From positions 62,001-126,000 of the forward strand of contig CAIXFN010000101.1 in assembly GCA_903918755.1 (NCBI GenBank): 64,000 bases of DNA, given 5' to 3'. Made by a program: the position numbers and the translations under genes. This DNA is from an uncultured Pedosphaera sp. (GTDB lineage: Bacteria; Verrucomicrobiota; Verrucomicrobiia; Limisphaerales; Pedosphaeraceae). This document shows, piece by piece, positions 1 through 64,000 of the stretch. Every line of letters starts with the position of its first letter. The stretch's first letter is position 1. Below the pieces are notes generated by a model. It was not told the DNA's origin. It made no database searches and was given only the letters and a program-made list of their open reading frames with translations.

Positions 1-394
1 ACCAGGCCCCGGTCAAGCCGGGCAAATCGCGTTGTGTCCAAACCGGGTGGGCGAACACCGTCTGGCAATCCTTCTGCAGGTAATCCGTGATGCCCGGCCA
101 CGATCCAGGCACCTTGAAGTAGCCCCACTGGCTGACGGGGACGGACGCAGTGTCCGTCCCGGCGGGTTGCCACTGCCAAAGACCATTCAGGCAAAACCGC
201 TCCCGCGTGGGGGTGGTGGCGCGCCAGGCGCGAGCGGAGTCCCAAACGGCAGTGACCCCGGGCGGCAGGGCCACGGCTTCCGGCGCGTCCGCCGCTCCGG
301 CGCTCCCAGTGAGAAAAACCAGGCAGATACAGGTCCCGAGCAGCCACACTTTGAGGCGGCGAACCGGGCCATGAATTCGGAATCGCGTGAACAC
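1..394 (-). CDS. N-terminal part of an exported glycoside hydrolase family 2-like enzyme (runs off left edge)
   Basis: An open frame reads on the minus strand from a GTG at 394 to the edge (131 codons) with no stop; an in-frame TAG lies four codons upstream of the GTG. The N-terminus has a basic stretch followed by a hydrophobic core (LLGTCICLVFLTG) and an A-x-A-like end, so it is a signal peptide. After it come RERFCLNGLWQWQPA and WGYFKVPGSWPG, which resemble the start of the sugar-binding jelly roll of GH2 beta-galactosidases and glucuronidases (R-x-x-LNG-x-W, VPGSW). The catalytic barrel would lie outside the window, so substrate and activity cannot be judged. The GTG start is my choice; the frame and signal peptide are clearer than the start codon. 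Confidence 0.6.
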   Translation of the reverse strand, partial: MFTRFRIHGPVRRLKVWLLGTCICLVFLTGSAGAADAPEAVALPPGVTAVWDSARAWRATTPTRERFCLNGLWQWQPAGTDTASVPVSQWGYFKVPGSWPGITDYLQKDCQTVFAHPVWTQRDLPGLTGAW

Positions 395-486
395 TCCGAA
401 ATACTATTCCGAACGGCGGAGATGGCAACGTTTTTGGCGCCAATGCAAATACCCGGCGTCGCCGGGCGGAGGGGCATAACGCGCGC

Positions 487-2892
487 TTAGGGCCTGGCCT
501 TCATCTGCTTCAATTGCTGGACCAAACCGCCCACGGGAGCATTGCCTGAATCCAACTTTTGTGTGGTTTCAGCCAGGAGCAGGGCATCTGCCACGCGGTT
601 CACCTCCGGGGAGGCCAGCAGTTGGACAAAGCGGTAGAGCGCTTCGGGACTGTTCGGACACAGCGCGTAGGCCTGCCGGAACGCGAAATCCGCTTGCGCG
701 ACCATCTCTTTGCGTTCCTCGGGGTTCTTCGCATGGCTGATCCTCCAATAATACACTCCGCCGATGGCGCTCCGGAGTTTGGAATAGGCTTTTTGGGCCG
801 GTTGATCCGCCACAAAATCCCGGTCACCACTGAATCCAGCGAGATCGTGCTGTCCGTGTACTTTCTCGGCAAAAGCGGTCACCGCGGCGACGGAAGTTTC
901 GGGTTTGAGCCAATCACCCAGCAGTCTACCGCATTGCTCGGACCAATAGTCATGGTCCTGGCGAACCACGTCGGCGGGGAGGGCACTCAAGGGTTCCCGG
1001 TTCACCTTCATGATCAGCCCATTGGGGGTAAGATGGGGATACATCCAATCCAGCGGAAAACTCTCCTCGAGGTAAAAATCCTTCGTCGCATTGCGATCGA
1101 ATATCGTCCGTGCGATCAGGGAGTTGATGGCCATGACGGCGACCTGGCCGCTGACTTGGACGGAATCCCCTTTCTTGGTGACGTCCTCGCCGGGCCGGAT
1201 TTGTCGCGGCTCCTTGGGGAATTGCGTATCGTGCTCGAGCCGTTTCCCCGCATCCGCCACGTAATCGGCAAAGGCCTTTTCCGAATCCGCTTTCGCCGGC
1301 AGGTCCAGTTGCGCCCCATACATTTTCCGGACGTAATCCAGATAGGTATTATCGGCCAGGGCGTTTTGGGTGATCGTGAAGAACGGTTTGCCGCTGGCAT
1401 GCGCTTCACTCATGGCCGTGATGACGCCCCGACCGGGATCCGTTCCGCCAAAATAGATGCTGCCGGGTGGGATGGAACGGATGATGTCATTCCCGTAGGC
1501 CAGCACATCCTTTTCCTGCCAGTTAGCGAACTGTTCCCAGGCCAGTTCCGTCTCCAAGATCGGGGACCAGACGGCATCGATTCGCGCATCCGCCTTGGTT
1601 CCTTCGTATTGATGCGCCCGCGCCCGGAGTGCCTGCCACAGATTGGTGGCTTTCGTCCAATTCCCCTGGTTGCCGGCCGCAAAATAGCGCCAGACATCCT
1701 CGGTGGGCGTCAGGTCGGACGTTTTTGCCAATTCCCGGGCTTGCGCCTCTTTAGCAGAAAAGAAGGCCCGCAACCGGTCATCATACCACGGCTTGCCCGG
1801 GGGGGCGGATTTTTGCGCCGCGACCGACAGGACGAAAGCCGCCCCGAGGACACAATAAAGTGCCCCCAGGAGAGCGGAAGTTGGCCGCCGGGTGCGGGAA
1901 CTGTCGACGATGGCCTCAATGCGGTTTTGCAATTGGGAAGGACGCGCCATCGCGATGGCGGCGGCTGAACGGACGGGCCGAAAACCCCGAGCAATCGCCA
2001 GCAGGTGGGAGGCATATTCGGAGGGCCGACACCCCCCATTCAGCACCAGATCGTCGCAGGCGCTTTCCCGTTCCAGGAGCATCTGGCGGGCCGCCAGCCA
2101 GACGAGTGGATTGAACCAATAGATCGCGCAAGCCAGGTGCGCCAACAGTTGGGTGAGGCAATCCCAGCGGCGAATGTGGGCGAGTTCATGGAGCAGCACG
2201 ACCCGTTGGCGATCCGCCGCCCACTCGTCGGCGCCGGCCGGCAGGAGGATGACCGGGTGCCTGGTGCCCCAGGTTACCGGCATCAACTGCTCACCGGATT
2301 GCAAAAGGGTCACCGGGCGCCCCATCCCCATCTCCTGACACAAACTTTCCAGCAATTCAGCCCAGCGCGAGTCTGTGGGCGGACGTGCCTGCCGGCGCAT
2401 TTGCGCGATTTGATAATGCCCCGCGAGGACGGAAAGCGTGAACCACAAAGCGCCCGTGAGCCAGGTTCCCAGAATCATGGCCGCCCAGTTCGTACTGAAT
2501 CGCGCGCTCAGCCCATTGCCGAGGGGGCCTTGCGGCAGCGCAGTGACTGCCTTGTCCCGGGCAGTATCGTGGATGCCGGTGGGCGGGGTGGGCGGGGTCG
2601 GTTTGCCTGGCACCATTTCCACCCGCAAACTGATTTCATTGGCGGAGGTGGCGCGGCTGGCCACGGTCCACAGCGGATGCGACCAGCCGGGGAGAACGAT
2701 GGTAAGGACGGGAATGATCAGCAACCCGGCCAGGGCCAGGAGCCAGATCAGGTGCCGGGCCGAAGCCGTGCCCTGGCGCCAAAGTCGGCACACCAAGCCA
2801 GCCATGGCCAGGACCAAAAAGCTTTTCAGCGCGTAATCCAACCAGGCGGCCGCCAGTTGGGATGAAGCAAACCAATGGGGTAATGTATTCAT
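487..2892 (-). CDS. M56 (BlaR1/MecR1-like) membrane metallopeptidase sensor with a DUF2723-tail-like C-terminal domain
   Basis: 801 residues. Four hydrophobic segments (about residues 13-35, 48-70, 135-160 and 340-360) enclose a zinc-peptidase motif, HELAHIRRWD, followed by a downstream glutamate in LLERESACDD; this is the BlaR1/MecR1 M56 layout. The family senses a signal outside the cell and cleaves a BlaI-type repressor inside; the gene for such a repressor lies one base upstream. The C-terminal ~430 residues are not a penicillin-binding domain. They contain IYFGGTDPGRG, FFTITQNALAD, VSGQVAVMAIN, ESFPLDWMYPHL and AFRQAYALCPNSPEAL, which from memory resemble the soluble tail of verrucomicrobial DUF2723 glycosyltransferase-like proteins. 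The ligand is unknown. The family call is strong, the tail resemblance moderate. Confidence 0.88.
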   Translation of the reverse strand: MNTLPHWFASSQLAAAWLDYALKSFLVLAMAGLVCRLWRQGTASARHLIWLLALAGLLIIPVLTIVLPGWSHPLWTVASRATSANEISLRVEMVPGKPTPPTPPTGIHDTARDKAVTALPQGPLGNGLSARFSTNWAAMILGTWLTGALWFTLSVLAGHYQIAQMRRQARPPTDSRWAELLESLCQEMGMGRPVTLLQSGEQLMPVTWGTRHPVILLPAGADEWAADRQRVVLLHELAHIRRWDCLTQLLAHLACAIYWFNPLVWLAARQMLLERESACDDLVLNGGCRPSEYASHLLAIARGFRPVRSAAAIAMARPSQLQNRIEAIVDSSRTRRPTSALLGALYCVLGAAFVLSVAAQKSAPPGKPWYDDRLRAFFSAKEAQARELAKTSDLTPTEDVWRYFAAGNQGNWTKATNLWQALRARAHQYEGTKADARIDAVWSPILETELAWEQFANWQEKDVLAYGNDIIRSIPPGSIYFGGTDPGRGVITAMSEAHASGKPFFTITQNALADNTYLDYVRKMYGAQLDLPAKADSEKAFADYVADAGKRLEHDTQFPKEPRQIRPGEDVTKKGDSVQVSGQVAVMAINSLIARTIFDRNATKDFYLEESFPLDWMYPHLTPNGLIMKVNREPLSALPADVVRQDHDYWSEQCGRLLGDWLKPETSVAAVTAFAEKVHGQHDLAGFSGDRDFVADQPAQKAYSKLRSAIGGVYYWRISHAKNPEERKEMVAQADFAFRQAYALCPNSPEALYRFVQLLASPEVNRVADALLLAETTQKLDSGNAPVGGLVQQLKQMKARP

Positions 2893-2893
2893 T

Positions 2894-3283
2894 TTAGCGA
2901 CCTTCCTTGCGGGCCTGGTTGATGAGGTTTTGCAATTCGTTCAGTTCCGTCTCCGAGATTTCTTTTTCCGGGGTGGTCAGCAGGGCCGCCACGGCCTGAC
3001 TCACGGAACCTTGAAAGAAGGTGGTCACCACCCGCTGGAGCGCCGATTGCCGGGCGCTTTCCGGCGAGCTGCTGGGGGTATAAACATACACCGCCCCGGC
3101 CCGGTGATGGCGGAGATGTCCCTTGGTTTCAAGGATCCGCAACAGCGCCCGGACGGCCGAATAGCCGGGGGGCTCGGGTAGGGCGGCCAGCACCTCGGCC
3201 GCCGTGGCCTGGCCGCGGGAGTGGATCACATCCATGATCTGGCGCTCGCGGCGACTAAGTTCTTGTTCGCGGTTTGGGTTCAT
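2894..3283 (-). CDS. BlaI/MecI/CopY-family transcriptional repressor
   Basis: 129 residues, the usual length of the family. An N-terminal winged helix-turn-helix runs from about residue 10 to 80 (RQIMDVIHSRGQATAAEVLA, then SAVRALLRILETKGHL), and a C-terminal helical dimerisation part contains FFQGSVSQAVAALL, a family hallmark. It is the first gene of a two-gene operon with the M56 sensor; only one base separates them. Two identical palindromes precede it, one ending two bases from the ATG, so autorepression is likely. No Shine-Dalgarno sequence precedes the start. The target genes beyond its own operon are not evident, although a cardiolipin synthase-like gene starts divergently about 120 bases beyond the distal palindrome. 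Confidence 0.92.
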   Translation of the reverse strand: MNPNREQELSRRERQIMDVIHSRGQATAAEVLAALPEPPGYSAVRALLRILETKGHLRHHRAGAVYVYTPSSSPESARQSALQRVVTTFFQGSVSQAVAALLTTPEKEISETELNELQNLINQARKEGR

Positions 3284-3284
3284 G

Positions 3285-3300
3285 TGCTAAAAAATTAGCA
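3285..3300. promoter_or_regulatory. Proximal palindromic operator of the blaI-type operon
   Basis: TGCTAAAAAATTAGCA: TGCTAA and TTAGCA form a perfect inverted repeat around AAAA. It ends two bases before the repressor's ATG and is identical to 3329-3344. Position next to a BlaI-family gene makes it the probable repressor site. Confidence 0.8.
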
Positions 3301-3320
3301 CCACCTGGTTTGGGGCGCAA
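3292..3320 (-). promoter_or_regulatory. Probable promoter of the repressor/sensor operon, -10 inside the operator
   Basis: On the minus strand TTGCGC (3320-3315) is followed after 17 bases by TAATTT (3297-3292). The ATG begins only 9 bases after the -10 box, so transcription would begin at or within a base or two of the start codon, giving a leaderless mRNA. The -10 hexamer is part of the proximal palindrome, so a bound repressor would block RNA polymerase directly. The -35 match is modest. Confidence 0.5.
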
Positions 3321-3328
3321 GGGGAAAA

Positions 3329-3344
3329 TGCTAAAAAATTAGCA
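3329..3344. promoter_or_regulatory. Distal palindromic operator, identical copy
   Basis: Same 16-base palindrome as 3285-3300, 44 bases away start to start, close to four helical turns, so both copies face the same side of the DNA. It also contains a TAATTT on the minus strand that could serve as a second -10 box (TCGACA lies 19 bases further upstream). Confidence 0.75.
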
Positions 3345-3466
3345 GGCTCGATTTGACCTGTGTCGAAAGGCCTGCGTCGCTGTGTCAGTCTCTGCCGGAG
3401 ACGCGGCGAATGCGGGATCGCGGAGGTGGGTTGCCAAACGGGTGGCTGGCCCCTAAGTTGGGGCGA

Positions 3467-4603
3467 ATGTCGCGTGCTAAAACTCGCACTGGTAAATGGT
3501 TGTGGAGCGGCAAGGAATACTTTCCTGCGGTGACGGCGGCCCTGCGGGCGGCCCGTTCGAGCGTGCGGTTGGAGGTTTACATTTTTTCCGCGGACCAGGT
3601 GGGTTTGCGCATTCGGGAGGAATTGCTCCAGGCGTGCGGACGGGGCGTAGCCGTGCGGGTGTTGATTGATACCTTTGGCTCGATCCTGTTGCCTGCGAAC
3701 TTTTGGCAACCTTTGGAAGCAGCCGGTGCCGAAGTGCGTTGGTTTAATCCGCCCTGGTTCAAGCGGTTGGGCTTTCGGGATCATCGCAAGATTGTGGTTT
3801 GCGATGAGGCGGTGGCCTTTGTGGGCGGTTTTAATTTCACGGCCGAATATGACGGCGATGGCGTGCATTCCGGATGGAATGACCTGGGCTTGGAATTGCC
3901 CGGGGCGCAGGCGGTCAATCTGGCCCGGGCGTTTGATGAAATGTTCGAGCAGGCGGCCAAAGCCCACCGGCCGTTCACCCGGTTGCGCCGCACCGCGGCC
4001 AGCCGGGGCGGCTCCGCGCCCGGGGGTGAATTGCTGCTGAGTGGGCCGGGCCGGGGATTCAATCCGTTTCGCCGGCGGTTGCGCGAGGATCTGGAAAGCG
4101 CCCGGGATGTGAGCATCATTGCCGCCTATTTCCTGCCCACCTGGCGTTTGCGGCGGGAGTTGGTGGGCGTCGTAAAACGGGGCGGGCGGGTAAGGCTGAT
4201 CCTGCCGGGCAAGTCAGACGTGCCCATGTCCCAATTTGCGGCTCGGAGTCTTTACCGGCATTTGCTGAAGGCCGGGGTGGAAATTTACGAATTCCAGCCG
4301 CAAATCCTCCACACCAAATTGATTCTGATCGACGGGATTGCCTATGCCGGATCCTCCAATCTGGATCCGCGGAGCCTCTACATCAACTATGAATTGATGG
4401 TGCGACTGGAAGCCCCCGAGCTCACCCGCCCGGCCGGGGAGCACTTTGAACAAATGCTCCGGCACTGCGAGCCCATCGAACTGGCCGCCTGGCGCAAGCA
4501 AAACACCTGGTGGCGGCGCTTCCAGCAGAAGTGGTCATACTTTGTGCTGGTGCATGTGGATCCGGTGTTTGTCCGCTGGCGGATCAATCGGGTTTTCCCC
4601 TGA
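3467..4603 (+). CDS. cls: Cardiolipin synthase-like phospholipase D-family enzyme
   Basis: 378 residues from the ATG at 3467; the frame is open to 3353, but upstream residues show no family match. Two PLD (HKD) motifs are present: HRKIVVCDEAVAFVGG near residue 105 and HTKLILIDGIAYAGSSNLD near residue 285. Two such motifs form one active site; in this family it transfers phosphatidyl groups between phospholipids to make cardiolipin. There is no N-terminal membrane segment, so it resembles the soluble ClsB/YbhO-type rather than ClsA; attachment to the inner face of the membrane is inferred. Divergent from the blaI-type operon and convergent with the next gene. Other PLD-family transphosphatidylases cannot be excluded. 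Confidence 0.85.
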   Translation: MSRAKTRTGKWLWSGKEYFPAVTAALRAARSSVRLEVYIFSADQVGLRIREELLQACGRGVAVRVLIDTFGSILLPANFWQPLEAAGAEVRWFNPPWFKRLGFRDHRKIVVCDEAVAFVGGFNFTAEYDGDGVHSGWNDLGLELPGAQAVNLARAFDEMFEQAAKAHRPFTRLRRTAASRGGSAPGGELLLSGPGRGFNPFRRRLREDLESARDVSIIAAYFLPTWRLRRELVGVVKRGGRVRLILPGKSDVPMSQFAARSLYRHLLKAGVEIYEFQPQILHTKLILIDGIAYAGSSNLDPRSLYINYELMVRLEAPELTRPAGEHFEQMLRHCEPIELAAWRKQNTWWRRFQQKWSYFVLVHVDPVFVRWRINRVFP

Positions 4604-4645
4604 ACGGAGCCGGCCTGGGGGGAAGGTGACCGGGGTGGGGCGGAA

Positions 4646-5518
4646 TCAGTTTCCCAGGGCTGCCAGATAACGCTGGAAGCGAATGGTATCTTCCGGGCGC
4701 TCCGACTGACGGTAGATTTGATGGAGATTGTGGCAAATTCTGGTGAGCAGGCGGCGCGGCGATAGGGGGACCAGGTAATCGTCCTCCAGGGCATAATTGC
4801 CGTACAGTAAATACTGGATGCAGTTGGCCTTGGTCCAGAGCTGCCCGCCGTTGAAGACGTCCACGTACAACTCCGCCGCGGAAGATTGGAAACGGCAAAT
4901 GAAATGACCGGGGAGGCCGATCCCGGTGATCGGCAGGCCCAAACGACGGGCGAGCAGGAGATACACCAGGCATAAACTGATGGGATTGCCTTTGCGGCGA
5001 TCCACCACCCGGTTCAAATAGCTATTTTCCGGGTCATAGTAGTGCTCGTCGTTGCCCCGAAATCCGAGTACCCCGAAAACGTATTCATTCAAAGCGCCGA
5101 GAATGTGCTCGGCCCCGGCCCGGCGGTCCAGCCGCTCGCGCAATTCCCCCGCGTAACTGTCAAACAGGGCTTCGTAAGCCTCCGGCTTGCAATCGGGATA
5201 TTCCGTTTGTGCCAGCAACCACACCCCTTGCTCCAAATCCAGATCCTCGCCCTGCCGCAGACAAAACCCCAGGAATTGATCGTCCGCGGATTGCCGCGCA
5301 AAGTGCCGGATGATTTCGCGGGCGCGTCGGCGGAGGGAGGCATCGTTGCTCAGGGTATGTGGGCGCAACCAGTCCACCGCCGTCGGCCCGTGGGCGATGA
5401 TGCGCTCGCGGACCAACTGATAGACCGCGGCGTCCTCGTCGGTCAAAAGATTAAGCAGGGCGGCCTTGCGGACTTCCGAAGGCATCTCGGGTGAAAGGAT
5501 GGCAGTATTAGTGCTCAT
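4646..5518 (-). CDS. SirB1-type transglutaminase-like protein with helical N-terminal repeats
   Basis: 290 residues, no signal peptide, probably cytoplasmic. Residues 15-110 are helical and HEAT-like. Residues 130-240 match the SirB1 transglutaminase-like core: YYDPENSYLNRVVDRRKG, NPISLCLVYLLLARRLGLP and GIGLPGHFICRF, the last carrying the conserved GxPGHF histidine. In classic transglutaminases a Cys-His-Asp triad acts; here the cysteine-like position is SLCLVY. The C-terminal ~45 residues are helical, TPR-like (LLTRICHNLHQIYRQSERPE). The biochemical function of SirB1 proteins is not established. It converges on the cls gene; the facing TraB-like gene at 5650 starts 131 bases away. Confidence 0.8.
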   Translation of the reverse strand: MSTNTAILSPEMPSEVRKAALLNLLTDEDAAVYQLVRERIIAHGPTAVDWLRPHTLSNDASLRRRAREIIRHFARQSADDQFLGFCLRQGEDLDLEQGVWLLAQTEYPDCKPEAYEALFDSYAGELRERLDRRAGAEHILGALNEYVFGVLGFRGNDEHYYDPENSYLNRVVDRRKGNPISLCLVYLLLARRLGLPITGIGLPGHFICRFQSSAAELYVDVFNGGQLWTKANCIQYLLYGNYALEDDYLVPLSPRRLLTRICHNLHQIYRQSERPEDTIRFQRYLAALGN

Positions 5519-5649
5519 GGAGCCGCCGACGCTTCAGAACATGCCCCAGGAACCGGAGAATTACAATCAGAATTGGCGGACAATCCCGGGTTGCGCGGTG
5601 AATTTGGATCGACGGCCGACGGCGACCGGAATACGTTGACCGCGAAGTA

Positions 5650-6726
5650 ATGACCGCCCTACCTGCAAAATCCCGGTGTTGCCAATGCCTTGTTTTGGCC
5701 GTGCGATCGTTGGTCGTGCTGGTTGCGCTGGGCATGCTGGCTTCCTGCGGATCCATGCGCGGGGCGGCGGGCAAGCCGGTGCCGCCCGCGCCGCCCGCGC
5801 CCTACACCCGCGTGTTTCGGCCGGACACGAATACGGTGCAATTGCAAATCGCGGTGCGCCGGTTCGCGGCCCCCGGTCGGCGGGCCCCGGAACTCTGGTT
5901 GGTGGGCGTATCGCATATCGGAGATCGGGAATACTATCGGCGGCTCCAGGACCTGCTGGATGAGCGAACCATTGTCCTCTATGAGGGCGTCAACGCCGGC
6001 GCGCACCAGCGGCTGGCCCGCCGGACGGCCGTGGCGAAGCGAAAAGACCCGGATGGGGAACCCGCTTCGGGGATTAAGTCGGCGGCAGCCCCGGGGATTC
6101 AATCCAGCATGGCCACCTCCCTGGGTTTGGTCTTTCAGTTGGAGACCATCGATTACGAACGCACCAATTTCATCAACAGCGATTTGTCCGTGGGCGAGAT
6201 CCAGGCGCTGCTGGCGGCGGGAGCCAAGGGGGCGGCCGGCGATCCGGGGGGCGGGGCCAGTTTTCAATCGCTCCTACAAATCATGGATGGCAGCTCGTTC
6301 CTGGGTGGGATATTGCAAATGGGGTTGCGATTCATTGGCGCGAGCGAAAAACTTCAGGCGATCACCAAACTGGCGTTCATTGAAACGCTGGGCCAGTTGA
6401 AGGGCGATTTGGCGTCGGCGGGGGGGATGCCGGCGGATTTACGCCAGCTGATGCAGGTCCTGATTGCGGCGCGTAACCGGCAGGTGTTGCAGGACTTTCA
6501 GGTGGAGTCGGGCGGACTTCGCCGGCCCGATTCGGTCGCCATTTTTTACGGCACCGGCCATATGGACGACATGGAGCAACGGATCACCCGCGAATTGCAT
6601 TACCGGCCCATGGGGGATATCTGGCTCACGGCGTTCTCGGTGGATCTGAAAAAGACGGGTTTATCGACGGCCGAACTCCAACTTGTGCGCAACCTCGTGC
6701 AGTGGCAATTGTCGCAGATGAAATAG
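5650..6726 (+). CDS. TraB/GumN-like lipoprotein
   Basis: 358 residues. The N-terminus is a lipoprotein signal: a hydrophobic stretch and lipobox LASC with Cys33. The body has ELWLVGVSHIGDREYY near residue 80, VLYEGV near 108, and FYGTGHMDDMEQRI near 298; the GxxH, YEG and GxGHxxxM pattern is that of the TraB/PrgY/GumN (Tiki) superfamily, whose animal members are metalloproteases. The middle (about residues 190-270) carries a glycine-rich linker. Membrane-anchored on the periplasmic side, substrate unknown. Start at the only plausible ATG for the signal peptide. Stands alone between a divergent SirB1-like gene and a non-coding stretch. Confidence 0.65.
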   Translation: MTALPAKSRCCQCLVLAVRSLVVLVALGMLASCGSMRGAAGKPVPPAPPAPYTRVFRPDTNTVQLQIAVRRFAAPGRRAPELWLVGVSHIGDREYYRRLQDLLDERTIVLYEGVNAGAHQRLARRTAVAKRKDPDGEPASGIKSAAAPGIQSSMATSLGLVFQLETIDYERTNFINSDLSVGEIQALLAAGAKGAAGDPGGGASFQSLLQIMDGSSFLGGILQMGLRFIGASEKLQAITKLAFIETLGQLKGDLASAGGMPADLRQLMQVLIAARNRQVLQDFQVESGGLRRPDSVAIFYGTGHMDDMEQRITRELHYRPMGDIWLTAFSVDLKKTGLSTAELQLVRNLVQWQLSQMK

Positions 6727-7220
6727 TCCGGCGCGGCCTCGTCCCGCGGACGGGATTACTATTCCGCAAAGGGGTTTCCCGAACCGTAATGAAATCCCTG
6801 GTCGTCCTCATAACCCATGGGTATTCGGCCGACGACAAAGTCCCTGGCCCAGGAAGTGAAATGCCACGACTCAGCGGCCTTTCCAGGCTGTTCCCCCCGG
6901 GCTCCCTCGTTGGATCGGGTAGCGGTTGTTGCCGAACCAGAGACCTGCGGTGCGGTCCCGCCTTTTTCCAAAAAATGTGGCTGACGCATGTGGTTATATG
7001 AGCTTGTCCAGTCCTTTGTGGCCCAACCATGTTTGCGATTTCCTCACCTTTAATTGCGCAACCGATCGCACGTGGTGTTCAGGAAAGTTTTCCTGGGAGA
7101 TTCATGCCGACTCATACTGCTGACGGAGTATTGGCAGATTCCCGGGATAGGCTAGGGTTTCGCCTTGGACGACGTGGGACTCCGCTGCCGATGCGGTGGC
7201 TGCGCCGCCTGCAATCGCTT
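6727..7220. other. Intergenic stretch, no supported gene
   Basis: About 490 bases between the TraB-like gene and the chosen start of the heme protein. Short open frames on both strands (for example 6989-6759 minus) have no family features I recognise. No clear promoter or terminator was found. It may hold the promoter of the following gene or the eroded end of a lost one. Confidence 0.4.
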
Positions 7221-9746
7221 ATGAAGAATTTTTGGAATTGGAGGGAGGAGCCGCAGCGCAATAAAGCGTGCGGATTACGAATTTGGACGATTCGGGCCAT
7301 GGTTTGGCTGCTCGGCACCTCGCTGGCCGCGCCGCTCCTTGCGGCGGGACCGACCAACGCCCTGCTTTTTGTAACCCAGGTGCCGATCCCGGCGGATTTC
7401 ACCACCATTGGTTCCACTTTCGGAAATCACCTTCCGAGCCTGGATTCCTGCGGGCGGGGAGGGGATTTATACATTCGCTATCCGGACGGCCACGTGCGCA
7501 ATCTGACGCGCGCCGCCGGTTATGGCCAGGACGGGGTGCAGGCCACCAACGGCATCGCCGTGCGGCAACCCGCAGTCCATTGGAGTGGAAACAAGGCGGT
7601 TTTCAGCATGGTGGTGGGCGCCCCGCGCTACCAATTCGACTATGCCGCGGACACTGGCTGCTGGCAGCTTTATGAAATCACCAATTTCCTGGATCCGGCC
7701 GCGACCCCGGTCATCACCAAGGTTCCCAACCAGCCCGCAAATTATAACAACATCGCCCCCGTTTATGGCACCGACGATCGGATCATTTTCACCAGCGACC
7801 GGCCGCGCAACGGCGCCGCGCACCTTTATCCGCAGTTGGATGAATACGAGGAGGCTCCGACCGTTACAGGACTGTGGAGCCTGCTACCTGCCACCGGTGA
7901 TTTGTTCCCGCTGAACCACACACCGAGCGGCGCGTTCTCTCCCCTCATCGATAACGCCGGGCGGGTGGTTTTTGTGCGGTGGGACCATTTGCAACGCGAC
8001 CAGCAGGCCGATACGGATGTCGAGTACGGCACCCCCATTTACGGAACTTTTAACTGGAGTGATGAGTCGGCCCAATCCGTGGCCACCACCAACCAGGATG
8101 AAGTCTTTCCCGAACCGCGCGGCGTCCGGACCGATCTGCTGGCCGGGACGGGATTGGTGGGGCATACGTTCAACCAGTTTTTCCCCTGGCAGATCAATCA
8201 GGATGGAACGGCCGAGGAAACCGTGAACCATGTGGGCCGGCACGAACTCGGCGGGAGTTACGCGAATGCCGCGCTCGATAACGATCCCAATCTCCAGGAC
8301 CTGTATTATTTCGGCGACAAATACAATACGAACACCATCGGGAACTTTCTGGAAATCCGGGAAGACCCCAACCAGCCAGGGCTGTTCTATGGCGTGGATG
8401 CCCCAGAATTCGGCACCCATGCGGCGGGACAGATTGTGTCGTTGACCGGCGGCACCAACGTCAACGCCGCATATATGCAGATTGCGTATCTGACCCCGCG
8501 CTCGACCCGCGAGCCGGCGCCTTCGCCCACCGACGTGCCGCCGGACCATACCGGATTCTACCGCAATCCCCTGCGCACGACCGATGGCTTCCTCATTGCC
8601 GCGCATACGTCTAATCCGCTGGATGAGAGCGGCAGTCCGTCGGATGAATTTCCGACCACGGCCTACGATTTCCGGCTCAAAATCCTTAATTTCACCAATG
8701 GTTATTATGCGCCCGGAGCCTTGCTGACTGCGGGGTTGACGAATCGCGCCGCCTACTGGACTCCGGATATCCTCGTAACTCAGACCAACGGATTGTGGGA
8801 GTTGGATCCCGTGGAAGTAGTGGCGCGCGCGCGCCCGGTGCCCACGCAGTCCAGTATTGCCGGACCCGAACTGGCTGCCTTTGCCGCGGCGAATGTGGCG
8901 GTGAGCGGATTTCAGGATTACCTGCGGACCCATGAACTGGCCTTGATCGTCAGTCGTGATGTCACCACGCGCGACCATGCGGACCGGCTGCAGCCCTTCA
9001 ACCTGCGGATTGCCGGAACGGATCATCAGACGCTGGGGGCGGACGGAAAGATCTATGAAGTTGCGTCGTTACAGCTTTTTCAAGCGGACCAATTGCGCAG
9101 CCTGAACTACGGCAATGCGGACTCGCCCCGGGAAGGCCGTCGGGTCCTGGCCCAATACCTGCATGATCCGGCGGTGGATAATCCGGTGTTTTCAAATTCC
9201 CCCATCGCCAGTGTGCAACTGGGCCCCGATGGTTCCCTGGCGGCCCTGGTCCCGGCCCGTCGCGCCATGACCTGGCAATTGACCGATACGAACGGCACCG
9301 GGGTGGTGCGGGAACGCTATTGGCTGACCTTTCAACCCGGGGAAATCCGGACCTGCACGAGTTGCCATGGCATCAATGAGACCGACCAGGCCGGTCATCC
9401 GACTCCCACCAACAGCCCAATGGCGTTGGTGAGCCTCTTGAATTACTGGAAAACCAACACCGCCCTTCAACCGGCCGTGATCACCGATCCTGGTATCCAG
9501 CATTTTCAAATCTCGTTCGTCCGGCGCCCGGCGGAGTCGGGCGTTACTTATCACGTGCAGGCCGCGAATGACCTCGTCAATTGGCAGGACATTGCCTCCT
9601 ACGCGGGGACCAACATCTTCCTGTCCGCGCAGGCGGTCGAAATCGGGCGGATGGGTACGCCGAACGAACAGGTGACCGTGCGCGACACCACGGCGATGGC
9701 GGGCAATTCCAATCGCTATTTGCGGGTGCGGGTCACCCGGCCTTGA
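7221..9746 (+). CDS. Secreted monoheme beta-propeller protein resembling hydrazine synthase alpha subunit
   Basis: 841 residues from the ATG at 7221; the frame is open to 7029 and the start is uncertain, since the best hydrophobic export signal (MVWLLGTSLAAPLLAAG) begins at 7299. The middle has beta-propeller-like blades (PVYGTDDRIIFTSDRPRNG, VHWSGNKAVFSMVVG). One c-type heme site, CTSCH, is at about residue 712, in EIRTCTSCHGINETDQ. This combination is the pattern of HzsA-like proteins common in Planctomycetes and Verrucomicrobia; it does not imply anammox, as no other hydrazine synthase subunit is nearby. The last ~65 residues form a module shared with both LamG proteins. Likely a periplasmic or exported redox protein. 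Its stop abuts the stop of the opposing gene. Confidence 0.7.
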   Translation: MKNFWNWREEPQRNKACGLRIWTIRAMVWLLGTSLAAPLLAAGPTNALLFVTQVPIPADFTTIGSTFGNHLPSLDSCGRGGDLYIRYPDGHVRNLTRAAGYGQDGVQATNGIAVRQPAVHWSGNKAVFSMVVGAPRYQFDYAADTGCWQLYEITNFLDPAATPVITKVPNQPANYNNIAPVYGTDDRIIFTSDRPRNGAAHLYPQLDEYEEAPTVTGLWSLLPATGDLFPLNHTPSGAFSPLIDNAGRVVFVRWDHLQRDQQADTDVEYGTPIYGTFNWSDESAQSVATTNQDEVFPEPRGVRTDLLAGTGLVGHTFNQFFPWQINQDGTAEETVNHVGRHELGGSYANAALDNDPNLQDLYYFGDKYNTNTIGNFLEIREDPNQPGLFYGVDAPEFGTHAAGQIVSLTGGTNVNAAYMQIAYLTPRSTREPAPSPTDVPPDHTGFYRNPLRTTDGFLIAAHTSNPLDESGSPSDEFPTTAYDFRLKILNFTNGYYAPGALLTAGLTNRAAYWTPDILVTQTNGLWELDPVEVVARARPVPTQSSIAGPELAAFAAANVAVSGFQDYLRTHELALIVSRDVTTRDHADRLQPFNLRIAGTDHQTLGADGKIYEVASLQLFQADQLRSLNYGNADSPREGRRVLAQYLHDPAVDNPVFSNSPIASVQLGPDGSLAALVPARRAMTWQLTDTNGTGVVRERYWLTFQPGEIRTCTSCHGINETDQAGHPTPTNSPMALVSLLNYWKTNTALQPAVITDPGIQHFQISFVRRPAESGVTYHVQAANDLVNWQDIASYAGTNIFLSAQAVEIGRMGTPNEQVTVRDTTAMAGNSNRYLRVRVTRP

Positions 9747-11435
9747 TCATGTTTTGGGAGTGGCGTACTTTCGGATGAACTCGACGATCGGGGTGGAATC
9801 CTCCAAACCGTGGGGATGGTGATTCACCCCCGGTTTGGCAATCAAGGTGATGTTGCCGCCCAGTTCCCGGTAACGTTTGGCCACAACCCCGGTGTTTTCA
9901 TCCCAGGGCACCACGTCGTCCGCATCCCCGTAAACATGCAGGAGTGGGACGCCGGCCTTGGCCAGAATCGCCAGATTATCCACCGGGTTGCCCGGATAGG
10001 CCAGCGCGGCGGCCTCATCCGGCAGTCCGTAAATCTTCGGCACCCGGCCCCATTCCCCGGCGTCGCCCTTGCCTTTGCCCTTGCCGCCGGGCCAGCTTTT
10101 GAAATCGCAAACCGCGGCGTCCGCATAAATGCAGGCCACCCGGGTGGGATTCGCGACCGCCCAGTTAAAGGCATACAAACCGCCCCGGCTCAGGCCGGTG
10201 AGGGCGGGTTTGTCATTCAGACCTGCCGTATGAGTCAGGAAGTCGTACGCGGCATTCCAGTCCGCGACCGCTTCCGGACTGCCCAGCAGGTTCTGGGCGT
10301 TCACATAAACGATATGGAATCCCCGGGCCAGCAGGGCGATATCCGGCGCAGGTTTGTGACCGAAGAATTCGCCTTCCCAACACCAGGGTCTACCGGGCGC
10401 GGGATGGGCGGGGACCACGACTGTGACGGTGTGGCCGGCGACCGGGAAGTCATAACGCGCCGAACCGTTCCAATCCGTTTTCGTCCCGGGGAAAGGGGCA
10501 GGGGAATCGCCCAGTGCTTTGGTCGCCAGTTCCCGCGCGCTCGCGTCGAGTTCCGCCGCCGCCGACTCCGCTTCGGCCAGCGGTTTTCCCTTGCTCATTC
10601 CGGGGCGCTTGTGCCCGGTGGTCGTCAGCCAGGAATCCTTCAGCAGCCGTTGCTTGCGCGCCACCTTCTCGAGAATGGCCGCGTCCGGCGCCGTGTCCGC
10701 CAGCCCCAGGTAATCCGTCACCAGGCGGGCAAAGATCCGGTGTCCCGCTTCATCGGGATGCACGCCATCCCCGCTGAAGGTGAAATTGGGCTGGGTCTTC
10801 CGTTGCTCCGTGATCGCCCGCCGCATCGCAGTGTGCAGGTCCAGCACCGCCCAGCCCTTGACCCGCTGCGCCATCAACCATTCGCCATACGCGCCCAGCA
10901 CATCGTCGTAACCGGCGAACGTCTTGGGGTAGGCATCCAGCCCGGCGGGCAGCAGATTGGCCGCGACGGGCAGGGCGTCAAAAACCGGGGGCGTGAGATG
11001 GATCATCCGGGCGCCACGCGCCAGCACCTTGGCCCGCAGCGACTCGATTCCTCGCCGGTACGCAGCAAACCGCTCCGGGTCCAGGGGATGGTAGATCCCG
11101 CAATTCATCCCGTAGCAGGCAAAGACCAGATCCGGTTGAGTTGCCGCGAGCACGCGGTCAACCCGCTCGGCGAGGTCGGGGCGGGGGAAGGAACCGCCGG
11201 CGTGGCCCGCCTCCGACAACCCAGACACCGTCTCGCTGGGCAAGCCAAGATTGAGCACCTCGTAGTGCGCCGCCGGGTGTTGGGCGATAAGGGCCGCCTC
11301 CACCAGTTCCACATACCGGCCGGCGTACGTGATGCTGTCCCCCAAGAACAAAATCCGGCACGGCTTTTCCGCCGCGCGCAATTCCAGGGAACCCGTGGCC
11401 AGCCCGAGGAGCAACAACCAAAGCAAAGCTTTCAT
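9747..11435 (-). CDS. Exported fusion of an SGNH/GDSL hydrolase and an alpha/beta hydrolase
   Basis: 562 residues with a signal peptide (residues 1-22). Domain one (about 26-235) is SGNH/GDSL: block I RILFLGDSITYAG, block III CYGMNCG, block V GDGVHPDEAGH supplying Asp and His. Domain two (about 300-560) is an alpha/beta hydrolase: nucleophile elbow GLSRGG, acid in YGDADDVVP and histidine in NHHPHG. Both active sites appear intact. Separate families of this type are carbohydrate esterases and xylan deacetylases, so a two-step polysaccharide de-esterification is plausible but inferred. The linker holds an alanine/glutamate-rich helix. No stop or frameshift separates the halves. Convergent and directly abutting the heme protein gene. 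Confidence 0.85.
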   Translation of the reverse strand: MKALLWLLLLGLATGSLELRAAEKPCRILFLGDSITYAGRYVELVEAALIAQHPAAHYEVLNLGLPSETVSGLSEAGHAGGSFPRPDLAERVDRVLAATQPDLVFACYGMNCGIYHPLDPERFAAYRRGIESLRAKVLARGARMIHLTPPVFDALPVAANLLPAGLDAYPKTFAGYDDVLGAYGEWLMAQRVKGWAVLDLHTAMRRAITEQRKTQPNFTFSGDGVHPDEAGHRIFARLVTDYLGLADTAPDAAILEKVARKQRLLKDSWLTTTGHKRPGMSKGKPLAEAESAAAELDASARELATKALGDSPAPFPGTKTDWNGSARYDFPVAGHTVTVVVPAHPAPGRPWCWEGEFFGHKPAPDIALLARGFHIVYVNAQNLLGSPEAVADWNAAYDFLTHTAGLNDKPALTGLSRGGLYAFNWAVANPTRVACIYADAAVCDFKSWPGGKGKGKGDAGEWGRVPKIYGLPDEAAALAYPGNPVDNLAILAKAGVPLLHVYGDADDVVPWDENTGVVAKRYRELGGNITLIAKPGVNHHPHGLEDSTPIVEFIRKYATPKT

Positions 11436-11464
11436 GGGGTAGTTCTATCGGCAAATCGTGGTGC

Positions 11465-11501
11465 AAGAAAGCGAAAACCCCGCGTCCGGAGCAACGGGAT
11501 T
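11465..11501. repeat. REP-like hairpin, copy 1
   Basis: Begins with AAGAAAGCGAAAACCCCG, identical over 18 bases to 13142-13159, then CCGGAGCA and CGGG, also shared. CCCG and CGGG can pair. It lies directly beyond the end of a RAYT transposase relic, as expected for a RAYT-associated REP sequence. Confidence 0.55.
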
Positions 11502-11508
11502 GTGTCCG

Positions 11509-11700
11509 GTTCAGGAAGCCGGTGCGGCCCATACCCAATCGATTTGCCATCCAGGGCAGGGTCATGGTCGTAGCGTGCCGGGATTCAAGCGCCAATTCTA
11601 CCTTGCGTTCGTCGTCCTTGGGGCCGGATGACCACGTCCGCCTGCCGCCATTTCAGCGCCCGCAAATCGGCGAGGACCGACCCCGCCGCCCGCGCTTCTG
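11509..11700 (-). pseudogene. C-terminal relic of a REP-associated tyrosine transposase (RAYT), frameshifted
   Basis: Two minus-strand frames join at about 11620. The first gives VLADLRALKWRQADVVIRP and the second DDERKVELALESRH followed by ATTMTLPWMANRLGMG. Together these match the C-terminal helix-turn-helix end of Y1/RAYT transposases (usual pattern GDPxK...LRxETTMTLxWIAxRLxMG). A one-base shift separates the pieces and no HUH or catalytic tyrosine part is attached. The N-terminal relic at 12311-12388 is in the same orientation, so the two may be ends of one former gene. Confidence 0.65.
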
Positions 11701-11779
11701 AGACTTTCTGGACAATCATTGAATTCCCTGACGGCATTGGAGCTTGGGGTCGAAAATCGCGGCAGGACGCTCGGCAAAG

Positions 11780-12274
11780 TCATCTGTCCCGAGCCTCAAA
11801 TGAAATCCCTTTGGCTACAATTCGCCAATTTGCTCCACGATCCCAATTGATCTCATGACTAATATAGTCATTACCAACAATATCAATTTCATCTTGCAAC
11901 CAATCACCCAAAACAGTCTCCTCCGCGACACAACCCTCGATTTTAAATTCAATAATATTGCGATAAGAAATCGTTAGAATCCTATCGTGATAAGCGCCCA
12001 GGAGCTCAATGGTTCCGTCAAGCTGCCTGGTCGCCGATCGATGGTCCGCGCTCATGTGAATTCCCAGCAACCAGGAATCGTGGGGGCAATCATGGTGTCG
12101 AGGATTGTTATACCATTCGGCAAGAGCGAAGGCACGAGTATCCTGCGGGAGCCTATCGGCAATGGATAGCAAGTGAGCCCAGTAGGCTTCACCAGCCATC
12201 ATACTTTCGCGTAAATCCCGTCTCAAATCCTGCAACTTTCCCATAGTTGGTGGGCCATTCGAAAAGAATTTCAT
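11780..12274 (-). CDS. Hypothetical protein, AT-rich, sitting between two RAYT relics
   Basis: 164 residues from the ATG at 12274; a second ATG (MGKLQDLRRDLRES) lies 10 codons in. No signal peptide or membrane segment, so cytoplasmic. It is acidic, with residues DCPHDSWLLGIHMS, TIELLGAYHDRILTISY and an ending HEINWDRGANWRIVAKGISF that reminds me of immunity-like proteins that finish on a W-x-I strand, but I cannot name a family. The local sequence is much richer in A and T than the flanks, which suggests transfer. It lies on the same strand between an N-terminal and a C-terminal RAYT fragment, as if it had replaced the transposase core. No toxin gene is next to it. Confidence 0.6.
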   Translation of the reverse strand: MKFFSNGPPTMGKLQDLRRDLRESMMAGEAYWAHLLSIADRLPQDTRAFALAEWYNNPRHHDCPHDSWLLGIHMSADHRSATRQLDGTIELLGAYHDRILTISYRNIIEFKIEGCVAEETVLGDWLQDEIDIVGNDYISHEINWDRGANWRIVAKGISFEARDR

Positions 12275-12310
12275 ATTTTTGCGGTAAAGATTAAAGGTGA
12301 AAGCGTTACT

Positions 12311-12388
12311 TTAGCAATATGTCCAGTCCCCGCGATTCATGACGTGGTAAATCGCGCCGGGATATTCGATGCGCTGCTTGCGTTTCAT
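12311..12388 (-). pseudogene. N-terminal relic of a RAYT transposase
   Basis: Twenty-five codons from an ATG at 12388 to a TAA: MKRKQRIEYPGAIYHVMNRG, the highly characteristic start of RAYT/Y1 transposases (usually MARxLRIEYPGAxYHVxxRG). The frame ends at once and the next gene downstream is the AT-rich 164-residue ORF. Clearly a fragment. Confidence 0.8.
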
Positions 12389-12480
12389 GCGCCAATTCTG
12401 CCAGCCTTGGAGGTTCCAATCAATCGTTATATCCCATTGACCTTAACTTACCCCTTTCAGCAGCAATGTGAGAGCCTGCA

Positions 12481-12756
12481 TCATGGCCTACGCTTCCTCC
12501 ACACCTCCTCAAACTCTTGTTTGGCAATTTCAACCGGTATGAACTGCGGGTCGGACCCAATCTCAGCCAAGGGAGGAATGGGTGCTTCACCCAGCCGAGT
12601 CGAACTCGCTGATTCGGTGGAACTGGCGAAACCGCAATGGCCCCCTGGGAAGATTTCGACCTTGCGCTTTTCCCGCCGCGACTCATCCAATTCGCTATAC
12701 AGCAGAATCGGTTCATCAGCGTGTGAATGAATCCATTTAACTTTGATGTATGTCAT
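12481..12756 (-). CDS. DUF6881-like small protein
   Basis: 91 residues from the ATG at 12756. The sequence MTYIKVKWIHSHADEPILLY, ELDESRREKRKVEIFPGG and LGEAPIPPLAEIGSDPQFIP matches, from memory, the small DUF6881 family; the F-x-x-V-x-I-x-x-x-E-F-x-x-x-W ending is also typical. Its function is unknown; members are often scattered singly and are sometimes thought of as accessory or immunity-type genes. No signal peptide. The reading frame is open upstream, running through a RAYT relic to 13095, so the two could be read as one chimeric ORF, but homology to DUF6881 starts at this methionine. No good Shine-Dalgarno precedes it. Confidence 0.65.
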   Translation of the reverse strand: MTYIKVKWIHSHADEPILLYSELDESRREKRKVEIFPGGHCGFASSTESASSTRLGEAPIPPLAEIGSDPQFIPVEIAKQEFEEVWRKRRP

Positions 12757-12828
12757 TTTAAAAGGGGTCAACACCATAGTAGGGTTCGTTTTGTATATTT
12801 TAATACTGTCCGTTTGTAGCTCTTGGAG

Positions 12829-13056
12829 GTTGGTGCCGTGGATCCATTTGTGCAGGCGCGCGTTGTCGCTTTTGGAAGTCCCCAAGCCCACTCGCACGGC
12901 GATGCGGTTCAGTGTCAGGGTGGTTTCCTGCCGCAATCGGATGGTGGGGAATTCCTCTTCCGGCGCTTCCGACTGGCGTGGTGCTTGCAGCCCACGCTCC
13001 AGGTCCAGCACGTGGTAGATCACGCCAGGGTATTCGATGCGCAATTTGCGTGCCAT
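12829..13056 (-). pseudogene. Internally deleted RAYT transposase relic
   Basis: Starts at the ATG at 13056 with MARKLRIEYPGVIYHVLD, the RAYT N-terminus. After about 22 residues it jumps to IRLRQETTLTLNRIAVRVGL and SDNARLHKWIHGTN, the RAYT C-terminal helix-turn-helix. The central HUH histidines and catalytic tyrosine are missing, so about 150 residues have been lost in frame. The frame remains open into the DUF6881-like gene. It cannot encode an active transposase. Confidence 0.75.
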
Positions 13057-13141
13057 GGACAAAGGGTCTTTTTTCTTGCGTCCGTCGTCAACCAAGAATG
13101 GATCATGCTATGGATGTGACCCCATGTGGGCATCGAGGCGA

Positions 13142-13179
13142 AAGAAAGCGAAAACCCCGAAGCCGGAGCATCGGGGTTT
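13142..13179. repeat. REP-like hairpin, copy 2; also a possible terminator for the ParA-like gene
   Basis: AAACCCCGA (13152-13160) and TCGGGGTTT (13171-13179) pair perfectly over 9 bases around a 10-base loop. Read on the minus strand the stem is followed by TTCGCTTTCTTTC, a pyrimidine-rich tail about 40 bases after the stop of the ParA-like gene, so it could terminate that transcript. It shares 18 identical bases plus the CCGGAGCA loop with the copy at 11465. Confidence 0.65.
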
Positions 13180-13220
13180 GGTCGGGTTTGGGGGAGCTTG
13201 GAATGAGGGGGAGGGCCGCG

Positions 13221-13916
13221 TTAGACGCCCAGCGCGTCCAGTTCCGCGTAGGCGGAGCGAAGCCACATTTTCACGCGCTGACGGTCCATCATGCCCAGGC
13301 CGGTGGTTTCCTTGTCGGCGGAGTTTTTGGCCGCCCAGAAACTGCTGCTGGTGGCGTCGATCTTCTGGATGGCGCTTTCGTTGAGGCGCTTGATGGTGAC
13401 GGTCCTGGCGCCCAGTTCGAGCGCTTTGGCTTCCGCGCCGGATTGCTTCAGGATGCTGAAATCGTCGCCGCGCAGTTGGTTCAGAACGAGCACGTAGTTG
13501 AGCCGGTTGCCGAAGCGGTCGAGTAGCTTGCTGAGCAGGTCCACGGAATCCCGGCCGGCGTCCATGACGTGCCAGTAATTCAGTGTAAATCCCGCTTCGC
13601 CCCCCAGTTCAAAGACCCCGGACTCATCGAGCCATTTGGCGAGGGGTTCGTGCGTCTGGGCCGCGAGGTCCACCAGGACCCGGCGTTCCGGTTGTTCCAC
13701 GGCGGCCTCCACGATGGAGTCCAATGCCTCATAACGATCAATGAGGACCGGGGAGGCGTAGCCGGCATAAAAACGCAGGAGCGCGCCATGGGAGCGGTCG
13801 GTATCGAAACCGATGAAGGGCAGGGGTTTGTCGATCAGGTATTGCGCGAGAACGCGCGCCACGAGGGATTTGCCCACGCCGCCCTTTTCGCCGCCGATGA
13901 AATGAATGTTGGCCAT
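13221..13916 (-). CDS. ParA/MinD-family P-loop ATPase, orphan
   Basis: 231 residues from the ATG at 13916; the frame is open to 14354 but homology begins at MANIHFIGGEKGGVGKSLVA. GGEKGGVGKS is the deviant Walker A of ParA proteins (signature lysine in EKGG), FIGFDTDRSHG is the A-prime aspartate region, and RRVLVDLAAQTHEPLAKW a Walker B-like strand. ParA ATPases dimerise on DNA or membrane and position cargo such as plasmids or protein clusters. No parB-like gene or parS cluster is adjacent, unlike partition operons; its neighbours are RAYT relics and LamG genes. Similar orphan ATPases accompany conjugative elements. The role here is undetermined. Confidence 0.8.
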   Translation of the reverse strand: MANIHFIGGEKGGVGKSLVARVLAQYLIDKPLPFIGFDTDRSHGALLRFYAGYASPVLIDRYEALDSIVEAAVEQPERRVLVDLAAQTHEPLAKWLDESGVFELGGEAGFTLNYWHVMDAGRDSVDLLSKLLDRFGNRLNYVLVLNQLRGDDFSILKQSGAEAKALELGARTVTIKRLNESAIQKIDATSSSFWAAKNSADKETTGLGMMDRQRVKMWLRSAYAELDALGV

Positions 13917-14411
13917 ATTTGTCTTTGAGATCAGTGGTCGTTGCCGGTTGTTTTGGCGGGGGCGGCCGGCGGCCTGACCGGTTGCCGGCACGACCGACAG
14001 TCCAGTGTCGGAAGGTGCGTTCGCCGGGGTGCTGACGGGGTTGCCCTGATTGCCAGGTCGAACGGCGTTGGGTCCGGCCGGTCGTTCCACGGGAAACTCT
14101 GGGGGAAAGCGAAAAAGGCAGCAAGGCAAAAGCGGCGGGTAACTTTTCGTGCCGGAAAAGTCGGCACGCCCGAGTGCCCGGTCGTTGCGGGGCAAAATGG
14201 CTTCCCGGCGATTCGGTGCGCCTTGATGCTTCCGCCCTGCGGAAGTGGGAGCGCATTTTTGCATCCAGTAGGCCGACAAAGCTGGGTTTCTAAAATGGCT
14301 TGCCTCCGGGAGTGAAAATCGACTATGGTATTGGGTATGGTGGGTTTTAAACACGGTGCCGGAAGGAGCTTGGGGACTAATCAGGCATTTAAACAGTCGC
14401 GAATTTTGAAG
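13917..14411. other. Intergenic region between ParA-like and LamG genes
   Basis: About 495 bases with no supported gene. It contains one perfect 7-bp inverted repeat, CGTGCCG (14148-14154) and CGGCACG (14162-14168) around GAAAAGT, without a T-run on either strand. The divergent promoters of the two flanking genes must lie here but I could not pick them out confidently. Confidence 0.4.
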
Positions 14412-17400
14412 ATGCGATTTTCCTTTGGCGCCCTGTTGGTCTTTCTAATCACGGTCATTGGCGCCCGCACTCGCGCGGATTTCGGATCCGCATTGAACTT
14501 CGATGGCGCAAGCAGCTTTGTCGCCGCGCCCGCCATCGACTTTAGCAGCAGCAACGTCATGACGCTGGAGGCTTGGATCCAGCCGATTAACCTGACTTCC
14601 ACCATCTATTCCGAGATCATCCGCCAGCAAAGCCCCAACAACTATCCGGATTTCCTGCTGTCCTTCCAAAACACCGGCACCGTGCTGGCTTTCGGCCTGA
14701 AATGTGCCGGCAATTATCAGGAGTTGCACGTCAACATTGACCCGGCGACGTTCGTTGACGGCAAATGGCATCACCTCGCCGCGACGTACGACGGAACCAA
14801 CCAAAGGTTGTATCACAACGGGACGCTACTGGGCTCACTCCCCCAGACGGGCAAGGTCGACTTCACCGCAGTGACGAATAGTATCGGTGCGGCGGTCTGG
14901 CAGGGACCAGAGGAGTTTTTTAATGGGACCATCGACGAAGTTCGCCTCTGGCGGGTGGCCCGCAGCGCCACCGATATTGCGAATCACCTGTTGGTGCCCC
15001 TGACGGGCGCGGAATCCGGACTGGCGGCTTACTACGCCTTCAATGAAGCCGCGGGCAGCATAGTCGGCGACGCCAGTCTCCACGGTAATACGGGAGGCGG
15101 GTTTAATAATCTGATCTGGGTGGACTCGACCGTTCCCAACCGAGACGTGCCGCAGGCGGCTTCCGGATCGGCCACCGCCATCGTTTCCAATGGTGCCACA
15201 CTCAACGGGACGGGATTTCCTTTCGGCAGCGAGACGATCGCTTATTTCGAATACAGCACCAATCGCGCTTACGGACAGCAAACTGCGTCGGTGAGCCTTG
15301 GCCATGGCTCGAGCGGTGTCCCCATCGTGGCAGCGATCACCGGACTTGTTTCCGGCGTTGGCTACCATTGGCGCGCGGTGGCGATTGCGGGCGGCGCCAC
15401 CAACCATGGCGTTGACCGGGTATTTGTAACCACTGGCACGGTGGGCGGTTACGCCCTGAACCTGGACGGCGCCAGTTCCTGGGTGAGTATTCCCGTGCTT
15501 GATTTCAGCGCCACAAACAAACTTACCCTGGAGGCGTGGATTAAACCCGCCAACATTACCAACAGCCCGTTCTACGACATCCTCCGCCAGCAAGGGGCGG
15601 CGTACTACCCGGACTGGTTGCTGGGATTCCAGGCCGGAGGCTTCCTGCTTACCTTCGGTTTACAGACCACCAATGGGGCCTACGTGGAATTGCGCGCCCC
15701 CATCAATCCGCAAGCCTTCACCGACGGCCAGTGGCACCAGGTCGCGGCGGTTTACGACGGTGCCACCATGTTTTTGTATGCGGACGCAATCCTGATCGGA
15801 ACCACGAACCAGACGGGCACCGTTGCTTTCACCGGGACGGGGAACGGGATCGGGGCCTGGCCGCGCGGTGCGCTGGGCGAGTTCTTCAACGGCATGATTG
15901 ATGAAGTCCGGTTTTGGCAGGGGGCGCGCACCCCATCCGACATGGACGCGGACGGGTTTCACACGCTTACGGGCCTGGAAAAGGGTTTGGCCGCGTATTA
16001 CCGACTGGACGATGGGGCCGGTCGGATTGCCACCGACTCCAGCACGAACGGCCGGAACGGCACCTTGGTGAATACCTCGGATTGGCGGGTATCCACCGTG
16101 CCATCGTTCTACCCGCCCCTGGCCACTTCGCTGGCCGCCACGGGTTTTAACACCAATTCGGCCATCCTGAACGGATCGGTGTATCTCCGCGGCAGTGCCG
16201 GTTCGGCATACTTTGAATACGGGCCGGACGCCTCCTATGGGACGCAGACGCCGCTGACGAGCATCGGGGCCGGTTCCGGCTTCACCAACGTGGCCGCGGC
16301 GATCTCGGGCCTGATTCCCGGCCATCCCTATCATTACCGTGTGAACGCCGTGGACGCGCGCGGAACATATCATGGATTCGACAAGATCCTTTTCACTCCC
16401 GCTGCCACAGCGGGGGCGGCACTGACGCTGGATGGCGCGAAATCCTGCATTTCCACTCCGGCAATTGATGTTCGCCCAAACTCCGCCTTTTCCGTGGAAG
16501 CCTGGATCAAGCCTAACAACCTGACCAATACCGAGACTTCCATCATCTTCCAGCAAAAGGGAGCCTTCGATCCCGATTTCATCCTTGGGTTTGAAAACCA
16601 CGGCAGAATCCTGGTCTTTGGGATGAGAGTCTTTCGGGACTATGAAGAAACCCAGGTAATCGTGGACCCGCGCGATTTCACCAACGGCGGCTGGCATCAT
16701 GTGGCGGGCGTATACGATGGCGGTTCCAAGCGTATTTACATTGACGGGATGCTCGCCGGATCCACACCCCAGGCCGGGCCGCCTTCCTTTACCGCGTCAT
16801 TGCTTTCCATTGGCGGGTCGCTGGTGCCGGGGCCTTCGGAGTTTCTCAATGGTTTGATTGACGAAGTGCGGATTTGGACCATCGGACTGACTCCGGCCCA
16901 GGTGGCGCAACGGCTGGATCACGAACTCATGGGCACCGAGCCCGGACTGGCCGCCTACTACCGACTGAACGAGGGAACTGGAACGGTTGCCACGGACGCG
17001 AGCACCAATCATCATACGGGAGCTCTTTTTGACAACCCGGCCTGGGTAAACTCGACGGCCCCCGTCCATGCGCTACCCGCGGTTTTCACCCAATCCGCCG
17101 TCGTGACTTCCCCCAGTTCGGCAGTGCTGGGCGCAACGGTGCTCCCGGCGGGATTGCCGGCGGGAGTTTACTGGTCGTATGGCCCGACGACGAATTACGG
17201 CTTCACTTCGGGCACCCAATTGGTAGATAGCACCACCGCCAGCGGCGCTATTTCCAACCTCGTCGCGGGATTGACGCCCGCCACGCTCTATCATTACCGC
17301 GCGGCGTCGAGTAACTCCAGCTTCACCCTGTTTGGCGCGGACAAAACGTTTTTTTCCGCCGGTGTCACGGCGGGAAGCGCGCTGAGTTTGGACGGGACCA

Positions 17401-18836
17401 GCGGTTATGCCACGGCCAGCGCCATTGCCCTCGGCGGAGGTGCGAGCAACGCCTTAACGTTCGAAGTCTGGATCAAGCCGGTCGATCTTGCAGGGGCGTC
17501 GAACGCCACCATTTTACGCCAGGGCGCAGTCTCAAACACAGACTGGTTCCTTGGTTTCGCGAACCAGGGTGCGAATCTGGTGTTCGGTCTGCGCACCGGC
17601 GCGGGTTACCAGGAGCTGCGCTTGCCGGTAAATGCGGCCGACTATGCCGACGGCAACTGGCATCACCTGGCCGCCTCGTATGACAACACCACCCAACGCC
17701 TTTTCCGCGATGGCATTCTGCTGGGCTCGTTACCGCAAACGGGACCGGTGATCTTCCCCGCCGCGACGCTGACGATTGGAGCTTCGGCCTCCGCTGCGGG
17801 CTGGACGGATTTTTTTAACGGACAAATTGATGAAAGTCGGGTGTGGTCAGTGGCCCGCACCGCCGGCGATATTGGCTATTACCTGAACCGCGCGCTCACC
17901 GGTTCGGAACCGGGGTTGCTGGCCTGCCTGCACTTTGACGATGCCGCCGGAACCACCGCGAGCGACGCTTCAGGTAACGGCCACAATGCCACGCTCGTGG
18001 CTGGCGCGGCGTGGGTAACCTCCACGAGTCCGCTCCTGGCGCTGCCTGTGGGCCTGACCGGCTTTTCGCCGGCGACGGGAATGACGGGCGCGAGCGTAAC
18101 CCTTACAGGCACGAATTTACTCGCGGTTACAGGAGTTTTGTTCAACGGCATTAACGCCGCTTTTGTCGTCCAAGCCAATTCATCGGTGACCGCCATCGTT
18201 CCGCCGGGAGCCGCGACCGGGCCGATTACTGTGATGAATTCCTTCAATTCCATGCTCACCAGCTCCAACTTCCTGGTGGATAACCTGGCCCCGACCCTGT
18301 CGGTCATTGCCCCTCGCGATGGATCGTTTGTGACGAACCTGACGTCCTTGAAAGTGGCGGCGGCGGACGAACCCGGGGGAAGCGGCCTGGCTTCGGTTGG
18401 TTTCTTCCTGCAACGCGGGTCGGATTTCGAGTTTTGGAACGGGACGCGCTGGGGACTGCCAGTATTGTTGCCAGCGCAAAAAGCGGGTGGCTTTTGGATC
18501 AAAACCAACGGCCTGCCCCTCGGGCAAAATTTTTTGGATGGCGCTTACACGATTTATGCCGAGGCCTTCGACGCCGTAGGAAACAGCGCGACCGTCAATG
18601 TCGGTGTGACCGCCGACGGGTTTCTCCCGGTGGTACCGATGGTTTTTTCCGCGAGTAACGCCACCGTCCGCTTTCCGGGAGTTCCGTTCCAAGTGTATCG
18701 GATCCAGGCTTCCACCAATCTGATCCATTGGGATGATGTGGGCAGCGTTCCGGCCACGCCGGACGGAATCGTGTTGTTCAATGACGGTGGGACGGCCGCC
18801 TTGCCGAATCGTTTTTATCGCACGGTCAAACCATAA
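14412..18836 (+). CDS. Secreted four-LamG repeat protein A
   Basis: 1,474 residues from the ATG at 14412, giving a clean signal peptide MRFSFGALLVFLITVIGART; the frame is open to 14325. Four tandem units of about 320 residues follow, each a LamG/concanavalin-like jelly roll (motifs ALNFDGASSFV, LEAWI, WHHLAATYDG, FNGTIDEVRLW, GLAAYYAFNEA) plus a fibronectin-III-like linker (AYFEYSTNRAYGQQT, YHWRAVA). Units begin near residues 24, 345, 667 and 986. Then come a TIG/IPT-like domain (about 1213-1288, LTGFSPATGMTGASVTLTG), an Ig-like domain (about 1290-1420) and a ~45-residue C-terminal module, YRIQASTNLIHWDD to the end. LamG domains bind glycans or proteins, so surface adhesion or capture is likely but inferred. 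The second copy starts 14 bases downstream. Confidence 0.88.
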   Translation: MRFSFGALLVFLITVIGARTRADFGSALNFDGASSFVAAPAIDFSSSNVMTLEAWIQPINLTSTIYSEIIRQQSPNNYPDFLLSFQNTGTVLAFGLKCAGNYQELHVNIDPATFVDGKWHHLAATYDGTNQRLYHNGTLLGSLPQTGKVDFTAVTNSIGAAVWQGPEEFFNGTIDEVRLWRVARSATDIANHLLVPLTGAESGLAAYYAFNEAAGSIVGDASLHGNTGGGFNNLIWVDSTVPNRDVPQAASGSATAIVSNGATLNGTGFPFGSETIAYFEYSTNRAYGQQTASVSLGHGSSGVPIVAAITGLVSGVGYHWRAVAIAGGATNHGVDRVFVTTGTVGGYALNLDGASSWVSIPVLDFSATNKLTLEAWIKPANITNSPFYDILRQQGAAYYPDWLLGFQAGGFLLTFGLQTTNGAYVELRAPINPQAFTDGQWHQVAAVYDGATMFLYADAILIGTTNQTGTVAFTGTGNGIGAWPRGALGEFFNGMIDEVRFWQGARTPSDMDADGFHTLTGLEKGLAAYYRLDDGAGRIATDSSTNGRNGTLVNTSDWRVSTVPSFYPPLATSLAATGFNTNSAILNGSVYLRGSAGSAYFEYGPDASYGTQTPLTSIGAGSGFTNVAAAISGLIPGHPYHYRVNAVDARGTYHGFDKILFTPAATAGAALTLDGAKSCISTPAIDVRPNSAFSVEAWIKPNNLTNTETSIIFQQKGAFDPDFILGFENHGRILVFGMRVFRDYEETQVIVDPRDFTNGGWHHVAGVYDGGSKRIYIDGMLAGSTPQAGPPSFTASLLSIGGSLVPGPSEFLNGLIDEVRIWTIGLTPAQVAQRLDHELMGTEPGLAAYYRLNEGTGTVATDASTNHHTGALFDNPAWVNSTAPVHALPAVFTQSAVVTSPSSAVLGATVLPAGLPAGVYWSYGPTTNYGFTSGTQLVDSTTASGAISNLVAGLTPATLYHYRAASSNSSFTLFGADKTFFSAGVTAGSALSLDGTSGYATASAIALGGGASNALTFEVWIKPVDLAGASNATILRQGAVSNTDWFLGFANQGANLVFGLRTGAGYQELRLPVNAADYADGNWHHLAASYDNTTQRLFRDGILLGSLPQTGPVIFPAATLTIGASASAAGWTDFFNGQIDESRVWSVARTAGDIGYYLNRALTGSEPGLLACLHFDDAAGTTASDASGNGHNATLVAGAAWVTSTSPLLALPVGLTGFSPATGMTGASVTLTGTNLLAVTGVLFNGINAAFVVQANSSVTAIVPPGAATGPITVMNSFNSMLTSSNFLVDNLAPTLSVIAPRDGSFVTNLTSLKVAAADEPGGSGLASVGFFLQRGSDFEFWNGTRWGLPVLLPAQKAGGFWIKTNGLPLGQNFLDGAYTIYAEAFDAVGNSATVNVGVTADGFLPVVPMVFSASNATVRFPGVPFQVYRIQASTNLIHWDDVGSVPATPDGIVLFNDGGTAALPNRFYRTVKP

Positions 18837-18850
18837 CCGGGGAGTCACAA

Positions 18851-21800
18851 ATGCAGATGTTAAACATGACGCAGGCGGTGCGGCAGCCGATCCACAGAAA
18901 TCTCGCCTTCGTATTCGGGGCCTGGATCGCCGCGATGATGTTGCTGCCGACCTTGCCGGCCCGCGCGAATTTCGGTTTTGCGCTCAGCTTTGACGGAGCG
19001 CAAAGCTATGTCGGCTGTCCCGGGGTGGATTTGAGCGGTTCCAATGCCATGAGCCTCGAAGTCTGGATTTTGCCCGGAAACATCACGGCGACCGACTACT
19101 CGGACCTGGTACGGCAGCAGGATCCGCAGTTAAATCCCGATTTTCTGCTGAGTTTTCAAAATCGCGGCACCATTTTGTCCTATGGCCTCAAGTGCGGTGG
19201 CGATTATCATGAGCTGCACGTGACCATCGATCCGGCGACTTATACCGACGGAAACTGGCACCATTTGGCGGCCACTTATGACGGAACCAACCAATGTATT
19301 TACCGTGATGGCCTGCTGATCGGCACAGCGCCGCGCTCCGGCAACCTTGATTTTTCCGGTGCCGATAACGGCATTGGTGCGACCCTGGTGCCCGCCCCCG
19401 GAGAATTCTATAATGGCTTGCTGGATGACGTCCGCATTTGGCGGATCGCGCGCAGCGCCAGTGATATTGCCACTCGTCGTTTGCGGCCGTTAACCGGAAA
19501 CGAGCCCGGGTTGGCGGCGTACTATGCCTTCAATGAAGGGGCGGGGATCTTGGCGATGGATTCAGGCGCGCAGGGCCTGGGAGGACTTCTTTACAATAAT
19601 CCCGTTTGGGTGGCGTCCACCGTCCCGACCCAAAATGAACCCGTCCCGACCACTGCCCCGGCCACGGGCGTGGCGCCGACCTCCGTGCGGCTAAACGGGT
19701 CCGTCATTCCGCGCGGAGTGGTCGCCACGGCATTCTTCGAATACGGATTGACCTCCAATTACGGCAGGCAAACTCCGGCTCAAAGCTACGGCAGCGGGCA
19801 GGATCCGGTTGCGGTGCAGGCTCTGATCACCAATCTGTCCGCCTCGTCCGCGTATCATTTCCGGCTCGTGGCCACGGGCGGAGGCAGCACCAATTTCGGC
19901 GCGGATATGATGTTTTTTACCGGCGGACCGGTTCGCGGGTATGCGGTGAGCCTTAATGGCAGCAACGATTTTGTCAGAGTTCCCGTCCTTGATTTTAGCG
20001 CGGGCGCGACCATGACACTGGAGGCGTGGATCAGGCCCGCCGACATTACAACTTCAGCCTATGGAAATATTTTGCGGCAGCAAAGTCCAGGCGCGCCGCC
20101 GGATTGGCTGCTTTCGTTTCAGAATTTCGGAACAATTGTGGCGTTTGGCCTGCGCAATACGGCCTTAACGTACCAGGAATTGCACGTGCCGATCAGCCCC
20201 AAATATTTTACCGACGGCCACTGGCATCACCTTGCCGCCACTTATGACGGCGGGACGATGACCCTCTATGTTGACGCCGTTCCGACTGGCAGCACAAATC
20301 AGTCTGGTCTCGTGGCCTTCACGGGGGCGTTGAACGAAATCGGGGAACGCCCGGGCACGATACCCCAGCAGGAATTGTTCAATGGCGCCATTGACGAAGT
20401 CAGGTACTGGCGGGTTGCCCGGACGCCGGCGCAAATCGTGGCCAATGCGTGTGTCACCCTGGCCGGCAATGAGCCGGGACTGGCTGCTTATTATCGCTTC
20501 GATGACGGCGCTGGCACGAACACGACGGACAACAGCGGCCGGAGTCTTTCCGGCACCTTGATGAATACCGCGGCGTGGGTTCCGTCCATCGTCCCGGCTT
20601 ATCTGAGCCCGCTGGTCACCAATCAGCCGGTAATCGGCGCTGGCCCGAATTCCGCAACTTTGAACGGACTCGTTTATCAACGGGGTTCGGACCTCAATGC
20701 ATTTTTCGAATTCGGGTCGGATACGAATTACGGATCACAAACACCATCATTAGACCTCGGAACGTCCATCGGTTACACCAATCTTTCCGTGCTCATTACC
20801 AATTTGGCGCCCGGACAAGCGTACCACTACCGGCTGGATGCGGTCGACTCCAACGGCCCCATTTTCAGCGCCGATCGAATCTTTTTTACGCCCGGCAACA
20901 CGGCGGGTTCTGCGCTACGGCTCGAGGGAACCAGATCCTGTGTGGGCACGACCCCGATCAACCTGAGCAACGCGAACGCCCTGACGCTGGAGGCGTGGAT
21001 TAATCCTTCGAATCTAACGACCGCCACTTTTGCGGACGTGATCATGCAAGGCAGCGCCTCGGGAGCCGACTGGCTCCTCGGGTTTCAGGGAAACGGAACA
21101 ACGCTGGCCTTTGGGGTGCGCGCTGGCGGAAGTTATCAGGAGTTGCATATACCGGTCGCGCCAGCGGATTTTACGAACGGGAGTTGGCACCATCTGGCGG
21201 CGACTTACGATGGCTTGACCAAAAAAGTTTACGTGGACGGTGTTCTGGCGGGCGGGGATTCCCAAACCGGAAACGTCGGGTTGATTGGCAGCGTGTTAAC
21301 GATTGGTGGCCCGGTCGTGACGGGCACGTCTGGCTACTTTAATGGCCAGCTTGACGAAGTCCGGATTTGGCGCACGGCGTTGACCCAGGCCCAGGTTCTC
21401 GCCCAAATGAACCGGGAAATGAAGGGAACCGATGGCGGGCTGGCGCTTTACTATCGCTTCGACGAAGCCGTGGGAAACACCACGGGCGACCTGACCGGCA
21501 ATGGCCGCGTCGGCGGCTTTCAAAACACTCCGGCGTGGGTGGCCTCCACCGCGCCCGTTCAATCGTTTTCCGCGGTGACGACCGGATATGCCACGAATGC
21601 CGCCGGCGGTTCTGCCACTCTCTCCGCCCGCGTCTTTCCCAGCGGGTTGGCCGCCGCGAGCTATTTCAATTACGGCACCCAGGCAACCTATAGTTTTCAG
21701 ACGGCGACCCAGAATCTTCTGGCTGCCGCAACACCCGTGGTTATAACGAGTTCCGTCGCCGGACTGCTGCCGGGTACTCGGTACCATTACCAGGCGGTCG

Positions 21801-23326
21801 CCAGCAATTCAACCACCATTGACTATGGTCGCGATCGCACATTTTTCACCCCGGGCAGGACGGGTGGTAGCGCACTCGGCTTTGACGGAGCGAACAGTTA
21901 CGTCCGTTTTAGTGCGCCGGTTTTAAGCAACGGCAACGCAATGAGCCTTGAAGCCTGGATCAAACCCGCCATGTTGACCAACAACCCCAATGCGATGGTG
22001 CTGCGGGCAGCTTCCGGGGCCACCGTTGATTGGCTGCTCGGTTTTGAAAACCGGGGCACCGTTTTTGCCTTTGGTCTGCGCGCGGGCGGCACGTACGCGG
22101 AATTGCAGGCGCCGATCAACCCGGCGGATCTCGCCGATGGAAATTGGCACCACGTCGCGGCCACTTACAACGGGGCGACCAAGGCAATTTATCTTGATGG
22201 CACGTTGGTCGGGGCGGCCTCCCAATCGGGTAACGTCTCCTCCACCGCAAGCAGTGCTGCCTGCGGAGCCAGCTACAATGTCATTTCCGCGGCCGACTAC
22301 TTTAATGGGCAGATCGATGAAGTGCGCGTCTGGTCCGTCGGCCGCTCGGCCGGCGATATCGCCGCCGGCCTGAATCACAGCTTGACGGGCCTCGAACCGG
22401 GACTTGCCGCCAGTTTACGACTCGATGAAGGGGCCGGCACCACCACGGCGGACGCTTCCGGGCATGGTCGAACGGGCACCCTGATCAATAATCCAACGTG
22501 GATCGCGTCGACGAGCCCGCTATTACCGGTCGCCATAGCGGTTTCCGGTCTGTCCTCCCCGGCTGCCTATCCCGGCGCCGCGGTGGTGATTTCCGGCACC
22601 AATCTGGCTGCGGTTTCCGCGGTCCTCTTCAATGGTTTCAATGCGGCTTTTGTCACGAACTCCAACGCGTCTCTCACGGCCATTGTCCCCATCGGGGCGA
22701 CCACGGGCCCGCTGCTCCTCACGAACCTCTACTCGCAAATTATTGCCACCACGTCCTTTGTGATTGATTCGACACCGCCGGTCGTGGTTGTGACCAGCCC
22801 GACAAATGCCACCTTCGTCAATGGATTTTCCTCGTTGCAGGCCGTGGCATCCGATGAAAACGGCGGCAGCGGTTTACTTTCCGTAAACTTTTCCCTGCGT
22901 CGCGAAGTGGATTACTCGTACTGGACCGGCACGACCTGGGGCGCGCCAACTTTGCTGGGGGCACTGAGTATCGGTTCATCCTGGATGCGGACCAACGGAC
23001 TTCCTGCCAAGTCCGATCTGACCAATGGCACCTATCGCGTCTTCGCCAATGCCATCGACAATGCTGGTAACTCCTCCATTGCCTCGGTGGGCGTCACGCT
23101 GGATCTCTCCGCGCCAAACGCACCCATTCGCGTCGAAACTGGCGGCGCCGTTCATGTTCGTTTTGCTGTGATTCCGGGGCATGCCTATCGCATCGAAGCT
23201 TCCAGTGATCTCAAAACGTGGAATGTCGTTTTGACGGCGATGGGCGATTTTAGCGGGGTGTTGGACTATGTGGATGCGAATGCGACGCGACCCGCCTTTC
23301 GCTTTTTCCGGCTGGTTTCACCGTGA
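18851..23326 (+). CDS. Secreted four-LamG repeat protein B, paralogue of A
   Basis: 1,491 residues with a signal peptide ending ARA and a good ribosome site, GGGGAG at 18839-18844, seven bases before ATG. Same architecture as its neighbour: LamG units begin near residues 41, 363, 686 and 1005, separated by fibronectin-III-like linkers, then a TIG/IPT-like domain (about 1230-1305, VVISGTNLAAVSAVLFNG), an Ig-like domain, and the C-terminal module YRIEASSDLKTWNVV. The gene starts 14 bases after its paralogue stops, so the two are almost certainly co-transcribed and arose by duplication of the whole gene. Corresponding units of A and B look more alike than neighbouring units within one protein, which would put repeat expansion before gene duplication. 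Confidence 0.88.
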   Translation: MQMLNMTQAVRQPIHRNLAFVFGAWIAAMMLLPTLPARANFGFALSFDGAQSYVGCPGVDLSGSNAMSLEVWILPGNITATDYSDLVRQQDPQLNPDFLLSFQNRGTILSYGLKCGGDYHELHVTIDPATYTDGNWHHLAATYDGTNQCIYRDGLLIGTAPRSGNLDFSGADNGIGATLVPAPGEFYNGLLDDVRIWRIARSASDIATRRLRPLTGNEPGLAAYYAFNEGAGILAMDSGAQGLGGLLYNNPVWVASTVPTQNEPVPTTAPATGVAPTSVRLNGSVIPRGVVATAFFEYGLTSNYGRQTPAQSYGSGQDPVAVQALITNLSASSAYHFRLVATGGGSTNFGADMMFFTGGPVRGYAVSLNGSNDFVRVPVLDFSAGATMTLEAWIRPADITTSAYGNILRQQSPGAPPDWLLSFQNFGTIVAFGLRNTALTYQELHVPISPKYFTDGHWHHLAATYDGGTMTLYVDAVPTGSTNQSGLVAFTGALNEIGERPGTIPQQELFNGAIDEVRYWRVARTPAQIVANACVTLAGNEPGLAAYYRFDDGAGTNTTDNSGRSLSGTLMNTAAWVPSIVPAYLSPLVTNQPVIGAGPNSATLNGLVYQRGSDLNAFFEFGSDTNYGSQTPSLDLGTSIGYTNLSVLITNLAPGQAYHYRLDAVDSNGPIFSADRIFFTPGNTAGSALRLEGTRSCVGTTPINLSNANALTLEAWINPSNLTTATFADVIMQGSASGADWLLGFQGNGTTLAFGVRAGGSYQELHIPVAPADFTNGSWHHLAATYDGLTKKVYVDGVLAGGDSQTGNVGLIGSVLTIGGPVVTGTSGYFNGQLDEVRIWRTALTQAQVLAQMNREMKGTDGGLALYYRFDEAVGNTTGDLTGNGRVGGFQNTPAWVASTAPVQSFSAVTTGYATNAAGGSATLSARVFPSGLAAASYFNYGTQATYSFQTATQNLLAAATPVVITSSVAGLLPGTRYHYQAVASNSTTIDYGRDRTFFTPGRTGGSALGFDGANSYVRFSAPVLSNGNAMSLEAWIKPAMLTNNPNAMVLRAASGATVDWLLGFENRGTVFAFGLRAGGTYAELQAPINPADLADGNWHHVAATYNGATKAIYLDGTLVGAASQSGNVSSTASSAACGASYNVISAADYFNGQIDEVRVWSVGRSAGDIAAGLNHSLTGLEPGLAASLRLDEGAGTTTADASGHGRTGTLINNPTWIASTSPLLPVAIAVSGLSSPAAYPGAAVVISGTNLAAVSAVLFNGFNAAFVTNSNASLTAIVPIGATTGPLLLTNLYSQIIATTSFVIDSTPPVVVVTSPTNATFVNGFSSLQAVASDENGGSGLLSVNFSLRREVDYSYWTGTTWGAPTLLGALSIGSSWMRTNGLPAKSDLTNGTYRVFANAIDNAGNSSIASVGVTLDLSAPNAPIRVETGGAVHVRFAVIPGHAYRIEASSDLKTWNVVLTAMGDFSGVLDYVDANATRPAFRFFRLVSP

Positions 23327-23467
23327 GCGGGATGTGTTTCGGAGCCGCGGTTACAATGGCGCAAGGCACCCCGGCACAATCGATGAAGATCCCAACCTGA
23401 CTTTTTCCCCAGCTTTCCGCCGGTCGATTTCCCGCTGCTCGCGGAATCAGGCTTACGTACCGATTCG

Positions 23468-24247
23468 TTAGGCTCCTGCCGGAGGCTGTTCCATCGCCGC
23501 ATGAACGCTGGCGACCAGGGCGGCCACGCGCGTGGGAAGGGGGAAATCCGAAGGCGCTTCGACGGTGTAGCACAGGCGGGTTTGGTGGGACAGGAGGTAG
23601 AACGCTTCGGGCCATTGGGGGCGGGAAAGCGGGTCGTGGCTCGGGCGAATAATTCCGCCCGCCGCGGGCCGGCCTTCGATTTCGGGGGAGAGGTCGATGG
23701 GGCACACGGGGCGGACGCGCTCAATGATGGCGGGGGCCAGGGAGGGGCGGGCATCGGGGTTCAATTCGTAAACGTAGAAGCCGTGCGCTTCCCAGTCCTC
23801 ATGCAAGCAGATCGTGAGGTCGAACAGCCCTTGGCGCTGCAGCCAGGCAATGTGGGCGGTGATTTCCTCGGATTGGGCGCTGAGGTAATCCCGGTTGAGG
23901 TCGGTGCCGGCACTGTTCTCCCGCGTGTTCCGCGCACAACCGGTGGGATTGAGGCAGGGGCAAAGGACGATTTCGGTGTCGTCCGGCCACTGGTTCTCCT
24001 CCAGCAATTGGAGCAGTGCCAGCGGGCCGGCCGGTTCATCTCCGTGGATGCCGGCGGAGAGGTAAATCCGCCGGGCGGGGGTGCCGCGCGTGCGTTTCAG
24101 GGCGAACAATTCCAAGGTGTTGGTCCGCAGAAAGTCCTCGGTTTGCCAGCCATGGGCGATGGCCGCCTGCTTCACTGCCGCGGTGAAGCGGTCCAGCGGC
24201 AGGCTTTCCCCGAAGTATTTCCCAATGTTCTTCCCGAGTCTTTGCAT
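23468..24247 (-). CDS. M14-type zinc carboxypeptidase/amidase
   Basis: 259 residues, no signal peptide, so cytoplasmic. Zinc ligands are in SAGIHGDEPAG (His68, Glu71) and a later histidine in ICLHEDWEAHG; the substrate-binding arginine region is GTDLNRDY and the catalytic glutamate is in CYTVEAPSDFPL. This is the MpaA-like or succinylglutamate-desuccinylase-like branch of M14, of short length and without a prodomain. In E. coli MpaA trims the gamma-D-Glu-diaminopimelate bond in recycled murein peptides; whether this protein does so is inference. A zinc-dependent deacylase is the alternative. It lies 108 bases downstream of bioB on the same strand, with no obvious functional link. Confidence 0.82.
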   Translation of the reverse strand: MQRLGKNIGKYFGESLPLDRFTAAVKQAAIAHGWQTEDFLRTNTLELFALKRTRGTPARRIYLSAGIHGDEPAGPLALLQLLEENQWPDDTEIVLCPCLNPTGCARNTRENSAGTDLNRDYLSAQSEEITAHIAWLQRQGLFDLTICLHEDWEAHGFYVYELNPDARPSLAPAIIERVRPVCPIDLSPEIEGRPAAGGIIRPSHDPLSRPQWPEAFYLLSHQTRLCYTVEAPSDFPLPTRVAALVASVHAAMEQPPAGA

Positions 24248-24355
24248 GGGCCATCCGTGGACCTGGGGCGGTTGGTCCCCGCCGGTCCCGCCGCAAAGAT
24301 GCGGGAACTTGCGGGAAATCGCAACTGTCCCGGGGGGGCCCCGATCGGGCCAAAC

Positions 24356-25423
24356 TTAGGCGACCGCCGTGGCGGTTTCGGCGATCTCCTGGTCGGCGAA
24401 ATCGTGGTTGTCCCAACTCGGATCCAGGCCGAGGTCTTTCAGCATTTGCAAATCCTTGGCCACCGGCTGATTGAGGGTGGTGAGGTAATTGCCCACCATC
24501 AGAGCACTGGCGCCGGCGGTGAAGACCAGGCTTTGCATGTCGCGCAAATTGACGGTGCGTCCGCCCGCCACCATGATTTCCTGCCGGGGCAGGATGAAGC
24601 GGAAGACGGCGATGGTTTTTAGGATTTCCAGCGGGGGGAGGGGCGGCTGCTTTTCAAAGGGGGTGCCCGGGATCGGATTCAGGATATTGATGGGCACCAC
24701 GTTGGCGCCGACTTCCTTCAGGGAAAACGCGAGGTCAATCCGGTCGGCGCGGGTTTCGCCCATGCCGATGATCCCGCCGGAGCAAATCTTGAGGCCCGCC
24801 CGCTTGAGGTAGCCAATGGTCGCCAAGCGATCTTCATAGCTATGGGTGGAACACTGCTCGGGGAAAAAGCGGCGGGAGGTTTCGAGGTTGTGCCCATAGC
24901 ACTCCAGGCCCGCTTCCTTGAGCCGGTCGGCGACTTTCTGGCTCTTGATGATGCCGAGCGAGGCGTCGGGGCGGGTTTGGCCGGTGGCTTTCAATTCCCG
25001 GATCCGCTCGCACACTTCGTCGAGCATGGGGCCTTCATTGAGTCCTTTCCAGGCAGCCACAAGACCGACGGCCGTCACCCCGTGCTGGTTGGCTTCCGCA
25101 GCGGCTTCCAGGACCGGTTCGGGATCCACGAACCCGTAGCGGGGGGAGCCGGTCTGGTGAAAAGAGGACTGGGCGCAAAAACTGCAATTTTCGGAGCAGG
25201 CCCCGGCCTTCGCGTTGACGATGGAACACAAGTGGATCTTGTTCCCCTTGAAATGTTCCCGGATGCGGTTGGCCCAGGCGAGCAGGTCGAAGATGTCCGC
25301 ACTGCTTTCCAGCGCGATCAGGTCTTCGGCCTCGGCCCGAGTTACCGAGCCCCCCTGCAAGACCCGCGTGCCGAGGCGGGCCAGTTTGGCGTGAATGTTT
25401 GCGTCAACCAGTTCTTCACTCAT
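24356..25423 (-). CDS. bioB: Biotin synthase
   Basis: 355 residues from the ATG at 25423; the frame is open to 25636 but family homology begins at MSEELVDANIHAKL. It is a radical SAM enzyme inserting sulfur into dethiobiotin, the last step of biotin synthesis. The [4Fe-4S]-SAM motif CSENCSFC follows CSIVNAKAGA; the conserved SPRYGF, ICSGGIIGMGET, INILNPIPGTP and LMVGNYLTT stretches are all present, including the cysteines of the second cluster. Length is normal. It stands apart from other bio genes, none of which are in the window. Its start region faces the start of the divergent NIPSNAP-type gene, about 115 bases away. Confidence 0.96.
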   Translation of the reverse strand: MSEELVDANIHAKLARLGTRVLQGGSVTRAEAEDLIALESSADIFDLLAWANRIREHFKGNKIHLCSIVNAKAGACSENCSFCAQSSFHQTGSPRYGFVDPEPVLEAAAEANQHGVTAVGLVAAWKGLNEGPMLDEVCERIRELKATGQTRPDASLGIIKSQKVADRLKEAGLECYGHNLETSRRFFPEQCSTHSYEDRLATIGYLKRAGLKICSGGIIGMGETRADRIDLAFSLKEVGANVVPINILNPIPGTPFEKQPPLPPLEILKTIAVFRFILPRQEIMVAGGRTVNLRDMQSLVFTAGASALMVGNYLTTLNQPVAKDLQMLKDLGLDPSWDNHDFADQEIAETATAVA

Positions 25424-25538
25424 GGTTGACAGCCTACCTCCCGGGCCGCCCGTTGTGCAAGCGTTACCGCAGAATTTTGGCCCGTGGATTTGGATTGACA
25501 GCCAGTGCATTTGCGGCTGCCATGGAAGAAAATCAACC

Positions 25539-26300
25539 ATGCTTATGAAATTTCTATTGGCCTTGGCCACCACCCTCTTGCTGGCGGCCACCTCGCCGGC
25601 TGCGGACCAGGAAACGCGCTGCTTCGAAATGCGCATCTACACCGCCGCCCCGGGCAAATTAGATGACTTGCTGGCCCGTTTCCGGGATCACACCGTGAAG
25701 CTGTTCGAGAAGCATGGGATTGATAATATCGGGTATTGGGTGCCGGTGGATAACAAGGAAAACAAACTTTATTACGTGCTGGCCTACCCCAGCCGCGCCG
25801 CCCGGGAGAAATCCTGGCATGAGTTCAGCGCGGATCCAGATTGGAAAGCGACCCAGGCGGCTTCGGAAGCCTCGGGCCGGCTGGTGGTGAAAGCGGATTC
25901 TATTTTTCTCGCGCCCACGGACTATTCTCCGCTGGTCAAACCCCTCGCCGGACCCCGCACCCGGTTGTACGAACTGCGGGAATACCAGGCCTCCCCGGGT
26001 AAACTGGACGCCCTGCACGCCCGTTTTCGGGACCATACCCTGGGCCTGTTTGCCAAACACGGTATGACCAATTTCGGTTACTGGACCCCCACGGATCCGG
26101 CGCACGGCCTCGGCGAGAAACTGATTTACCTGGTGGCGCATAAGAATCAGGCGGCCAGCGATGCTTCCTGGGCGGCCTTCCGGGCGGATCCGGACTGGGT
26201 CAAGGCCAAGGCGGATTCCGAAGTGAACGGTTCTTTGACCACCGAGGGTGGCGTCAAATCCACGTTCCTGACCCCCACGGATTTCTCGGCCTCGAAGTAA
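25539..26300 (+). CDS. Secreted tandem NIPSNAP-domain protein
   Basis: 253 residues from ATG 25539, with GGAAGA nine bases upstream; a second ATG two codons later is possible. Signal peptide MLMKFLLALATTLLLAAT ends near residue 21. Two NIPSNAP domains follow in tandem: CFEMRIYTAAPGKLDDLLAR with FEKHGIDNIGYWVP, and LYELREYQASPGKLDALHAR with FAKHGMTNFGYWTP. Each is a ferredoxin-like dimeric alpha/beta-barrel half, so the protein may fold as an internal dimer. Exported NIPSNAP proteins are common in Planctomycetes and Verrucomicrobia but have no known role. It lies 33 bases before the ApbE gene on the same strand. Confidence 0.85.
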   Translation: MLMKFLLALATTLLLAATSPAADQETRCFEMRIYTAAPGKLDDLLARFRDHTVKLFEKHGIDNIGYWVPVDNKENKLYYVLAYPSRAAREKSWHEFSADPDWKATQAASEASGRLVVKADSIFLAPTDYSPLVKPLAGPRTRLYELREYQASPGKLDALHARFRDHTLGLFAKHGMTNFGYWTPTDPAHGLGEKLIYLVAHKNQAASDASWAAFRADPDWVKAKADSEVNGSLTTEGGVKSTFLTPTDFSASK

Positions 26301-26333
26301 ATCCGCCTTTCCGGAACTTATCACCCTGGCCGA

Positions 26334-27818
26334 GTGAACCCCCAATCTGTTTCGCGCCGCCGCCGTTTCCTTTCCGGGGCGGCGTTCGGCTGGGCGGCGG
26401 CCTTGACCGGCTCCGCGACTGCCTTGGGCTTCCCGGCTTCCTCCGGGGCCGCCGAGATCCGGTTGGCCTCCGGGGACTTTCAATTCCAGCACGACGGCAT
26501 TCTGGGTACTTCGCTGGATCTCTTCGTTCGCGCCCCGCGGTTCGCGGACGCCTATGAGTGTGAACGGCGGGTTTTAGCCGAGATCGGCCGGATGACCCGC
26601 ATTCTTGCCACCCGCGATCCGGGCAGCGAAATCAGCCGCGTGGCCGCCGGTGCCCGCATGGTGTCGGCCGAATTACCGGAGCTGCTGGCGCTCTATGATC
26701 ATTGGGCGGACCGGACCGGGGGAGTTATTGCTTACCGGTTCGGACGGGTCCCGGAATTGTGGCGGGAAGCCAGGGGCAAATTGCCGTCGCGTGCGGAGCT
26801 GCAGGCGGCGCTCCGGGCACCGGGTCCTTGGAATGTGGATGCGTTGGGCAAAGCTTTTATCCTGGACCGCGCCGTGGCGCTGGCCCGGCAGGTGGCCGGC
26901 GCCGGCCTGCTGAATATTGGCGGCGATATCCGGGTTTGGGGCGACGCGACCTGGCAGATCGGGGTGGCGGATCCTCGGGAGCCGGCCGAGAATGCCCCCA
27001 CCGTGGGCCGCTTTGAATTGCGCGAAGGCGCCGTGGCTACCAGCGGTGGCTATGCCCGTTTTTGCGAAGTGGCCGGCCAACGGTTTTCCCATGTTTTGGA
27101 TCCCCGAACCGGTTGGGTGGCCGAGGGCGCGACGAGCGCCACCGTGGTGGCTCCGGATTGTGTCACGGCCAACGCATTGGCGACCGCTGCGTGCATCCTG
27201 GGGCCCTTGGAAGGTGGGGCGCTGGCGGCTGCTCACGGCGCCTCCCGTTACCTGCTGCTGGGGCCGGCCGGGGAGCGGATCGAATCAGGCATGACACCGA
27301 CCAGTTCGCAGCCCGACACCGCCGGAGCGGATGAGCCGCCCGTGGCTGGGCCGGCGCGACCGGACGCCTGGCCGAAGGATTTTCGCGTGGTGGTCAACGT
27401 GCCTTTGAAGCAACCCACCGGGGGGAGAAGCAAGCGTCCGTACGTGGCGGTGTGGGTGGAGGACGGGCAAAAGAAAGTGGTGCGAACCATCGCCTTTTGG
27501 GGGACGAAGGAGAAATATTTTTCCGAAATGGGGTATTGGTGGCGTGCGACCAGCGGTGATGAGGATCGCCTGCAGACGGTATCCCGGGCGACGCGTGCCC
27601 CCGGTCACTACAGCGTGATTTGGGATGGCAAGGATGACAATGGCCGCGGGGTGGACCGCGGGCGCTACAAAATCTGCCTGGAGGTCAACCGGGAGCATGG
27701 TCGCCATGTGGTTGAAGAGGTGGAAATTTTTTGCGGCCTCGAGACCAAAACCGCTGAACTCAAGGAGACCCCTGAGTCCGAAGCCGCCCTCGTGGAGTAC
27801 GGTCCCAAACGGGATTGA
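26334..27818 (+). CDS. apbE: ApbE-type FAD:protein FMN transferase fused to DUF2271
   Basis: 494 residues from a GTG. The N-terminus SRRRRFLSGAAFGWAA is a twin-arginine-type export signal. Residues 50-315 are ApbE-like: GTSLDLFVRAP, EIGRMTRILATRDPGSEI, NVDALGKAFILDRAV, LLNIGGDIRVWG and TGWVAEGATSATVVAPDCVTA, where NIGGDIR and the conserved T-x-x-A tail bind FAD and Mg. ApbE proteins attach FMN covalently to exported redox proteins. Residues 345-475 match DUF2271 (VAVWVEDGQKKVVRTIAFWG, YSVIWDGKDDNGRGV). The same fusion paired with a PepSY membrane protein is known in other bacteria. The PepSY gene follows after 9 bases, so a membrane flavin electron-transfer pair is likely. Confidence 0.85.
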   Translation: MNPQSVSRRRRFLSGAAFGWAAALTGSATALGFPASSGAAEIRLASGDFQFQHDGILGTSLDLFVRAPRFADAYECERRVLAEIGRMTRILATRDPGSEISRVAAGARMVSAELPELLALYDHWADRTGGVIAYRFGRVPELWREARGKLPSRAELQAALRAPGPWNVDALGKAFILDRAVALARQVAGAGLLNIGGDIRVWGDATWQIGVADPREPAENAPTVGRFELREGAVATSGGYARFCEVAGQRFSHVLDPRTGWVAEGATSATVVAPDCVTANALATAACILGPLEGGALAAAHGASRYLLLGPAGERIESGMTPTSSQPDTAGADEPPVAGPARPDAWPKDFRVVVNVPLKQPTGGRSKRPYVAVWVEDGQKKVVRTIAFWGTKEKYFSEMGYWWRATSGDEDRLQTVSRATRAPGHYSVIWDGKDDNGRGVDRGRYKICLEVNREHGRHVVEEVEIFCGLETKTAELKETPESEAALVEYGPKRD

Positions 27819-27827
27819 TCAGGCATC

Positions 27828-28472
27828 GTGGTCATCAATCGCAAGTTCCTCGCTTGGTGCCGGACGATCCACATTTATCTCACCATGCTGGGGCTGGGAG
27901 TGCTCCTGTTTTTTGGGATCACCGGCTTTACGGTAAATCATGAGGAATGGTTTGGGGCCACCCGGCCGCGGATACGCGAAGCCCAAGGCCAGATGCCCCT
28001 GGAGTTGCTCCAACGGAAGGACAGTTTGCGGGTGGTGGAGCAGTTGCGAAAGACTTTCGGTATCACCGGCGCCCTGACCGACTTTGAGGATTTGGAGGAC
28101 AAGGTTTCGGCGGGTTTCAAGGAACCGGGACAGACCTGGGAAGTGGAGATCGAGAAGGCTCGCGGCAAAATCACCGTCCATCAGGAGCTGTTCAATTTTG
28201 CAGCGGTGATCAACAACCTGCACCGCGGGCGCTATGCCGGACGCGCCTGGAGTTGGGTGATTGATGTGAGCGCGCTCCTCATCGTGGTAGCCTGCGCCAC
28301 CGGCCTGGTCCTGTGGTTGGTCCTCCCCACCCGTCGTAAATTTGGCTTGGCGGCGCTCGCCTTGGGTACGGCGGGAACCCTCCTGATTTATTTTCTCTTG
28401 GTGCCGGGGGATTCCGAAATCCAGCCCGGGCCAGCCCCGGGTGCGGCCGCGAGCTCAATACTCGCAAAATGA
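27828..28472 (+). CDS. PepSY-associated transmembrane protein
   Basis: 214 residues from a GTG. Three hydrophobic segments: about residues 14-35 (IYLTMLGLGVLLFFGITGFT), 142-165 (VSALLIVVACATGLVLWLVL) and 172-192. Histidine-bearing edges HIYLTMLG, VNHEEW and NLHRGRYAGRAWSWVID are typical of the PepSY-TM family, which includes iron-reductase-like and flavin-linked membrane proteins. The periplasmic loop between the first two segments is charged and PepSY-like (VEQLRKTFGITG). It sits 9 bases downstream of apbE and was probably translated with it; ApbE-DUF2271 may flavinylate or partner this protein, though no clear flavinylation site [S/T]GA-S/T is seen here. Converges on the next gene. Confidence 0.82.
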   Translation: MVINRKFLAWCRTIHIYLTMLGLGVLLFFGITGFTVNHEEWFGATRPRIREAQGQMPLELLQRKDSLRVVEQLRKTFGITGALTDFEDLEDKVSAGFKEPGQTWEVEIEKARGKITVHQELFNFAAVINNLHRGRYAGRAWSWVIDVSALLIVVACATGLVLWLVLPTRRKFGLAALALGTAGTLLIYFLLVPGDSEIQPGPAPGAAASSILAK

Positions 28473-28487
28473 AGCGGGCCTCGGTGC

Positions 28488-29093
28488 TTACTTCTTCGGC
28501 AGGACGCGCGCGGTTTTGATCACTTCCAGCATTCGGCCCCGTTCCGGTCCTTCGGCCCGGTTGGAGACCACGCGGAAATTGATGACCAGACTCCCGGATT
28601 TGACGAAACCGTGAGTGAGATATTTGTATTCACCCGGGCGGGCGCTGGCCGCCGTCACCGATTTATCGGTCAGGGTAAAGTAGCAACCACTGAATTCAGC
28701 CCCCGCGATGTCCACGAGATTCAGTGATTTTTCCTCGGCCCCGGGCAATTCTTCATTTCCTGGCTTTGCCAATTCGGCCCGGCAATTGAAATCCCGGACC
28801 TGCTCCACGGTGAGGTGATCCACAAACATGGCCACGGAGAACTCGTTGGTGTTCTGGGCATGGAAATTGAATTCATCCACCAGCACGCCCAGTTGCACGG
28901 TTCGTCCGAAAACATCGTGCCAGTCAGCCGGGAGTCGGAGTTGCAAACTTCCGACCCCGACTAAATCGTAACTCCGGGTCGTGAACCCGCCGTTGGTCTG
29001 GCCCGTCGTCGGCTTGGGTAGTTCCTGGGCGGGGGCCGCAACCGTGGTCAGCAGCGCCAGCACGAGCAGCACCGCGGGAAGAGTTTTTTTCAT
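28488..29093 (-). CDS. Secreted protein of unknown function
   Basis: 201 residues. Signal peptide MKKTLPAVLLVLALLTTVAA, cleavage near APA-QE. The mature part (PLQLRLPADWHDVFG-like start, VDEFNFHAQNTNEFSVAMFV, AGAEFSGCYFTLTDKSV, VINFRVVSNRAEGPE) looks like a single alpha/beta domain similar in feel to proteins that assess lipoprotein-like inputs, but I do not recognise a family. It lies 20 bases downstream of the outer-membrane barrel gene on the same strand, so the two may be an operon. Confidence 0.75.
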   Translation of the reverse strand: MKKTLPAVLLVLALLTTVAAPAQELPKPTTGQTNGGFTTRSYDLVGVGSLQLRLPADWHDVFGRTVQLGVLVDEFNFHAQNTNEFSVAMFVDHLTVEQVRDFNCRAELAKPGNEELPGAEEKSLNLVDIAGAEFSGCYFTLTDKSVTAASARPGEYKYLTHGFVKSGSLVINFRVVSNRAEGPERGRMLEVIKTARVLPKK

Positions 29094-29113
29094 GGGAAAG
29101 AATCGGGGTGGGG

Positions 29114-30043
29114 TTAAAAGCGCAGGCCCAAACCCAGGCGGGCATACGGGGCGGGATCAAAGCGGGCGGAATCCCCAATGCGCTTAAAAGCGATATCGCG
29201 ATACACCGAATATCCGATTTCCATTTCCGCGCGCAGGCCCCCCGGCAATTGATAACCAAGCCCCACACCCAGGCGGATGTCCTGATACGTGGCGAGGGCG
29301 TTATTATATTGGCTCTGACCGATTTTCGTGCCCAATGTCTGGCTGGTACGGAAGGTGGTGCCGCTGAAATCCCCTCCCGTGTAAACGGACCAATCGGGGC
29401 AGAGGTGGTAGGTCAGGCGGGTCCGGGGTAACCCCGCTTCCAGGGTCAGTTTGTCATCGATTATCCACCGCACGCCTACCGCCGGCAGCACTGGCACCTC
29501 GCTGTCGGGGGAGACAAACAAGCCCAGGGTAAGATTTAAATTGGGATTGATCCGGTAAGTGGCCAGGACGCCCCCGGCGATACCGATGGTATTGTCCTCG
29601 ATATGGCTGAAGCGGTAGAGGGACGGGCTGAGCGTCCCGGTGATCGTCCAGTCTTCATCCATGCGGTAGCTGACACCGGCGGTGAGGCGCAGGGTATGAA
29701 TGTTGGCCGTGATCGGGACGCCAGGAATGTGTCCGAGATAATAATTATCCGATTTGACTCCCAATGGGAGCGACCACTTTTCATTCAGGGCGATGCGGGT
29801 GCCCGCCTCAAAATTGATATTATAAGCGTCGGAGTCACCAAAACTTTGCCCCTGAAACCGGACCTTACCCTCGGCATCGTAAACGAAATTGGCGTTGGCA
29901 TGCCAAAGGGTCTCCCGGGCCGCTCCTGATTGGGCGAAAAAAGTGGCGATGCCCGTGGGAGAATTCTCCTGCGCCATGACGCGCGATGCCGGTAAAGCGA
30001 GGGCGGCACCGATCAGGAAGCAGGAAGCAATGGTTTGGTTCAT
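29114..30043 (-). CDS. Outer-membrane beta-barrel protein, DUF6268-like
   Basis: 309 residues from the ATG at 30043; the frame is open to 30232. Signal peptide MNQTIASCFLIGAALALPAS ends at MAQ. The mature chain alternates polar and hydrophobic residues in strand pairs (LTLGLFVSPDSEVPVLPAVG, WSVYTGGDFSGTTFRTSQ, VGLGYQLPGGLRAEMEIGYS) and ends in Phe (LGLGLRF), the usual C-terminal signature for BAM-dependent barrels. DUF6268 proteins of this shape occur in Planctomycetes and Verrucomicrobia. Function unknown. A smaller secreted protein follows 20 bases downstream. Confidence 0.78.
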   Translation of the reverse strand: MNQTIASCFLIGAALALPASRVMAQENSPTGIATFFAQSGAARETLWHANANFVYDAEGKVRFQGQSFGDSDAYNINFEAGTRIALNEKWSLPLGVKSDNYYLGHIPGVPITANIHTLRLTAGVSYRMDEDWTITGTLSPSLYRFSHIEDNTIGIAGGVLATYRINPNLNLTLGLFVSPDSEVPVLPAVGVRWIIDDKLTLEAGLPRTRLTYHLCPDWSVYTGGDFSGTTFRTSQTLGTKIGQSQYNNALATYQDIRLGVGLGYQLPGGLRAEMEIGYSVYRDIAFKRIGDSARFDPAPYARLGLGLRF

Positions 30044-30167
30044 GGCAAAGTCAGGCTGCGCAGGTGGCGTGGTCCGTTTCCGCCGGTTGATCGCCCACCG
30101 CGAAGTTGGGAGCACCGTAGCGCAATTTTGTCCGGGAAGGAAGGGGCAATAAAACGGGGGAGTTTGG

Positions 30168-31316
30168 TCAGTTCTTCCGGCAAACCCGGTGGTAAAGCGC
30201 CTCATAACGGGGAACGATGACGTCCGCCGCAAAGAGTGCCCGGGCGCGGAGCCGGGCGGCCTGGCCCAGGGCGGCGCGGCGAACCGGATCCCGGATCAGG
30301 CTTTCCACCGCGGCGGCGTAATCCTTGGGATCGCCGAACGGCACCAGGATTCCCGTGACCTGGTCCTCCACCACTTCCGGAATCCCACCCACCCGGCTGG
30401 CCACGCTGGGGCAGGCAAAGAACATGGCTTCCAGGATGCCGAGGCAAAAACTTTCCGTGGCGGAAGTGAACAAGGCGAGATCGGCGGCTTGCAGGTAATC
30501 CTCAATCTGCGTCACCTTTTCGCGGACGATGACGCAATCTTCGAGCCCCAGGGAACGGACCTCGGCGGCAAAGGGCGCGAAAGCCTCGCCGGAGAGAATC
30601 AACAGTTTGAAATTGAGCCGGGCTTTTAACCGGGCGGCGGTGGCCAGCAGCAGGTCGATGCGTTTGACCGGGCGCAGGTTTGAGGTGTGCAGGATCAGGA
30701 TTTCGTCTGTCAACCCCAATTCCTGGCGCACCTCGGCGCGCGAACGCGTCGGCAGCCGCGGATCGAAGAAATTGTGAATGACCTCGATGGGTTGCTCGCA
30801 ATGCAGGACCTCCCGCGTTTCCCGGCGAAGGTCGGCGGAAACCGTGGTGATGGCATCAGAACACGCCAGCGCATGGGCGATGGCCGGGCTGTAAGCCGGA
30901 TCCCGCCCCAGGAGGGTGGTATCCGTGCCATGCAGGGTCGTGACGACCCGCGGTTGCAATTCCGGCGGCAGCATCGCCCGCGCCAGAATCGCCGCCGTGG
31001 CGTGCGGGACGGCGTAGTGCACGTGCAACACGTCCAGGCCGTATTCCCGGGTGATCTCCGCCATTTTGACCGAGAGCGGCAGTGTGTAGTCGGGATAGCG
31101 GAACAGGCCGTAGTCGTTGATGGTCACCGGATGGAAAAATAGCCGGGGCCGGTTGGCGGGCAGTCGGAAGGGCCGTTCGTAACTGATGAAATGCACCTCA
31201 TGTCCCCGCGCGGCCAATTCAAAGCCAAGAGCCGAGGCCAGGATTCCACTCCCCCCAACCGAGGGGTAGCACGTGATGCCGATCTTCAGCAACGGGTTGG
31301 CGGGTGGCGGCGACAT
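30168..31316 (-). CDS. bshA: N-acetyl-alpha-D-glucosaminyl L-malate synthase (bacillithiol synthesis)
   Basis: 382 residues. A GT-B fold family 4 glycosyltransferase transferring GlcNAc from UDP-GlcNAc to L-malate, the first step of bacillithiol synthesis. Characteristic stretches: [69 protein letters not shown], and the nucleotide-binding [16 protein letters not shown]. Normal length. It is the last of six minus-strand genes; the bshB stop is seven bases before its start. The chemistry of the final thiol could be bacillithiol or a variant; that cannot be told from sequence alone. Confidence 0.92.
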
Positions 31317-31323
31317 GACTGGT

Positions 31324-32061
31324 TCAAAAGCGGCGGGCCGAGGCCCCCAATTGACTTAGCGCGGCGAGGAGGGGCGGATCATTGGGATAGAGCGCCTGCG
31401 CCTGGGCCACTCCCGCCCGCAGGCCGAGCAATCGCGCTCGCGTGAGTTGTAACTCCACGTAATTCCGCGCCCGGGCCTGGGTGGCATGCGCCGCCATGGC
31501 GGCGGTCCAGTTGGCCAGCACTTCCGGGTGGGAGATGTCCACCAAAATGGGGGAGATGTCGCGGGGTTCGGCCTCGGTGGTCACGGCATAATAATAAAGC
31601 TGCCCGACGGTGTGCGGTGGCAGTTCGCGCAGTTCCGCCACCCCGCCATAGCGGGCCAGGCGGGCGGCATCCCGCACCAGGTGACCCAGTCGGGAGTGGT
31701 CGGGATGCTGGTTCTCGACCAGGCTGGGGGCCAGAACTATCCCGGGCCGAATCCGCCGGATTGCTGCGGCCAGCTTCAGGGTGTGTGCCGCCCGGATTTC
31801 CAGGTGGGCATCGCCATCCAGTTGGATGAATTCAAGGGTGGCGCCGAGGATCGCCGCCGCGTTGGCCGCCTCGATCCTCCGTTCCGCCGGCGTGCCCTGC
31901 GAGGCGGATTCTCCCTCGGAACACACGATGAAATGGACGGACCGGCCGGCCCGCGTCTCGCTGGCGATCACGCCACCGCAGCCGAATTCGAGGTCATCCG
32001 GGTGGGCGCCAAACGCCAGAATCGGGGGCAATTCAGGCGGGAGAATCGGTGTAGGCTTCAT
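31324..32061 (-). CDS. bshB: Bacillithiol biosynthesis deacetylase (LmbE/PIG-L family)
   Basis: 245 residues from the ATG at 32061; the frame is open to 32109, but MKPTPILPPELPPILAF gives the family start. Zinc motif AHPDDLEFGCGG (H-P-D-D) and HPDHSRLGHLV supply the metal ligands; the sugar-acetyl substrate region is ILGATLEFIQLDGD. It deacetylates GlcNAc-malate to GlcN-malate, the second bacillithiol step; the length and bshA next to it support BshB1. It overlaps the end of the BshC-like gene by 29 bases, so the three are translated together. Confidence 0.9.
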   Translation of the reverse strand: MKPTPILPPELPPILAFGAHPDDLEFGCGGVIASETRAGRSVHFIVCSEGESASQGTPAERRIEAANAAAILGATLEFIQLDGDAHLEIRAAHTLKLAAAIRRIRPGIVLAPSLVENQHPDHSRLGHLVRDAARLARYGGVAELRELPPHTVGQLYYYAVTTEAEPRDISPILVDISHPEVLANWTAAMAAHATQARARNYVELQLTRARLLGLRAGVAQAQALYPNDPPLLAALSQLGASARRF

Positions 32062-32809
32062 CGGATCGGTCGATGACGTCGCGGTTGACATAGGTGATTT
32101 CCGGGGCATCCTCCCGGCGCAAATATTGGGCTTCCCCGGCGCCCGCGATGTAATGGGTGCACTGGACGACGGATTGCATCCACTTCAGCCGGGTATCCCG
32201 CGCGGGACTGACTTGTTCCGGGGTAAACGACCGGGCCGGCAGGGCGATGAACGCGTCGCCCCCTTCATGGAGGGAGAATTGGCCGTCGCGGACGCGGGCC
32301 CGCACCACTTCCCCCTCGTAAGGCATATCGACGAAATATTCCGGGATCGCGCATGCTGCCCGGCGCACGGCTGGGTCGCTGGAGCGCACCACGCGGACGC
32401 CTTCGAGCAGTCCCATCCGACGGTACATTTCGAGGCAAAAATCGGCGACGTTTCCCGCGGACACCGCCGCAAAGGCGGGAACCCAGGCTGGATCCACGAA
32501 GGGCGGTATTTGCAAGGCGGTTTTGGCCTGCCAATCGGCGGCGATCTCCTTGCGGTAGAGCGGGGAAAACTTGCGCTGAAGTTTGTTTTTGAAGGCGAAA
32601 TTCAACAGCAGCGGTTCCTGGTTTTTGCGATGCCGCAACAGGGTGCGGGTCTCCCGGGGATTATGGTCGCTGTCATGCAGAAAGAACACGATTTCCCCGC
32701 CGATTTCCTGCCGGAGTCGGCGGGCGGTGAGGATTTTGGCAAACAGAAACCGCTTCGGGAAAAATCCGCAGGGTTGCTGGCCGAAACAGATGACCGGGGG
32801 ATTGCTCAT
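32033..32809 (-). CDS. bshC: Half-length BshC-like protein (putative cysteine-adding enzyme)
   Basis: 258 residues against about 540 for ordinary BshC. The start VICFGQQPCGFFPKRFLF, then KILTARRLRQ and IVFFLHDSDHN, matches the BshC core (tGQQ-x-G-x-x-x-G-P-L-Y-x-x-x-K, then viPvFWi-x-x-x-DHD). A later piece, QCTHYIAGAGEAQYL with NRDVID, resembles the PxxxYVGGPGEIAY...R-region near the end of the Rossmann domain. The insert and C-terminal coiled coil of full-length BshC are absent. Its ATG overlaps the symporter's stop by 4 bases and its end overlaps bshB. BshC adds cysteine to GlcN-malate to complete bacillithiol. The assignment rests on motifs and context; the sequence is divergent. Confidence 0.6.
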   Translation of the reverse strand: MSNPPVICFGQQPCGFFPKRFLFAKILTARRLRQEIGGEIVFFLHDSDHNPRETRTLLRHRKNQEPLLLNFAFKNKLQRKFSPLYRKEIAADWQAKTALQIPPFVDPAWVPAFAAVSAGNVADFCLEMYRRMGLLEGVRVVRSSDPAVRRAACAIPEYFVDMPYEGEVVRARVRDGQFSLHEGGDAFIALPARSFTPEQVSPARDTRLKWMQSVVQCTHYIAGAGEAQYLRREDAPEITYVNRDVIDRSDEAYTDSPA

Positions 32810-34530
32810 GCGGTGGGGGCTAGTTCTCCGGCGTTGACAGGGCGGCGCAGCGTACCCTGGAGGAGGGCGCTGAAAACCACGCAAGCCGCGCAACCGAGCG
32901 GATTGAACCAGATGTAGCTGATCTCATACCGGGGTAAGGATTTGCCCAGCACGAACAGGCAGATCACCAAAGCCTGGGCGGCCAGCGCCCCCCAGAATAC
33001 AGCGGTCCCGCCGATCCAACGCAGGAAAAATCCCACGATGAACAGTCCCAGCATGATGGGGTAGAAAATCGAGCCAATGATGTTCACCGCTTGAATCAGG
33101 TTTTCCGCCAGCGTGGCGGAAAGGGCGAAGGACACGGAAACGACGCCCCAGAGCACCGTCAAACGCTTGGACACCATCAAGTAGTGGGCATCACTCGCCT
33201 GGGGCCGGATCACGTGCTGGTAAACGTCCACGATGGAGGCGGAGCCCAGGGCGTTCAATTCGGCCGCCTTGGCGGACAAGGCCGCCGCGAAGAACGCCGC
33301 GACCAGTAGTCCAATCAGGCCATGGGGCAGGTGATTCAGGATGAAGCCGATGAACACATAATCGGTGTCGTTGGTCGTCCCCTGGGGATCCACCAGGTGG
33401 CGCGCTTCCTGGCGCGCGGCATCCACGCGGGCGCGCGCGGCCGTGGCGGCGGCGACCGCCTTGTCGGCGCCGGCGGTGTCGCCCCGGTGGCGGGCGTCGA
33501 CCCAGGCTTTCAGGCCGGCCCGTTCGTCCTGGTGGGCTGCCGCAAAGGCTGCTTCCACGGCACTGGCCCGCGCGCCTTCGGAGCCCGCGGCGTGCTCGTG
33601 CCAGGCGACTTCGTTGAAATAAACCGGGGGTCGCTCAAACTGGTAAAACACGAACAACAGCACCCCCAGGAGGAGGATGAAGAACTGCATGGGAATTTTG
33701 AACACGGCATTGAACATCAACCCCAGTCGGCTTTCGCGGAGCGAGGCCCCCGAAAGGTAGCGCTGGACCTGGGACTGGTCGGTGCCGAAATAGGCCAGCA
33801 TGAGAAACGGCGCTCCGAGCATTCCGGACCAAAAGGTATAGCGTTCCCGGGGATCCGGGGAAAAATTGATCGCGCGCAAGCGGTGGAAATTACCCGCGAC
33901 CGCGAAGGCATCCGGCAGGCTGAGGCCGGGCGGCAATTTGGTCACGAGAATCACCAACGCCGCCAGCATCCCTGCAAAGATCACGCCGATCTGGTATTTC
34001 TGGGTGACATTGACCGCCTCGCTGCCGCCCGACACGGTGTATACAATCACCACCAGGCCGCTGCATAAAATCGTCAGGTCCAGCCGCCAGCCCAGCACGG
34101 TGGAGAGCACAATGGCGGGGGCGTACAGGGTGATGCCCGCGCCGAGTCCGCGCTGCAGCAGAAAGATGCCGGCGCCCAGCAGCCGGGTCTTGGTGTCGAA
34201 CCGCTGCCCGAGGTACTCGTAAGCGGTGTAAACATGCAGCCGCCGGTAGCGCGGGAGAAAAACGGTGGCGATGAGGATCAGCGCCAGGGGCATGCCGAAA
34301 TAGATCTGCACGAAGCCCAGGCCGCTTTCGAATCCCTGTCCGGGGGTGGACAAAAAAGTTACCGCGCTGGCCTGCGTGGCCATCACCGAGAGGCCGATGG
34401 CCAGCCACCGGGATTGCTCGCTGCCGCGCAGGTAGCCGCGGAGGTCCGTCCCACCCCGCGTCCGCCACATGCCGTAGAGCGCGATGCCCAGGACGGTGAC
34501 CAGCAATACGACGTAATCCAGGCGGCTCAT
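32806..34530 (-). CDS. Sodium:solute symporter (SSS family) with a long soluble insert
   Basis: 574 residues from the ATG at 34530, though ATG 34551 is possible. About 13 hydrophobic segments follow the SSS plan: LDYVVLLVTVLGIALYG, LAIGLSVMATQASAVTFLST (the TM2 region with the sodium site), YAPAIVLSTVLGW, GVIFAGMLAALVILV, and later NLIQAVNIIGSIFYPIMLGL. Between about residues 310 and 400 there is a ~90-residue charged, alanine-rich insert (NEVAWHEHAAGSEGARASAV onward) that looks like a soluble coiled helix pair. Substrate unknown; operon position suggests something tied to thiol or amino-sugar handling, but sialic acid, amino acids or sugars are equally possible from sequence. Both ends overlap neighbours by 4 bases. 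Confidence 0.88.
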   Translation of the reverse strand: MSRLDYVVLLVTVLGIALYGMWRTRGGTDLRGYLRGSEQSRWLAIGLSVMATQASAVTFLSTPGQGFESGLGFVQIYFGMPLALILIATVFLPRYRRLHVYTAYEYLGQRFDTKTRLLGAGIFLLQRGLGAGITLYAPAIVLSTVLGWRLDLTILCSGLVVIVYTVSGGSEAVNVTQKYQIGVIFAGMLAALVILVTKLPPGLSLPDAFAVAGNFHRLRAINFSPDPRERYTFWSGMLGAPFLMLAYFGTDQSQVQRYLSGASLRESRLGLMFNAVFKIPMQFFILLLGVLLFVFYQFERPPVYFNEVAWHEHAAGSEGARASAVEAAFAAAHQDERAGLKAWVDARHRGDTAGADKAVAAATAARARVDAARQEARHLVDPQGTTNDTDYVFIGFILNHLPHGLIGLLVAAFFAAALSAKAAELNALGSASIVDVYQHVIRPQASDAHYLMVSKRLTVLWGVVSVSFALSATLAENLIQAVNIIGSIFYPIMLGLFIVGFFLRWIGGTAVFWGALAAQALVICLFVLGKSLPRYEISYIWFNPLGCAACVVFSALLQGTLRRPVNAGELAPTA

Positions 34531-34688
34531 GAATAGGCCCGGGTGAGCCACAGCAGCAGCCCGAGCCAGAGTAGAAAGGAGGCGACCACCAGGGTGTAGA
34601 CCGCCCGCCAGGAGCGGAAGCCGGGCAGACCGGTGAGGCGGTCATCCACCGGTTCCGGGGCGGGCGGAGGAACGGCGGCGCGCTTCAT
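34527..34688 (-). CDS. Small single-pass membrane protein, symporter-associated
   Basis: 53 residues, MKRAAVPPPAPEPVDDR then a single hydrophobic segment VYTLVVASFLLWLGLLLWLT and a short basic end. Its ATG overlaps the stop of the PIG-L gene and its stop overlaps the symporter ATG (four bases each), so the unit is coupled at both ends. Small subunits with one membrane segment accompany some SSS transporters; I infer that role. I do not know a named family for it. Confidence 0.7.
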   Translation of the reverse strand: MKRAAVPPPAPEPVDDRLTGLPGFRSWRAVYTLVVASFLLWLGLLLWLTRAYS

Positions 34689-37198
34689 TTTCCCAGGGAG
34701 ACCAGGTTGGCGAACAGGCGGTAGGCACCCGGAACCCCGGCGGGCAGTTCCCGGAACCACACCAGCGAGGTGTAGACAAAATGGCCCTTGCCGTAAGGGG
34801 CCACCAGCAACCCGCTCCGGAGCGGGGATTCCCCCGGATCATTGGCGGCCAGGATGGGCACGAAGCGTTCGTCCCACTGCCGGGGAAAGTAGATTCCGCG
34901 CTCCTGCACCCAGCCGGCAAAATCCGCGCTGGTAATCTTGTTCGGAGTGTTCAGGACCGGATGATCCGGAGCCAGGAAGGTGACTGGGGAATTCTCGTCC
35001 GTCACGCGATCCGAGGAAATCGTCAGCTTGAGCGGGGCGGCGGTCAGCCCGTCCACCCGGTTGTATTGCATGACCACGTTGCCGCCGGCCTCGGCGTAGG
35101 CGAACAGGTCCGGGAGGTGGCCGCCCAGATCGCGGTGGGTATCAAACGCCCGGATACCCACCACCACGGCATCAAAGGCTTTCAATCGTTCCACGGTCAA
35201 ATCCGCGTTGGCGAGCGTGGTCACGGAATATCCCATCTGCTGCAAGGCCTCCGCCACGCTGTCCCCGGCTCCCGGGAGGTAGCCGATCTCGTGGCCCCGG
35301 GTCGCGAGTTCCAGCACCACGCCTTTCAAGCTGGCTTCCGCCTGCAAGAGCAGGGGGGGGATGTGGGCGTAATGAACTTCCTTGCGGCCCGTGCTACAGA
35401 CTACGCCATTCACGGTGGCGCGCGCCCGCAGCATTCCGCTTCCGGGAACCGCGGGAGCCGTCACTTTAAAGGTGTATTTTGCCTGGTCTCCTTCGGACGT
35501 CAAATGCAGCGGTCGGCTGGCCGGAATGATCGTCCAACCGGTGGGTGCCTCCAACCCGATCGTGCCGGCCGCGTTGGCGCGCGAGGCGGTGGCCGCAATC
35601 GTGATTTCCCGGCTGGCACCGGGGGCGAAGAGTTCCACCCCGGAAGGGAAGGCCAGCGAGACCGGCGGGATGACTTCCAGGCGGCGCTGGATGGCCACCT
35701 TGAGGTGATTGGTCAGTTGCACGGGTTCATCGCGCAGGATCACGACTTGGTCCCCGACCCGGAAGACTTGTTCCAAGGCAAAGATCGACGAGTTTTCCGG
35801 AGTTCCAATCTGGCCTTCCCAAGGCACCCGGAACAGCCCCGGCGAAGGCTCCGCCCGCAACCAGTAAGGCTGGCTGATCGGAGTTCCCGGCGGCAATTTC
35901 TGGGTGGCCTCCCGGCTGACCGTAGTGTTGGGCAGCAAGTCCAATTCTCCGCCCACCGGTTCGGCGCCACCGGGATAGAGCACTCCCAGCCACTTCACGG
36001 GAATGTTCGCGGTGACGGTGGCGGTTTGGTGGAGATGCATGGTTTCACCCGGCACGACTTCGGCATTCGTCACTTCGGTGACCAGCTTCAAACCCAGGCA
36101 GGATTGCAGGATGTGGTCCAATTGGAACCGTTTCTCGTTTAACAGGGCGTCGCGGTTCAACCGGGGATCCTTGGAGAGTTCATTCAAACTGGCGCGCAAA
36201 CTGAGGACGGCCGGGATGGAGGCCGCCGGCGCTGTCGGGCTGAACTTGGCCACCAACTCATCAATGGCGGGTTGCAGGGCCGCGCCACCCGGAAAGCGGG
36301 CCCAGGTTGTGTCCACCCCGTCCAGCAAATCCTTGGTGGCGGGTTCGCCGTCCAAAAATCGGAAGGATTGATAGCGGACACCGCCCCCGCGGCCGCCGCC
36401 AAAACCGCCAAAGCCCTGGCTCTTGTGCATGGCCCGGCTCCGGCTGGCGATTTCCCCGAAGGAATCCCCCGGCGGAGCCTCGGTGTCATTAATTTCCATC
36501 CGGATCCCGTTGTCCCCGCCGCCGTCTCGCGTGCTCAGGCAGACCCTTTTGGGTTGCCAGACTTGCAAATACTTCAATTGTTCCGGATACGCCTTGGGGT
36601 CGCCCGCCAATTTAAAGGCGGCCAGGCCCAGCACCCCGGAAGCCGTATGGTGGCCGTGGGTGCCGCCGGGCACGGTCGAAAAGCCGGTCACGATGACGTC
36701 GGGGCGAAAGGTGCGAATGACCCGCACGATGTCACCGAGCACTTCCTCGCGGCCCCAAATACCCAGGGTTTCGCGGTAATCCTTGGAAAAACCGAAATCA
36801 ATGGCCCGCGTGAAAAACTGCCGGCCTCCATCCACCCGGCGGGCGGCCAGCAATTCGTGGGTCCGGATCAGGCCGAGGGTTTCGCCAAACTCCGGGCCCA
36901 GCACGTTCTGGCCGCCATCACCCCGGGTCAGGGAGAGGTAACCGGTGCGGTAGCCTCTGCCCCGGGCCAGGTAGGCGATCAATTGGCTGTTTTCATCGTC
37001 CGGATGCGCCGCGATGTAGAGGACACTGGCGGTTTGGCGGAAACTGCGCAATTCCTGGGCGATGGCGGGACCGGAAAGCGCTTCCTCCGCTCCGGTTGAC
37101 GGGGGCAATCCCAAAACCAATGATAATCCCAAAATGGCCAGACTTCTGCGGGCTGCGCTGAGTGGGTGCGGTAAGCCGGGACAGGGGAATTTTTTCAT
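34685..37198 (-). CDS. Large exported PIG-L/LmbE deacetylase with C-terminal ThuA-like domain
   Basis: 837 residues from the ATG at 37198. Signal peptide of about 35 residues (LSAARRSLAILGLSLVLGLPPS). Residues 55-230 hold the PIG-L fold: LYIAAHPDDENSQLIAYLA (H-P-D-D-E) and THGHHTASG. The middle (about 330-610) has beta-sandwich or NEW3-like stretches. The end (about 640-830) resembles a ThuA/glutamine-amidotransferase-like fold: YLPGAGDSVAEALQQMGYSV, FDAVVVGIRAFDTHRDLGG and VAPYGKGHFVYTSLVWFREL. Exported, so it probably deacetylates an N-acetyl sugar outside the cytoplasm. It starts the operon leading to the bsh genes. The link to thiol chemistry is contextual only. Confidence 0.82.
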   Translation of the reverse strand: MKKFPCPGLPHPLSAARRSLAILGLSLVLGLPPSTGAEEALSGPAIAQELRSFRQTASVLYIAAHPDDENSQLIAYLARGRGYRTGYLSLTRGDGGQNVLGPEFGETLGLIRTHELLAARRVDGGRQFFTRAIDFGFSKDYRETLGIWGREEVLGDIVRVIRTFRPDVIVTGFSTVPGGTHGHHTASGVLGLAAFKLAGDPKAYPEQLKYLQVWQPKRVCLSTRDGGGDNGIRMEINDTEAPPGDSFGEIASRSRAMHKSQGFGGFGGGRGGGVRYQSFRFLDGEPATKDLLDGVDTTWARFPGGAALQPAIDELVAKFSPTAPAASIPAVLSLRASLNELSKDPRLNRDALLNEKRFQLDHILQSCLGLKLVTEVTNAEVVPGETMHLHQTATVTANIPVKWLGVLYPGGAEPVGGELDLLPNTTVSREATQKLPPGTPISQPYWLRAEPSPGLFRVPWEGQIGTPENSSIFALEQVFRVGDQVVILRDEPVQLTNHLKVAIQRRLEVIPPVSLAFPSGVELFAPGASREITIAATASRANAAGTIGLEAPTGWTIIPASRPLHLTSEGDQAKYTFKVTAPAVPGSGMLRARATVNGVVCSTGRKEVHYAHIPPLLLQAEASLKGVVLELATRGHEIGYLPGAGDSVAEALQQMGYSVTTLANADLTVERLKAFDAVVVGIRAFDTHRDLGGHLPDLFAYAEAGGNVVMQYNRVDGLTAAPLKLTISSDRVTDENSPVTFLAPDHPVLNTPNKITSADFAGWVQERGIYFPRQWDERFVPILAANDPGESPLRSGLLVAPYGKGHFVYTSLVWFRELPAGVPGAYRLFANLVSLGK

Positions 37199-37333
37199 GA
37201 GATTGGACCCCGCAATCCAGAGAGATTGCGGGCTCAAACACGCGCTGGGTTCGGTAGCAAGATTCCCACAATCATTGATTTCCCGGGCGGCACCCGGGGA
37301 TGATCGGGGAAGGCAATCGCCGATGCCTTGTGA

Positions 37334-37873
37334 TCAATCAACAGCTTTGAATTGAACGTAGTACTGGGTCTTTTCCCAGGACCACTGAATTGTTCCCGGC
37401 GTGTCGAGGCTGATCGTGAATTGGTCCACCGACTTTTCCAGCGGGGATTTCATCACTTCTACTCGGGCGACGTCATTCTTCACGTCCACCGGGACGCCCC
37501 ATTTGCCCGTGGTGCTGCTGATGGCGAGTTTGGAAACGCCATTCTCGGAGGGAACAAAGTAAAGGGTGTAGGTACCGGGTTTGATCAGGACGCCATTGAG
37601 TTGGAGGCTTTTCGGGGTCACGAGGGTCGTGGCCTGATCCGCGCCCATGCGCCAGGCTTCATTCCAAGGCACAAGGCCACCCCAAATTTTCCGGACTTCG
37701 GTGGTGCCGGGTTTGATGGTGTAGGGGCGACCATAGGAGATGGTCAGTTTGGCGTCGCCCAGCATGGTGCTGACGGTTTCATGCGGGCTGGCCGGTTTGC
37801 GTCCCTGGGCGAACGTGGGCGTGGCGAGCGCCAGCAAGGCAGTGATAAGGAAGAACGAGCGGAGTATTTTCAT
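37334..37873 (-). CDS. Secreted DUF2911 protein
   Basis: 179 residues with signal peptide MKILRSFFLITALLALATPTFA. The rest is DUF2911: ISYGRPYTIKPGTTEVRKIW then GLVPWNEAWRMGADQATTLV, LNGVLIKPGTYTLYFVP, and a C-terminal W-x-W pair in TIQWSWEKTQYYVQF. Function unknown; common in Bacteroidetes and related soil bacteria. It ends 136 bases beyond the start of the thiol operon on the same strand and likely has its own promoter. Divergent from the LapA-like gene. Confidence 0.88.
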   Translation of the reverse strand: MKILRSFFLITALLALATPTFAQGRKPASPHETVSTMLGDAKLTISYGRPYTIKPGTTEVRKIWGGLVPWNEAWRMGADQATTLVTPKSLQLNGVLIKPGTYTLYFVPSENGVSKLAISSTTGKWGVPVDVKNDVARVEVMKSPLEKSVDQFTISLDTPGTIQWSWEKTQYYVQFKAVD

Positions 37874-38094
37874 GGAAGTTCCTGAGTTGGCAGTTGGTTT
37901 CGATGTCGGTAATCGGCGCTACCATAAAACGTGGATGGAAAAATGCAATGGACAAATGGCAGTTGACCTTGACCCAATGGTCGTGCCGGGGGAGGGGATA
38001 AAGCTGCCGGCCACCCCCGAATCGTGGGCAAAATCGGGCGCCGCGCCGATTGACTCCGGGGGGCTTCGGGCTTAGCCTCACGAGGATTTATTTT

Positions 38095-38346
38095 ATGAAC
38101 GCCAAGCTCATTTTCAAAACGCTTTTTCTGATCGCGATCGCCCTCTTGCTGGTCATTATGGGGATGCACAACAAACGGGATGTCTCCCTGGATTTGCCCG
38201 GGATTTTGCCCAAAACCCTATCGCAGCCGGCTGCCATCATGTACATCGGCTTTTTTGGCCTGGGATTGATCACCGGAACTGTACTCACCGCCGGCGGCAA
38301 GAAGGGAAGCAGCAGCGGGGGGGCAAGCAAAGGCAAAGGTGCCTGA
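38095..38346 (+). CDS. Small LapA-like membrane protein
   Basis: 83 residues from the ATG at 38095; GAGG lies about ten bases upstream. Two hydrophobic segments, FKTLFLIAIALLLVIMGMH and AAIMYIGFFGLGLITGTVLT, joined by a ~25-residue loop (KRDVSLDLPGILPK), then a glycine/serine/lysine tail. This is the shape of LapA/DUF1049 proteins, which act in lipid or envelope assembly in enterobacteria with YciM. No YciM partner is adjacent. An alternative upstream start at 38050 is less likely. Confidence 0.6.
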   Translation: MNAKLIFKTLFLIAIALLLVIMGMHNKRDVSLDLPGILPKTLSQPAAIMYIGFFGLGLITGTVLTAGGKKGSSSGGASKGKGA

Positions 38347-38446
38347 TCAGGCAAGTCATTGGCAGACCCCGTGGGCAGGCGGTCTCTCTGGCGATGGAAT
38401 CGCGGGGAACGGGAGCCATTACCAAACGCTTTTTTCCGCCCGCGTG

Positions 38447-39412
38447 ATGGTCAAGCCGGAGTGGTGCTGGCTGTTGGTCGCGCTGCTCTGGCTTGGCGGC
38501 TGTCTGTTTGCGGAGAACTCCATTGCCGGTGAGCCGGAGCCAGCGGATAGTTGGTTCACCAACCAGGTGGTGCTGCCTGCCGACGCCGGGGCACCAGCCT
38601 CGGCGTCGGCCGCTTTTGCCTCCCTGCATGCCGGGGCGATGCTGGGCCGTTACCTGCTTTATTCCTGGACGCCCGAGCGAATGGACCTTTCCGGCGCCGC
38701 AACTCTGGTGGTCAGCGCGGGCGAACCGGGGCATTGGCCGGCCCGTGATTGGCAGACTTTTCCCATGGTTCTCTCCGGTAATGCCTGGACTGCTCGTCCC
38801 CCTTTGGCGAGCCTGCGTGCGCCGGTGCTTTATTACGTGCGCAGCGTCAGCGGCGGCCAAACCAATCATTCACCATTGCGGATGGTCCGGCCGGATGCCG
38901 CCGGATTGACCGGCCCACTGCGCCCTTTCTCCCCCTTTTTGGAAGGCTTCGAGCAGGGGGTGGCGAATTGGTGTCTCGTATTGGATCACAATGATAGCTC
39001 CCGGTTGTCAACCGATGCGCTCGCCCGCAGTGGCTACCATTCCCTGCGGGTTTCCCTGGCGGCTGGCCAACACTCCGTGACCGTGGCCACCACCCTGGTG
39101 CGGGGTTGGCAACTGGAGGAATCCGGCGCCACCGGGATCAGTCTCTGGCTGCGGACCAAAGCGGGTTCCGGCCGGGCCCGCTTCACATTGCACGCCAATG
39201 CGCTCACCGCAGAGCAGGTCGCCGTCAGTAGTTCCCCGGTCGCGGAGGTGGGGGATCGCTGGGTGAAGGTGGTGGTTCCCATCGAATCGTTTTCCGGTTT
39301 GCCGCTCCGGGACGTGGATTGGTTTGCCGTGGAATTCATCGGCGCGAGGGAGACCGACTTTTTGCTGGACGATTTGGAACTGGTCGGTCCCTGGCCCGGC
39401 GCGGAAAATTGA
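38447..39412 (+). CDS. Putative lipoprotein with a carbohydrate-binding-like C-terminal domain
   Basis: 321 residues from the ATG at 38447, chosen because it starts a signal sequence, WCWLLVALLWLGGC, with a lipobox-like LGGC; the frame is open to 38339. The first half is beta-rich and of unknown family (FTNQVVLPADAGAP, MLGRYLLYSWTPERMDL). The last ~165 residues resemble a jelly roll of the CBM type (GYHSLRVSLAAGQHSVTVAT, ISLWLRTKAGSGRARFTLHA, DVDWFAVEFIGARETDFLLD, ending with LLDDLELVG). Possibly a polysaccharide-binding or surface protein. It ends 27 bases before the amidase stop, which comes in from the other strand. Confidence 0.7.
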   Translation: MVKPEWCWLLVALLWLGGCLFAENSIAGEPEPADSWFTNQVVLPADAGAPASASAAFASLHAGAMLGRYLLYSWTPERMDLSGAATLVVSAGEPGHWPARDWQTFPMVLSGNAWTARPPLASLRAPVLYYVRSVSGGQTNHSPLRMVRPDAAGLTGPLRPFSPFLEGFEQGVANWCLVLDHNDSSRLSTDALARSGYHSLRVSLAAGQHSVTVATTLVRGWQLEESGATGISLWLRTKAGSGRARFTLHANALTAEQVAVSSSPVAEVGDRWVKVVVPIESFSGLPLRDVDWFAVEFIGARETDFLLDDLELVGPWPGAEN

Positions 39413-39439
39413 GCCCGCTACGGAACCGCGGGAAACCAA

Positions 39440-40468
39440 TTACCGGGGGGTGACGCGCGCCTTCGGCGTCGCCTTGGCCGTCCGCTCGACTTCCGATTGG
39501 TAAGTGCGCACCCCGGCGACGATGGCGCGGGCCATCTGGTGCCGGTAGGCGGGATCGTAAATCTTGCGGGATTCGACGGGATTGGACATGAAACCGCCCT
39601 CCACCAGCACCGCCGGCACCTCCGCCAGGCGCAGGACTTCAAACCGGGCCCGTAATACCCCCCGGTCTTCCGCACCCAGGGTGTTCTTGAGCGCGCGTTG
39701 GATGGCGTAGGCGAGGTAGAAGTTGCGGTCATCGTAACGATTGCCCGGCCAGGAGGTGGTGCCAATTTCGTTCCCGCTGGCGTTCGAGGAGGGCGCGCCC
39801 GCCGGGGTCAGGCAATAGACTTGGGCGCCCTGCACGTCGTTGCGGGTAGTGCCGACACTGTTCCAATGCAGACTGATAAACAAATCCGCCTTCCGGACGC
39901 GCGCCAACTCCGGTCGTAGTTCGCGTTCGATGTATTTGTCTGTTCCGCGGGTGAGGAAGACTTCATAGCCCGCGCGCCGGAGCTCCACCGCCAGATCCAG
40001 CGCCAGCAGCAGGGCGTAGCGCTTCTCCTGGCGGCTTCCGTCTTGAAAGCCCGGATCCTTGCCGCCATGACCGGGATCCAAAACGATTCGGCGCACGTGC
40101 GAACTGGTTGGATTGCGCGGGGGATGCACGGCGGGTTTGAGGGCGGCCTGGGCATCGATGCGGGAGACCCAGAGCCCGCCGTCTTGCAGGAGGATGGGAA
40201 AAGACAAACGGACCTTGACGCCGTTGAGCGAAATATCCCGCGTGTCCGCCTCAAATTCAAGGCGGGTCAACCGGTTGGCGGCAACGAGGCTCTTCTCCTT
40301 CTTGACCCATTCGGGCTGGAGTTCGTTTTGCGTGACCCAATCCGTGAGGGAAAGATAATCCAGCCCGCCCAGTTTGCGGGATTGGGGGCCGTTGCTCCCG
40401 ACCGGCGAGGACCAACCGGTTCCTCCCGCCGCCAGCCATACGAGCATCCAGGTCAAAACGGCTTTCAT
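39440..40468 (-). CDS. N-acetylmuramoyl-L-alanine amidase (Amidase_3)
   Basis: 342 residues with signal peptide MKAVLTWMLVWLAAGG. The catalytic domain (about 125-330) has VLDPGHGGKDPG (zinc His, Glu follows in SRQEKRYALLL), LFISLHWNSVG (second His) and VEGGFMSNPVE (catalytic Glu). These enzymes cut the bond between MurNAc and the stem peptide during cell separation. No LysM or AMIN domain was recognised in the first 120 residues, which may hold a different binding module. Faces gltA divergently, about 160 bases apart. Confidence 0.92.
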   Translation of the reverse strand: MKAVLTWMLVWLAAGGTGWSSPVGSNGPQSRKLGGLDYLSLTDWVTQNELQPEWVKKEKSLVAANRLTRLEFEADTRDISLNGVKVRLSFPILLQDGGLWVSRIDAQAALKPAVHPPRNPTSSHVRRIVLDPGHGGKDPGFQDGSRQEKRYALLLALDLAVELRRAGYEVFLTRGTDKYIERELRPELARVRKADLFISLHWNSVGTTRNDVQGAQVYCLTPAGAPSSNASGNEIGTTSWPGNRYDDRNFYLAYAIQRALKNTLGAEDRGVLRARFEVLRLAEVPAVLVEGGFMSNPVESRKIYDPAYRHQMARAIVAGVRTYQSEVERTAKATPKARVTPR

Positions 40469-40536
40469 GCGGCGGCACTCTGCCGGTCACCGCAGGGGCT
40501 TTCAAGCGTAATTGTGCTCAAATCTTTGAAAAATCG

Positions 40537-40565
40537 TTGACGCTCGCGGGCCGCGTCCATAGAAT
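40537..40565 (+). promoter_or_regulatory. Near-consensus sigma-70-type promoter of gltA
   Basis: TTGACG (40537-40542), a 17-base spacer, and TAGAAT (40560-40565). Five of six bases match consensus at each box and the spacing is ideal. A 60-base leader would follow to the gltA start codon. Confidence 0.78.
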
Positions 40566-40632
40566 TTTGAAGGTTCTCACGGATTCGCATCCGCGCCGTA
40601 AATAAGATAAACACTTTGTATTTGATCGACTC

Positions 40633-41769
40633 ATGACCACTCCCGCTTCCTCCGCACCGTCCAAAGGACTTGAAGGCATTATCGCCGCCAGCACGCGCTT
40701 GAGCGATGTCCAGGGCGATGTTGGAAAATTGATCTACTGCGGCTACGACATCGACGAACTGGCCGGCAAGGTTTCCTTTGAGGAGGTGGTCCACCTCCTG
40801 CATCACAACCACCTGCCTAATCGCAAGGAATTAACCGAATTTAAAGAGCATCTCGCCAGTTGCCGGGAACTGCCCGCCGGCGTCGTGCGGATCATCGAAG
40901 AATTTCCGAAGGACACCCCGCCCATGCACGCCATCCGGACGGCGATCTCCGCGCTGGGTTGCTTCGACTCCACTAGTGACGACGACACGATGGATGCCCA
41001 ACGGCAAAAAGCCCTCCGGTTGATTGCCCGGATCCCCATCGTCACCGCTTATTTCCATCGCGTGCGCCAGGGCAAGACCTTGTTGCCCCCTGATCCGGGC
41101 CTGGGTGAGGCCGCCAATTTTCTTTACCTCATTGATGGGGAGCGTCCGACCCTGGACAAGGAGCGCACCATGGACATGTGCTATGTGCTCCATGCCGACC
41201 ATGGGATGAATGCCTCCACGTTCAGCGCGCGCGTGACCATTGCCACGTTGAGCGACATGTATTCCGCCATCACCACCGCCATCGGTACTTTGAAGGGGCC
41301 GCTGCACGGCGGGGCGAATGAGGGCGTGATCAAAATGCTCAAAGAGATCGGTTCTTTGGACCGGGTTGATGCTTACATCGAGGAATGCCTGGAACAGAAA
41401 AAGAAGATCATGGGTATCGGCCACCGGGTGTACAAGACGCTGGATCCCCGGGCGCCTCATCTCAAGCGCATGGCGCAGATTCTGAGCGCGCAATTGGGTG
41501 ATCCCAAATGGATTCAGATGAGTGAACGGATCGCTGAAATCATGCTGACCCGGAAGAACCTCCATGCCAACGTGGACTTCTATTCGGCCACGGTTTATTA
41601 CTCTCTCGGTATCCCCACCGATCTTTTCACCCCGGTGTTTGCCATCTCCCGCACCGCCGGTTGGACGGCCCATGTGCTGGAGCAACTCGCGGACAATCGC
41701 CTGATCCGCCCGCAGAGTTTGTACACCGGCCCGGTGGGCTTGAAAGTCATCCCGATCGATAAACGCTGA
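40633..41769 (+). CDS. gltA: Citrate synthase
   Basis: 378 residues, the short dimeric type seen in Gram-positives and archaea rather than the 427-residue enterobacterial form. Catalytic parts: HADHGMNASTFSAR (first histidine), GPLHGGANEGV (second histidine) and HRVYKTLDPRA region for substrate and Asp. It condenses acetyl-CoA with oxaloacetate to enter the TCA cycle. The leader between its strong promoter and the ATG lacks a clear Shine-Dalgarno (TTTGATCGACTCATG). A strong terminator follows 45 bases after the stop, so it forms a single-gene transcript separate from sucC. Confidence 0.96.
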   Translation: MTTPASSAPSKGLEGIIAASTRLSDVQGDVGKLIYCGYDIDELAGKVSFEEVVHLLHHNHLPNRKELTEFKEHLASCRELPAGVVRIIEEFPKDTPPMHAIRTAISALGCFDSTSDDDTMDAQRQKALRLIARIPIVTAYFHRVRQGKTLLPPDPGLGEAANFLYLIDGERPTLDKERTMDMCYVLHADHGMNASTFSARVTIATLSDMYSAITTAIGTLKGPLHGGANEGVIKMLKEIGSLDRVDAYIEECLEQKKKIMGIGHRVYKTLDPRAPHLKRMAQILSAQLGDPKWIQMSERIAEIMLTRKNLHANVDFYSATVYYSLGIPTDLFTPVFAISRTAGWTAHVLEQLADNRLIRPQSLYTGPVGLKVIPIDKR

Positions 41770-41814
41770 TTGCGTCTGTAGGGGGGGCTTGGGCGGTTCC
41801 ACTTTTGGATGCAC

Positions 41815-41846
41815 GTCCTCCGGGTTTCCCGCCCGGAGGACTTTTT
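41815..41846 (+). terminator. Strong Rho-independent terminator after gltA
   Basis: GTCCTCCGGG (41815-41824) pairs perfectly with CCCGGAGGAC (41832-41841) around TTTCCCG, and is followed by five T. A ten-base GC-rich stem with a T-run is textbook. Confidence 0.92.
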
Positions 41847-41911
41847 GTCTCCCGTGGGCCTGTTTTCCCCGCTTATCCCTCTCCAAATATGCTCCGAGTT
41901 CCGATTTTGGT

Positions 41912-41939
41912 TTGACGCCTCCTCTGGGTCCGTTAGGCT
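41912..41939 (+). promoter_or_regulatory. Weak candidate promoter of sucC
   Basis: TTGACG (41912-41917) followed after 16 bases by TAGGCT (41934-41939). The -10 match is poor (3 of 6), but the same TTGACG box is used upstream of gltA. The sucC ATG lies about 40 bases downstream. Confidence 0.35.
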
Positions 41940-41978
41940 GAAAACCACGGTGACGGAATGCGCCACCATTGAATTTAA

Positions 41979-43181
41979 ATGAACATCCACGAATACCAAG
42001 CCAAACAACTCCTCGCCCAGTATGGCGTAGCGGTCCCTGCCGGCGATGTCTGCGCCACGGCGGAAGATGCCCGGACAATCGCTGAAAAGATCTTCGCCCA
42101 AGGCGGCAAGTTGGTGGTCGTCAAATCACAAATCCATGCGGGCGGCCGCGGCAAGGGCACCTTCAAGAGCGGCTTTCAGGGCGGCGTCAAGCTGTGCAAG
42201 ACGGCCGCGGATGTTTTTGAAAAAGCCACCGCCATGCTCGGCCAAGTTTTGGTCACCAAACAAACCGGACCCGAGGGCCGGCTGGTCAGCAAGCTGCTGG
42301 TCGCGGATGCCCCCGCCATTAAGAAGGAACTTTATCTGGCCGTGTTGCTGGACCGGGCGACTTCCCGTCCGCTCGTGATGGTGAGCACCGAAGGGGGCGT
42401 CGATATCGAAGAAGTGGCCGCCCATACCCCGGAGAAAATCGTCAAGGAGACCATCGATCCGGCAGTCGGGATGATGCCTTACCAGGCCCGCAAATTGGCG
42501 GCCGCCTTGGGGCTCAAAGGCGACCTCATCAATCCGGCCGTCAAATTGTTGCTCGGGGTTTATAAAACCTGGTGGGAATGCGATGCCTCCATGGTGGAGA
42601 TCAACCCGCTTTGCATTATTACCGGCGCCGATGGCAAGGAATCCCTCATGGCGGTTGACGCCAAGGTGGGCATGGACGACAACGCCCTGTATCGCCACAA
42701 GAACATCCAGGAAATGCGGGATCTGGCCGAAGAGGCGCCGCTGGAAATTGAAGCCAGCAAGTTCAACCTGAATTACATCAAGTTGGATGGGAATATCGCC
42801 TGCCTCGTGAATGGTGCGGGCCTCGCCATGGCCACCATGGATATCATCCAGCATTTCGGCGGTAACCCGGCCAATTTTTTGGATGTCGGGGGTGGTGCCA
42901 GCCGCGAGCAGGTGACTGCCGCCTTTAAAATCATCCTGAGCGACCCCAATGTGAAGGGCATCCTGGTTAACATTTTTGGCGGTATTATGGATTGTAACGT
43001 GATCGCCACCGGAATCGTGGCGGCCGTGCGCGAAACCGGGCTGCAGCTGCCGCTGGTCGTCCGACTCGAGGGCAACAATGTCCAGGCGGGCAAGACTACC
43101 TTGAAGGAATCCGGGCTGACCATCATCAGCGGGGACTCCATGGCGGATGCCGCGCAACGGGTGGTGAAAGCGGTCGGTTGA
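41979..43181 (+). CDS. sucC: Succinyl-CoA synthetase beta subunit (ADP-forming)
   Basis: 400 residues. ATP-grasp fold with [17 protein letters not shown] (nucleotide lysine and glycine loop), VEINPL (Mg ligand) and the C-terminal ligase half with [12 protein letters not shown]-like [22 protein letters not shown] and [14 protein letters not shown]. With SucD it makes succinate and ATP from succinyl-CoA in the TCA cycle. Normal length. Two small genes occupy the 715 bases before sucD, instead of the usual direct overlap; both are on the same strand, so one transcript may still carry all four. Confidence 0.95.
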
Positions 43182-43213
43182 TCGGCCGATTTCGTGACGA
43201 ATGGTGGCAACTC

Positions 43214-43423
43214 ATGAACCCTAGTCCGGATTTCTCATCTGCCCACGATTGTCGCGTGGAATCCGCTCAGCCACACGAATGGCATGCCGGCGGGGTGGAC
43301 ATTTCGTTGCTGAAGGAAAGCCTCGCCATGTCACCTTGGGAACGAATGTTGGCCAACGACGATGCCCTAAATTTTGCCGATTCGTTGCGCGCGGCCATGC
43401 CACGAAGGAATGCAAAACCTTAG
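43214..43423 (+). CDS. Small partner protein of a nucleotidyltransferase, toxin-antitoxin-like
   Basis: 69 residues from the ATG at 43214; the frame is open to a TTG at 43178 that overlaps the sucC stop. The middle, VDISLLKESLAMSPWERMLA, matches a pattern I recall for short proteins placed before nucleotidyltransferase genes (VDLTLIRWMLSLTPAERL). It overlaps the next gene by 14 bases in another frame, as paired modules do. Acidic, no membrane segment. The partner relation is inferred from order and pattern. Confidence 0.6.
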   Translation: MNPSPDFSSAHDCRVESAQPHEWHAGGVDISLLKESLAMSPWERMLANDDALNFADSLRAAMPRRNAKP

Positions 43424-43889
43424 CGAATTAATGCGGCGATTGATTGCATCGCAAGTGGATTTCGTTTTGGTGGGTGGATTCGCCGCCGCGTCGCATGGCG
43501 CCCTTTTGGTGACGCGGGATGTGGCCATTTGTTGCCGCTTTTCTGAACCAAACTTGATGAAAATTCAGCAGGCTTTTTCCGGCGTGAATCCCGTCCATCG
43601 GGCGCGGCCTGACCTGCCTTTGAATTTGACTCCGGAAGAATGCCGTAGTTTGAAGAACCTGTACCTTAAAACTGATCTTGGCGTTGTTGACTGCCTCGGG
43701 GAAGTGCTTGGGGTAGGTGATTATGATGAGGTTTCTCAACACGCCATTGAATTGAATTTACCGGTCGGAAGATGTCAGGTGCTTGACCTTGAAACTTTGA
43801 TCAAAGCCAAGGAAGCGATGGGACGCGACCACGATCTCGTCACCGTCCGGCATTTGCGGGAAATCGAAAATTTACGGTCGAAGAATTGA
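43410..43889 (+). CDS. Nucleotidyltransferase-fold protein with a damaged catalytic motif
   Basis: 159 residues from the ATG at 43410. Residues 13-40 hold the Pol-beta-type nucleotidyltransferase start: [20 protein letters not shown] then VAICCRF. In relatives the pattern is VGGxAAxxHG...TRDxDI, the two acidic residues binding metal. Here the second Asp is Ala (TRDVAI), so transfer activity is doubtful. The rest, [19 protein letters not shown] and [18 protein letters not shown], keeps the family's later motif (LIxAKxAxxRxKD) with DHD. Toxin-antitoxin systems of the MNT/AbiEii type use such proteins. Eight bases before sucD. Confidence 0.75.
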
Positions 43890-43896
43890 ATTTACC

Positions 43897-44787
43897 ATGT
43901 CCATCCTAGTCACTCCCCAAACCAAAATTCTCGTTCAGGGCATCACCGGCAGTTTCGGTGCCCGCCACACCCAGCTCAGCCTGGCCTACGGTTCGCAAGT
44001 TGTTGCGGGCGTCACGCCTGGCAAAGGCGGCCAGTTGTTCGAAAACCGCGTGCCGATTTTCGATACCGTGGCTGAAGCCGCCCGGGCGACCGGGGCCACC
44101 GTTTCGGCGATTTTTGTACCCCCGCCATTTGCCGCCGACGCCATTCTGGAGGCCGTGGATGCGGACCTCGACCTGGCGGTTTGCATTACCGAAGGAATTC
44201 CGGTCAATGACATGGTCAAAGTGAAACGGGCCATGCAAGGACGCCGCACGCGCCTCATCGGGCCAAATTGCCCGGGGTTGGTCACTCCGGGAACCGGGGT
44301 GGACTCCCACGGCGGTTGCCGGATCGGCATCGCTCCCGGCTACATTCACAAGGCGGGTCACATCGGCGTGGTTTCGCGCAGCGGCACGCTGACTTATGAA
44401 GCCGTCTGGCAGCTCACTTCCCGCGGCGTCGGCCAGTCCACCTGCGTGGGCATCGGCGGCGACCCGGTGAATGGGACTTCCCATCTCGATATCATCAAGC
44501 TGTTCAATGACGATCCCGAAACCCACGGCATCATCATGATTGGCGAGATTGGCGGCTCGGCTGAGGAAGAGGCGGCCGAGTGGATCAAGCTGCATTGCAA
44601 AAAGCCGGTGGCGGGTTTCATCGCCGGCGCCACGGCTCCCCCCGGTCGCCGGATGGGACATGCGGGAGCCATTGTCAGCGGCGGGAAGGGGACTGCCGCC
44701 GCCAAGATCGCCGCTTTCCGCGAGGCCGGCATCGGGATTGCGGTCACTCCTTCGGAAATGGCCGACACGTTGCTCAAGATGATGTAA
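43897..44787 (+). CDS. sucD: Succinyl-CoA synthetase alpha subunit (ADP-forming)
   Basis: 296 residues. CoA-binding Rossmann domain starts [33 protein letters not shown] and [15 protein letters not shown] are family signatures. The phosphohistidine is in [17 protein letters not shown]. It carries the phosphorylated histidine intermediate and works as a dimer or tetramer with SucC. The start follows the nucleotidyltransferase stop by seven bases; sucC lies 715 bases upstream. Confidence 0.95.
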
Positions 44788-44847
44788 CCGGCGTGGACGT
44801 CATCTCCGCCAGCGGTGAGACCGCCGCACCGGCCGCATTAAGCCCCC

Positions 44848-45693
44848 ATGTCGCTGCTTGATTGCATCCTGAACCTGGCGGGGTTGTTGCTCTGGTTAAA
44901 TTGGGTCGCGCCCCGCCTGGATTCAGTGGTGCGGGTATCGGCGGCTTCGCTTGCCGGTACCCTGACTCGCGCCGAGGATTTCCGTCCCCGGCGCGACCGG
45001 TTTTTTCTCAGTCTCGTGCTATTGGTGGTTGGGCGGGGGTTTCTTTACTGGCGGATTGGGCCCAATGTCGATTGGACGGCCCACCTTCAAATGGGCTTGG
45101 TCGCGATCTCTTTTCGCAGCGATTTTCTCTTGCGCATGTTGTGTTATTCCGGTCTGAGTTTTTTGCTGACGCTGGCGACCTTTTACCTCTGGTTGTTGTT
45201 CCTTTCGGCCTTAAATACCAGCGTGCCCGAGAAGGACTCGGTGCAGAAACTGGTCCGCGTGCACCTGGGTTGGCTGGAGCGTCTGCCGCTGGCGGTGAAA
45301 TGGCTGGTGCCCTTCGTCGTGGTCGCCCTCGCCTGGCTCGCATTGCAGCCGCTTTTCAGTTGGATGGGGTTGATCCCGCGATTGCAGGCGCGGGAACAAC
45401 TTTTTGAGCAGGCCGCCGTGATCGGGTTGGGGAGTTACCTGGTTTGGAAATACCTTATCGTGGGAATCCTCGTGCTGCATGTGCTCAACACTTACGTGTA
45501 TTTGGGCAATAATCCCTTCTGGATGTTCCTCAACACCACCGCGCGCCGGATCATGGGGCCGTTGGACTGGCTGCCCCTCCGGGTCGGCAAGGTCGATTTC
45601 GCCCCCCTGCTGGTGGTGGCGGCCATCTTCCTGCTCACGGAATTCGCCATCCCGCGGGCTTTTGCCCTGCTTTATGGCCAACTGGCGCTCTGA
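44848..45693 (+). CDS. YggT-like integral membrane protein
   Basis: 281 residues with about six hydrophobic segments: residues 1-18, 54-70, 90-125 (LLTLATFYLWLLFLSAL), 150-172, 195-220 and 240-275. The C-terminal half, NPFWMFLNTTARRIMGPLDW then KVDFAPLLVVAAIFLLTE, resembles YggT proteins (R-x-x-x-P-x...DxSP). YggT proteins may act in osmotic stress or cell division in some bacteria, but the function is not settled. Starts 60 bases after sucD on the same strand; may be read through from it or separately. Confidence 0.55.
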   Translation: MSLLDCILNLAGLLLWLNWVAPRLDSVVRVSAASLAGTLTRAEDFRPRRDRFFLSLVLLVVGRGFLYWRIGPNVDWTAHLQMGLVAISFRSDFLLRMLCYSGLSFLLTLATFYLWLLFLSALNTSVPEKDSVQKLVRVHLGWLERLPLAVKWLVPFVVVALAWLALQPLFSWMGLIPRLQAREQLFEQAAVIGLGSYLVWKYLIVGILVLHVLNTYVYLGNNPFWMFLNTTARRIMGPLDWLPLRVGKVDFAPLLVVAAIFLLTEFAIPRAFALLYGQLAL

Positions 45694-45801
45694 GCCGCCG
45701 CCAAAAAAGATTGCCTCCCCCGGATGCCTCGGCAATGCTTTTGCGCATGACGCGACCCCGTGCCATCGTGGCTCACCGAGGGTTGTGTCCCTGATTATTT
45801 T

Positions 45802-48033
45802 ATGGCTGAGAAGAAATTTAGTTACGTGACGAACCTGTGGAGTGACGAGGAAGCGGCCAAGCTCGATCCCGCCGGTCGCCTGATTTATCGTTCCAATAAA
45901 CTGGGCTCGGACCAGCGAATCACCAATACCGGCGGTGGCAACACCTCCTCCAAAACCATGGAGACTGATCCACTCACGCGGCAACCCGTGGAAGTGCTTT
46001 GGGTCAAGGGTTCGGGCGGAGATTTGCGGACCTCGACCAGGGAAAATTTCTCCTCCCTCTACCAGGACAAATTGATTTCCCTGCAGGGCAGCTACGCGGC
46101 TTATCCCGAGCGTGGCCTGAAAACGAAGGCGGAAGATGACATGGTGGGAATGTATAATCATACCACCTTCAACCTGAATCCCCGCGCCTCCTCCATTGAC
46201 ACGCCGCTGCATTCTTTCATCCCGGCCAAGCATGTCGATCACACCCACCCCAACGCCGCCATTTCGGTGGCCGCCTCCGCCAATTCGGTGGCGCTCACCC
46301 GCGAGATTTATGGCGACGAAGTAGTGCACGTCCCCTGGATGCGCCCCGGTTTTGAACTTGGCCTGGCGATGCAGGAGATTTGCCGGAAGCATCCCCAGGC
46401 GATTGGCATCATGATGGGCCAGCACGGCTTGATCAACTGGTCCGACGATGATCGCGAATGTTATTTTCGTACGCTGACACTGATTGAAAAGGCGGCGGCG
46501 TTCATCGAACAGAAATACGCCGCCAAGGGTGGGGATGCCACCGCCTTTGGCGGGGCTTTGCATGCCGCGTTGCCCGAAACCGTGCGGCATAAAGTGCTGG
46601 CCCGGCTGCTGCCTTGGTTCCGTGGTAAGGTCAGTGCCCAGAAGCGTCTGATCGCCACGCTTCAGGATGATGCGAAAGCCCTTCGCTTCGTCAATTCCCG
46701 GGATGCCGAACGGTTGGCGGAATTGGGGACCAGTTGCCCCGACCATTTCCTGCGGACCAAGATCAAGCCCATGTACATTCCGTTGGATGCCATCCCGGCC
46801 GGGACGGAATTCAATGACGCCTGGATCGATGGCTTCGTCGCCACGTTGAAAACCCGGCTCACGGCCGGCTTGGAGAAATATCGCGCGGACTATGCCGCCT
46901 ATTATCAACGCTGCCAGCGGCCCACTTCCCCCGCCATGCGGGATCCCAATCCAACCGTCGTGCTCTTGCCCGGCGTGGGATTGATCGCCTGGGGCAAGGA
47001 CAAGTCCGAGTCCCGCGTGACCGCGGAATTTTACAATTGCGCCATCGAGGTCATGCGGGGTGCCGAGGCTATTGACCAATATATTTCCCTCCCCCAGCAG
47101 GAAGCGTTTGATATCGAATATTGGCTCCTCGAGGAGGCCAAATTGCGCCGCATGCCTGCGGAAAAGGAACTGGCGCGCCAGGTCATCATCGTCATCGGCG
47201 CGGGCTCCGGAATCGGCCGCGAAGTGGCCCATCGCCTCATCAAGGAGGGTGCCCACATTGTTTGCGTCGATTTGAAGGCGGAAACCGCCCAGGCCACCGC
47301 CCAGGAATTGAACGAGAAGCAGGGGGCCAGCATTGGGGTCGCCGGTAACGGCATTTCCAATTGCGGCGTGGCCGTCGGTTTGGGTTGCGACATCACCAAA
47401 CGCGACAGCATCCGGGCCATGCTCGATCAGGTGGCACTCGCTTATGGCGGGTTTGATTCCATCGTCGTTACTGCCGGCATTTTTGTGGCCCCCGATACCA
47501 CGGGCCACATCCCCGACGACCGCTGGGGACTCACCTTCCTGATCAACGTCTCCGGTTCCTATTACGTGGCCGACGAGGCGGCGAAAACCTGGCGGGAGCA
47601 GGGTCTGCCCGGGAATCTGGTGCTCACCACCAGCGCCAATGCTGTCGTGGCGAAAAAGGGCTCGGTGGCGTACGACACCTCCAAGGCCGCCGCAAATCAT
47701 CTGGTGCGGGAATTGGCCATCGAGCTTTCTCCGCTCATCCGCGTCAATGGCGTGGCCCCCGCCACCGTGGTGCAGGGCAGTGCCATGTTCCCGCGCGAAC
47801 GGGTCATCGCCAGTCTGGCGAAATACAACATCCCCTACACGGAAGCGGAGTCCAGTGACTCCTTGACGACCAAGTTGGCGCGCTTCTATGCCGACCGCAC
47901 CCTGACCAAGAATCCCATCACTCCGGCGGATCAGGCCGAAGCCTTCTTCTTGCTGTTGACCAACCGTTTGAGCAAAACGACCGGGCAGATCATCCCGGTG
48001 GATGGCGGTCTGAGCGAAGGTTTCCTGCGATAA
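45802..48033 (+). CDS. Bifunctional rhamnulose-1-phosphate aldolase/lactaldehyde dehydrogenase (SDR)
   Basis: 743 residues from the ATG at 45802; the frame is open to 45760. Residues 1-430 are a class II (AraD/RhaD-like) aldolase: NTGGGNTSSKTMETDPLT, HVDHTHPNAAISVAA, and MGQHGLINWSDDD give the zinc histidines. Residues 455-740 are a short-chain dehydrogenase: IIVIGAGSGIGREVAHRLI (nucleotide loop), YDTSKAAANHLV (catalytic Tyr and Lys) and PVDGGLSEG. It cleaves rhamnulose-1-phosphate to dihydroxyacetone phosphate and lactaldehyde and oxidises the latter, as in RhaEW/YuxG-type enzymes. No rhaA, rhaB or transporter lies within the window. A strong hairpin follows the stop. Confidence 0.9.
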   Translation: MAEKKFSYVTNLWSDEEAAKLDPAGRLIYRSNKLGSDQRITNTGGGNTSSKTMETDPLTRQPVEVLWVKGSGGDLRTSTRENFSSLYQDKLISLQGSYAAYPERGLKTKAEDDMVGMYNHTTFNLNPRASSIDTPLHSFIPAKHVDHTHPNAAISVAASANSVALTREIYGDEVVHVPWMRPGFELGLAMQEICRKHPQAIGIMMGQHGLINWSDDDRECYFRTLTLIEKAAAFIEQKYAAKGGDATAFGGALHAALPETVRHKVLARLLPWFRGKVSAQKRLIATLQDDAKALRFVNSRDAERLAELGTSCPDHFLRTKIKPMYIPLDAIPAGTEFNDAWIDGFVATLKTRLTAGLEKYRADYAAYYQRCQRPTSPAMRDPNPTVVLLPGVGLIAWGKDKSESRVTAEFYNCAIEVMRGAEAIDQYISLPQQEAFDIEYWLLEEAKLRRMPAEKELARQVIIVIGAGSGIGREVAHRLIKEGAHIVCVDLKAETAQATAQELNEKQGASIGVAGNGISNCGVAVGLGCDITKRDSIRAMLDQVALAYGGFDSIVVTAGIFVAPDTTGHIPDDRWGLTFLINVSGSYYVADEAAKTWREQGLPGNLVLTTSANAVVAKKGSVAYDTSKAAANHLVRELAIELSPLIRVNGVAPATVVQGSAMFPRERVIASLAKYNIPYTEAESSDSLTTKLARFYADRTLTKNPITPADQAEAFFLLLTNRLSKTTGQIIPVDGGLSEGFLR

Positions 48034-48050
48034 TCGTCCCATTGTGCTTT

Positions 48051-48079
48051 CCCCGGGATGACGGCTAGTCATCCCGGGG
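48051..48079. terminator. Perfect 12-bp hairpin after the aldolase/dehydrogenase gene
   Basis: CCCCGGGATGAC (48051-48062), loop GGCTA, GTCATCCCGGGG (48068-48079). A perfect stem of 12 pairs, 17 bases after the stop. There is no T-run on the coding strand, so termination would need Rho or a pause; mRNA stabilisation is another option. Confidence 0.6.
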
Positions 48080-48175
48080 GAGACACGTAAGGCATGCGGC
48101 GGTTGGGGCAGGGGAGCCGCACCGGAGGTTTTTTCCATAATTAATTTGCCAGGGACGGATTCTTGCGTTATTGTA

Positions 48176-48206
48176 TTTCTGTAACGACAGAAACAACAGA
48201 TGTAAC
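48176..48206. promoter_or_regulatory. Repeat-rich leader: inverted repeat and helically phased direct repeats
   Basis: TTTCTGT (48176-48182) and ACAGAAA (48187-48193) are a perfect 7-bp inverted repeat around AACG. TGTAAC occurs at 48180-48185 and again at 48201-48206, exactly 21 bases apart, two helical turns. Both lie just upstream of the ribosome site of the next gene. This looks like a binding site for a dimeric regulator; which one cannot be told. Confidence 0.5.
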
Positions 48207-48224
48207 ATAATTAAAAGGAAATTT

Positions 48225-48674
48225 ATGAAACCAATGCTGGCAGCCATCGGAGAGACGGGGAACACCACCGCCACCCTCTGGCTTTACTTGATCTACCTCG
48301 CGGTGAGCGTGGGTTTGACGGTTTGGGTGGCCCGCACCCTGCACAAGAATGGCCGGATTTTTCTCGTGGATAGTCTGGCGGGCAACGAGGCCCTGGCCGA
48401 TTCCGTCAATCAACTGCTCGTGGTGGGGTTCTATCTCGTCAATATTGGTTTTGTGACGCTGGCGTTGAAGTACGGGGAAAAGGCCATCGATGCCCAAACG
48501 GTCTTGGAAATCCTGAGCACCAAGGTCGGCCTGGTCCTGGTGGTGTTGGGATTCATGCACTTTTTCAACCTGTTCATTTTCTCGCGGATGCGCCGGCGGG
48601 CGTTGGCCGGACAACGGGGCGAGCCCACTCCCTCCGTCATCCCGCCGGGTTACGCCCCTCGCGTTCAAGGCTGA
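48225..48674 (+). CDS. Small integral membrane protein, unknown function
   Basis: 149 residues from the ATG at 48225; AAGGAA five bases upstream is a good ribosome site, and the leader is strikingly AT-rich for this genome. Three hydrophobic segments: LWLYLIYLAVSVGLTVWVA (about 18-36), VNQLLVVGFYLVNIGFVTLA (about 60-80) and VGLVLVVLGFMHFFNLFIFS (about 100-120). A short basic stretch RMRRRALAGQRG follows, then a proline-rich tail. No family recognised. Probably expressed from its own promoter, possibly controlled by the leader repeats, before the Bat operon. Confidence 0.75.
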   Translation: MKPMLAAIGETGNTTATLWLYLIYLAVSVGLTVWVARTLHKNGRIFLVDSLAGNEALADSVNQLLVVGFYLVNIGFVTLALKYGEKAIDAQTVLEILSTKVGLVLVVLGFMHFFNLFIFSRMRRRALAGQRGEPTPSVIPPGYAPRVQG

Positions 48675-48827
48675 GCTGAGGCGGGGCTGGAACCGCGCTC
48701 GGGGAGGTGGGTTTTCCCTCTATACTCCGGGCGCGGTTGGCCGGTCCCGGAATCTTGCACCGGAAAGCGGGTGGTGGTGGTTTTTGCTACCCATCGCCTC
48801 GGGGATTTGCCTATAGTGCCGTACGAG

Positions 48828-49817
48828 ATGCTCGCGAATACCAATCAACTCAATGAAGCGGTGCAAAAGGCGTCGGCGTGGGTCGGCACTTTGCGGCAGG
48901 AAATTGGCCAGGTGGTGGTGGGGCAGGAGGCCCTGGTTGACCGTTTGCTCGTCGGCTTGCTGGCCAACGGGCATGTGCTCCTGGAAGGGGTTCCGGGCCT
49001 TGCCAAGACCTTGTCCGTCCGCACTCTCGCTTCCGCCATTCAGGCGCAATTTCACCGGATTCAGTTTACGCCTGATTTGCTCCCGGCCGACATCATCGGC
49101 ACGTTGATTTACAGTCCGCAGGATGGGAAGTACCATGCCACCCGCGGACCGGTGTTTGCCAATCTGGTCCTGGCGGACGAAATCAACCGGGCACCCGCCA
49201 AGGTGCAATCCGCCCTGTTGGAGGCAATGCAGGAACGTCAGGTCACTTTGGGCGGGGAAACAATGCCGCTGCCCTCCCCATTCCTGGTGCTGGCGACGGA
49301 AAATCCCATTGATCAGGAAGGCACTTATCCGCTGCCGGAAGCGCAGGTGGACCGTTTTATGTTCAAGGTCGTGATCGGCTATCCGACCTTTGAGGAGGAA
49401 CGCCGCATCCTGGACAAGATGGCCTTCACCTCTCCCGAAAACCGGGTGAAAGCGGTGGTGACTCTGGATGACATTTTGAGCGCCCGTAAACTGGTGGATC
49501 AAGTGCATGTGGATGACAAGGTGCGCGATTACATCGTCCACATTGTGTTTGCGACACGCCAACCGGAGAAATATAAGCTGGATTTCAAGCACCTGATCCA
49601 ATTTGGCGCCTCCCCCCGGGCCACAATTTTCCTCACTGTCGCGGCCAAGGCGTGGGCACTCCTGCAAGGCCGGTCGTACGTGACCCCGGAGGACATCAAA
49701 AGCATCGGCCCGGATGTCCTGCGCCATCGAATTATCCTGACCTACGAGGCTGAGGCCCAGGGCATTTCCAGTGACGACATTGTCAAAAAAATCTTCAACA
49801 CCATCCCGGTGCCCTAG
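48828..49817 (+). CDS. moxR: MoxR-family AAA+ ATPase
   Basis: 329 residues from the ATG at 48828; the frame is open to 48771. Walker A-like VLLEGVPGLAKT, Walker B LVLADEINRAP, sensor LVLATENPIDQEGTYPLPEA and the arginine-bearing RFMFKVVIGYP are as expected for MoxR. The C-terminal lid has YVTPEDIKSIGPDVLRHRII. MoxR ATPases work with adjacent von Willebrand A proteins as chaperone-like maturation systems. First gene of the eight-gene Bat locus; a DUF58 gene follows after 31 bases. TATACT at 48721-48726 is a possible -10 box about 100 bases upstream, but no -35 fits. Confidence 0.93.
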   Translation: MLANTNQLNEAVQKASAWVGTLRQEIGQVVVGQEALVDRLLVGLLANGHVLLEGVPGLAKTLSVRTLASAIQAQFHRIQFTPDLLPADIIGTLIYSPQDGKYHATRGPVFANLVLADEINRAPAKVQSALLEAMQERQVTLGGETMPLPSPFLVLATENPIDQEGTYPLPEAQVDRFMFKVVIGYPTFEEERRILDKMAFTSPENRVKAVVTLDDILSARKLVDQVHVDDKVRDYIVHIVFATRQPEKYKLDFKHLIQFGASPRATIFLTVAAKAWALLQGRSYVTPEDIKSIGPDVLRHRIILTYEAEAQGISSDDIVKKIFNTIPVP

Positions 49818-49848
49818 GAATTTTGCCGCTCGTTGCGATTGCTGAAGC

Positions 49849-50763
49849 ATGACGCTGAATGAGATTTTGGAAACCGTCCGCCGGGTGGACATCCGCACCA
49901 ATCGGTTGGTGAACGATATGATGGTGGGTGCCTACCTCAGCCATTTCAAGGGGCGGGGGATGGATTTCGAAGAGTTGCGGCAGTACCTGCCCGGGGATGA
50001 TGTTCGGGACATCGATTGGAACGTCACGAACCGGATGGGCCGCCCGTTCGTCAAGCGCTTCCGGGAGGAACGCGAGCTGGGGGTAATCCTGGCCATCGAT
50101 ATTTCCGCTTCCGGAGCGTTTGGCTCCACCAATCGGAGCAAGCGCGAATTCGCCGCCGAGATCGCCGCCACCCTTGCCCATTCGGCCTCCCGCAGCAGTG
50201 ATAAGGTGGGACTGCTACTTTTCAGCGACCAGGTGGAATTATTTTTACCGCCGCGCAAAGGCCGGGCGCACATCCTGCGCTGCATCCGGGAAATGCTCTT
50301 CTTCCCCGCCCAAAGGCGTGGCACCAACATTCCCGCCGCGCTGACGTTTCTGAATCACGTCGTCCGGCGGCGCGCTTTGATTTTTCTCCTGACCGATTTT
50401 CTCCAGCAATTTGCCTCCCATTCCGGCCCGGGTGCCGGACGGGACACCGGGCGGGAAATTGGCATTACCAACGCCCGCCACGACCTGATTTGTATCCACC
50501 TGCACGATCCGCGGGAGAGCGAGTTGCCGAACGCCGGGCTCCTCACTGTGGAAGACGTGGAAACGGGCGAATCCCTGGAAGTGGATTCCGGCCGGGCCAC
50601 CGTCCGGCAAACTTATGCGGATCTCAATGCCCGGCGCCTGGCCGAGTTGGACCGCGCGTTGCGCCGCGCGGGTGTCGATACCCTGCGGTTCACCACCGGG
50701 GAACCCTTTGCGCAGGTCTTGCAACATTTTTTCGAGACCCGTCCGGGAAGGAGGCGGGGATGA
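49849..50763 (+). CDS. DUF58 protein of the Bat locus
   Basis: 304 residues. DUF58 signature: YLSHFKGRGMDFEELRQYLPGDDVRDIDWNVTNRMGRPFVKRF appears in order (GxGxxFxxxRxYxPGDDxRxIDW, RP-x-VKxF), followed by a vWA-like part with LAIDISASGAFG (MIDAS-like) and GLLLFSDQVELFLPPRKG. No membrane segment, so cytoplasmic. It is the standard partner of MoxR in Bat/aerotolerance loci, with unclear chemistry. Its stop overlaps the next ATG (ATGA at 50760). Confidence 0.92.
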   Translation: MTLNEILETVRRVDIRTNRLVNDMMVGAYLSHFKGRGMDFEELRQYLPGDDVRDIDWNVTNRMGRPFVKRFREERELGVILAIDISASGAFGSTNRSKREFAAEIAATLAHSASRSSDKVGLLLFSDQVELFLPPRKGRAHILRCIREMLFFPAQRRGTNIPAALTFLNHVVRRRALIFLLTDFLQQFASHSGPGAGRDTGREIGITNARHDLICIHLHDPRESELPNAGLLTVEDVETGESLEVDSGRATVRQTYADLNARRLAELDRALRRAGVDTLRFTTGEPFAQVLQHFFETRPGRRRG

Positions 50764-51398
50764 GTCGCTTCCGGTTTAACTCCGGTCGGTCGGAGTGGCG
50801 CCTCCGGCTGACGCTTTTCCTGTTGCTCGGGGGCGCGACGGGCTTGCTGGCCGCGGCCAATGAATCGCCCGACCTCCGCCCCCCGCATCCTGAATGGCGG
50901 ACTTCGACCTGGGAACACTGGCGCATGGTGATCGTTCCTTTGGTTGCCTTGGCTTTGCTTGCGCTTGCGGTGCTGGTGAAAGTGTGGCGAGCCCGGATGC
51001 CGGGAATGATCAGCCTCCCGGTCGTGGAGGCTCGGGAAGCCTTGCGCGCGCTGGCGGATCGCGAGCCGAATTACCCGGACCTGACCCTGGACATCACCCG
51101 GATCGTGCGCACTTACATCCACGCCATGATCGTGCTTCCTTCCGGGGAGTTGACCACCGCCGAATTGCAGGCGGCGCTTTCGGCCAACACCGAGGTGCGC
51201 CTGGCCGATGCCCGGTCGATCACGGAGTTTTTCCGCCGTTGCGATCAGGCAAAATTTGCCCCCAACCAGCCGGCGGCGCTGGGGCTGCTGAGCGACGCTA
51301 TTGAACTCATCGGGCAACTGGAGTCGGGGCGGAAACCCGCGGGCACCACGACCATCCGCCGTCGTGCCACTCCGTCGAATTCCCCCCCGCCCGGGTGA
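50760..51398 (+). CDS. DUF4381-like membrane protein of the Bat locus
   Basis: 212 residues starting ATG at 50760, which overlaps the DUF58 stop. An export-like hydrophobic start (LTLFLLLGGATGLLAAA) and one membrane segment, VIVPLVALALLALAVLVKVW (about 60-80), precede a cytoplasmic helical part (VEARLEALRALADREPNYP-like, ITRIVRTYIHAMIVLPSGE, AQAKFAPNQPAALGLLSDAI-like end). The F-x-x-x-C-D-x-x-K-F pattern near residue 160 (FFRRCDQAKFAP) is common in DUF4381 proteins. Its place between DUF58 and BatA is usual. Stop overlaps the next GTG. Confidence 0.75.
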   Translation: MSRFRFNSGRSEWRLRLTLFLLLGGATGLLAAANESPDLRPPHPEWRTSTWEHWRMVIVPLVALALLALAVLVKVWRARMPGMISLPVVEAREALRALADREPNYPDLTLDITRIVRTYIHAMIVLPSGELTTAELQAALSANTEVRLADARSITEFFRRCDQAKFAPNQPAALGLLSDAIELIGQLESGRKPAGTTTIRRRATPSNSPPPG

Positions 51399-52435
51399 AC
51401 TCCCACTTCCAATTCCAATATCCGTGGGTGTTGGGCCTCCTGGCCTTGCTGCCGGTTTACGCCTTCCTGCGTGGCCGGGCCGGTGGCCATTCCGCCCTGG
51501 GTTTCTCCAGCGCGGACATCATGCGCGCGGCCGGGGGTGCCGCCCGTTCGGCGGCGGGCCGGCTCCTGATTTTTTTTCGGTTGCTCTCCGTGGCCCTCTG
51601 TTTGATCGCGCTGGCGGGACCGCGCTTTGCCAACGATCGCACCGAAACTCAGAGCAGCGGCGTGGACATCATGCTCGTCCTCGACTTGTCGTGGTCCATG
51701 ATGTCTTTGGATATGGGGGGCCAGAACGAGGAAAGTTCCCGCTTTGGCATTGCCAGCGCCGTGCTGCAGGATTTCGTTAGCAAGCGGCCGAGCGACCGGA
51801 TCGGCTTGGTGGCCTTCTCGGGTGTGCCTTATCTGGCCAGCCCCTTGACGCTCAATCACGAATGGCTGGCCGCCAATCTGCGCCGCTTGCATATTGGCAC
51901 GATCCGGGAGTTGGGCACCGCCATCGGCGACGCCACTGCCACCGCCGCCAAACGGCTCAAAATGCTCAAGGATGCGAAGAGCCGGATCATCATTCTCCTG
52001 ACCGACGGGGATAACAACACGGGCGAATTGGCGCCGGTACCCGCCGCCCAGGTCGCCGCCGCGATTGGCGCCAAGATTTACACCATCGGCATTGGGATCG
52101 AGGAGCCATGCCGGTTGCCGGCCTTTGATGTCACCACCGGTAAACTTCGCCACGGTCCCAGCGGCGAGATCATTCCCACGATCACGTTGCAGCCCGCGAA
52201 TTACTCGGTCCTGGGCGAAATGGCGCGCCTCTCTCGCGGCAAGTTTTATCGGGCCACGAACCGGCAGGAACTGCAGAGCATCTACAATGAAATCGACCGC
52301 CTGGAAAAGACCGAGGTGAAACTGCGCCGGTTCACCACCTTCACCCCGTTGTTCCAATGGCCGCTCCTGGCCGCGTTTTCCCTCCTCCTCCTGGAGTTGA
52401 TCCTCGCCAGCACCCGTTTCCGGAGGATCCCATGA
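51395..52435 (+). CDS. batA: BatA, von Willebrand A membrane protein
   Basis: 346 residues from a GTG that overlaps the previous stop. Two N-terminal membrane segments (YPWVLGLLALLPVYAFLRG; FRLLSVALCLIALAGPRF), a vWA domain with MIDAS motif DLSWSMMSLD (D-x-S-x-S), and a C-terminal segment (FPLLAAFSLLLLELILAST-like). Metal-dependent adhesion-type vWA proteins of this kind form envelope complexes supported by MoxR; in Bacteroides they support aerotolerance. Length is typical. ATGA overlap with batB. Confidence 0.92.
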   Translation: MNSHFQFQYPWVLGLLALLPVYAFLRGRAGGHSALGFSSADIMRAAGGAARSAAGRLLIFFRLLSVALCLIALAGPRFANDRTETQSSGVDIMLVLDLSWSMMSLDMGGQNEESSRFGIASAVLQDFVSKRPSDRIGLVAFSGVPYLASPLTLNHEWLAANLRRLHIGTIRELGTAIGDATATAAKRLKMLKDAKSRIIILLTDGDNNTGELAPVPAAQVAAAIGAKIYTIGIGIEEPCRLPAFDVTTGKLRHGPSGEIIPTITLQPANYSVLGEMARLSRGKFYRATNRQELQSIYNEIDRLEKTEVKLRRFTTFTPLFQWPLLAAFSLLLLELILASTRFRRIP

Positions 52436-53478
52436 TCGGGGATTTTACGCACCCGCACTTCGCGGAACCCCACTGGCTCTGGCTGGCGGTAATCGCCCCG
52501 GCCGCCCTGATCCTGTTGCAACGCTTCGCCGGGTGGCGACGCCGACGGCAGTTGGCCCAGTTTGCTGACCCCGAGATCATGGCCAGTCTGCTCCAATCGC
52601 ACAGCCCGGCCCGGCGGATCTTCAAAAATGCGCTGCTGGTCCTGGCTGTGGCCGGGTTCGGCGTGGCGCTGGCGCGACCGCAATGGGGGGAAACCACGGA
52701 AAGCGCCCGGGCCCTGGGGGAGGACATCATGTTCGTGCTCGACTGCTCGCGGAGCATGCTGGCAACCGACGTTCAACCGGACCGGCTGGGCCGCGCGAAA
52801 TACGCCATCCTGGATTTTGTGCAACGTCACGGCAACGGCCGGGTGGGCTTGGTCGCGTTTGCCGGCCAGGCGTTTTTGCAATGCCCGTTGACCTATGATG
52901 TGGACGCCTTTCGCGAAGCGCTGTTGGCGATGGACGATCGAACCATCCCCGTGGGTGGGACCGATATCGGGCGCGCCTTGGATGAGGCCTCGCTGGCTCT
53001 GGAGAAGAACGATCGTCGCAAGGTTTTGGTGCTGCTCACGGACGGGGAAGACTTGGAAAAATCCGGGATTGCCAAGGCCAAAGCGCTGGCGGAAAAGCAC
53101 ATCGTCATCTATCCCATCGGCGTGGGCACCGCAGCCGGCACCGTTATCAAAGTCACCAATGAACAGGGCTTTCCGGAAACCGTGCATGATCCGGAGGGGA
53201 AAGTGGTGCAAAGCCGTCTGGACGAGTCCACCCTCACCGCGATCGCCCAGGCCACCCACGGTAGTTATCATCCGCTGGGGCCTGTGGGGGAAGGCTTGAC
53301 GGCCGTGCGAAACCAGGTGGAAGCCGCGGCCGAACAGGCAGAATCTGGCGGTCAACGCAAATCCGGGATTGAGCGGTTTCATGTGCCCCTGGCCATCGTC
53401 GTCCTGCTGCTGGGCTTGGAATCTTTGATTGGCACCCGGCGCAAAGTGCGCCAGATTGGAGAGTCGCAATCTGCATGA
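52432..53478 (+). CDS. batB: BatB, von Willebrand A membrane protein
   Basis: 348 residues from the ATG at 52432, overlapping the batA stop by 4 bases. Membrane segments at about 18-35 and 62-80, then vWA with VLDCSRSMLATDVQPDRLGR (D-x-S-R-S-M-x-A-x-D, the Bat signature) and VLLTDGEDLEKSG, and a last membrane segment (VPLAIVVLLLGLESLIG). Pairs with BatA. Stop overlaps the next ATG. Confidence 0.92.
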   Translation: MIGDFTHPHFAEPHWLWLAVIAPAALILLQRFAGWRRRRQLAQFADPEIMASLLQSHSPARRIFKNALLVLAVAGFGVALARPQWGETTESARALGEDIMFVLDCSRSMLATDVQPDRLGRAKYAILDFVQRHGNGRVGLVAFAGQAFLQCPLTYDVDAFREALLAMDDRTIPVGGTDIGRALDEASLALEKNDRRKVLVLLTDGEDLEKSGIAKAKALAEKHIVIYPIGVGTAAGTVIKVTNEQGFPETVHDPEGKVVQSRLDESTLTAIAQATHGSYHPLGPVGEGLTAVRNQVEAAAEQAESGGQRKSGIERFHVPLAIVVLLLGLESLIGTRRKVRQIGESQSA

Positions 53479-54425
53479 AACGGAAACCACAAATGAGATT
53501 CCTCCGCCAGGTGGGCTGCGCTTCGGTCACCGCCGCGGTGCTGGGTGCCGCGTGTCTCAACGCCTTGGCGCGGGACCCGGACCGGGCCGTTTCCCCGCAA
53601 ACGCTTTACAATCAAGGCACGCAGAAACTGGGTGAAAAGAAATTGCGCGAGGCGGAGGTCCTGCTCCAGACCGCGGTGGCCACGCAAGTCGAGCGCGTTC
53701 AAGGGCCGGCCCTTTACAATTTGGGGCATGTCCGTTTTCAACAGGGCCTGGAAGAACTCAAAAAAGGTCCGGACGCTCAAAAAGCCAAATCCGTGGCGCA
53801 GCAGGCGGATGAATCAGGGCAGTCGGCCTTGCGCGCGGTCGATGCCGCGCTCGCCAGTGAAGATCTTTCCGCCATGGTCAATGCCTACGTGCAAGGGCGG
53901 GGGGCCCGCAAGGAATTGAAGGCCGCCACCGAAGCCGTGAAGCAGGCCATGGAATCCAAGGGGACAGTGCTTTCCAAGTGGCAGCGCGCTTCCGGAGATT
54001 TTAAGAGCGCCCGGGAATTGGTCCCTGCGGATGCGGATGCCGCTCATAACGCGGAGGTGGTGGACCGCAGCATCGCCCAACTGGTGGACATGATCCAGAT
54101 GATGATGCAGAGCATGGATGGCATGCAGCAAAAGCGGGCCGAATTGGGCAAGAAAATGGGACAATTGCGCCAAAAGATGCCCGGTGATCTCGGCAAGCAA
54201 ATGAAGGGGGGCGAGGAAGAGGATGACGAAGAGGAGGGGAAGAAGCCCAAGGAACCGCAGGAAGGGCAAAAGGAAGGCCCCGTCAAGGATGGCAAAGAAA
54301 TGCAAATGAGCGCTGAGGAGGCGGAGCGCCTGCTCTCGATGCTCCGTTTGGATGGCAACCGCAAGCTTTCCATGGGCGGGGATGAACCGGGCAAACCGAC
54401 GAAGGGGAAATTGCGTGATTGGTAA
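53475..54425 (+). CDS. batC: BatC-like TPR protein with charged C-terminal tail
   Basis: 316 residues; ATG overlaps the batB stop. Signal-like start (VTAAVLGAACLNALA). TPR-like helices cover about 40-130 (YNQGTQKLGEKKLREAEVLL, LYNLGHVRFQQGLEELKKG). Residues 195-245 are rich in Met and Gln (MIQMMMQSMDGMQQKRAELG), then an acidic-lysine stretch, EEEDDEEEGKKPKEPQEG, and a short helix (SAEEAERLLSMLRL). This low-complexity tail is common in BatC proteins. Ends 17 bases before batD. Confidence 0.8.
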   Translation: MKRKPQMRFLRQVGCASVTAAVLGAACLNALARDPDRAVSPQTLYNQGTQKLGEKKLREAEVLLQTAVATQVERVQGPALYNLGHVRFQQGLEELKKGPDAQKAKSVAQQADESGQSALRAVDAALASEDLSAMVNAYVQGRGARKELKAATEAVKQAMESKGTVLSKWQRASGDFKSARELVPADADAAHNAEVVDRSIAQLVDMIQMMMQSMDGMQQKRAELGKKMGQLRQKMPGDLGKQMKGGEEEDDEEEGKKPKEPQEGQKEGPVKDGKEMQMSAEEAERLLSMLRLDGNRKLSMGGDEPGKPTKGKLRDW

Positions 54426-54441
54426 TCGACTCTCCCATCCT

Positions 54442-56370
54442 ATGATCCCGGCCGGGCTCCGACTTTCGGCTGTCCCGCAGTTTGCCCTGCTGCTCCTTTT
54501 GCTGCTGCCGGCGCACTCCGCTCACGGTCAATCGCCGCCGCCCACGGTCCTCCGTCCCCGGCAACCCCTCCCGACCGTCCGTGTAAACCCCGGTTCGCTC
54601 TCCATCAATCCCCAGGGGCAGATCGACCAGTTTGACCAGATGGTGGGTTCCTCGGCTTCCATTGACCTGGATTCTCCCGTGACCGTCCGGGCCGAGTTTG
54701 AGCCGGCCACCGCGGCCTTGGGGCAGCGGATTACCTACCGGTTGATCCTATCCGCCCTGGATGAATCCGTGGAGAAATTGACCACTTTACCCGCGCCGCC
54801 AGGTTTGAAATTAAGTGCGGGAGGACGGGCTCAAAGTTACCAACCGGGACCCACCGGTCGCTTGCAACCGCAGACGACTTTGAATTTCCGCGCGACTGTC
54901 ACTGCCAGCGGCGAGTTTGTCGTGCCGGCGTTTACGATTAAAGCGTATGGCAAGGATGTCGCCGTTCCCGCTGCCCGCCTGACCGTCACCTCCCCGGGCG
55001 CGGCGGTTGCCGCGGAAGCCCCGCATTTGTTGTTCGAATTGCCGGCTGGCGATATTTATGTCGGCCAGCCGCTGCGCGTTTCCCTGATTCTGGCCGACTC
55101 TGCCGACGGCAGCCTGCAGGGGCCGCCGCAACAACCCGCGATCGTGGGTGAGTCGATTTTCGTGGAGCCCCAGGCGTTGGGCGCGCGGCATGAATTGATC
55201 CAGCGCAACGGTCGGAGTTTCCCCGCTTATGTGATGGAGATGGTCTTTACCCCGGTGCGGGAAGGGCGTCAGACCCTGGTCGCGCAGGCGACCTCCTATG
55301 GACGCCGCCCCGTGCCCGGTCAGCCCGGCGCTATTCAGTTCGCCCAGATTCTGCTGGATTCCGATCCCTTGGAAATGACCGTCCTCCCGCTGCCCAAGGA
55401 AGGGGTGCTGCCGGGCTTCACCGGGGCTATCGGTAATTACCAGGTGGATGCGCCGGTGATTTCCACCAACGAAGTGGTGGCGGGTGAGGTGATCGTTTTG
55501 AATATGCATGTTCGCGGGGAGGGGAATCTGGGACGCTTGACCCCGCCAAAATTGTCGCCCCTCCGGGAATGGATGACTTACCCCCCCATCACCGAGTCCG
55601 CCCCGCCCATGATGATTCAGCAGCGCGGCTATGCCAATTTCAGTTACACCCTGATTCCCTTGAGCGACCGGGTCAAGGCTACCCCGGCGATTCCTTTTTG
55701 CTGTTTCGATCCGAAGCGCAAAGTTTACGTGGATCTGACCATTCCGCCCGTTCCCATCACCGTCCACCCCGTGGCGGCCGGGGCCGCGATGCGGTCGCCG
55801 GGTGCGGACGGTGGCACGGGGGGCAACGCCGCGGAAACCGCCGCCCGGGAACACGAACCCATCCTCAGCGGCTTGGTGGAACATCCCGGCCCCGGAGCCG
55901 GCGCTTTGCGACCCGGCCAGGAAAGTGGCTGGTTCTGGGCTGCGCAATCAATTCCCGCCGCGATCCTCGCCGGCATCACCTGGCGTGCACGGCGGCGCCG
56001 TTACCTGGCCGCGCATCCCGCGGTGCTTCGCCAGCGCCGGGCCCGGCGGGGACTGCGCCGGCAATTGCAAGTGGCCCGCCGGGCGGCCGCGGCTCGCGAC
56101 GCCCGGGGCTATGTGACAGGGGCCATCAGTGCCTTGCGCGAGGCCTGCGCCCCGCATGGCGCCGCGAATCCCGATTCCCTCGTGTGTGCGGATATTCTGC
56201 GCGAATTGCCGGCGGAGGACCGTCAGGGACCGGGGGCGGAGATGGTGCGGCGTTTCTTTGCGGCCGCCGATTCGCTGCGTTACGGCGGACCCGTCAATGA
56301 CGGGGCGGAATTGCTGGCCCGGCAGCCGGAGTTGGAACAATTGCTCAAGCGCTTGGGGGCCCGCATATGA
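54442..56370 (+). CDS. batD: BatD, periplasmic oxygen-tolerance protein
   Basis: 642 residues from the ATG at 54442; the frame is open to 54352. Signal peptide (FALLLLLLLPAHSAHG). Repeated beta domains: VTVRAEFEPATAALGQRITY (residue about 75), FTIKAYGKDVAVPAARLTV, LLFELPAGDIYVGQPLRVSL, VSTNEVVAGEVIVLNMHVRG-like region, and GEGNLGRLTPPKL. A membrane segment follows (SGWFWAAQSIPAAILAGITW), then a cytoplasmic helical tail rich in Ala and Arg. The length and layout fit BatD. ATGA overlap with batE. Confidence 0.88.
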   Translation: MIPAGLRLSAVPQFALLLLLLLPAHSAHGQSPPPTVLRPRQPLPTVRVNPGSLSINPQGQIDQFDQMVGSSASIDLDSPVTVRAEFEPATAALGQRITYRLILSALDESVEKLTTLPAPPGLKLSAGGRAQSYQPGPTGRLQPQTTLNFRATVTASGEFVVPAFTIKAYGKDVAVPAARLTVTSPGAAVAAEAPHLLFELPAGDIYVGQPLRVSLILADSADGSLQGPPQQPAIVGESIFVEPQALGARHELIQRNGRSFPAYVMEMVFTPVREGRQTLVAQATSYGRRPVPGQPGAIQFAQILLDSDPLEMTVLPLPKEGVLPGFTGAIGNYQVDAPVISTNEVVAGEVIVLNMHVRGEGNLGRLTPPKLSPLREWMTYPPITESAPPMMIQQRGYANFSYTLIPLSDRVKATPAIPFCCFDPKRKVYVDLTIPPVPITVHPVAAGAAMRSPGADGGTGGNAAETAAREHEPILSGLVEHPGPGAGALRPGQESGWFWAAQSIPAAILAGITWRARRRRYLAAHPAVLRQRRARRGLRRQLQVARRAAAARDARGYVTGAISALREACAPHGAANPDSLVCADILRELPAEDRQGPGAEMVRRFFAAADSLRYGGPVNDGAELLARQPELEQLLKRLGARI

Positions 56371-57122
56371 GAATCGCTCATCATTTGATTCTGAGCCTGC
56401 TCCTGGCTTTTCTGGCCGGGCAGCCCGTCGGCGCCGTCGGATCAGCCGACGCGCTTTTTGACCAGGGCATGCAGGCCTATGTCGCCGGTGGGTTCGCCCA
56501 GGCGGCCACAAATTTTCGCGAAGCTTCGGCCCTGCGGATCACGGCGGGAACCCTTCACAATCTGGGCAACGCCGAGTGGCAAAGCGGCCACGCCGGTGCG
56601 GCTATTCTGGCTTGGGAACAGGCTCAATGGCTTGATCCCTTCAATCCCGATACGCGCGGCAATCTCCGGTTCGCCCGCAAAGCCGCGCAGGTGGAAAGCC
56701 CCGAGTTGGCCTGGTACGAGATTTGTTCCGCCTGGCTGCCGGTTAATGCCTGGGCGTGGTTGGCCACCGTCAGTTTCTGGATCGCCGCCACCATGGTGAT
56801 TTTGCCGGGGGTGCTCCGCTGGCGGAAGGCGGACTGGCAACAAGGCCTGGCGGCCGCGGGCTTTGCCGTTCTATTGATCACCCTGCCGGCGCTGGTGGGG
56901 GTTCATACCCGCGCGCAACTCGGTGTGGTGGTGTCCGCGGCCACTCCCCTCCGGCTCACCCCGACCCAGCAAGCCCAGGTTCTCGCCAAACTTCCGGCCG
57001 GCGAATCCGCCCGCCTCGAGCGCCAGCGCGGCAATTACGTTTTCATCCGCACCGCCACCGCCGGGGGATGGGTGGAGCGCGGCCAGTTTGGGCTGGTTGC
57101 CAGCAGTAACTCCAATCCGTAG
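56367..57122 (+). CDS. batE: BatE-like TPR membrane protein with SH3-like end
   Basis: 251 residues, ATG overlapping the batD stop. Signal-like start, then TPR-like helices (LFDQGMQAYVAGGFAQAATN, TLHNLGNAEWQSGHAGAAIL, WEQAQWLDPFNPDTRGNLRF), two membrane segments (WAWLATVSFWIAATMVILPG; LAAAGFAVLLITLPALVG) and a C-terminal SH3-like beta part (ATPLRLTPTQQAQVLAKLPAG, WVERGQFGLV). TPR plus SH3 is the BatE pattern. Last gene of the locus; a LysE gene starts 57 bases on. Confidence 0.85.
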   Translation: MRIAHHLILSLLLAFLAGQPVGAVGSADALFDQGMQAYVAGGFAQAATNFREASALRITAGTLHNLGNAEWQSGHAGAAILAWEQAQWLDPFNPDTRGNLRFARKAAQVESPELAWYEICSAWLPVNAWAWLATVSFWIAATMVILPGVLRWRKADWQQGLAAAGFAVLLITLPALVGVHTRAQLGVVVSAATPLRLTPTQQAQVLAKLPAGESARLERQRGNYVFIRTATAGGWVERGQFGLVASSNSNP

Positions 57123-57179
57123 CCTCGTCCTTCCCCGGGTGCCCGCGGCCCATCGGCGCGGCTAGGGGGACCAATCAAC

Positions 57180-57794
57180 ATGACTGGAACACTTTTTGTT
57201 CAGGGGATTACCATGGGGTTTTGTATCGCGGCGCCGGTGGGGCCCATCGGCTTGCTTTGCCTCCGCCGTTCGCTCGCGCATGGCATGGCCTCCGGTTTGA
57301 TGACCGGTTTGGGGGCCGCCACTGCCGATGCCTGCTACGGCGCCGTGGCCGGATTCGGGCTCACCGCCGTCTCCTCCTTTCTTGTTCGCCAAGGCTTTCT
57401 GCTCGGTCTGCTGGGCGGACTCTTCCTCTGCTACCTGGGTGTGCGGACCTTTCGCAGTTCGCCGGCGACGGAAGCCGCCGGCGCCCGGGGCGAAAGCCTG
57501 CTGGCGGCCTATGGATCGACTTTTCTCCTCACGATCACGAATCCCCTTACGATTCTTTCTTTCGTGGGTATTTTTGCGGGATTCGGCATGGGCACCAATC
57601 CCGGTTTTGGCGCGGCGGGTTTCCTCGTGGCCGGGGTGTTTACCGGCTCCGCCATCTGGTGGTTGCTGTTGAGCGGTGGGGTGGCCGCCCTCCGCAGCCA
57701 TGTCACCCCCGGGTGGTTGCGGGCGGTGAACCGCATTTCCGGCGCCCTGATCTTTGCGTTTGGCGTCGGGGCCTTGCTCCGGTTGGGGCGCTGA
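57180..57794 (+). CDS. LysE-family translocator
   Basis: 204 residues with six hydrophobic segments. The start FVQGITMGFCIAAPVGPIGL then LRRSLAHGMASGLMTGLGAA is the LysE/RhtB signature (G-x-x-x-x-x-P-G-P), and STFLLTITNPLTILSFVGIF the conserved N-P motif in the fourth segment. These proteins export amino acids or small metabolites using the proton gradient. Substrate not predictable. Stop is three bases from the CPBP stop on the other strand. Confidence 0.92.
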   Translation: MTGTLFVQGITMGFCIAAPVGPIGLLCLRRSLAHGMASGLMTGLGAATADACYGAVAGFGLTAVSSFLVRQGFLLGLLGGLFLCYLGVRTFRSSPATEAAGARGESLLAAYGSTFLLTITNPLTILSFVGIFAGFGMGTNPGFGAAGFLVAGVFTGSAIWWLLLSGGVAALRSHVTPGWLRAVNRISGALIFAFGVGALLRLGR

Positions 57795-57797
57795 GCC

Positions 57798-58673
57798 TCA
57801 GGCGCCCAGGTTGTCGAGCCAATGGGGTTGGTAGGTCGTCAGCATGAACATGAACGCAAACGTGCTGGCGTCAAAGAATCCATGCGCCAGCGTGGCTTCC
57901 CAGATGGATTCGTGCCAGAGCATGATCGCCCCCAGTCCGCCCCCCAGCAGCGCTGTGAGCGCCACCGCCCCCCAGCCTTGCACGGTGTGTCCCAGACCAA
58001 ACACCAGCGCCACGAGCACGACGGCCCCAATCCGGCCTGGGAGCCGCGCGAAGGATTTGGGAAAGATGCCGCGCATTCCGGCGAACATGCCTGCCCGCCA
58101 CAATTCCTCCCGCAATCCGGCGACGACAAAGCTGACCAGGGTGAGGGTGAGAATCAGGTAAAGCGGGTGTCCCACCAGGGAGGAGGCATTGATCAGTTGC
58201 TCCGTTTTGGGCCGTAGTTGGTTCAACCCCCCAGTCTGTGGGTTCCGGCTGAGCACCAACCAGACGATGATTCCAAAAATCAGGAAACCCATGATCACCA
58301 CCCGCAGGATCACGGAATAGAGCAGGCCCAGCCAGAGCGGCCGGGCCCCGCGCCGCCACGGGAGCAATAATTGCCCTGGCGTGGCCCGGGAGGCGGCCCA
58401 GGCCAGGCCGAAGATAAGTCCGAACGTGCCGAGTTCGATGGCGGAAACCAGCAGCAGACCCCCGACGGATGACGGCAGCAGTGGCTTGGCGGCGGACTTG
58501 GTGTGGCCCAAACCGCGCAGGCCCACACTCAAAGGGAATGAGGCCAGAATGAGGAAATGCACCCACCAACGCCAGCGGGCGATCGTTCCGGCGGGCGCCG
58601 GTTCCGGCGCGGGGTCGGGAGCGGTGCCGGCTACCGGGAGAATCGGTGGCGGCGAAACGTCTTCATTTGTCAT
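57798..58673 (-). CDS. CPBP-family intramembrane protease
   Basis: 291 residues. About eight hydrophobic segments; the CPBP catalytic motifs are VAGLREELWRAGMFAGMRG (E-E-x-x-x-R), LVALVFGLGHTVQGWG and WEATLAHGFFDASTFA (H-x-x-x-D/N). The first ~45 residues are proline-rich and hydrophilic. CPBP proteases (Rce1-like) process prenylated or other membrane proteins, or act in bacteriocin immunity. Its start overlaps the coiled-coil gene's stop by 11 bases, so the two are probably co-translated. Confidence 0.88.
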   Translation of the reverse strand: MTNEDVSPPPILPVAGTAPDPAPEPAPAGTIARWRWWVHFLILASFPLSVGLRGLGHTKSAAKPLLPSSVGGLLLVSAIELGTFGLIFGLAWAASRATPGQLLLPWRRGARPLWLGLLYSVILRVVIMGFLIFGIIVWLVLSRNPQTGGLNQLRPKTEQLINASSLVGHPLYLILTLTLVSFVVAGLREELWRAGMFAGMRGIFPKSFARLPGRIGAVVLVALVFGLGHTVQGWGAVALTALLGGGLGAIMLWHESIWEATLAHGFFDASTFAFMFMLTTYQPHWLDNLGA

Positions 58674-59403
58674 TCTTGGTGTCGCTCAAATGCCACTCAT
58701 CCCCGATCTTCTTGAAAAAGAATCGCTCCACCAGGTTTTGTCCTTCCAGTTGGACGCGCATCATGACGGAATCATCGGGGAGGATGCTTTGCTCCATGAT
58801 CCGGATGCCTGTCAACTTGGCAAAGCCTTGTTTGGTCTCCGCGATCATGTCTTCCGCGGTTTTGTTTTGTCGCTGGGCTTGCTCGTCCAGTTTGGCACGT
58901 CCGTCCGGGGTGAGACTGGCCAGGAAGACTTCCAGGTCACCTTGACTGCTGGCCCAAATGACCGATTGAATCGCGGCCTCCGGGTTGGAAAAGCCGGCGA
59001 ACGTCCAGTCCTCGCGCGCGAAATAAATATCGGTGGTGGTTTCAACCACTGGCGCCCGGGGGATGGCGGCCGCGGCGGCAACCGCCGCCGGGGTGGCCGA
59101 GGCGCTGAGCGCCTTGACCTGCGCGCGCAACACTTCCAGTTCGTTGGTCATCGGGCGCAAGCGGCGCAGTTCCGTGCGCAATTTCAGCAAATCCTGGTTC
59201 TGGACCCGCAGGACCCGCAACTCCGTGCCGTGCTTTTTGATTTCCTTGGAAGCCTTGGTATCCACCGTGTTTTTGTCACCGGTGTCCCGCGCGCGTAACT
59301 CGGCGTTGTCGTGGTAAAGCTTGTTGAGAAAATATCCCTCGCCGGCGATGGCCACGAGGCAAATCAACAACAGCACCGAAGTATTGCTTCCGTTGGATTT
59401 CAT
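58663..59403 (-). CDS. Membrane-anchored coiled-coil protein with a SnoaL/NTF2-like tail
   Basis: 246 residues from the ATG at 59403; the frame is open to 59580. One membrane segment (TSVLLLICLVAIAGEGYFLN), then a ~60-residue coiled coil (YHDNAELRARDTGDKN, LRVLRVQNQDLLKLRTELRR), an alanine-rich linker, and a C-terminal domain: AIQSVIWASSQGDLEVFLAS, FAKLTGIRIMEQSILPDD and VERFFFKKIGDEWHLSD. The latter resembles NTF2-like or DUF-type repair folds in many verrucomicrobial sigma-associated proteins. I do not know its role. Overlaps the CPBP gene by 11 bases, suggesting a shared function at the membrane. Confidence 0.72.
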   Translation of the reverse strand: MKSNGSNTSVLLLICLVAIAGEGYFLNKLYHDNAELRARDTGDKNTVDTKASKEIKKHGTELRVLRVQNQDLLKLRTELRRLRPMTNELEVLRAQVKALSASATPAAVAAAAAIPRAPVVETTTDIYFAREDWTFAGFSNPEAAIQSVIWASSQGDLEVFLASLTPDGRAKLDEQAQRQNKTAEDMIAETKQGFAKLTGIRIMEQSILPDDSVMMRVQLEGQNLVERFFFKKIGDEWHLSDTKNDK

Positions 59404-59506
59404 AGTTGGTCCATGCGTCTTCGCCGGGCAAACGGCTTTGGGAGGCCAAAGTATACCAATCCGCCGGGGGCGAAAGGAAAAAATGGCCGCCGCCCGCCAC
59501 TCTCCT

Positions 59507-60316
59507 TTAGCCCTCCGGGATCTTGAACTTGGGACACTGGGCCAGAAACCGGGCCGGATTCTGAAATATGAGTTTGTCAATCGCCGCCGCCGAATGACCG
59601 CGTTTGCGCATTTCCAGCGCGGTTTTCGGCACCGCCAGCGGGTCGCTCACGCCCCAGTCGCACGCGCAATTCATCCAGATGCGTTCATCGCCGTACCGTT
59701 CCACCATGTCCACCGCCCGGGCGGGCGAGCATTTGGACTCCGGATAAAGCGTCATGCCGGCCCACAGGCCCGCATCCAGCACCATTTGGACTGTGTGTTC
59801 CTCTACGTGGTCAATGATCACCCGGCCGGGCTGAATCCGGGAATCATTCCGGATCACGTCCATGATCAGGCGGGTGCCTTTCAGTTTGTCTTCCAGGTGG
59901 GGGGTATGCACCAGGATCAATTGGTTGTGCCGTGCCGCCAGGTCCACATGCTTCTCCAGCACCGTGATTTCATTGCGGCTGTTCTTGTTCAGCCCGATTT
60001 CCCCGATCCCCAGCACCGTAGGCCGGTCCAGGAATTCCGGGATGATCGCCAGCACGTCGTCCGCCAGCTTCACATCCTCGGACTCCTTGGGATTGATGCA
60101 CAGCCAGCAGTAATGGGGTAGGCCGAATTTCGCGGCCCGCTTGGGCTCGTGCTCCGTGAGTTGACGGAAATAGTCGTAAAAGCCCGCGGCGGAACTGCGG
60201 TCATAGCCGGCCCAGAACGCGGGTTCGCAGACCGCGGCACAGCCGGCTGTGACCATGTGGACGTAGTCGTCGGTCACCCGGCTGACCATGTGGGCATGAG
60301 GTTCAATGTAGCGCAT
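59507..60316 (-). CDS. TatD-like metal-dependent hydrolase
   Basis: 269 residues. Metal motifs of the TatD fold: YIEPHAHMVSR (H-x-H), VLGIGEIGLNKNS (Glu), ILVHTPHLEDK (His), RVIIDHVEEHT (His) and MNCACDWG (Asp). It is a DNase or small-molecule hydrolase by family, and the E-P-H-A-H start rather than F-D-S-H marks the EboB-like variety. The small 88-residue gene upstream, 19 bases away, is its probable partner. Downstream genes (coiled-coil and CPBP) begin 104 bases later on the same strand. No other ebo genes are visible. Confidence 0.85.
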   Translation of the reverse strand: MRYIEPHAHMVSRVTDDYVHMVTAGCAAVCEPAFWAGYDRSSAAGFYDYFRQLTEHEPKRAAKFGLPHYCWLCINPKESEDVKLADDVLAIIPEFLDRPTVLGIGEIGLNKNSRNEITVLEKHVDLAARHNQLILVHTPHLEDKLKGTRLIMDVIRNDSRIQPGRVIIDHVEEHTVQMVLDAGLWAGMTLYPESKCSPARAVDMVERYGDERIWMNCACDWGVSDPLAVPKTALEMRKRGHSAAAIDKLIFQNPARFLAQCPKFKIPEG

Positions 60317-60335
60317 GAGAAAAGCAGGGTGGCCG

Positions 60336-60602
60336 TTATTGGACTCCGGGCCAGGCGCCGCAGGCGGCTTTGGTGGTGGCGGCCGGGATCGGTTCGGTGG
60401 TGGGATCGCTAAACGCCAGCAGCACCTGTCGCGCCTTGTCGTTGTTCCCCTTGCTCAATTCCAAAACGGCCGTCCGGAATGCCGCCATCCGAAAATCCTC
60501 CGCGCCTTCCGCGCGCTCGTAACGGTCGAGAAACGCGGCCAGGTCGATCAATTTGTGCCGGGCATCGACGAAATAAAGATCGAGTATTTGCGAGCGATTC
60601 AT
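60336..60602 (-). CDS. Small conserved partner of the TatD-like hydrolase
   Basis: 88 residues, cytoplasmic. The sequence MNRSQILDLYFVDARHKLID, LAAFLDRYERAEGAEDFR and FSDPTTEPIPAATTKAACGA reads as one small helical domain with a conserved-looking P-I-P-A-A-T-T-K tail. From memory, short proteins of this type precede TatD-like hydrolases in several phyla. No catalytic residues are recognisable. Same strand as the hydrolase with a 19-base gap, so an operon is likely. Confidence 0.72.
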   Translation of the reverse strand: MNRSQILDLYFVDARHKLIDLAAFLDRYERAEGAEDFRMAAFRTAVLELSKGNNDKARQVLLAFSDPTTEPIPAATTKAACGAWPGVQ

Positions 60603-60690
60603 ACGTTGGTCATCAGTCGGATTCCGCTTCCTAACTTATCCGACCGCGCGACCTGACGCAAATCAAACCGGACGCCCGGCGATGCCTGCC

Positions 60691-61497
60691 TCAGGCCGTC
60701 GTGACCCACCGCCACACCTGTTCCGCCGACCCTTCCGCTGCCGTGGCCAGTACATTGTGATCCGCCCGCCAAAACGTTTCTCCGCCCCGATACCCCGGGC
60801 AGTGGCGGCGCAACCACCAGCGGACGAGGTACCACGGCACAAGGGGATCGATTGCGCCGGCGAGGTAATGCACTGGAATTTGGGCGCGTCGTGCGACGGG
60901 TCGCGGGTCATACGAATCCATCAACTCCAACCGCTTCTGCACCGCCTCCCGATCCCGCTCGGTGCGCCGCTCGGCGAATTCCGCCAGACTGGCGCGAATT
61001 TCCAGATCACTGCCGTGCCGCCAATTGGCGTAGCGGACATACCGCTTGATTTGTGTCTGGTAGCGGCGGGTGGAAATCCTTTTGCCCAATTGCCGGAGCA
61101 GCCACGCTCCCCGGGGAATGGGATGTTTGACAAATCCCCCCGCGAGAATGATCCCCTGGACCTGGAACCCCGGTCCGGCCGGTCCGGCTATGGTCGGGGT
61201 GGGCCGCTGGCGATCATCCAGCAGACACCACGCCACCTGAGAACCCCAACTTTCGCCCAGGACCCAACCTTGTGTGATTCCGTGAGCCCGCAAGGCATCC
61301 TCCACGGCGTTGGCATAATCCGCCACCGACCACTCCAGCGAACGCGGATAGGTGATTTCGATAATCCGCATGCGTCGGCTGATGGCCCGCCTAAACCCGG
61401 CTACCAGCGTCCAATCCCCATGCAATCCTGGAAGGTAGATGAGCGTTGGTGAGTTGGCGTCACCGCTGACGCGGATTTGGAGTTCATCCTCCGCCAT
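60691..61497 (-). CDS. Alpha/beta hydrolase
   Basis: 268 residues. Nucleophile elbow VLGESWGSQVAW (G-x-S-x-G), oxyanion region YLPGLHGDW, acid in YLAGAIDPLVPW, and histidine in RADHNVLAT. No signal peptide, cytoplasmic. The lid (about 150-205) is basic and helical. Substrate unknown. Its start overlaps the upstream lipase-like gene by 14 bases; it is the third gene of an operon with the aas-like gene. Confidence 0.85.
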   Translation of the reverse strand: MAEDELQIRVSGDANSPTLIYLPGLHGDWTLVAGFRRAISRRMRIIEITYPRSLEWSVADYANAVEDALRAHGITQGWVLGESWGSQVAWCLLDDRQRPTPTIAGPAGPGFQVQGIILAGGFVKHPIPRGAWLLRQLGKRISTRRYQTQIKRYVRYANWRHGSDLEIRASLAEFAERRTERDREAVQKRLELMDSYDPRPVARRAQIPVHYLAGAIDPLVPWYLVRWWLRRHCPGYRGGETFWRADHNVLATAAEGSAEQVWRWVTTA

Positions 61498-62242
61498 GCG
61501 GATCGGGGTGAGGGTGTTCGAAATTACCGGTTTGCAGGAACGTCAGCACCTGCCGGATCACCGGTTCCCGTTGCATCATCCAGGTATGAGTGTGATGGAC
61601 CACCAGGAAATCTCGCATACCATCCACCCGCGCGCTGGCCACGCTCACCTTGCCATCATTGGGGCGGGGTAGCCAATGGGAGAGCAGGGGATTGAGGGAG
61701 CGGTCGCCCGCAATGATCCCGCATTCAAACTGCACGGGACCGAGGCGACGCGGAAGATCGGCCGCGCCCGTGCCCAGGGGCAGGCGGCTCCTCCCCAGCA
61801 AGGTCCGGGTCAATCCCCACGTGCGGAGATGGTCCACCACTTCGCTGCCGCCGTTCGGCGGCCCCAGCATCACGACCCGGCCCAGTTGCGGGAGATCATG
61901 GCGCGCGAGGTATTGCCGTACCAGAATGCCCCCCAGGGAATGGGTGACGAAGTAAACGCGCGTACCGGGATCGGTAATGCGCTCCCGCAGGAGCTTGGCC
62001 AGGTAATCCTCCGCCAGCGTTTCGACCGGCGTGTTCCAGGAAGGATAACTCTCGTTGATGACCCGGTACCCACTGTGTTTGAGCCGGAGTTCGAGCCGTT
62101 TCATGGACCACGCCGTCCGGCCGGAGCCGTGGAGCAAAATCACGTAATCTCCCTTGGCCGCCGCCGCGGTCTTCACTGGCTTGGCGGTGACTGTCAACAA
62201 ACCGAAACCAAGCACCAGCGATGTCCAAGCGGTTCGGTGCAT
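61484..62242 (-). CDS. Exported PGAP1-like lipase/esterase
   Basis: 252 residues with signal peptide (AWTSLVLGFGLLTVTAKP). Alpha/beta-hydrolase lipase features: YVILLHGSGRTAWSM (oxyanion HG-x-G), the nucleophile elbow FVTHSLGGILVRQYL, VMLGPPNGGSEVVDHL, and HHTHTWMM for the histidine. The H-S-L-G-G motif with PPNGG is typical of PGAP1/LipA-type lipases that act on membrane lipids or thioesters. Starts three bases after the aas-like gene stops and overlaps the next gene; a lipid-remodelling operon is likely. Confidence 0.85.
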   Translation of the reverse strand: MHRTAWTSLVLGFGLLTVTAKPVKTAAAAKGDYVILLHGSGRTAWSMKRLELRLKHSGYRVINESYPSWNTPVETLAEDYLAKLLRERITDPGTRVYFVTHSLGGILVRQYLARHDLPQLGRVVMLGPPNGGSEVVDHLRTWGLTRTLLGRSRLPLGTGAADLPRRLGPVQFECGIIAGDRSLNPLLSHWLPRPNDGKVSVASARVDGMRDFLVVHHTHTWMMQREPVIRQVLTFLQTGNFEHPHPDPHGGG

Positions 62243-62245
62243 GGC

Positions 62246-64000
62246 TTAGATCAATTTGGCCAGCTCCCGGTGGTTGATCTTGCCGGTCCCGAGTTTGGGA
62301 ATTTCCTGCACGACTTTGATTTCCCGGGGCGCGCTCAGGTTGCTCAAACCCTTGGCGCGGATCGCGGCCCGGATCTCCTCCAATGTCAGCTTGGCTTCAT
62401 TCGTGACTGCGATCAACAACTCACCCTTGCTCTCGTCCGGGCGCGTGACCACCGCCACCTGGCAGCGCAGGCCATACTGTGGAAAGGCTCCGGCCAGCGC
62501 GTCTTCCACGGCGGTCAGGCTGACCATTTCGCCGCTGACTTTGGCGAAGCGCTTCAACCGGCCGCGGATGAAGAAGAAACCGTCCGGGGTCACACTCACG
62601 ATGTCCCCGGTGTCATACCAGCCCCCGAGTTCCTTGAATTTGGCGTTCGCCTCGGGATTCAAATAACCCGCCATGATGTTCGGACCTCGCACCAGGAGGC
62701 GGCCGCCTTCGGTGACGCCTTCGACGGGTTCGAGTTTATACTCCATGCCCGGCATGATGCGTCCCACCGAGCCATAGCGCGGTTCCAGGGGCGTGTTGAC
62801 ACAGACGCACGGGGCGCATTCCGTCGCGCCGTAGCCTTCCAGGATCCGCACGCCAAACTTTTGGGCCCAGGTGGTGGCGGTGGTTTCCTGGAGCTTTTCC
62901 GCGGCGGCGAACAGGTAGCGCAGCGTGCGGAAATCATACGGATGCGCCCGGCGGCCATAGCCGTTGAGAAAGGTGTTCGTGCTGAGAAAAATGGTGGCAT
63001 CGGTGTCGTAAAACGCCGCCGGTACGATGCGATAGTGCAGGGGTGAAGGGTAGATGAACACATACAGACCCCGCACCAGGGGGAGGATCGTGCCCACCGT
63101 GAGCCCAAAGCTGTGAAACAGGGGTAGGCAGTTGAACAGCCGGTCGGTATCCATGATGTCCGTGACCGCGAGCATCTGCCGCAGGTTGGCCAGCAGATTG
63201 GTGTGGGTCAGGGCCACGGCCTTCGGCATGCCCTCCGAGCCGCTCGTAAACAGCACCACCGCGGTCCGGTCGTCCAGCGACCGGCCATCGGCCGCCCGTC
63301 CGAGGGAACGCGGATTCACGGTCATGCGCAACAGTGCCAGCAGCTTTTGGATTTTGCCGATTTGCCCCCGCAGATCTTCCAGGTAGATCATCTCAATGCC
63401 GGCAGCCGTCAGGTTGTCCACTTTCAATTTGGCGCGTTCGAGAAAGAGGCGGGAGGTGATGATTTGCTTCATCCCCGCGAGTTGGGCGCATGCCAGCATC
63501 GTCACCGGTCCGGTGGAGAAATTGAGCACGGCCGGGACCCGGCCCAGATGCCAGAGGCTGAGGAGCAGGACGGGCAGGGCATTCACATTGGGCAGGAGCA
63601 CACCTGTGTGCTCTGCGTCCGCATGCAAACGGCCGGCCAAAGGTCCGGCCAGCGCGCTGGCCCCCGTGAGAAAGCGTCGGTACGTCAGCGGCTGGCGCGT
63701 GGCGTCTTCCAGCGCGATTCGCTTCGGAAGTCGGCGCGCGGTTTCCACGATGGCGGCCAGCACGTTCCGGGGGCCAAAATCCATTTCCGCCTGAAACCGT
63801 TGTTGGAGCATCTTGTCCCGCAGCCAGGCGGTCATGTGTTCGCGGGCCTGGATCGTGCTCATATTCTCCAGTTTCGGCGGCGTGAAGACCGGGCTGAAAT
63901 GGGCGGTGACCGGCGGGAACCAGCGCCGCCAGCCGGGCTGCGGGCAAAACGGCATCCGCTCCGCGCCGCGCAGGTAGCAGGTGATTACGCGGGACGGGGT
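62246..64000 (-). CDS. aas: Acyltransferase/acyl-ACP synthetase, Aas-like (partial, runs off right edge)
   Basis: 584 visible residues; the frame is open to the window edge, and the first methionine at 63955 is not likely the true start. The first ~40 residues (CYLRGAERMPFCPQPGW, VTAHFSPVFTPPK) look like the end of a PlsC acyltransferase. The rest is an adenylating synthetase: VVLFTSGSEGMPKAVALTHT (P-loop), FNCLPLFHSFGLTVGTILPL, LRYLFAAAEKLQET, RILEGYGATECAPCV, GWYDTGDIV and GRLKRFAKVSGEMVSL. These motifs match Aas, which re-acylates lysophospholipids using acyl-ACP made by the synthetase. The C-terminus is intact; the acyltransferase and perhaps a transporter domain lie beyond the edge. Confidence 0.82.
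   Translation of the reverse strand, partial: TPSRVITCYLRGAERMPFCPQPGWRRWFPPVTAHFSPVFTPPKLENMSTIQAREHMTAWLRDKMLQQRFQAEMDFGPRNVLAAIVETARRLPKRIALEDATRQPLTYRRFLTGASALAGPLAGRLHADAEHTGVLLPNVNALPVLLLSLWHLGRVPAVLNFSTGPVTMLACAQLAGMKQIITSRLFLERAKLKVDNLTAAGIEMIYLEDLRGQIGKIQKLLALLRMTVNPRSLGRAADGRSLDDRTAVVLFTSGSEGMPKAVALTHTNLLANLRQMLAVTDIMDTDRLFNCLPLFHSFGLTVGTILPLVRGLYVFIYPSPLHYRIVPAAFYDTDATIFLSTNTFLNGYGRRAHPYDFRTLRYLFAAAEKLQETTATTWAQKFGVRILEGYGATECAPCVCVNTPLEPRYGSVGRIMPGMEYKLEPVEGVTEGGRLLVRGPNIMAGYLNPEANAKFKELGGWYDTGDIVSVTPDGFFFIRGRLKRFAKVSGEMVSLTAVEDALAGAFPQYGLRCQVAVVTRPDESKGELLIAVTNEAKLTLEEIRAAIRAKGLSNLSAPREIKVVQEIPKLGTGKINHRELAKLI

Follow-up and report, generated by a model that had tools for sequence, protein, structure and literature searches.

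A BlaR1-type receptor-protease of Limisphaerales whose tail is shared with DUF2723 proteins and is its probable sensor

The window analysed here, a stretch of 64,000 nucleotides from an uncultured Pedosphaera sp. (Limisphaerales), carries near its start a gene for a receptor of the M56 (BlaR1) protease family and, directly upstream of it, a gene for a BlaI-family repressor (Table 1). The preliminary description of this DNA had recognised a BlaR1-like M56 sensor, and this identification is borne out on the minus strand by the match to PF05569, by intact zinc-binding motifs and by the adjacent blaI gene. More specifically, H235ELAH and E276SACD are both complete and lie 41 residues apart, matching the spacing of the H201EXXH and E242XXXD zinc motifs in BlaR1 of S. 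aureus (PMC9834060). The generic NCBIfam blaR1 profile gives 9.4e-30 on the receptor, far under its cutoff, and the NCBIfam BlaR1 models cover the M56 part only. A penicillin-binding sensor was ruled out for this receptor, as Pfam finds no transpeptidase domain in it and the NCBIfam BlaR1 models fall far below cutoff. BlaR1 is oriented N-out, C-out (PMC9834060), and by this analogy the receptor tail is placed outside the cytoplasm; it occupies the position that the sensor domain has in BlaR1.

Table 1. Features of the receptor-repressor locus. Positions are those of the window; residues are those of the receptor.
Feature	Position	Strand	Basis
Receptor gene (801 aa): M56 domain plus extracytoplasmic tail of DUF2723 type	487..2892 (stop codon 487-489)	minus	ORF, translation, Pfam, tail homology
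M56 (BlaR1) protease domain, residues 30-328	1909..2805	minus	PF05569, E=1e-35 (Pfam)
HELAH zinc-binding motif, residues 235-239	2176..2190	minus	sequence; signature as BlaR1 H201EXXH (PMC9834060)
ExxxD motif ESACD, residues 276-280	2053..2067	minus	sequence compared with BlaR1 E242XXXD
Final transmembrane helix before the tail, residues 340-358	1819..1875	minus	hydropathy
Whole tail, residues 356-801 (446 residues)	490..1827	minus	homology; AlphaFold2 pLDDT 93.8, pTM 0.92
N-terminal helical part of tail, residues 367-457	1522..1794	minus	alignment and model
Conserved alpha/beta core, residues 458-641	970..1521	minus	alignment; core-alone model pLDDT 91.6
GGTDPGRG motif, residues 482-489	1426..1449	minus	almost unchanged in every form of the tail
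C-terminal TPR-like helices, residues 642-801	490..969	minus	PDB TPR sequence matches and TPR-type fold matches
Repressor gene of the BlaI family (129 aa), adjoining the receptor gene upstream	2894..3283	minus	PF03965 Penicillinase_R, 3.6e-27
Operator 1, TGCTAAAAAATTAGCA, overlapping putative -10	3285..3300		exact palindrome, kept in relatives
Operator 2, TGCTAAAAAATTAGCA, 44 bp from operator 1	3329..3344		exact palindrome, kept in relatives
Putative blaI promoter: TTGCGC 3320-3315, 17 bp, TAATTT 3297-3292	3292..3320	minus	inferred from sequence

Searches of the tail against Pfam and NCBIfam return no family, the only match being a sub-threshold one to a tetratricopeptide repeat (TPR_14). Its relatives are found in the same genome, where two tandem genes encode proteins of 1177 and 1169 aa whose C-termini match the tail (1e-105 and 4.6e-100; 56% and 53% identity over about 270 residues) and whose N-terminal parts are PF11028/TMEM260-like, formerly DUF2723 (1.6e-28 and 1e-27). 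The likeness to the soluble C-terminus of DUF2723 proteins that had been proposed in the preliminary description is thereby confirmed, and the stretches quoted in its favour (GGTDPGRG, ITQNALAD, SGQVAVM, DWMYPHL and ALCPNSPEAL) are all present in the tail. Neither of the outcomes named as refuting it, a lack of any match to DUF2723 proteins or a better match to a common M56-associated tail, was obtained. PF11028 itself has no Pfam match in the 801-aa receptor, which has the tail in common with DUF2723 proteins without being a member of that family. Chance similarity was ruled out by the E value of 1e-105 and the invariant cores. The homology of the tail and the architecture of the receptor, M56 followed by a DUF2723-type tail, can be regarded as practically certain.

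A homologue of the tail is present in 39 of 40 relatives. In alignments, the receptor, free-standing proteins and DUF2723 proteins alike contain the motifs GGTDPGR, TQNxLAD, SGQVAVM, EESF and DWMYP, and 16 core positions are invariant across 57 aligned proteins. While the alpha/beta core is common to the M56, stand-alone, kinase and DUF2723 forms, the first 70-odd residues of the helical part are found in the fusions, the stand-alone proteins and the kinase but are absent from the DUF2723 proteins. Of the columns conserved in DUF2723 tails, 81 of 143 are kept in at least 87% of the fusions, compared with 25 of 234 other columns. The losses concentrate at tail residues 93-119 and 134-173, the segments that follow the membrane module in the enzyme. 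It is likely, to judge from this alignment, that the fusions have kept a ligand site and lost contacts with the enzyme.

In the confident AlphaFold2 model of the tail, an alpha/beta core is flanked by helices on its N-terminal side and by TPR-like helices on its C-terminal side. Foldseek and VIA comparisons yield only weak TPR and 14-3-3 helical matches, so that solved structures match the helical part alone; Z values against these chains reach 10.9, which is within the range of common helical arrangements, and the Pfam match to TPR_14 lies below cutoff. The alpha/beta core on its own has no convincing match among solved structures (best Z 4.4), a result that does not show the fold to be new. 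GT-C enzymes of the STT3/AglB type, whose C-terminal domain had been expected to match the core, are not among the matches listed. Comparison of the tail with viral structures and PHROGs gave nothing.

A scan of GTDB genomes with the tail alignment retained 79 loci, nearly all of them labelled Verrucomicrobia or Limisphaerales, and these fall into four architectures: DUF2723 proteins, free-standing proteins, M56-tail fusions and one Ser/Thr kinase. The closest full-length relatives of the receptor tail are free-standing secreted proteins and lipoproteins. Such proteins measure about 450-540 aa, and those inspected mostly start with a signal peptide, many with a lipobox, which indicates that the domain works outside the cytoplasm. 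The kinase (L112:2-4351, on CAISVF010000304.1; PF00069, 5.9e-48) bears the same tail at its C-terminus. The occurrence of one extracytoplasmic tail on two different signalling outputs is the best indirect evidence that it serves as a sensor. In other classes of the phylum the core occurs mostly in large, DUF2723-sized proteins. An 815-aa protein from another family of the class (L184:7950-10394, G042) shows a further architecture, in which repeat-like helices come after the tail domain and membrane segments make up the C-terminus.

Genome searches together with the GTDB scan identified 14 distinct M56-tail loci in the order: the window, G007 (L045), G015 (L046), G026 (L057, where the contig stops within the tail), G017 (L058), L082, L089 (= L208), L090 (= L213), L097, L099 (= L185), L100, L106 (= L212), L209 and L210, where duplicate names were equated by agreeing sizes of record and protein. 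Thus the same fusion, which the preliminary description had proposed to look for in relatives, is found in at least 14 genomes. The blaI gene lies directly upstream in all 13 loci with sequence there, the G007 contig ending too early, and no conserved neighbour gene was found at the fusion loci besides blaI. In a tree of M56 domains, 12 of the 14 fusions form one clade (support 97/96) in which every member is tailed, which marks the fusion as old and maintained. Two members are extended further, the L097 fusion ending in a SecDF P1-head domain and the L090 fusion in TPRs; by eye, the end of the G017 fusion resembles that of L097. No paper on an M56-tail fusion was found in the open-access literature.

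A tail common to M56 proteins was ruled out as an explanation, as the tails found elsewhere among M56 proteins of the order are unrelated to this one (RCC1-like in L211, others in L214, L219 and L220) or hardly there at all. The L211 receptor (L211:2891-5086, G421) lies behind blaI, and its tail has the look of RCC1-type repeats. Judging from the variety of these tails, the receptor lineage thus appears to swap its sensors freely.

The preliminary description had further proposed that a DUF2723 domain was recruited into the receptor. The homology that this proposal requires is present; however, the grouping of the receptor tail and its extra N-terminal helices go with the free-standing forms. 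Limisphaerales DUF2723 tails form one clade (98) in the tail tree, and the receptor tails fall among free-standing tails rather than with those of DUF2723 proteins; when other classes are added, the free-standing type sits between two DUF2723 groups, both trees being quick ones with several long branches. It is thus the secreted form that comes nearest to the receptor tail in architecture, and recruitment from DUF2723, a partly supported claim, is better read as a domain shared with DUF2723.

The region upstream of blaI contains putative operators. The perfect palindrome TGCTAAAAAATTAGCA occurs at two exact sites in the window and at none in 100 shuffled sequences. Pairs of TGCTAAN4TTAGCA-type sites, 42-44 bp apart and each with at most one mismatch, are present in 12 of the 13 fusion loci with upstream sequence; the L100 locus has a single site instead of a pair. 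In most fusion loci a TTGAC-like -35 can be read between the operators and a -10 inside the gene-proximal site. This is the layout expected for autorepression, as far as can be read from the DNA. The predicted -10 in the window lies so near the blaI start codon (3281-3297) that little or no leader would be left on the mRNA, and the spacing in G015 is similar.

The operator defined in this way gives a handle for predicting regulons. The genome of the window contains no further exact copy, and its sole one-mismatch site is near another M56 gene; G015, G017 and G026 have exactly two exact copies apiece, all at the fusion locus. Across these four genomes exact operators were thus found at blaI only, and one-mismatch matches were rarer than those of a reversed control pattern. 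No operator was found in the fusion genomes at genes for DUF2723 proteins or for stand-alone tails, so that the blaI-M56 operon is the only target identified. The same operator also accompanies M56 pairs that are tail-less or have another tail (L214, L216 and L219), which indicates that it belongs to this BlaI lineage and not to the sensor. The pairs in L214 and L219, with their unrelated tails, have the TGCTAAN4TTAGCA operator, and their BlaI proteins may cross-talk with paralogues.

Gene order joins the two families in one instance. In the single-contig genome G274 (L216, C1, about 3006392-3012311), two operators, blaI, a gene for a 424-aa tail-less M56 protein and a gene for a tailed DUF2723 protein of 1389 aa follow one another on one strand, the likely start of the last (MSTEKP) lying 14 bp past the M56 stop. 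G018 (L221), of the same genus, has the same DUF2723 gene beside the same response-regulator gene and no blaI-M56 between them. Of these two close relatives, one therefore has the cassette directly before the gene for the enzyme, a single case in which the M56 protein has no tail. In that one case gene order joins the M56 and DUF2723 families as the fusion does by domain order. Since DUF2723 is nearly universal in the order, its co-occurrence with the fusion is uninformative.

The receptor may be set beside several other systems. With BlaR1/MecR1 and BlaI/MecI of staphylococci and bacilli it has in common an M56 domain with HExxH and ExxxD, a last helix leading to an extracellular C-terminal domain, an adjacent repressor gene and palindromic operators at the repressor promoter. 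It differs in that the penicillin-binding domain is replaced by an unrelated alpha/beta and TPR-like domain, in that the operator is TGCTAAN4TTAGCA and in that no beta-lactamase or PBP gene is seen beside it. The DUF2723/TMEM260-like GT-C enzymes (PF11028; CAZy GT117 for TMEM260) share the C-terminal extracytoplasmic domain and its core motifs, whereas the receptor has no catalytic GT-C module and, in place of many of the residues conserved nearest the membrane module, has a different helical N-terminal part. Free-standing Limisphaerales tails (e.g. G000:C30 and L083-L111) match over their full length including the N-terminal helices, at about 41-54% identity, but are secreted or lipid-anchored with no signalling output fused to them. 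The other M56 receptors of the order (L211, L214, L219 and L220) agree in the M56 and BlaI pair and differ in having unrelated C-terminal domains. To our knowledge, M56 receptors are known almost only for beta-lactams. The receptor chassis is already known, and the sensor domain on it is, as far as searched, undescribed; the sharing of the tail among enzyme, receptor, kinase and lipoprotein likewise has no published description as far as the open-access literature could be searched.

Taken together, the evidence leans towards a BlaR1-type receptor-protease and repressor pair with an exchanged sensor, in which a ligand of the tail belonging to the DUF2723 system drives cleavage of BlaI. BlaR1 cleaves BlaI directly, under the control of ligand occupation of its outside domain (PMC9834060), and it is by this analogy that a ligand-activated protease is proposed here. 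In the resting state BlaI would occupy the two TGCTAAN4TTAGCA operators and block its own promoter. The tail would then bind its ligand, within this scheme most likely an exported acceptor protein awaiting or carrying its glycan, and binding would be transmitted across the membrane as a change of the M56 protease; cleavage of BlaI would in turn derepress the blaI-M56 operon, together with whatever other gene the promoter serves. The tail is probably the sensor. For its ligand, an acceptor protein or the glycosylated form of one is put forward tentatively and falls short of an even chance, by analogy with TMEM260 (GT117), in which recruitment of acceptor proteins or domains has been proposed as the role of the variable luminal module (PMC11292533). 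It is on account of this module that an acceptor is favoured over a free or lipid-linked sugar. The glycan or lipid-linked sugar signal suggested by the preliminary description is consequently not upheld, a protein ligand being at least as likely, and no experimental paper was found in the open-access literature on bacterial DUF2723 proteins, to which it had assigned a role in envelope glycan assembly.

Other readings of the tail must be weighed against this one. It might sense a free sugar, a polysaccharide or a lipid-linked sugar and so report donor supply or envelope damage, which is judged unlikely. The DUF2723 enzymes (PF11028) belong to the GT-C type, a binding or active site is suggested by the look of the near-invariant polar motifs (GGTDPGR, TQNALAD and EESF), and in the genome of the window a GH2-like hydrolase and a PMT/Agl23-type GT-C protein are encoded downstream on the same strand. 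Yet GT-C enzymes bind their lipid-linked donor at a membrane module that is absent from the receptor; TPR-like helices usually bind protein; and the neighbouring genes are not conserved, a terminator-like hairpin setting the GH2 gene apart. The downstream genes in question (G000:C101:56081-62394, L063, extending into window positions 1-394, minus strand) encode the GH2-like hydrolase, a small galactose-binding-like protein and the Agl23/PMT-type GT-C protein (TIGR03663), and the hairpin lies at window positions 451-467 between them and the receptor gene.

The tail could also be a docking part instead of a sensor. As a dimerisation or docking module it would pair the M56 receptor with DUF2723 enzymes or lipoprotein tails, the partner carrying the signal, and this is somewhat less probable again than sugar sensing. 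Its C-terminal part is TPR-like, in L097 and L100 the blaI-M56-tail operon is immediately preceded by a gene for a lipoprotein tail, and in L216 a tail-less M56 protein shares an operon with a tail-bearing DUF2723 protein. However, a neighbouring tail gene is absent from most fusion loci, and conservation is strongest in the alpha/beta core and not in the TPR part, which suits a binding site better than a scaffold. That a secreted tail gene was joined to M56 by chance, as a passenger with no part in signalling, is very improbable: M56 proteins of the order do carry many different tails, or hardly any, but 14 loci across many families have kept the fusion with intact core motifs, and the tail was separately fused to a kinase.

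Under the preferred reading, a tail that senses a ligand of the DUF2723 system, cells may be using machinery famous for its response to penicillin to keep watch on protein glycosylation or on its substrates. This reading allows a more specific and decidedly more speculative one. Unsatisfied glycosylation acceptors might directly trigger repressor cleavage, which would make the receptor of these Limisphaerales a glycosylation-state checkpoint built on a penicillin-receptor chassis. Doubtful to the same degree is the wider form of this checkpoint, in which the acceptor-recognition module of a DUF2723/TMEM260-type glycosyltransferase would also serve a BlaR1-type protease, a Ser/Thr kinase and free lipoproteins. 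Human TMEM260 is a disease gene of heart development. Should the tail have one and the same ligand on the enzyme and on the receptor, the receptor could be used to test what the domain recognises, and bacterial gene regulation would be shown to follow the glycosylation state of proteins.

Two further genes lie beside the repressor. A cardiolipin synthase gene (ClsB-like PLD; window 3353-4600, plus strand) diverges from blaI, with the operators in the shared intergenic stretch; it might be co-regulated through them, although this neighbour is not conserved in relatives. Beyond it, a transglutaminase-like protein (PF13369, 7.8e-46) encoded at window positions 4646-5518 on the minus strand is an ordinary neighbour.
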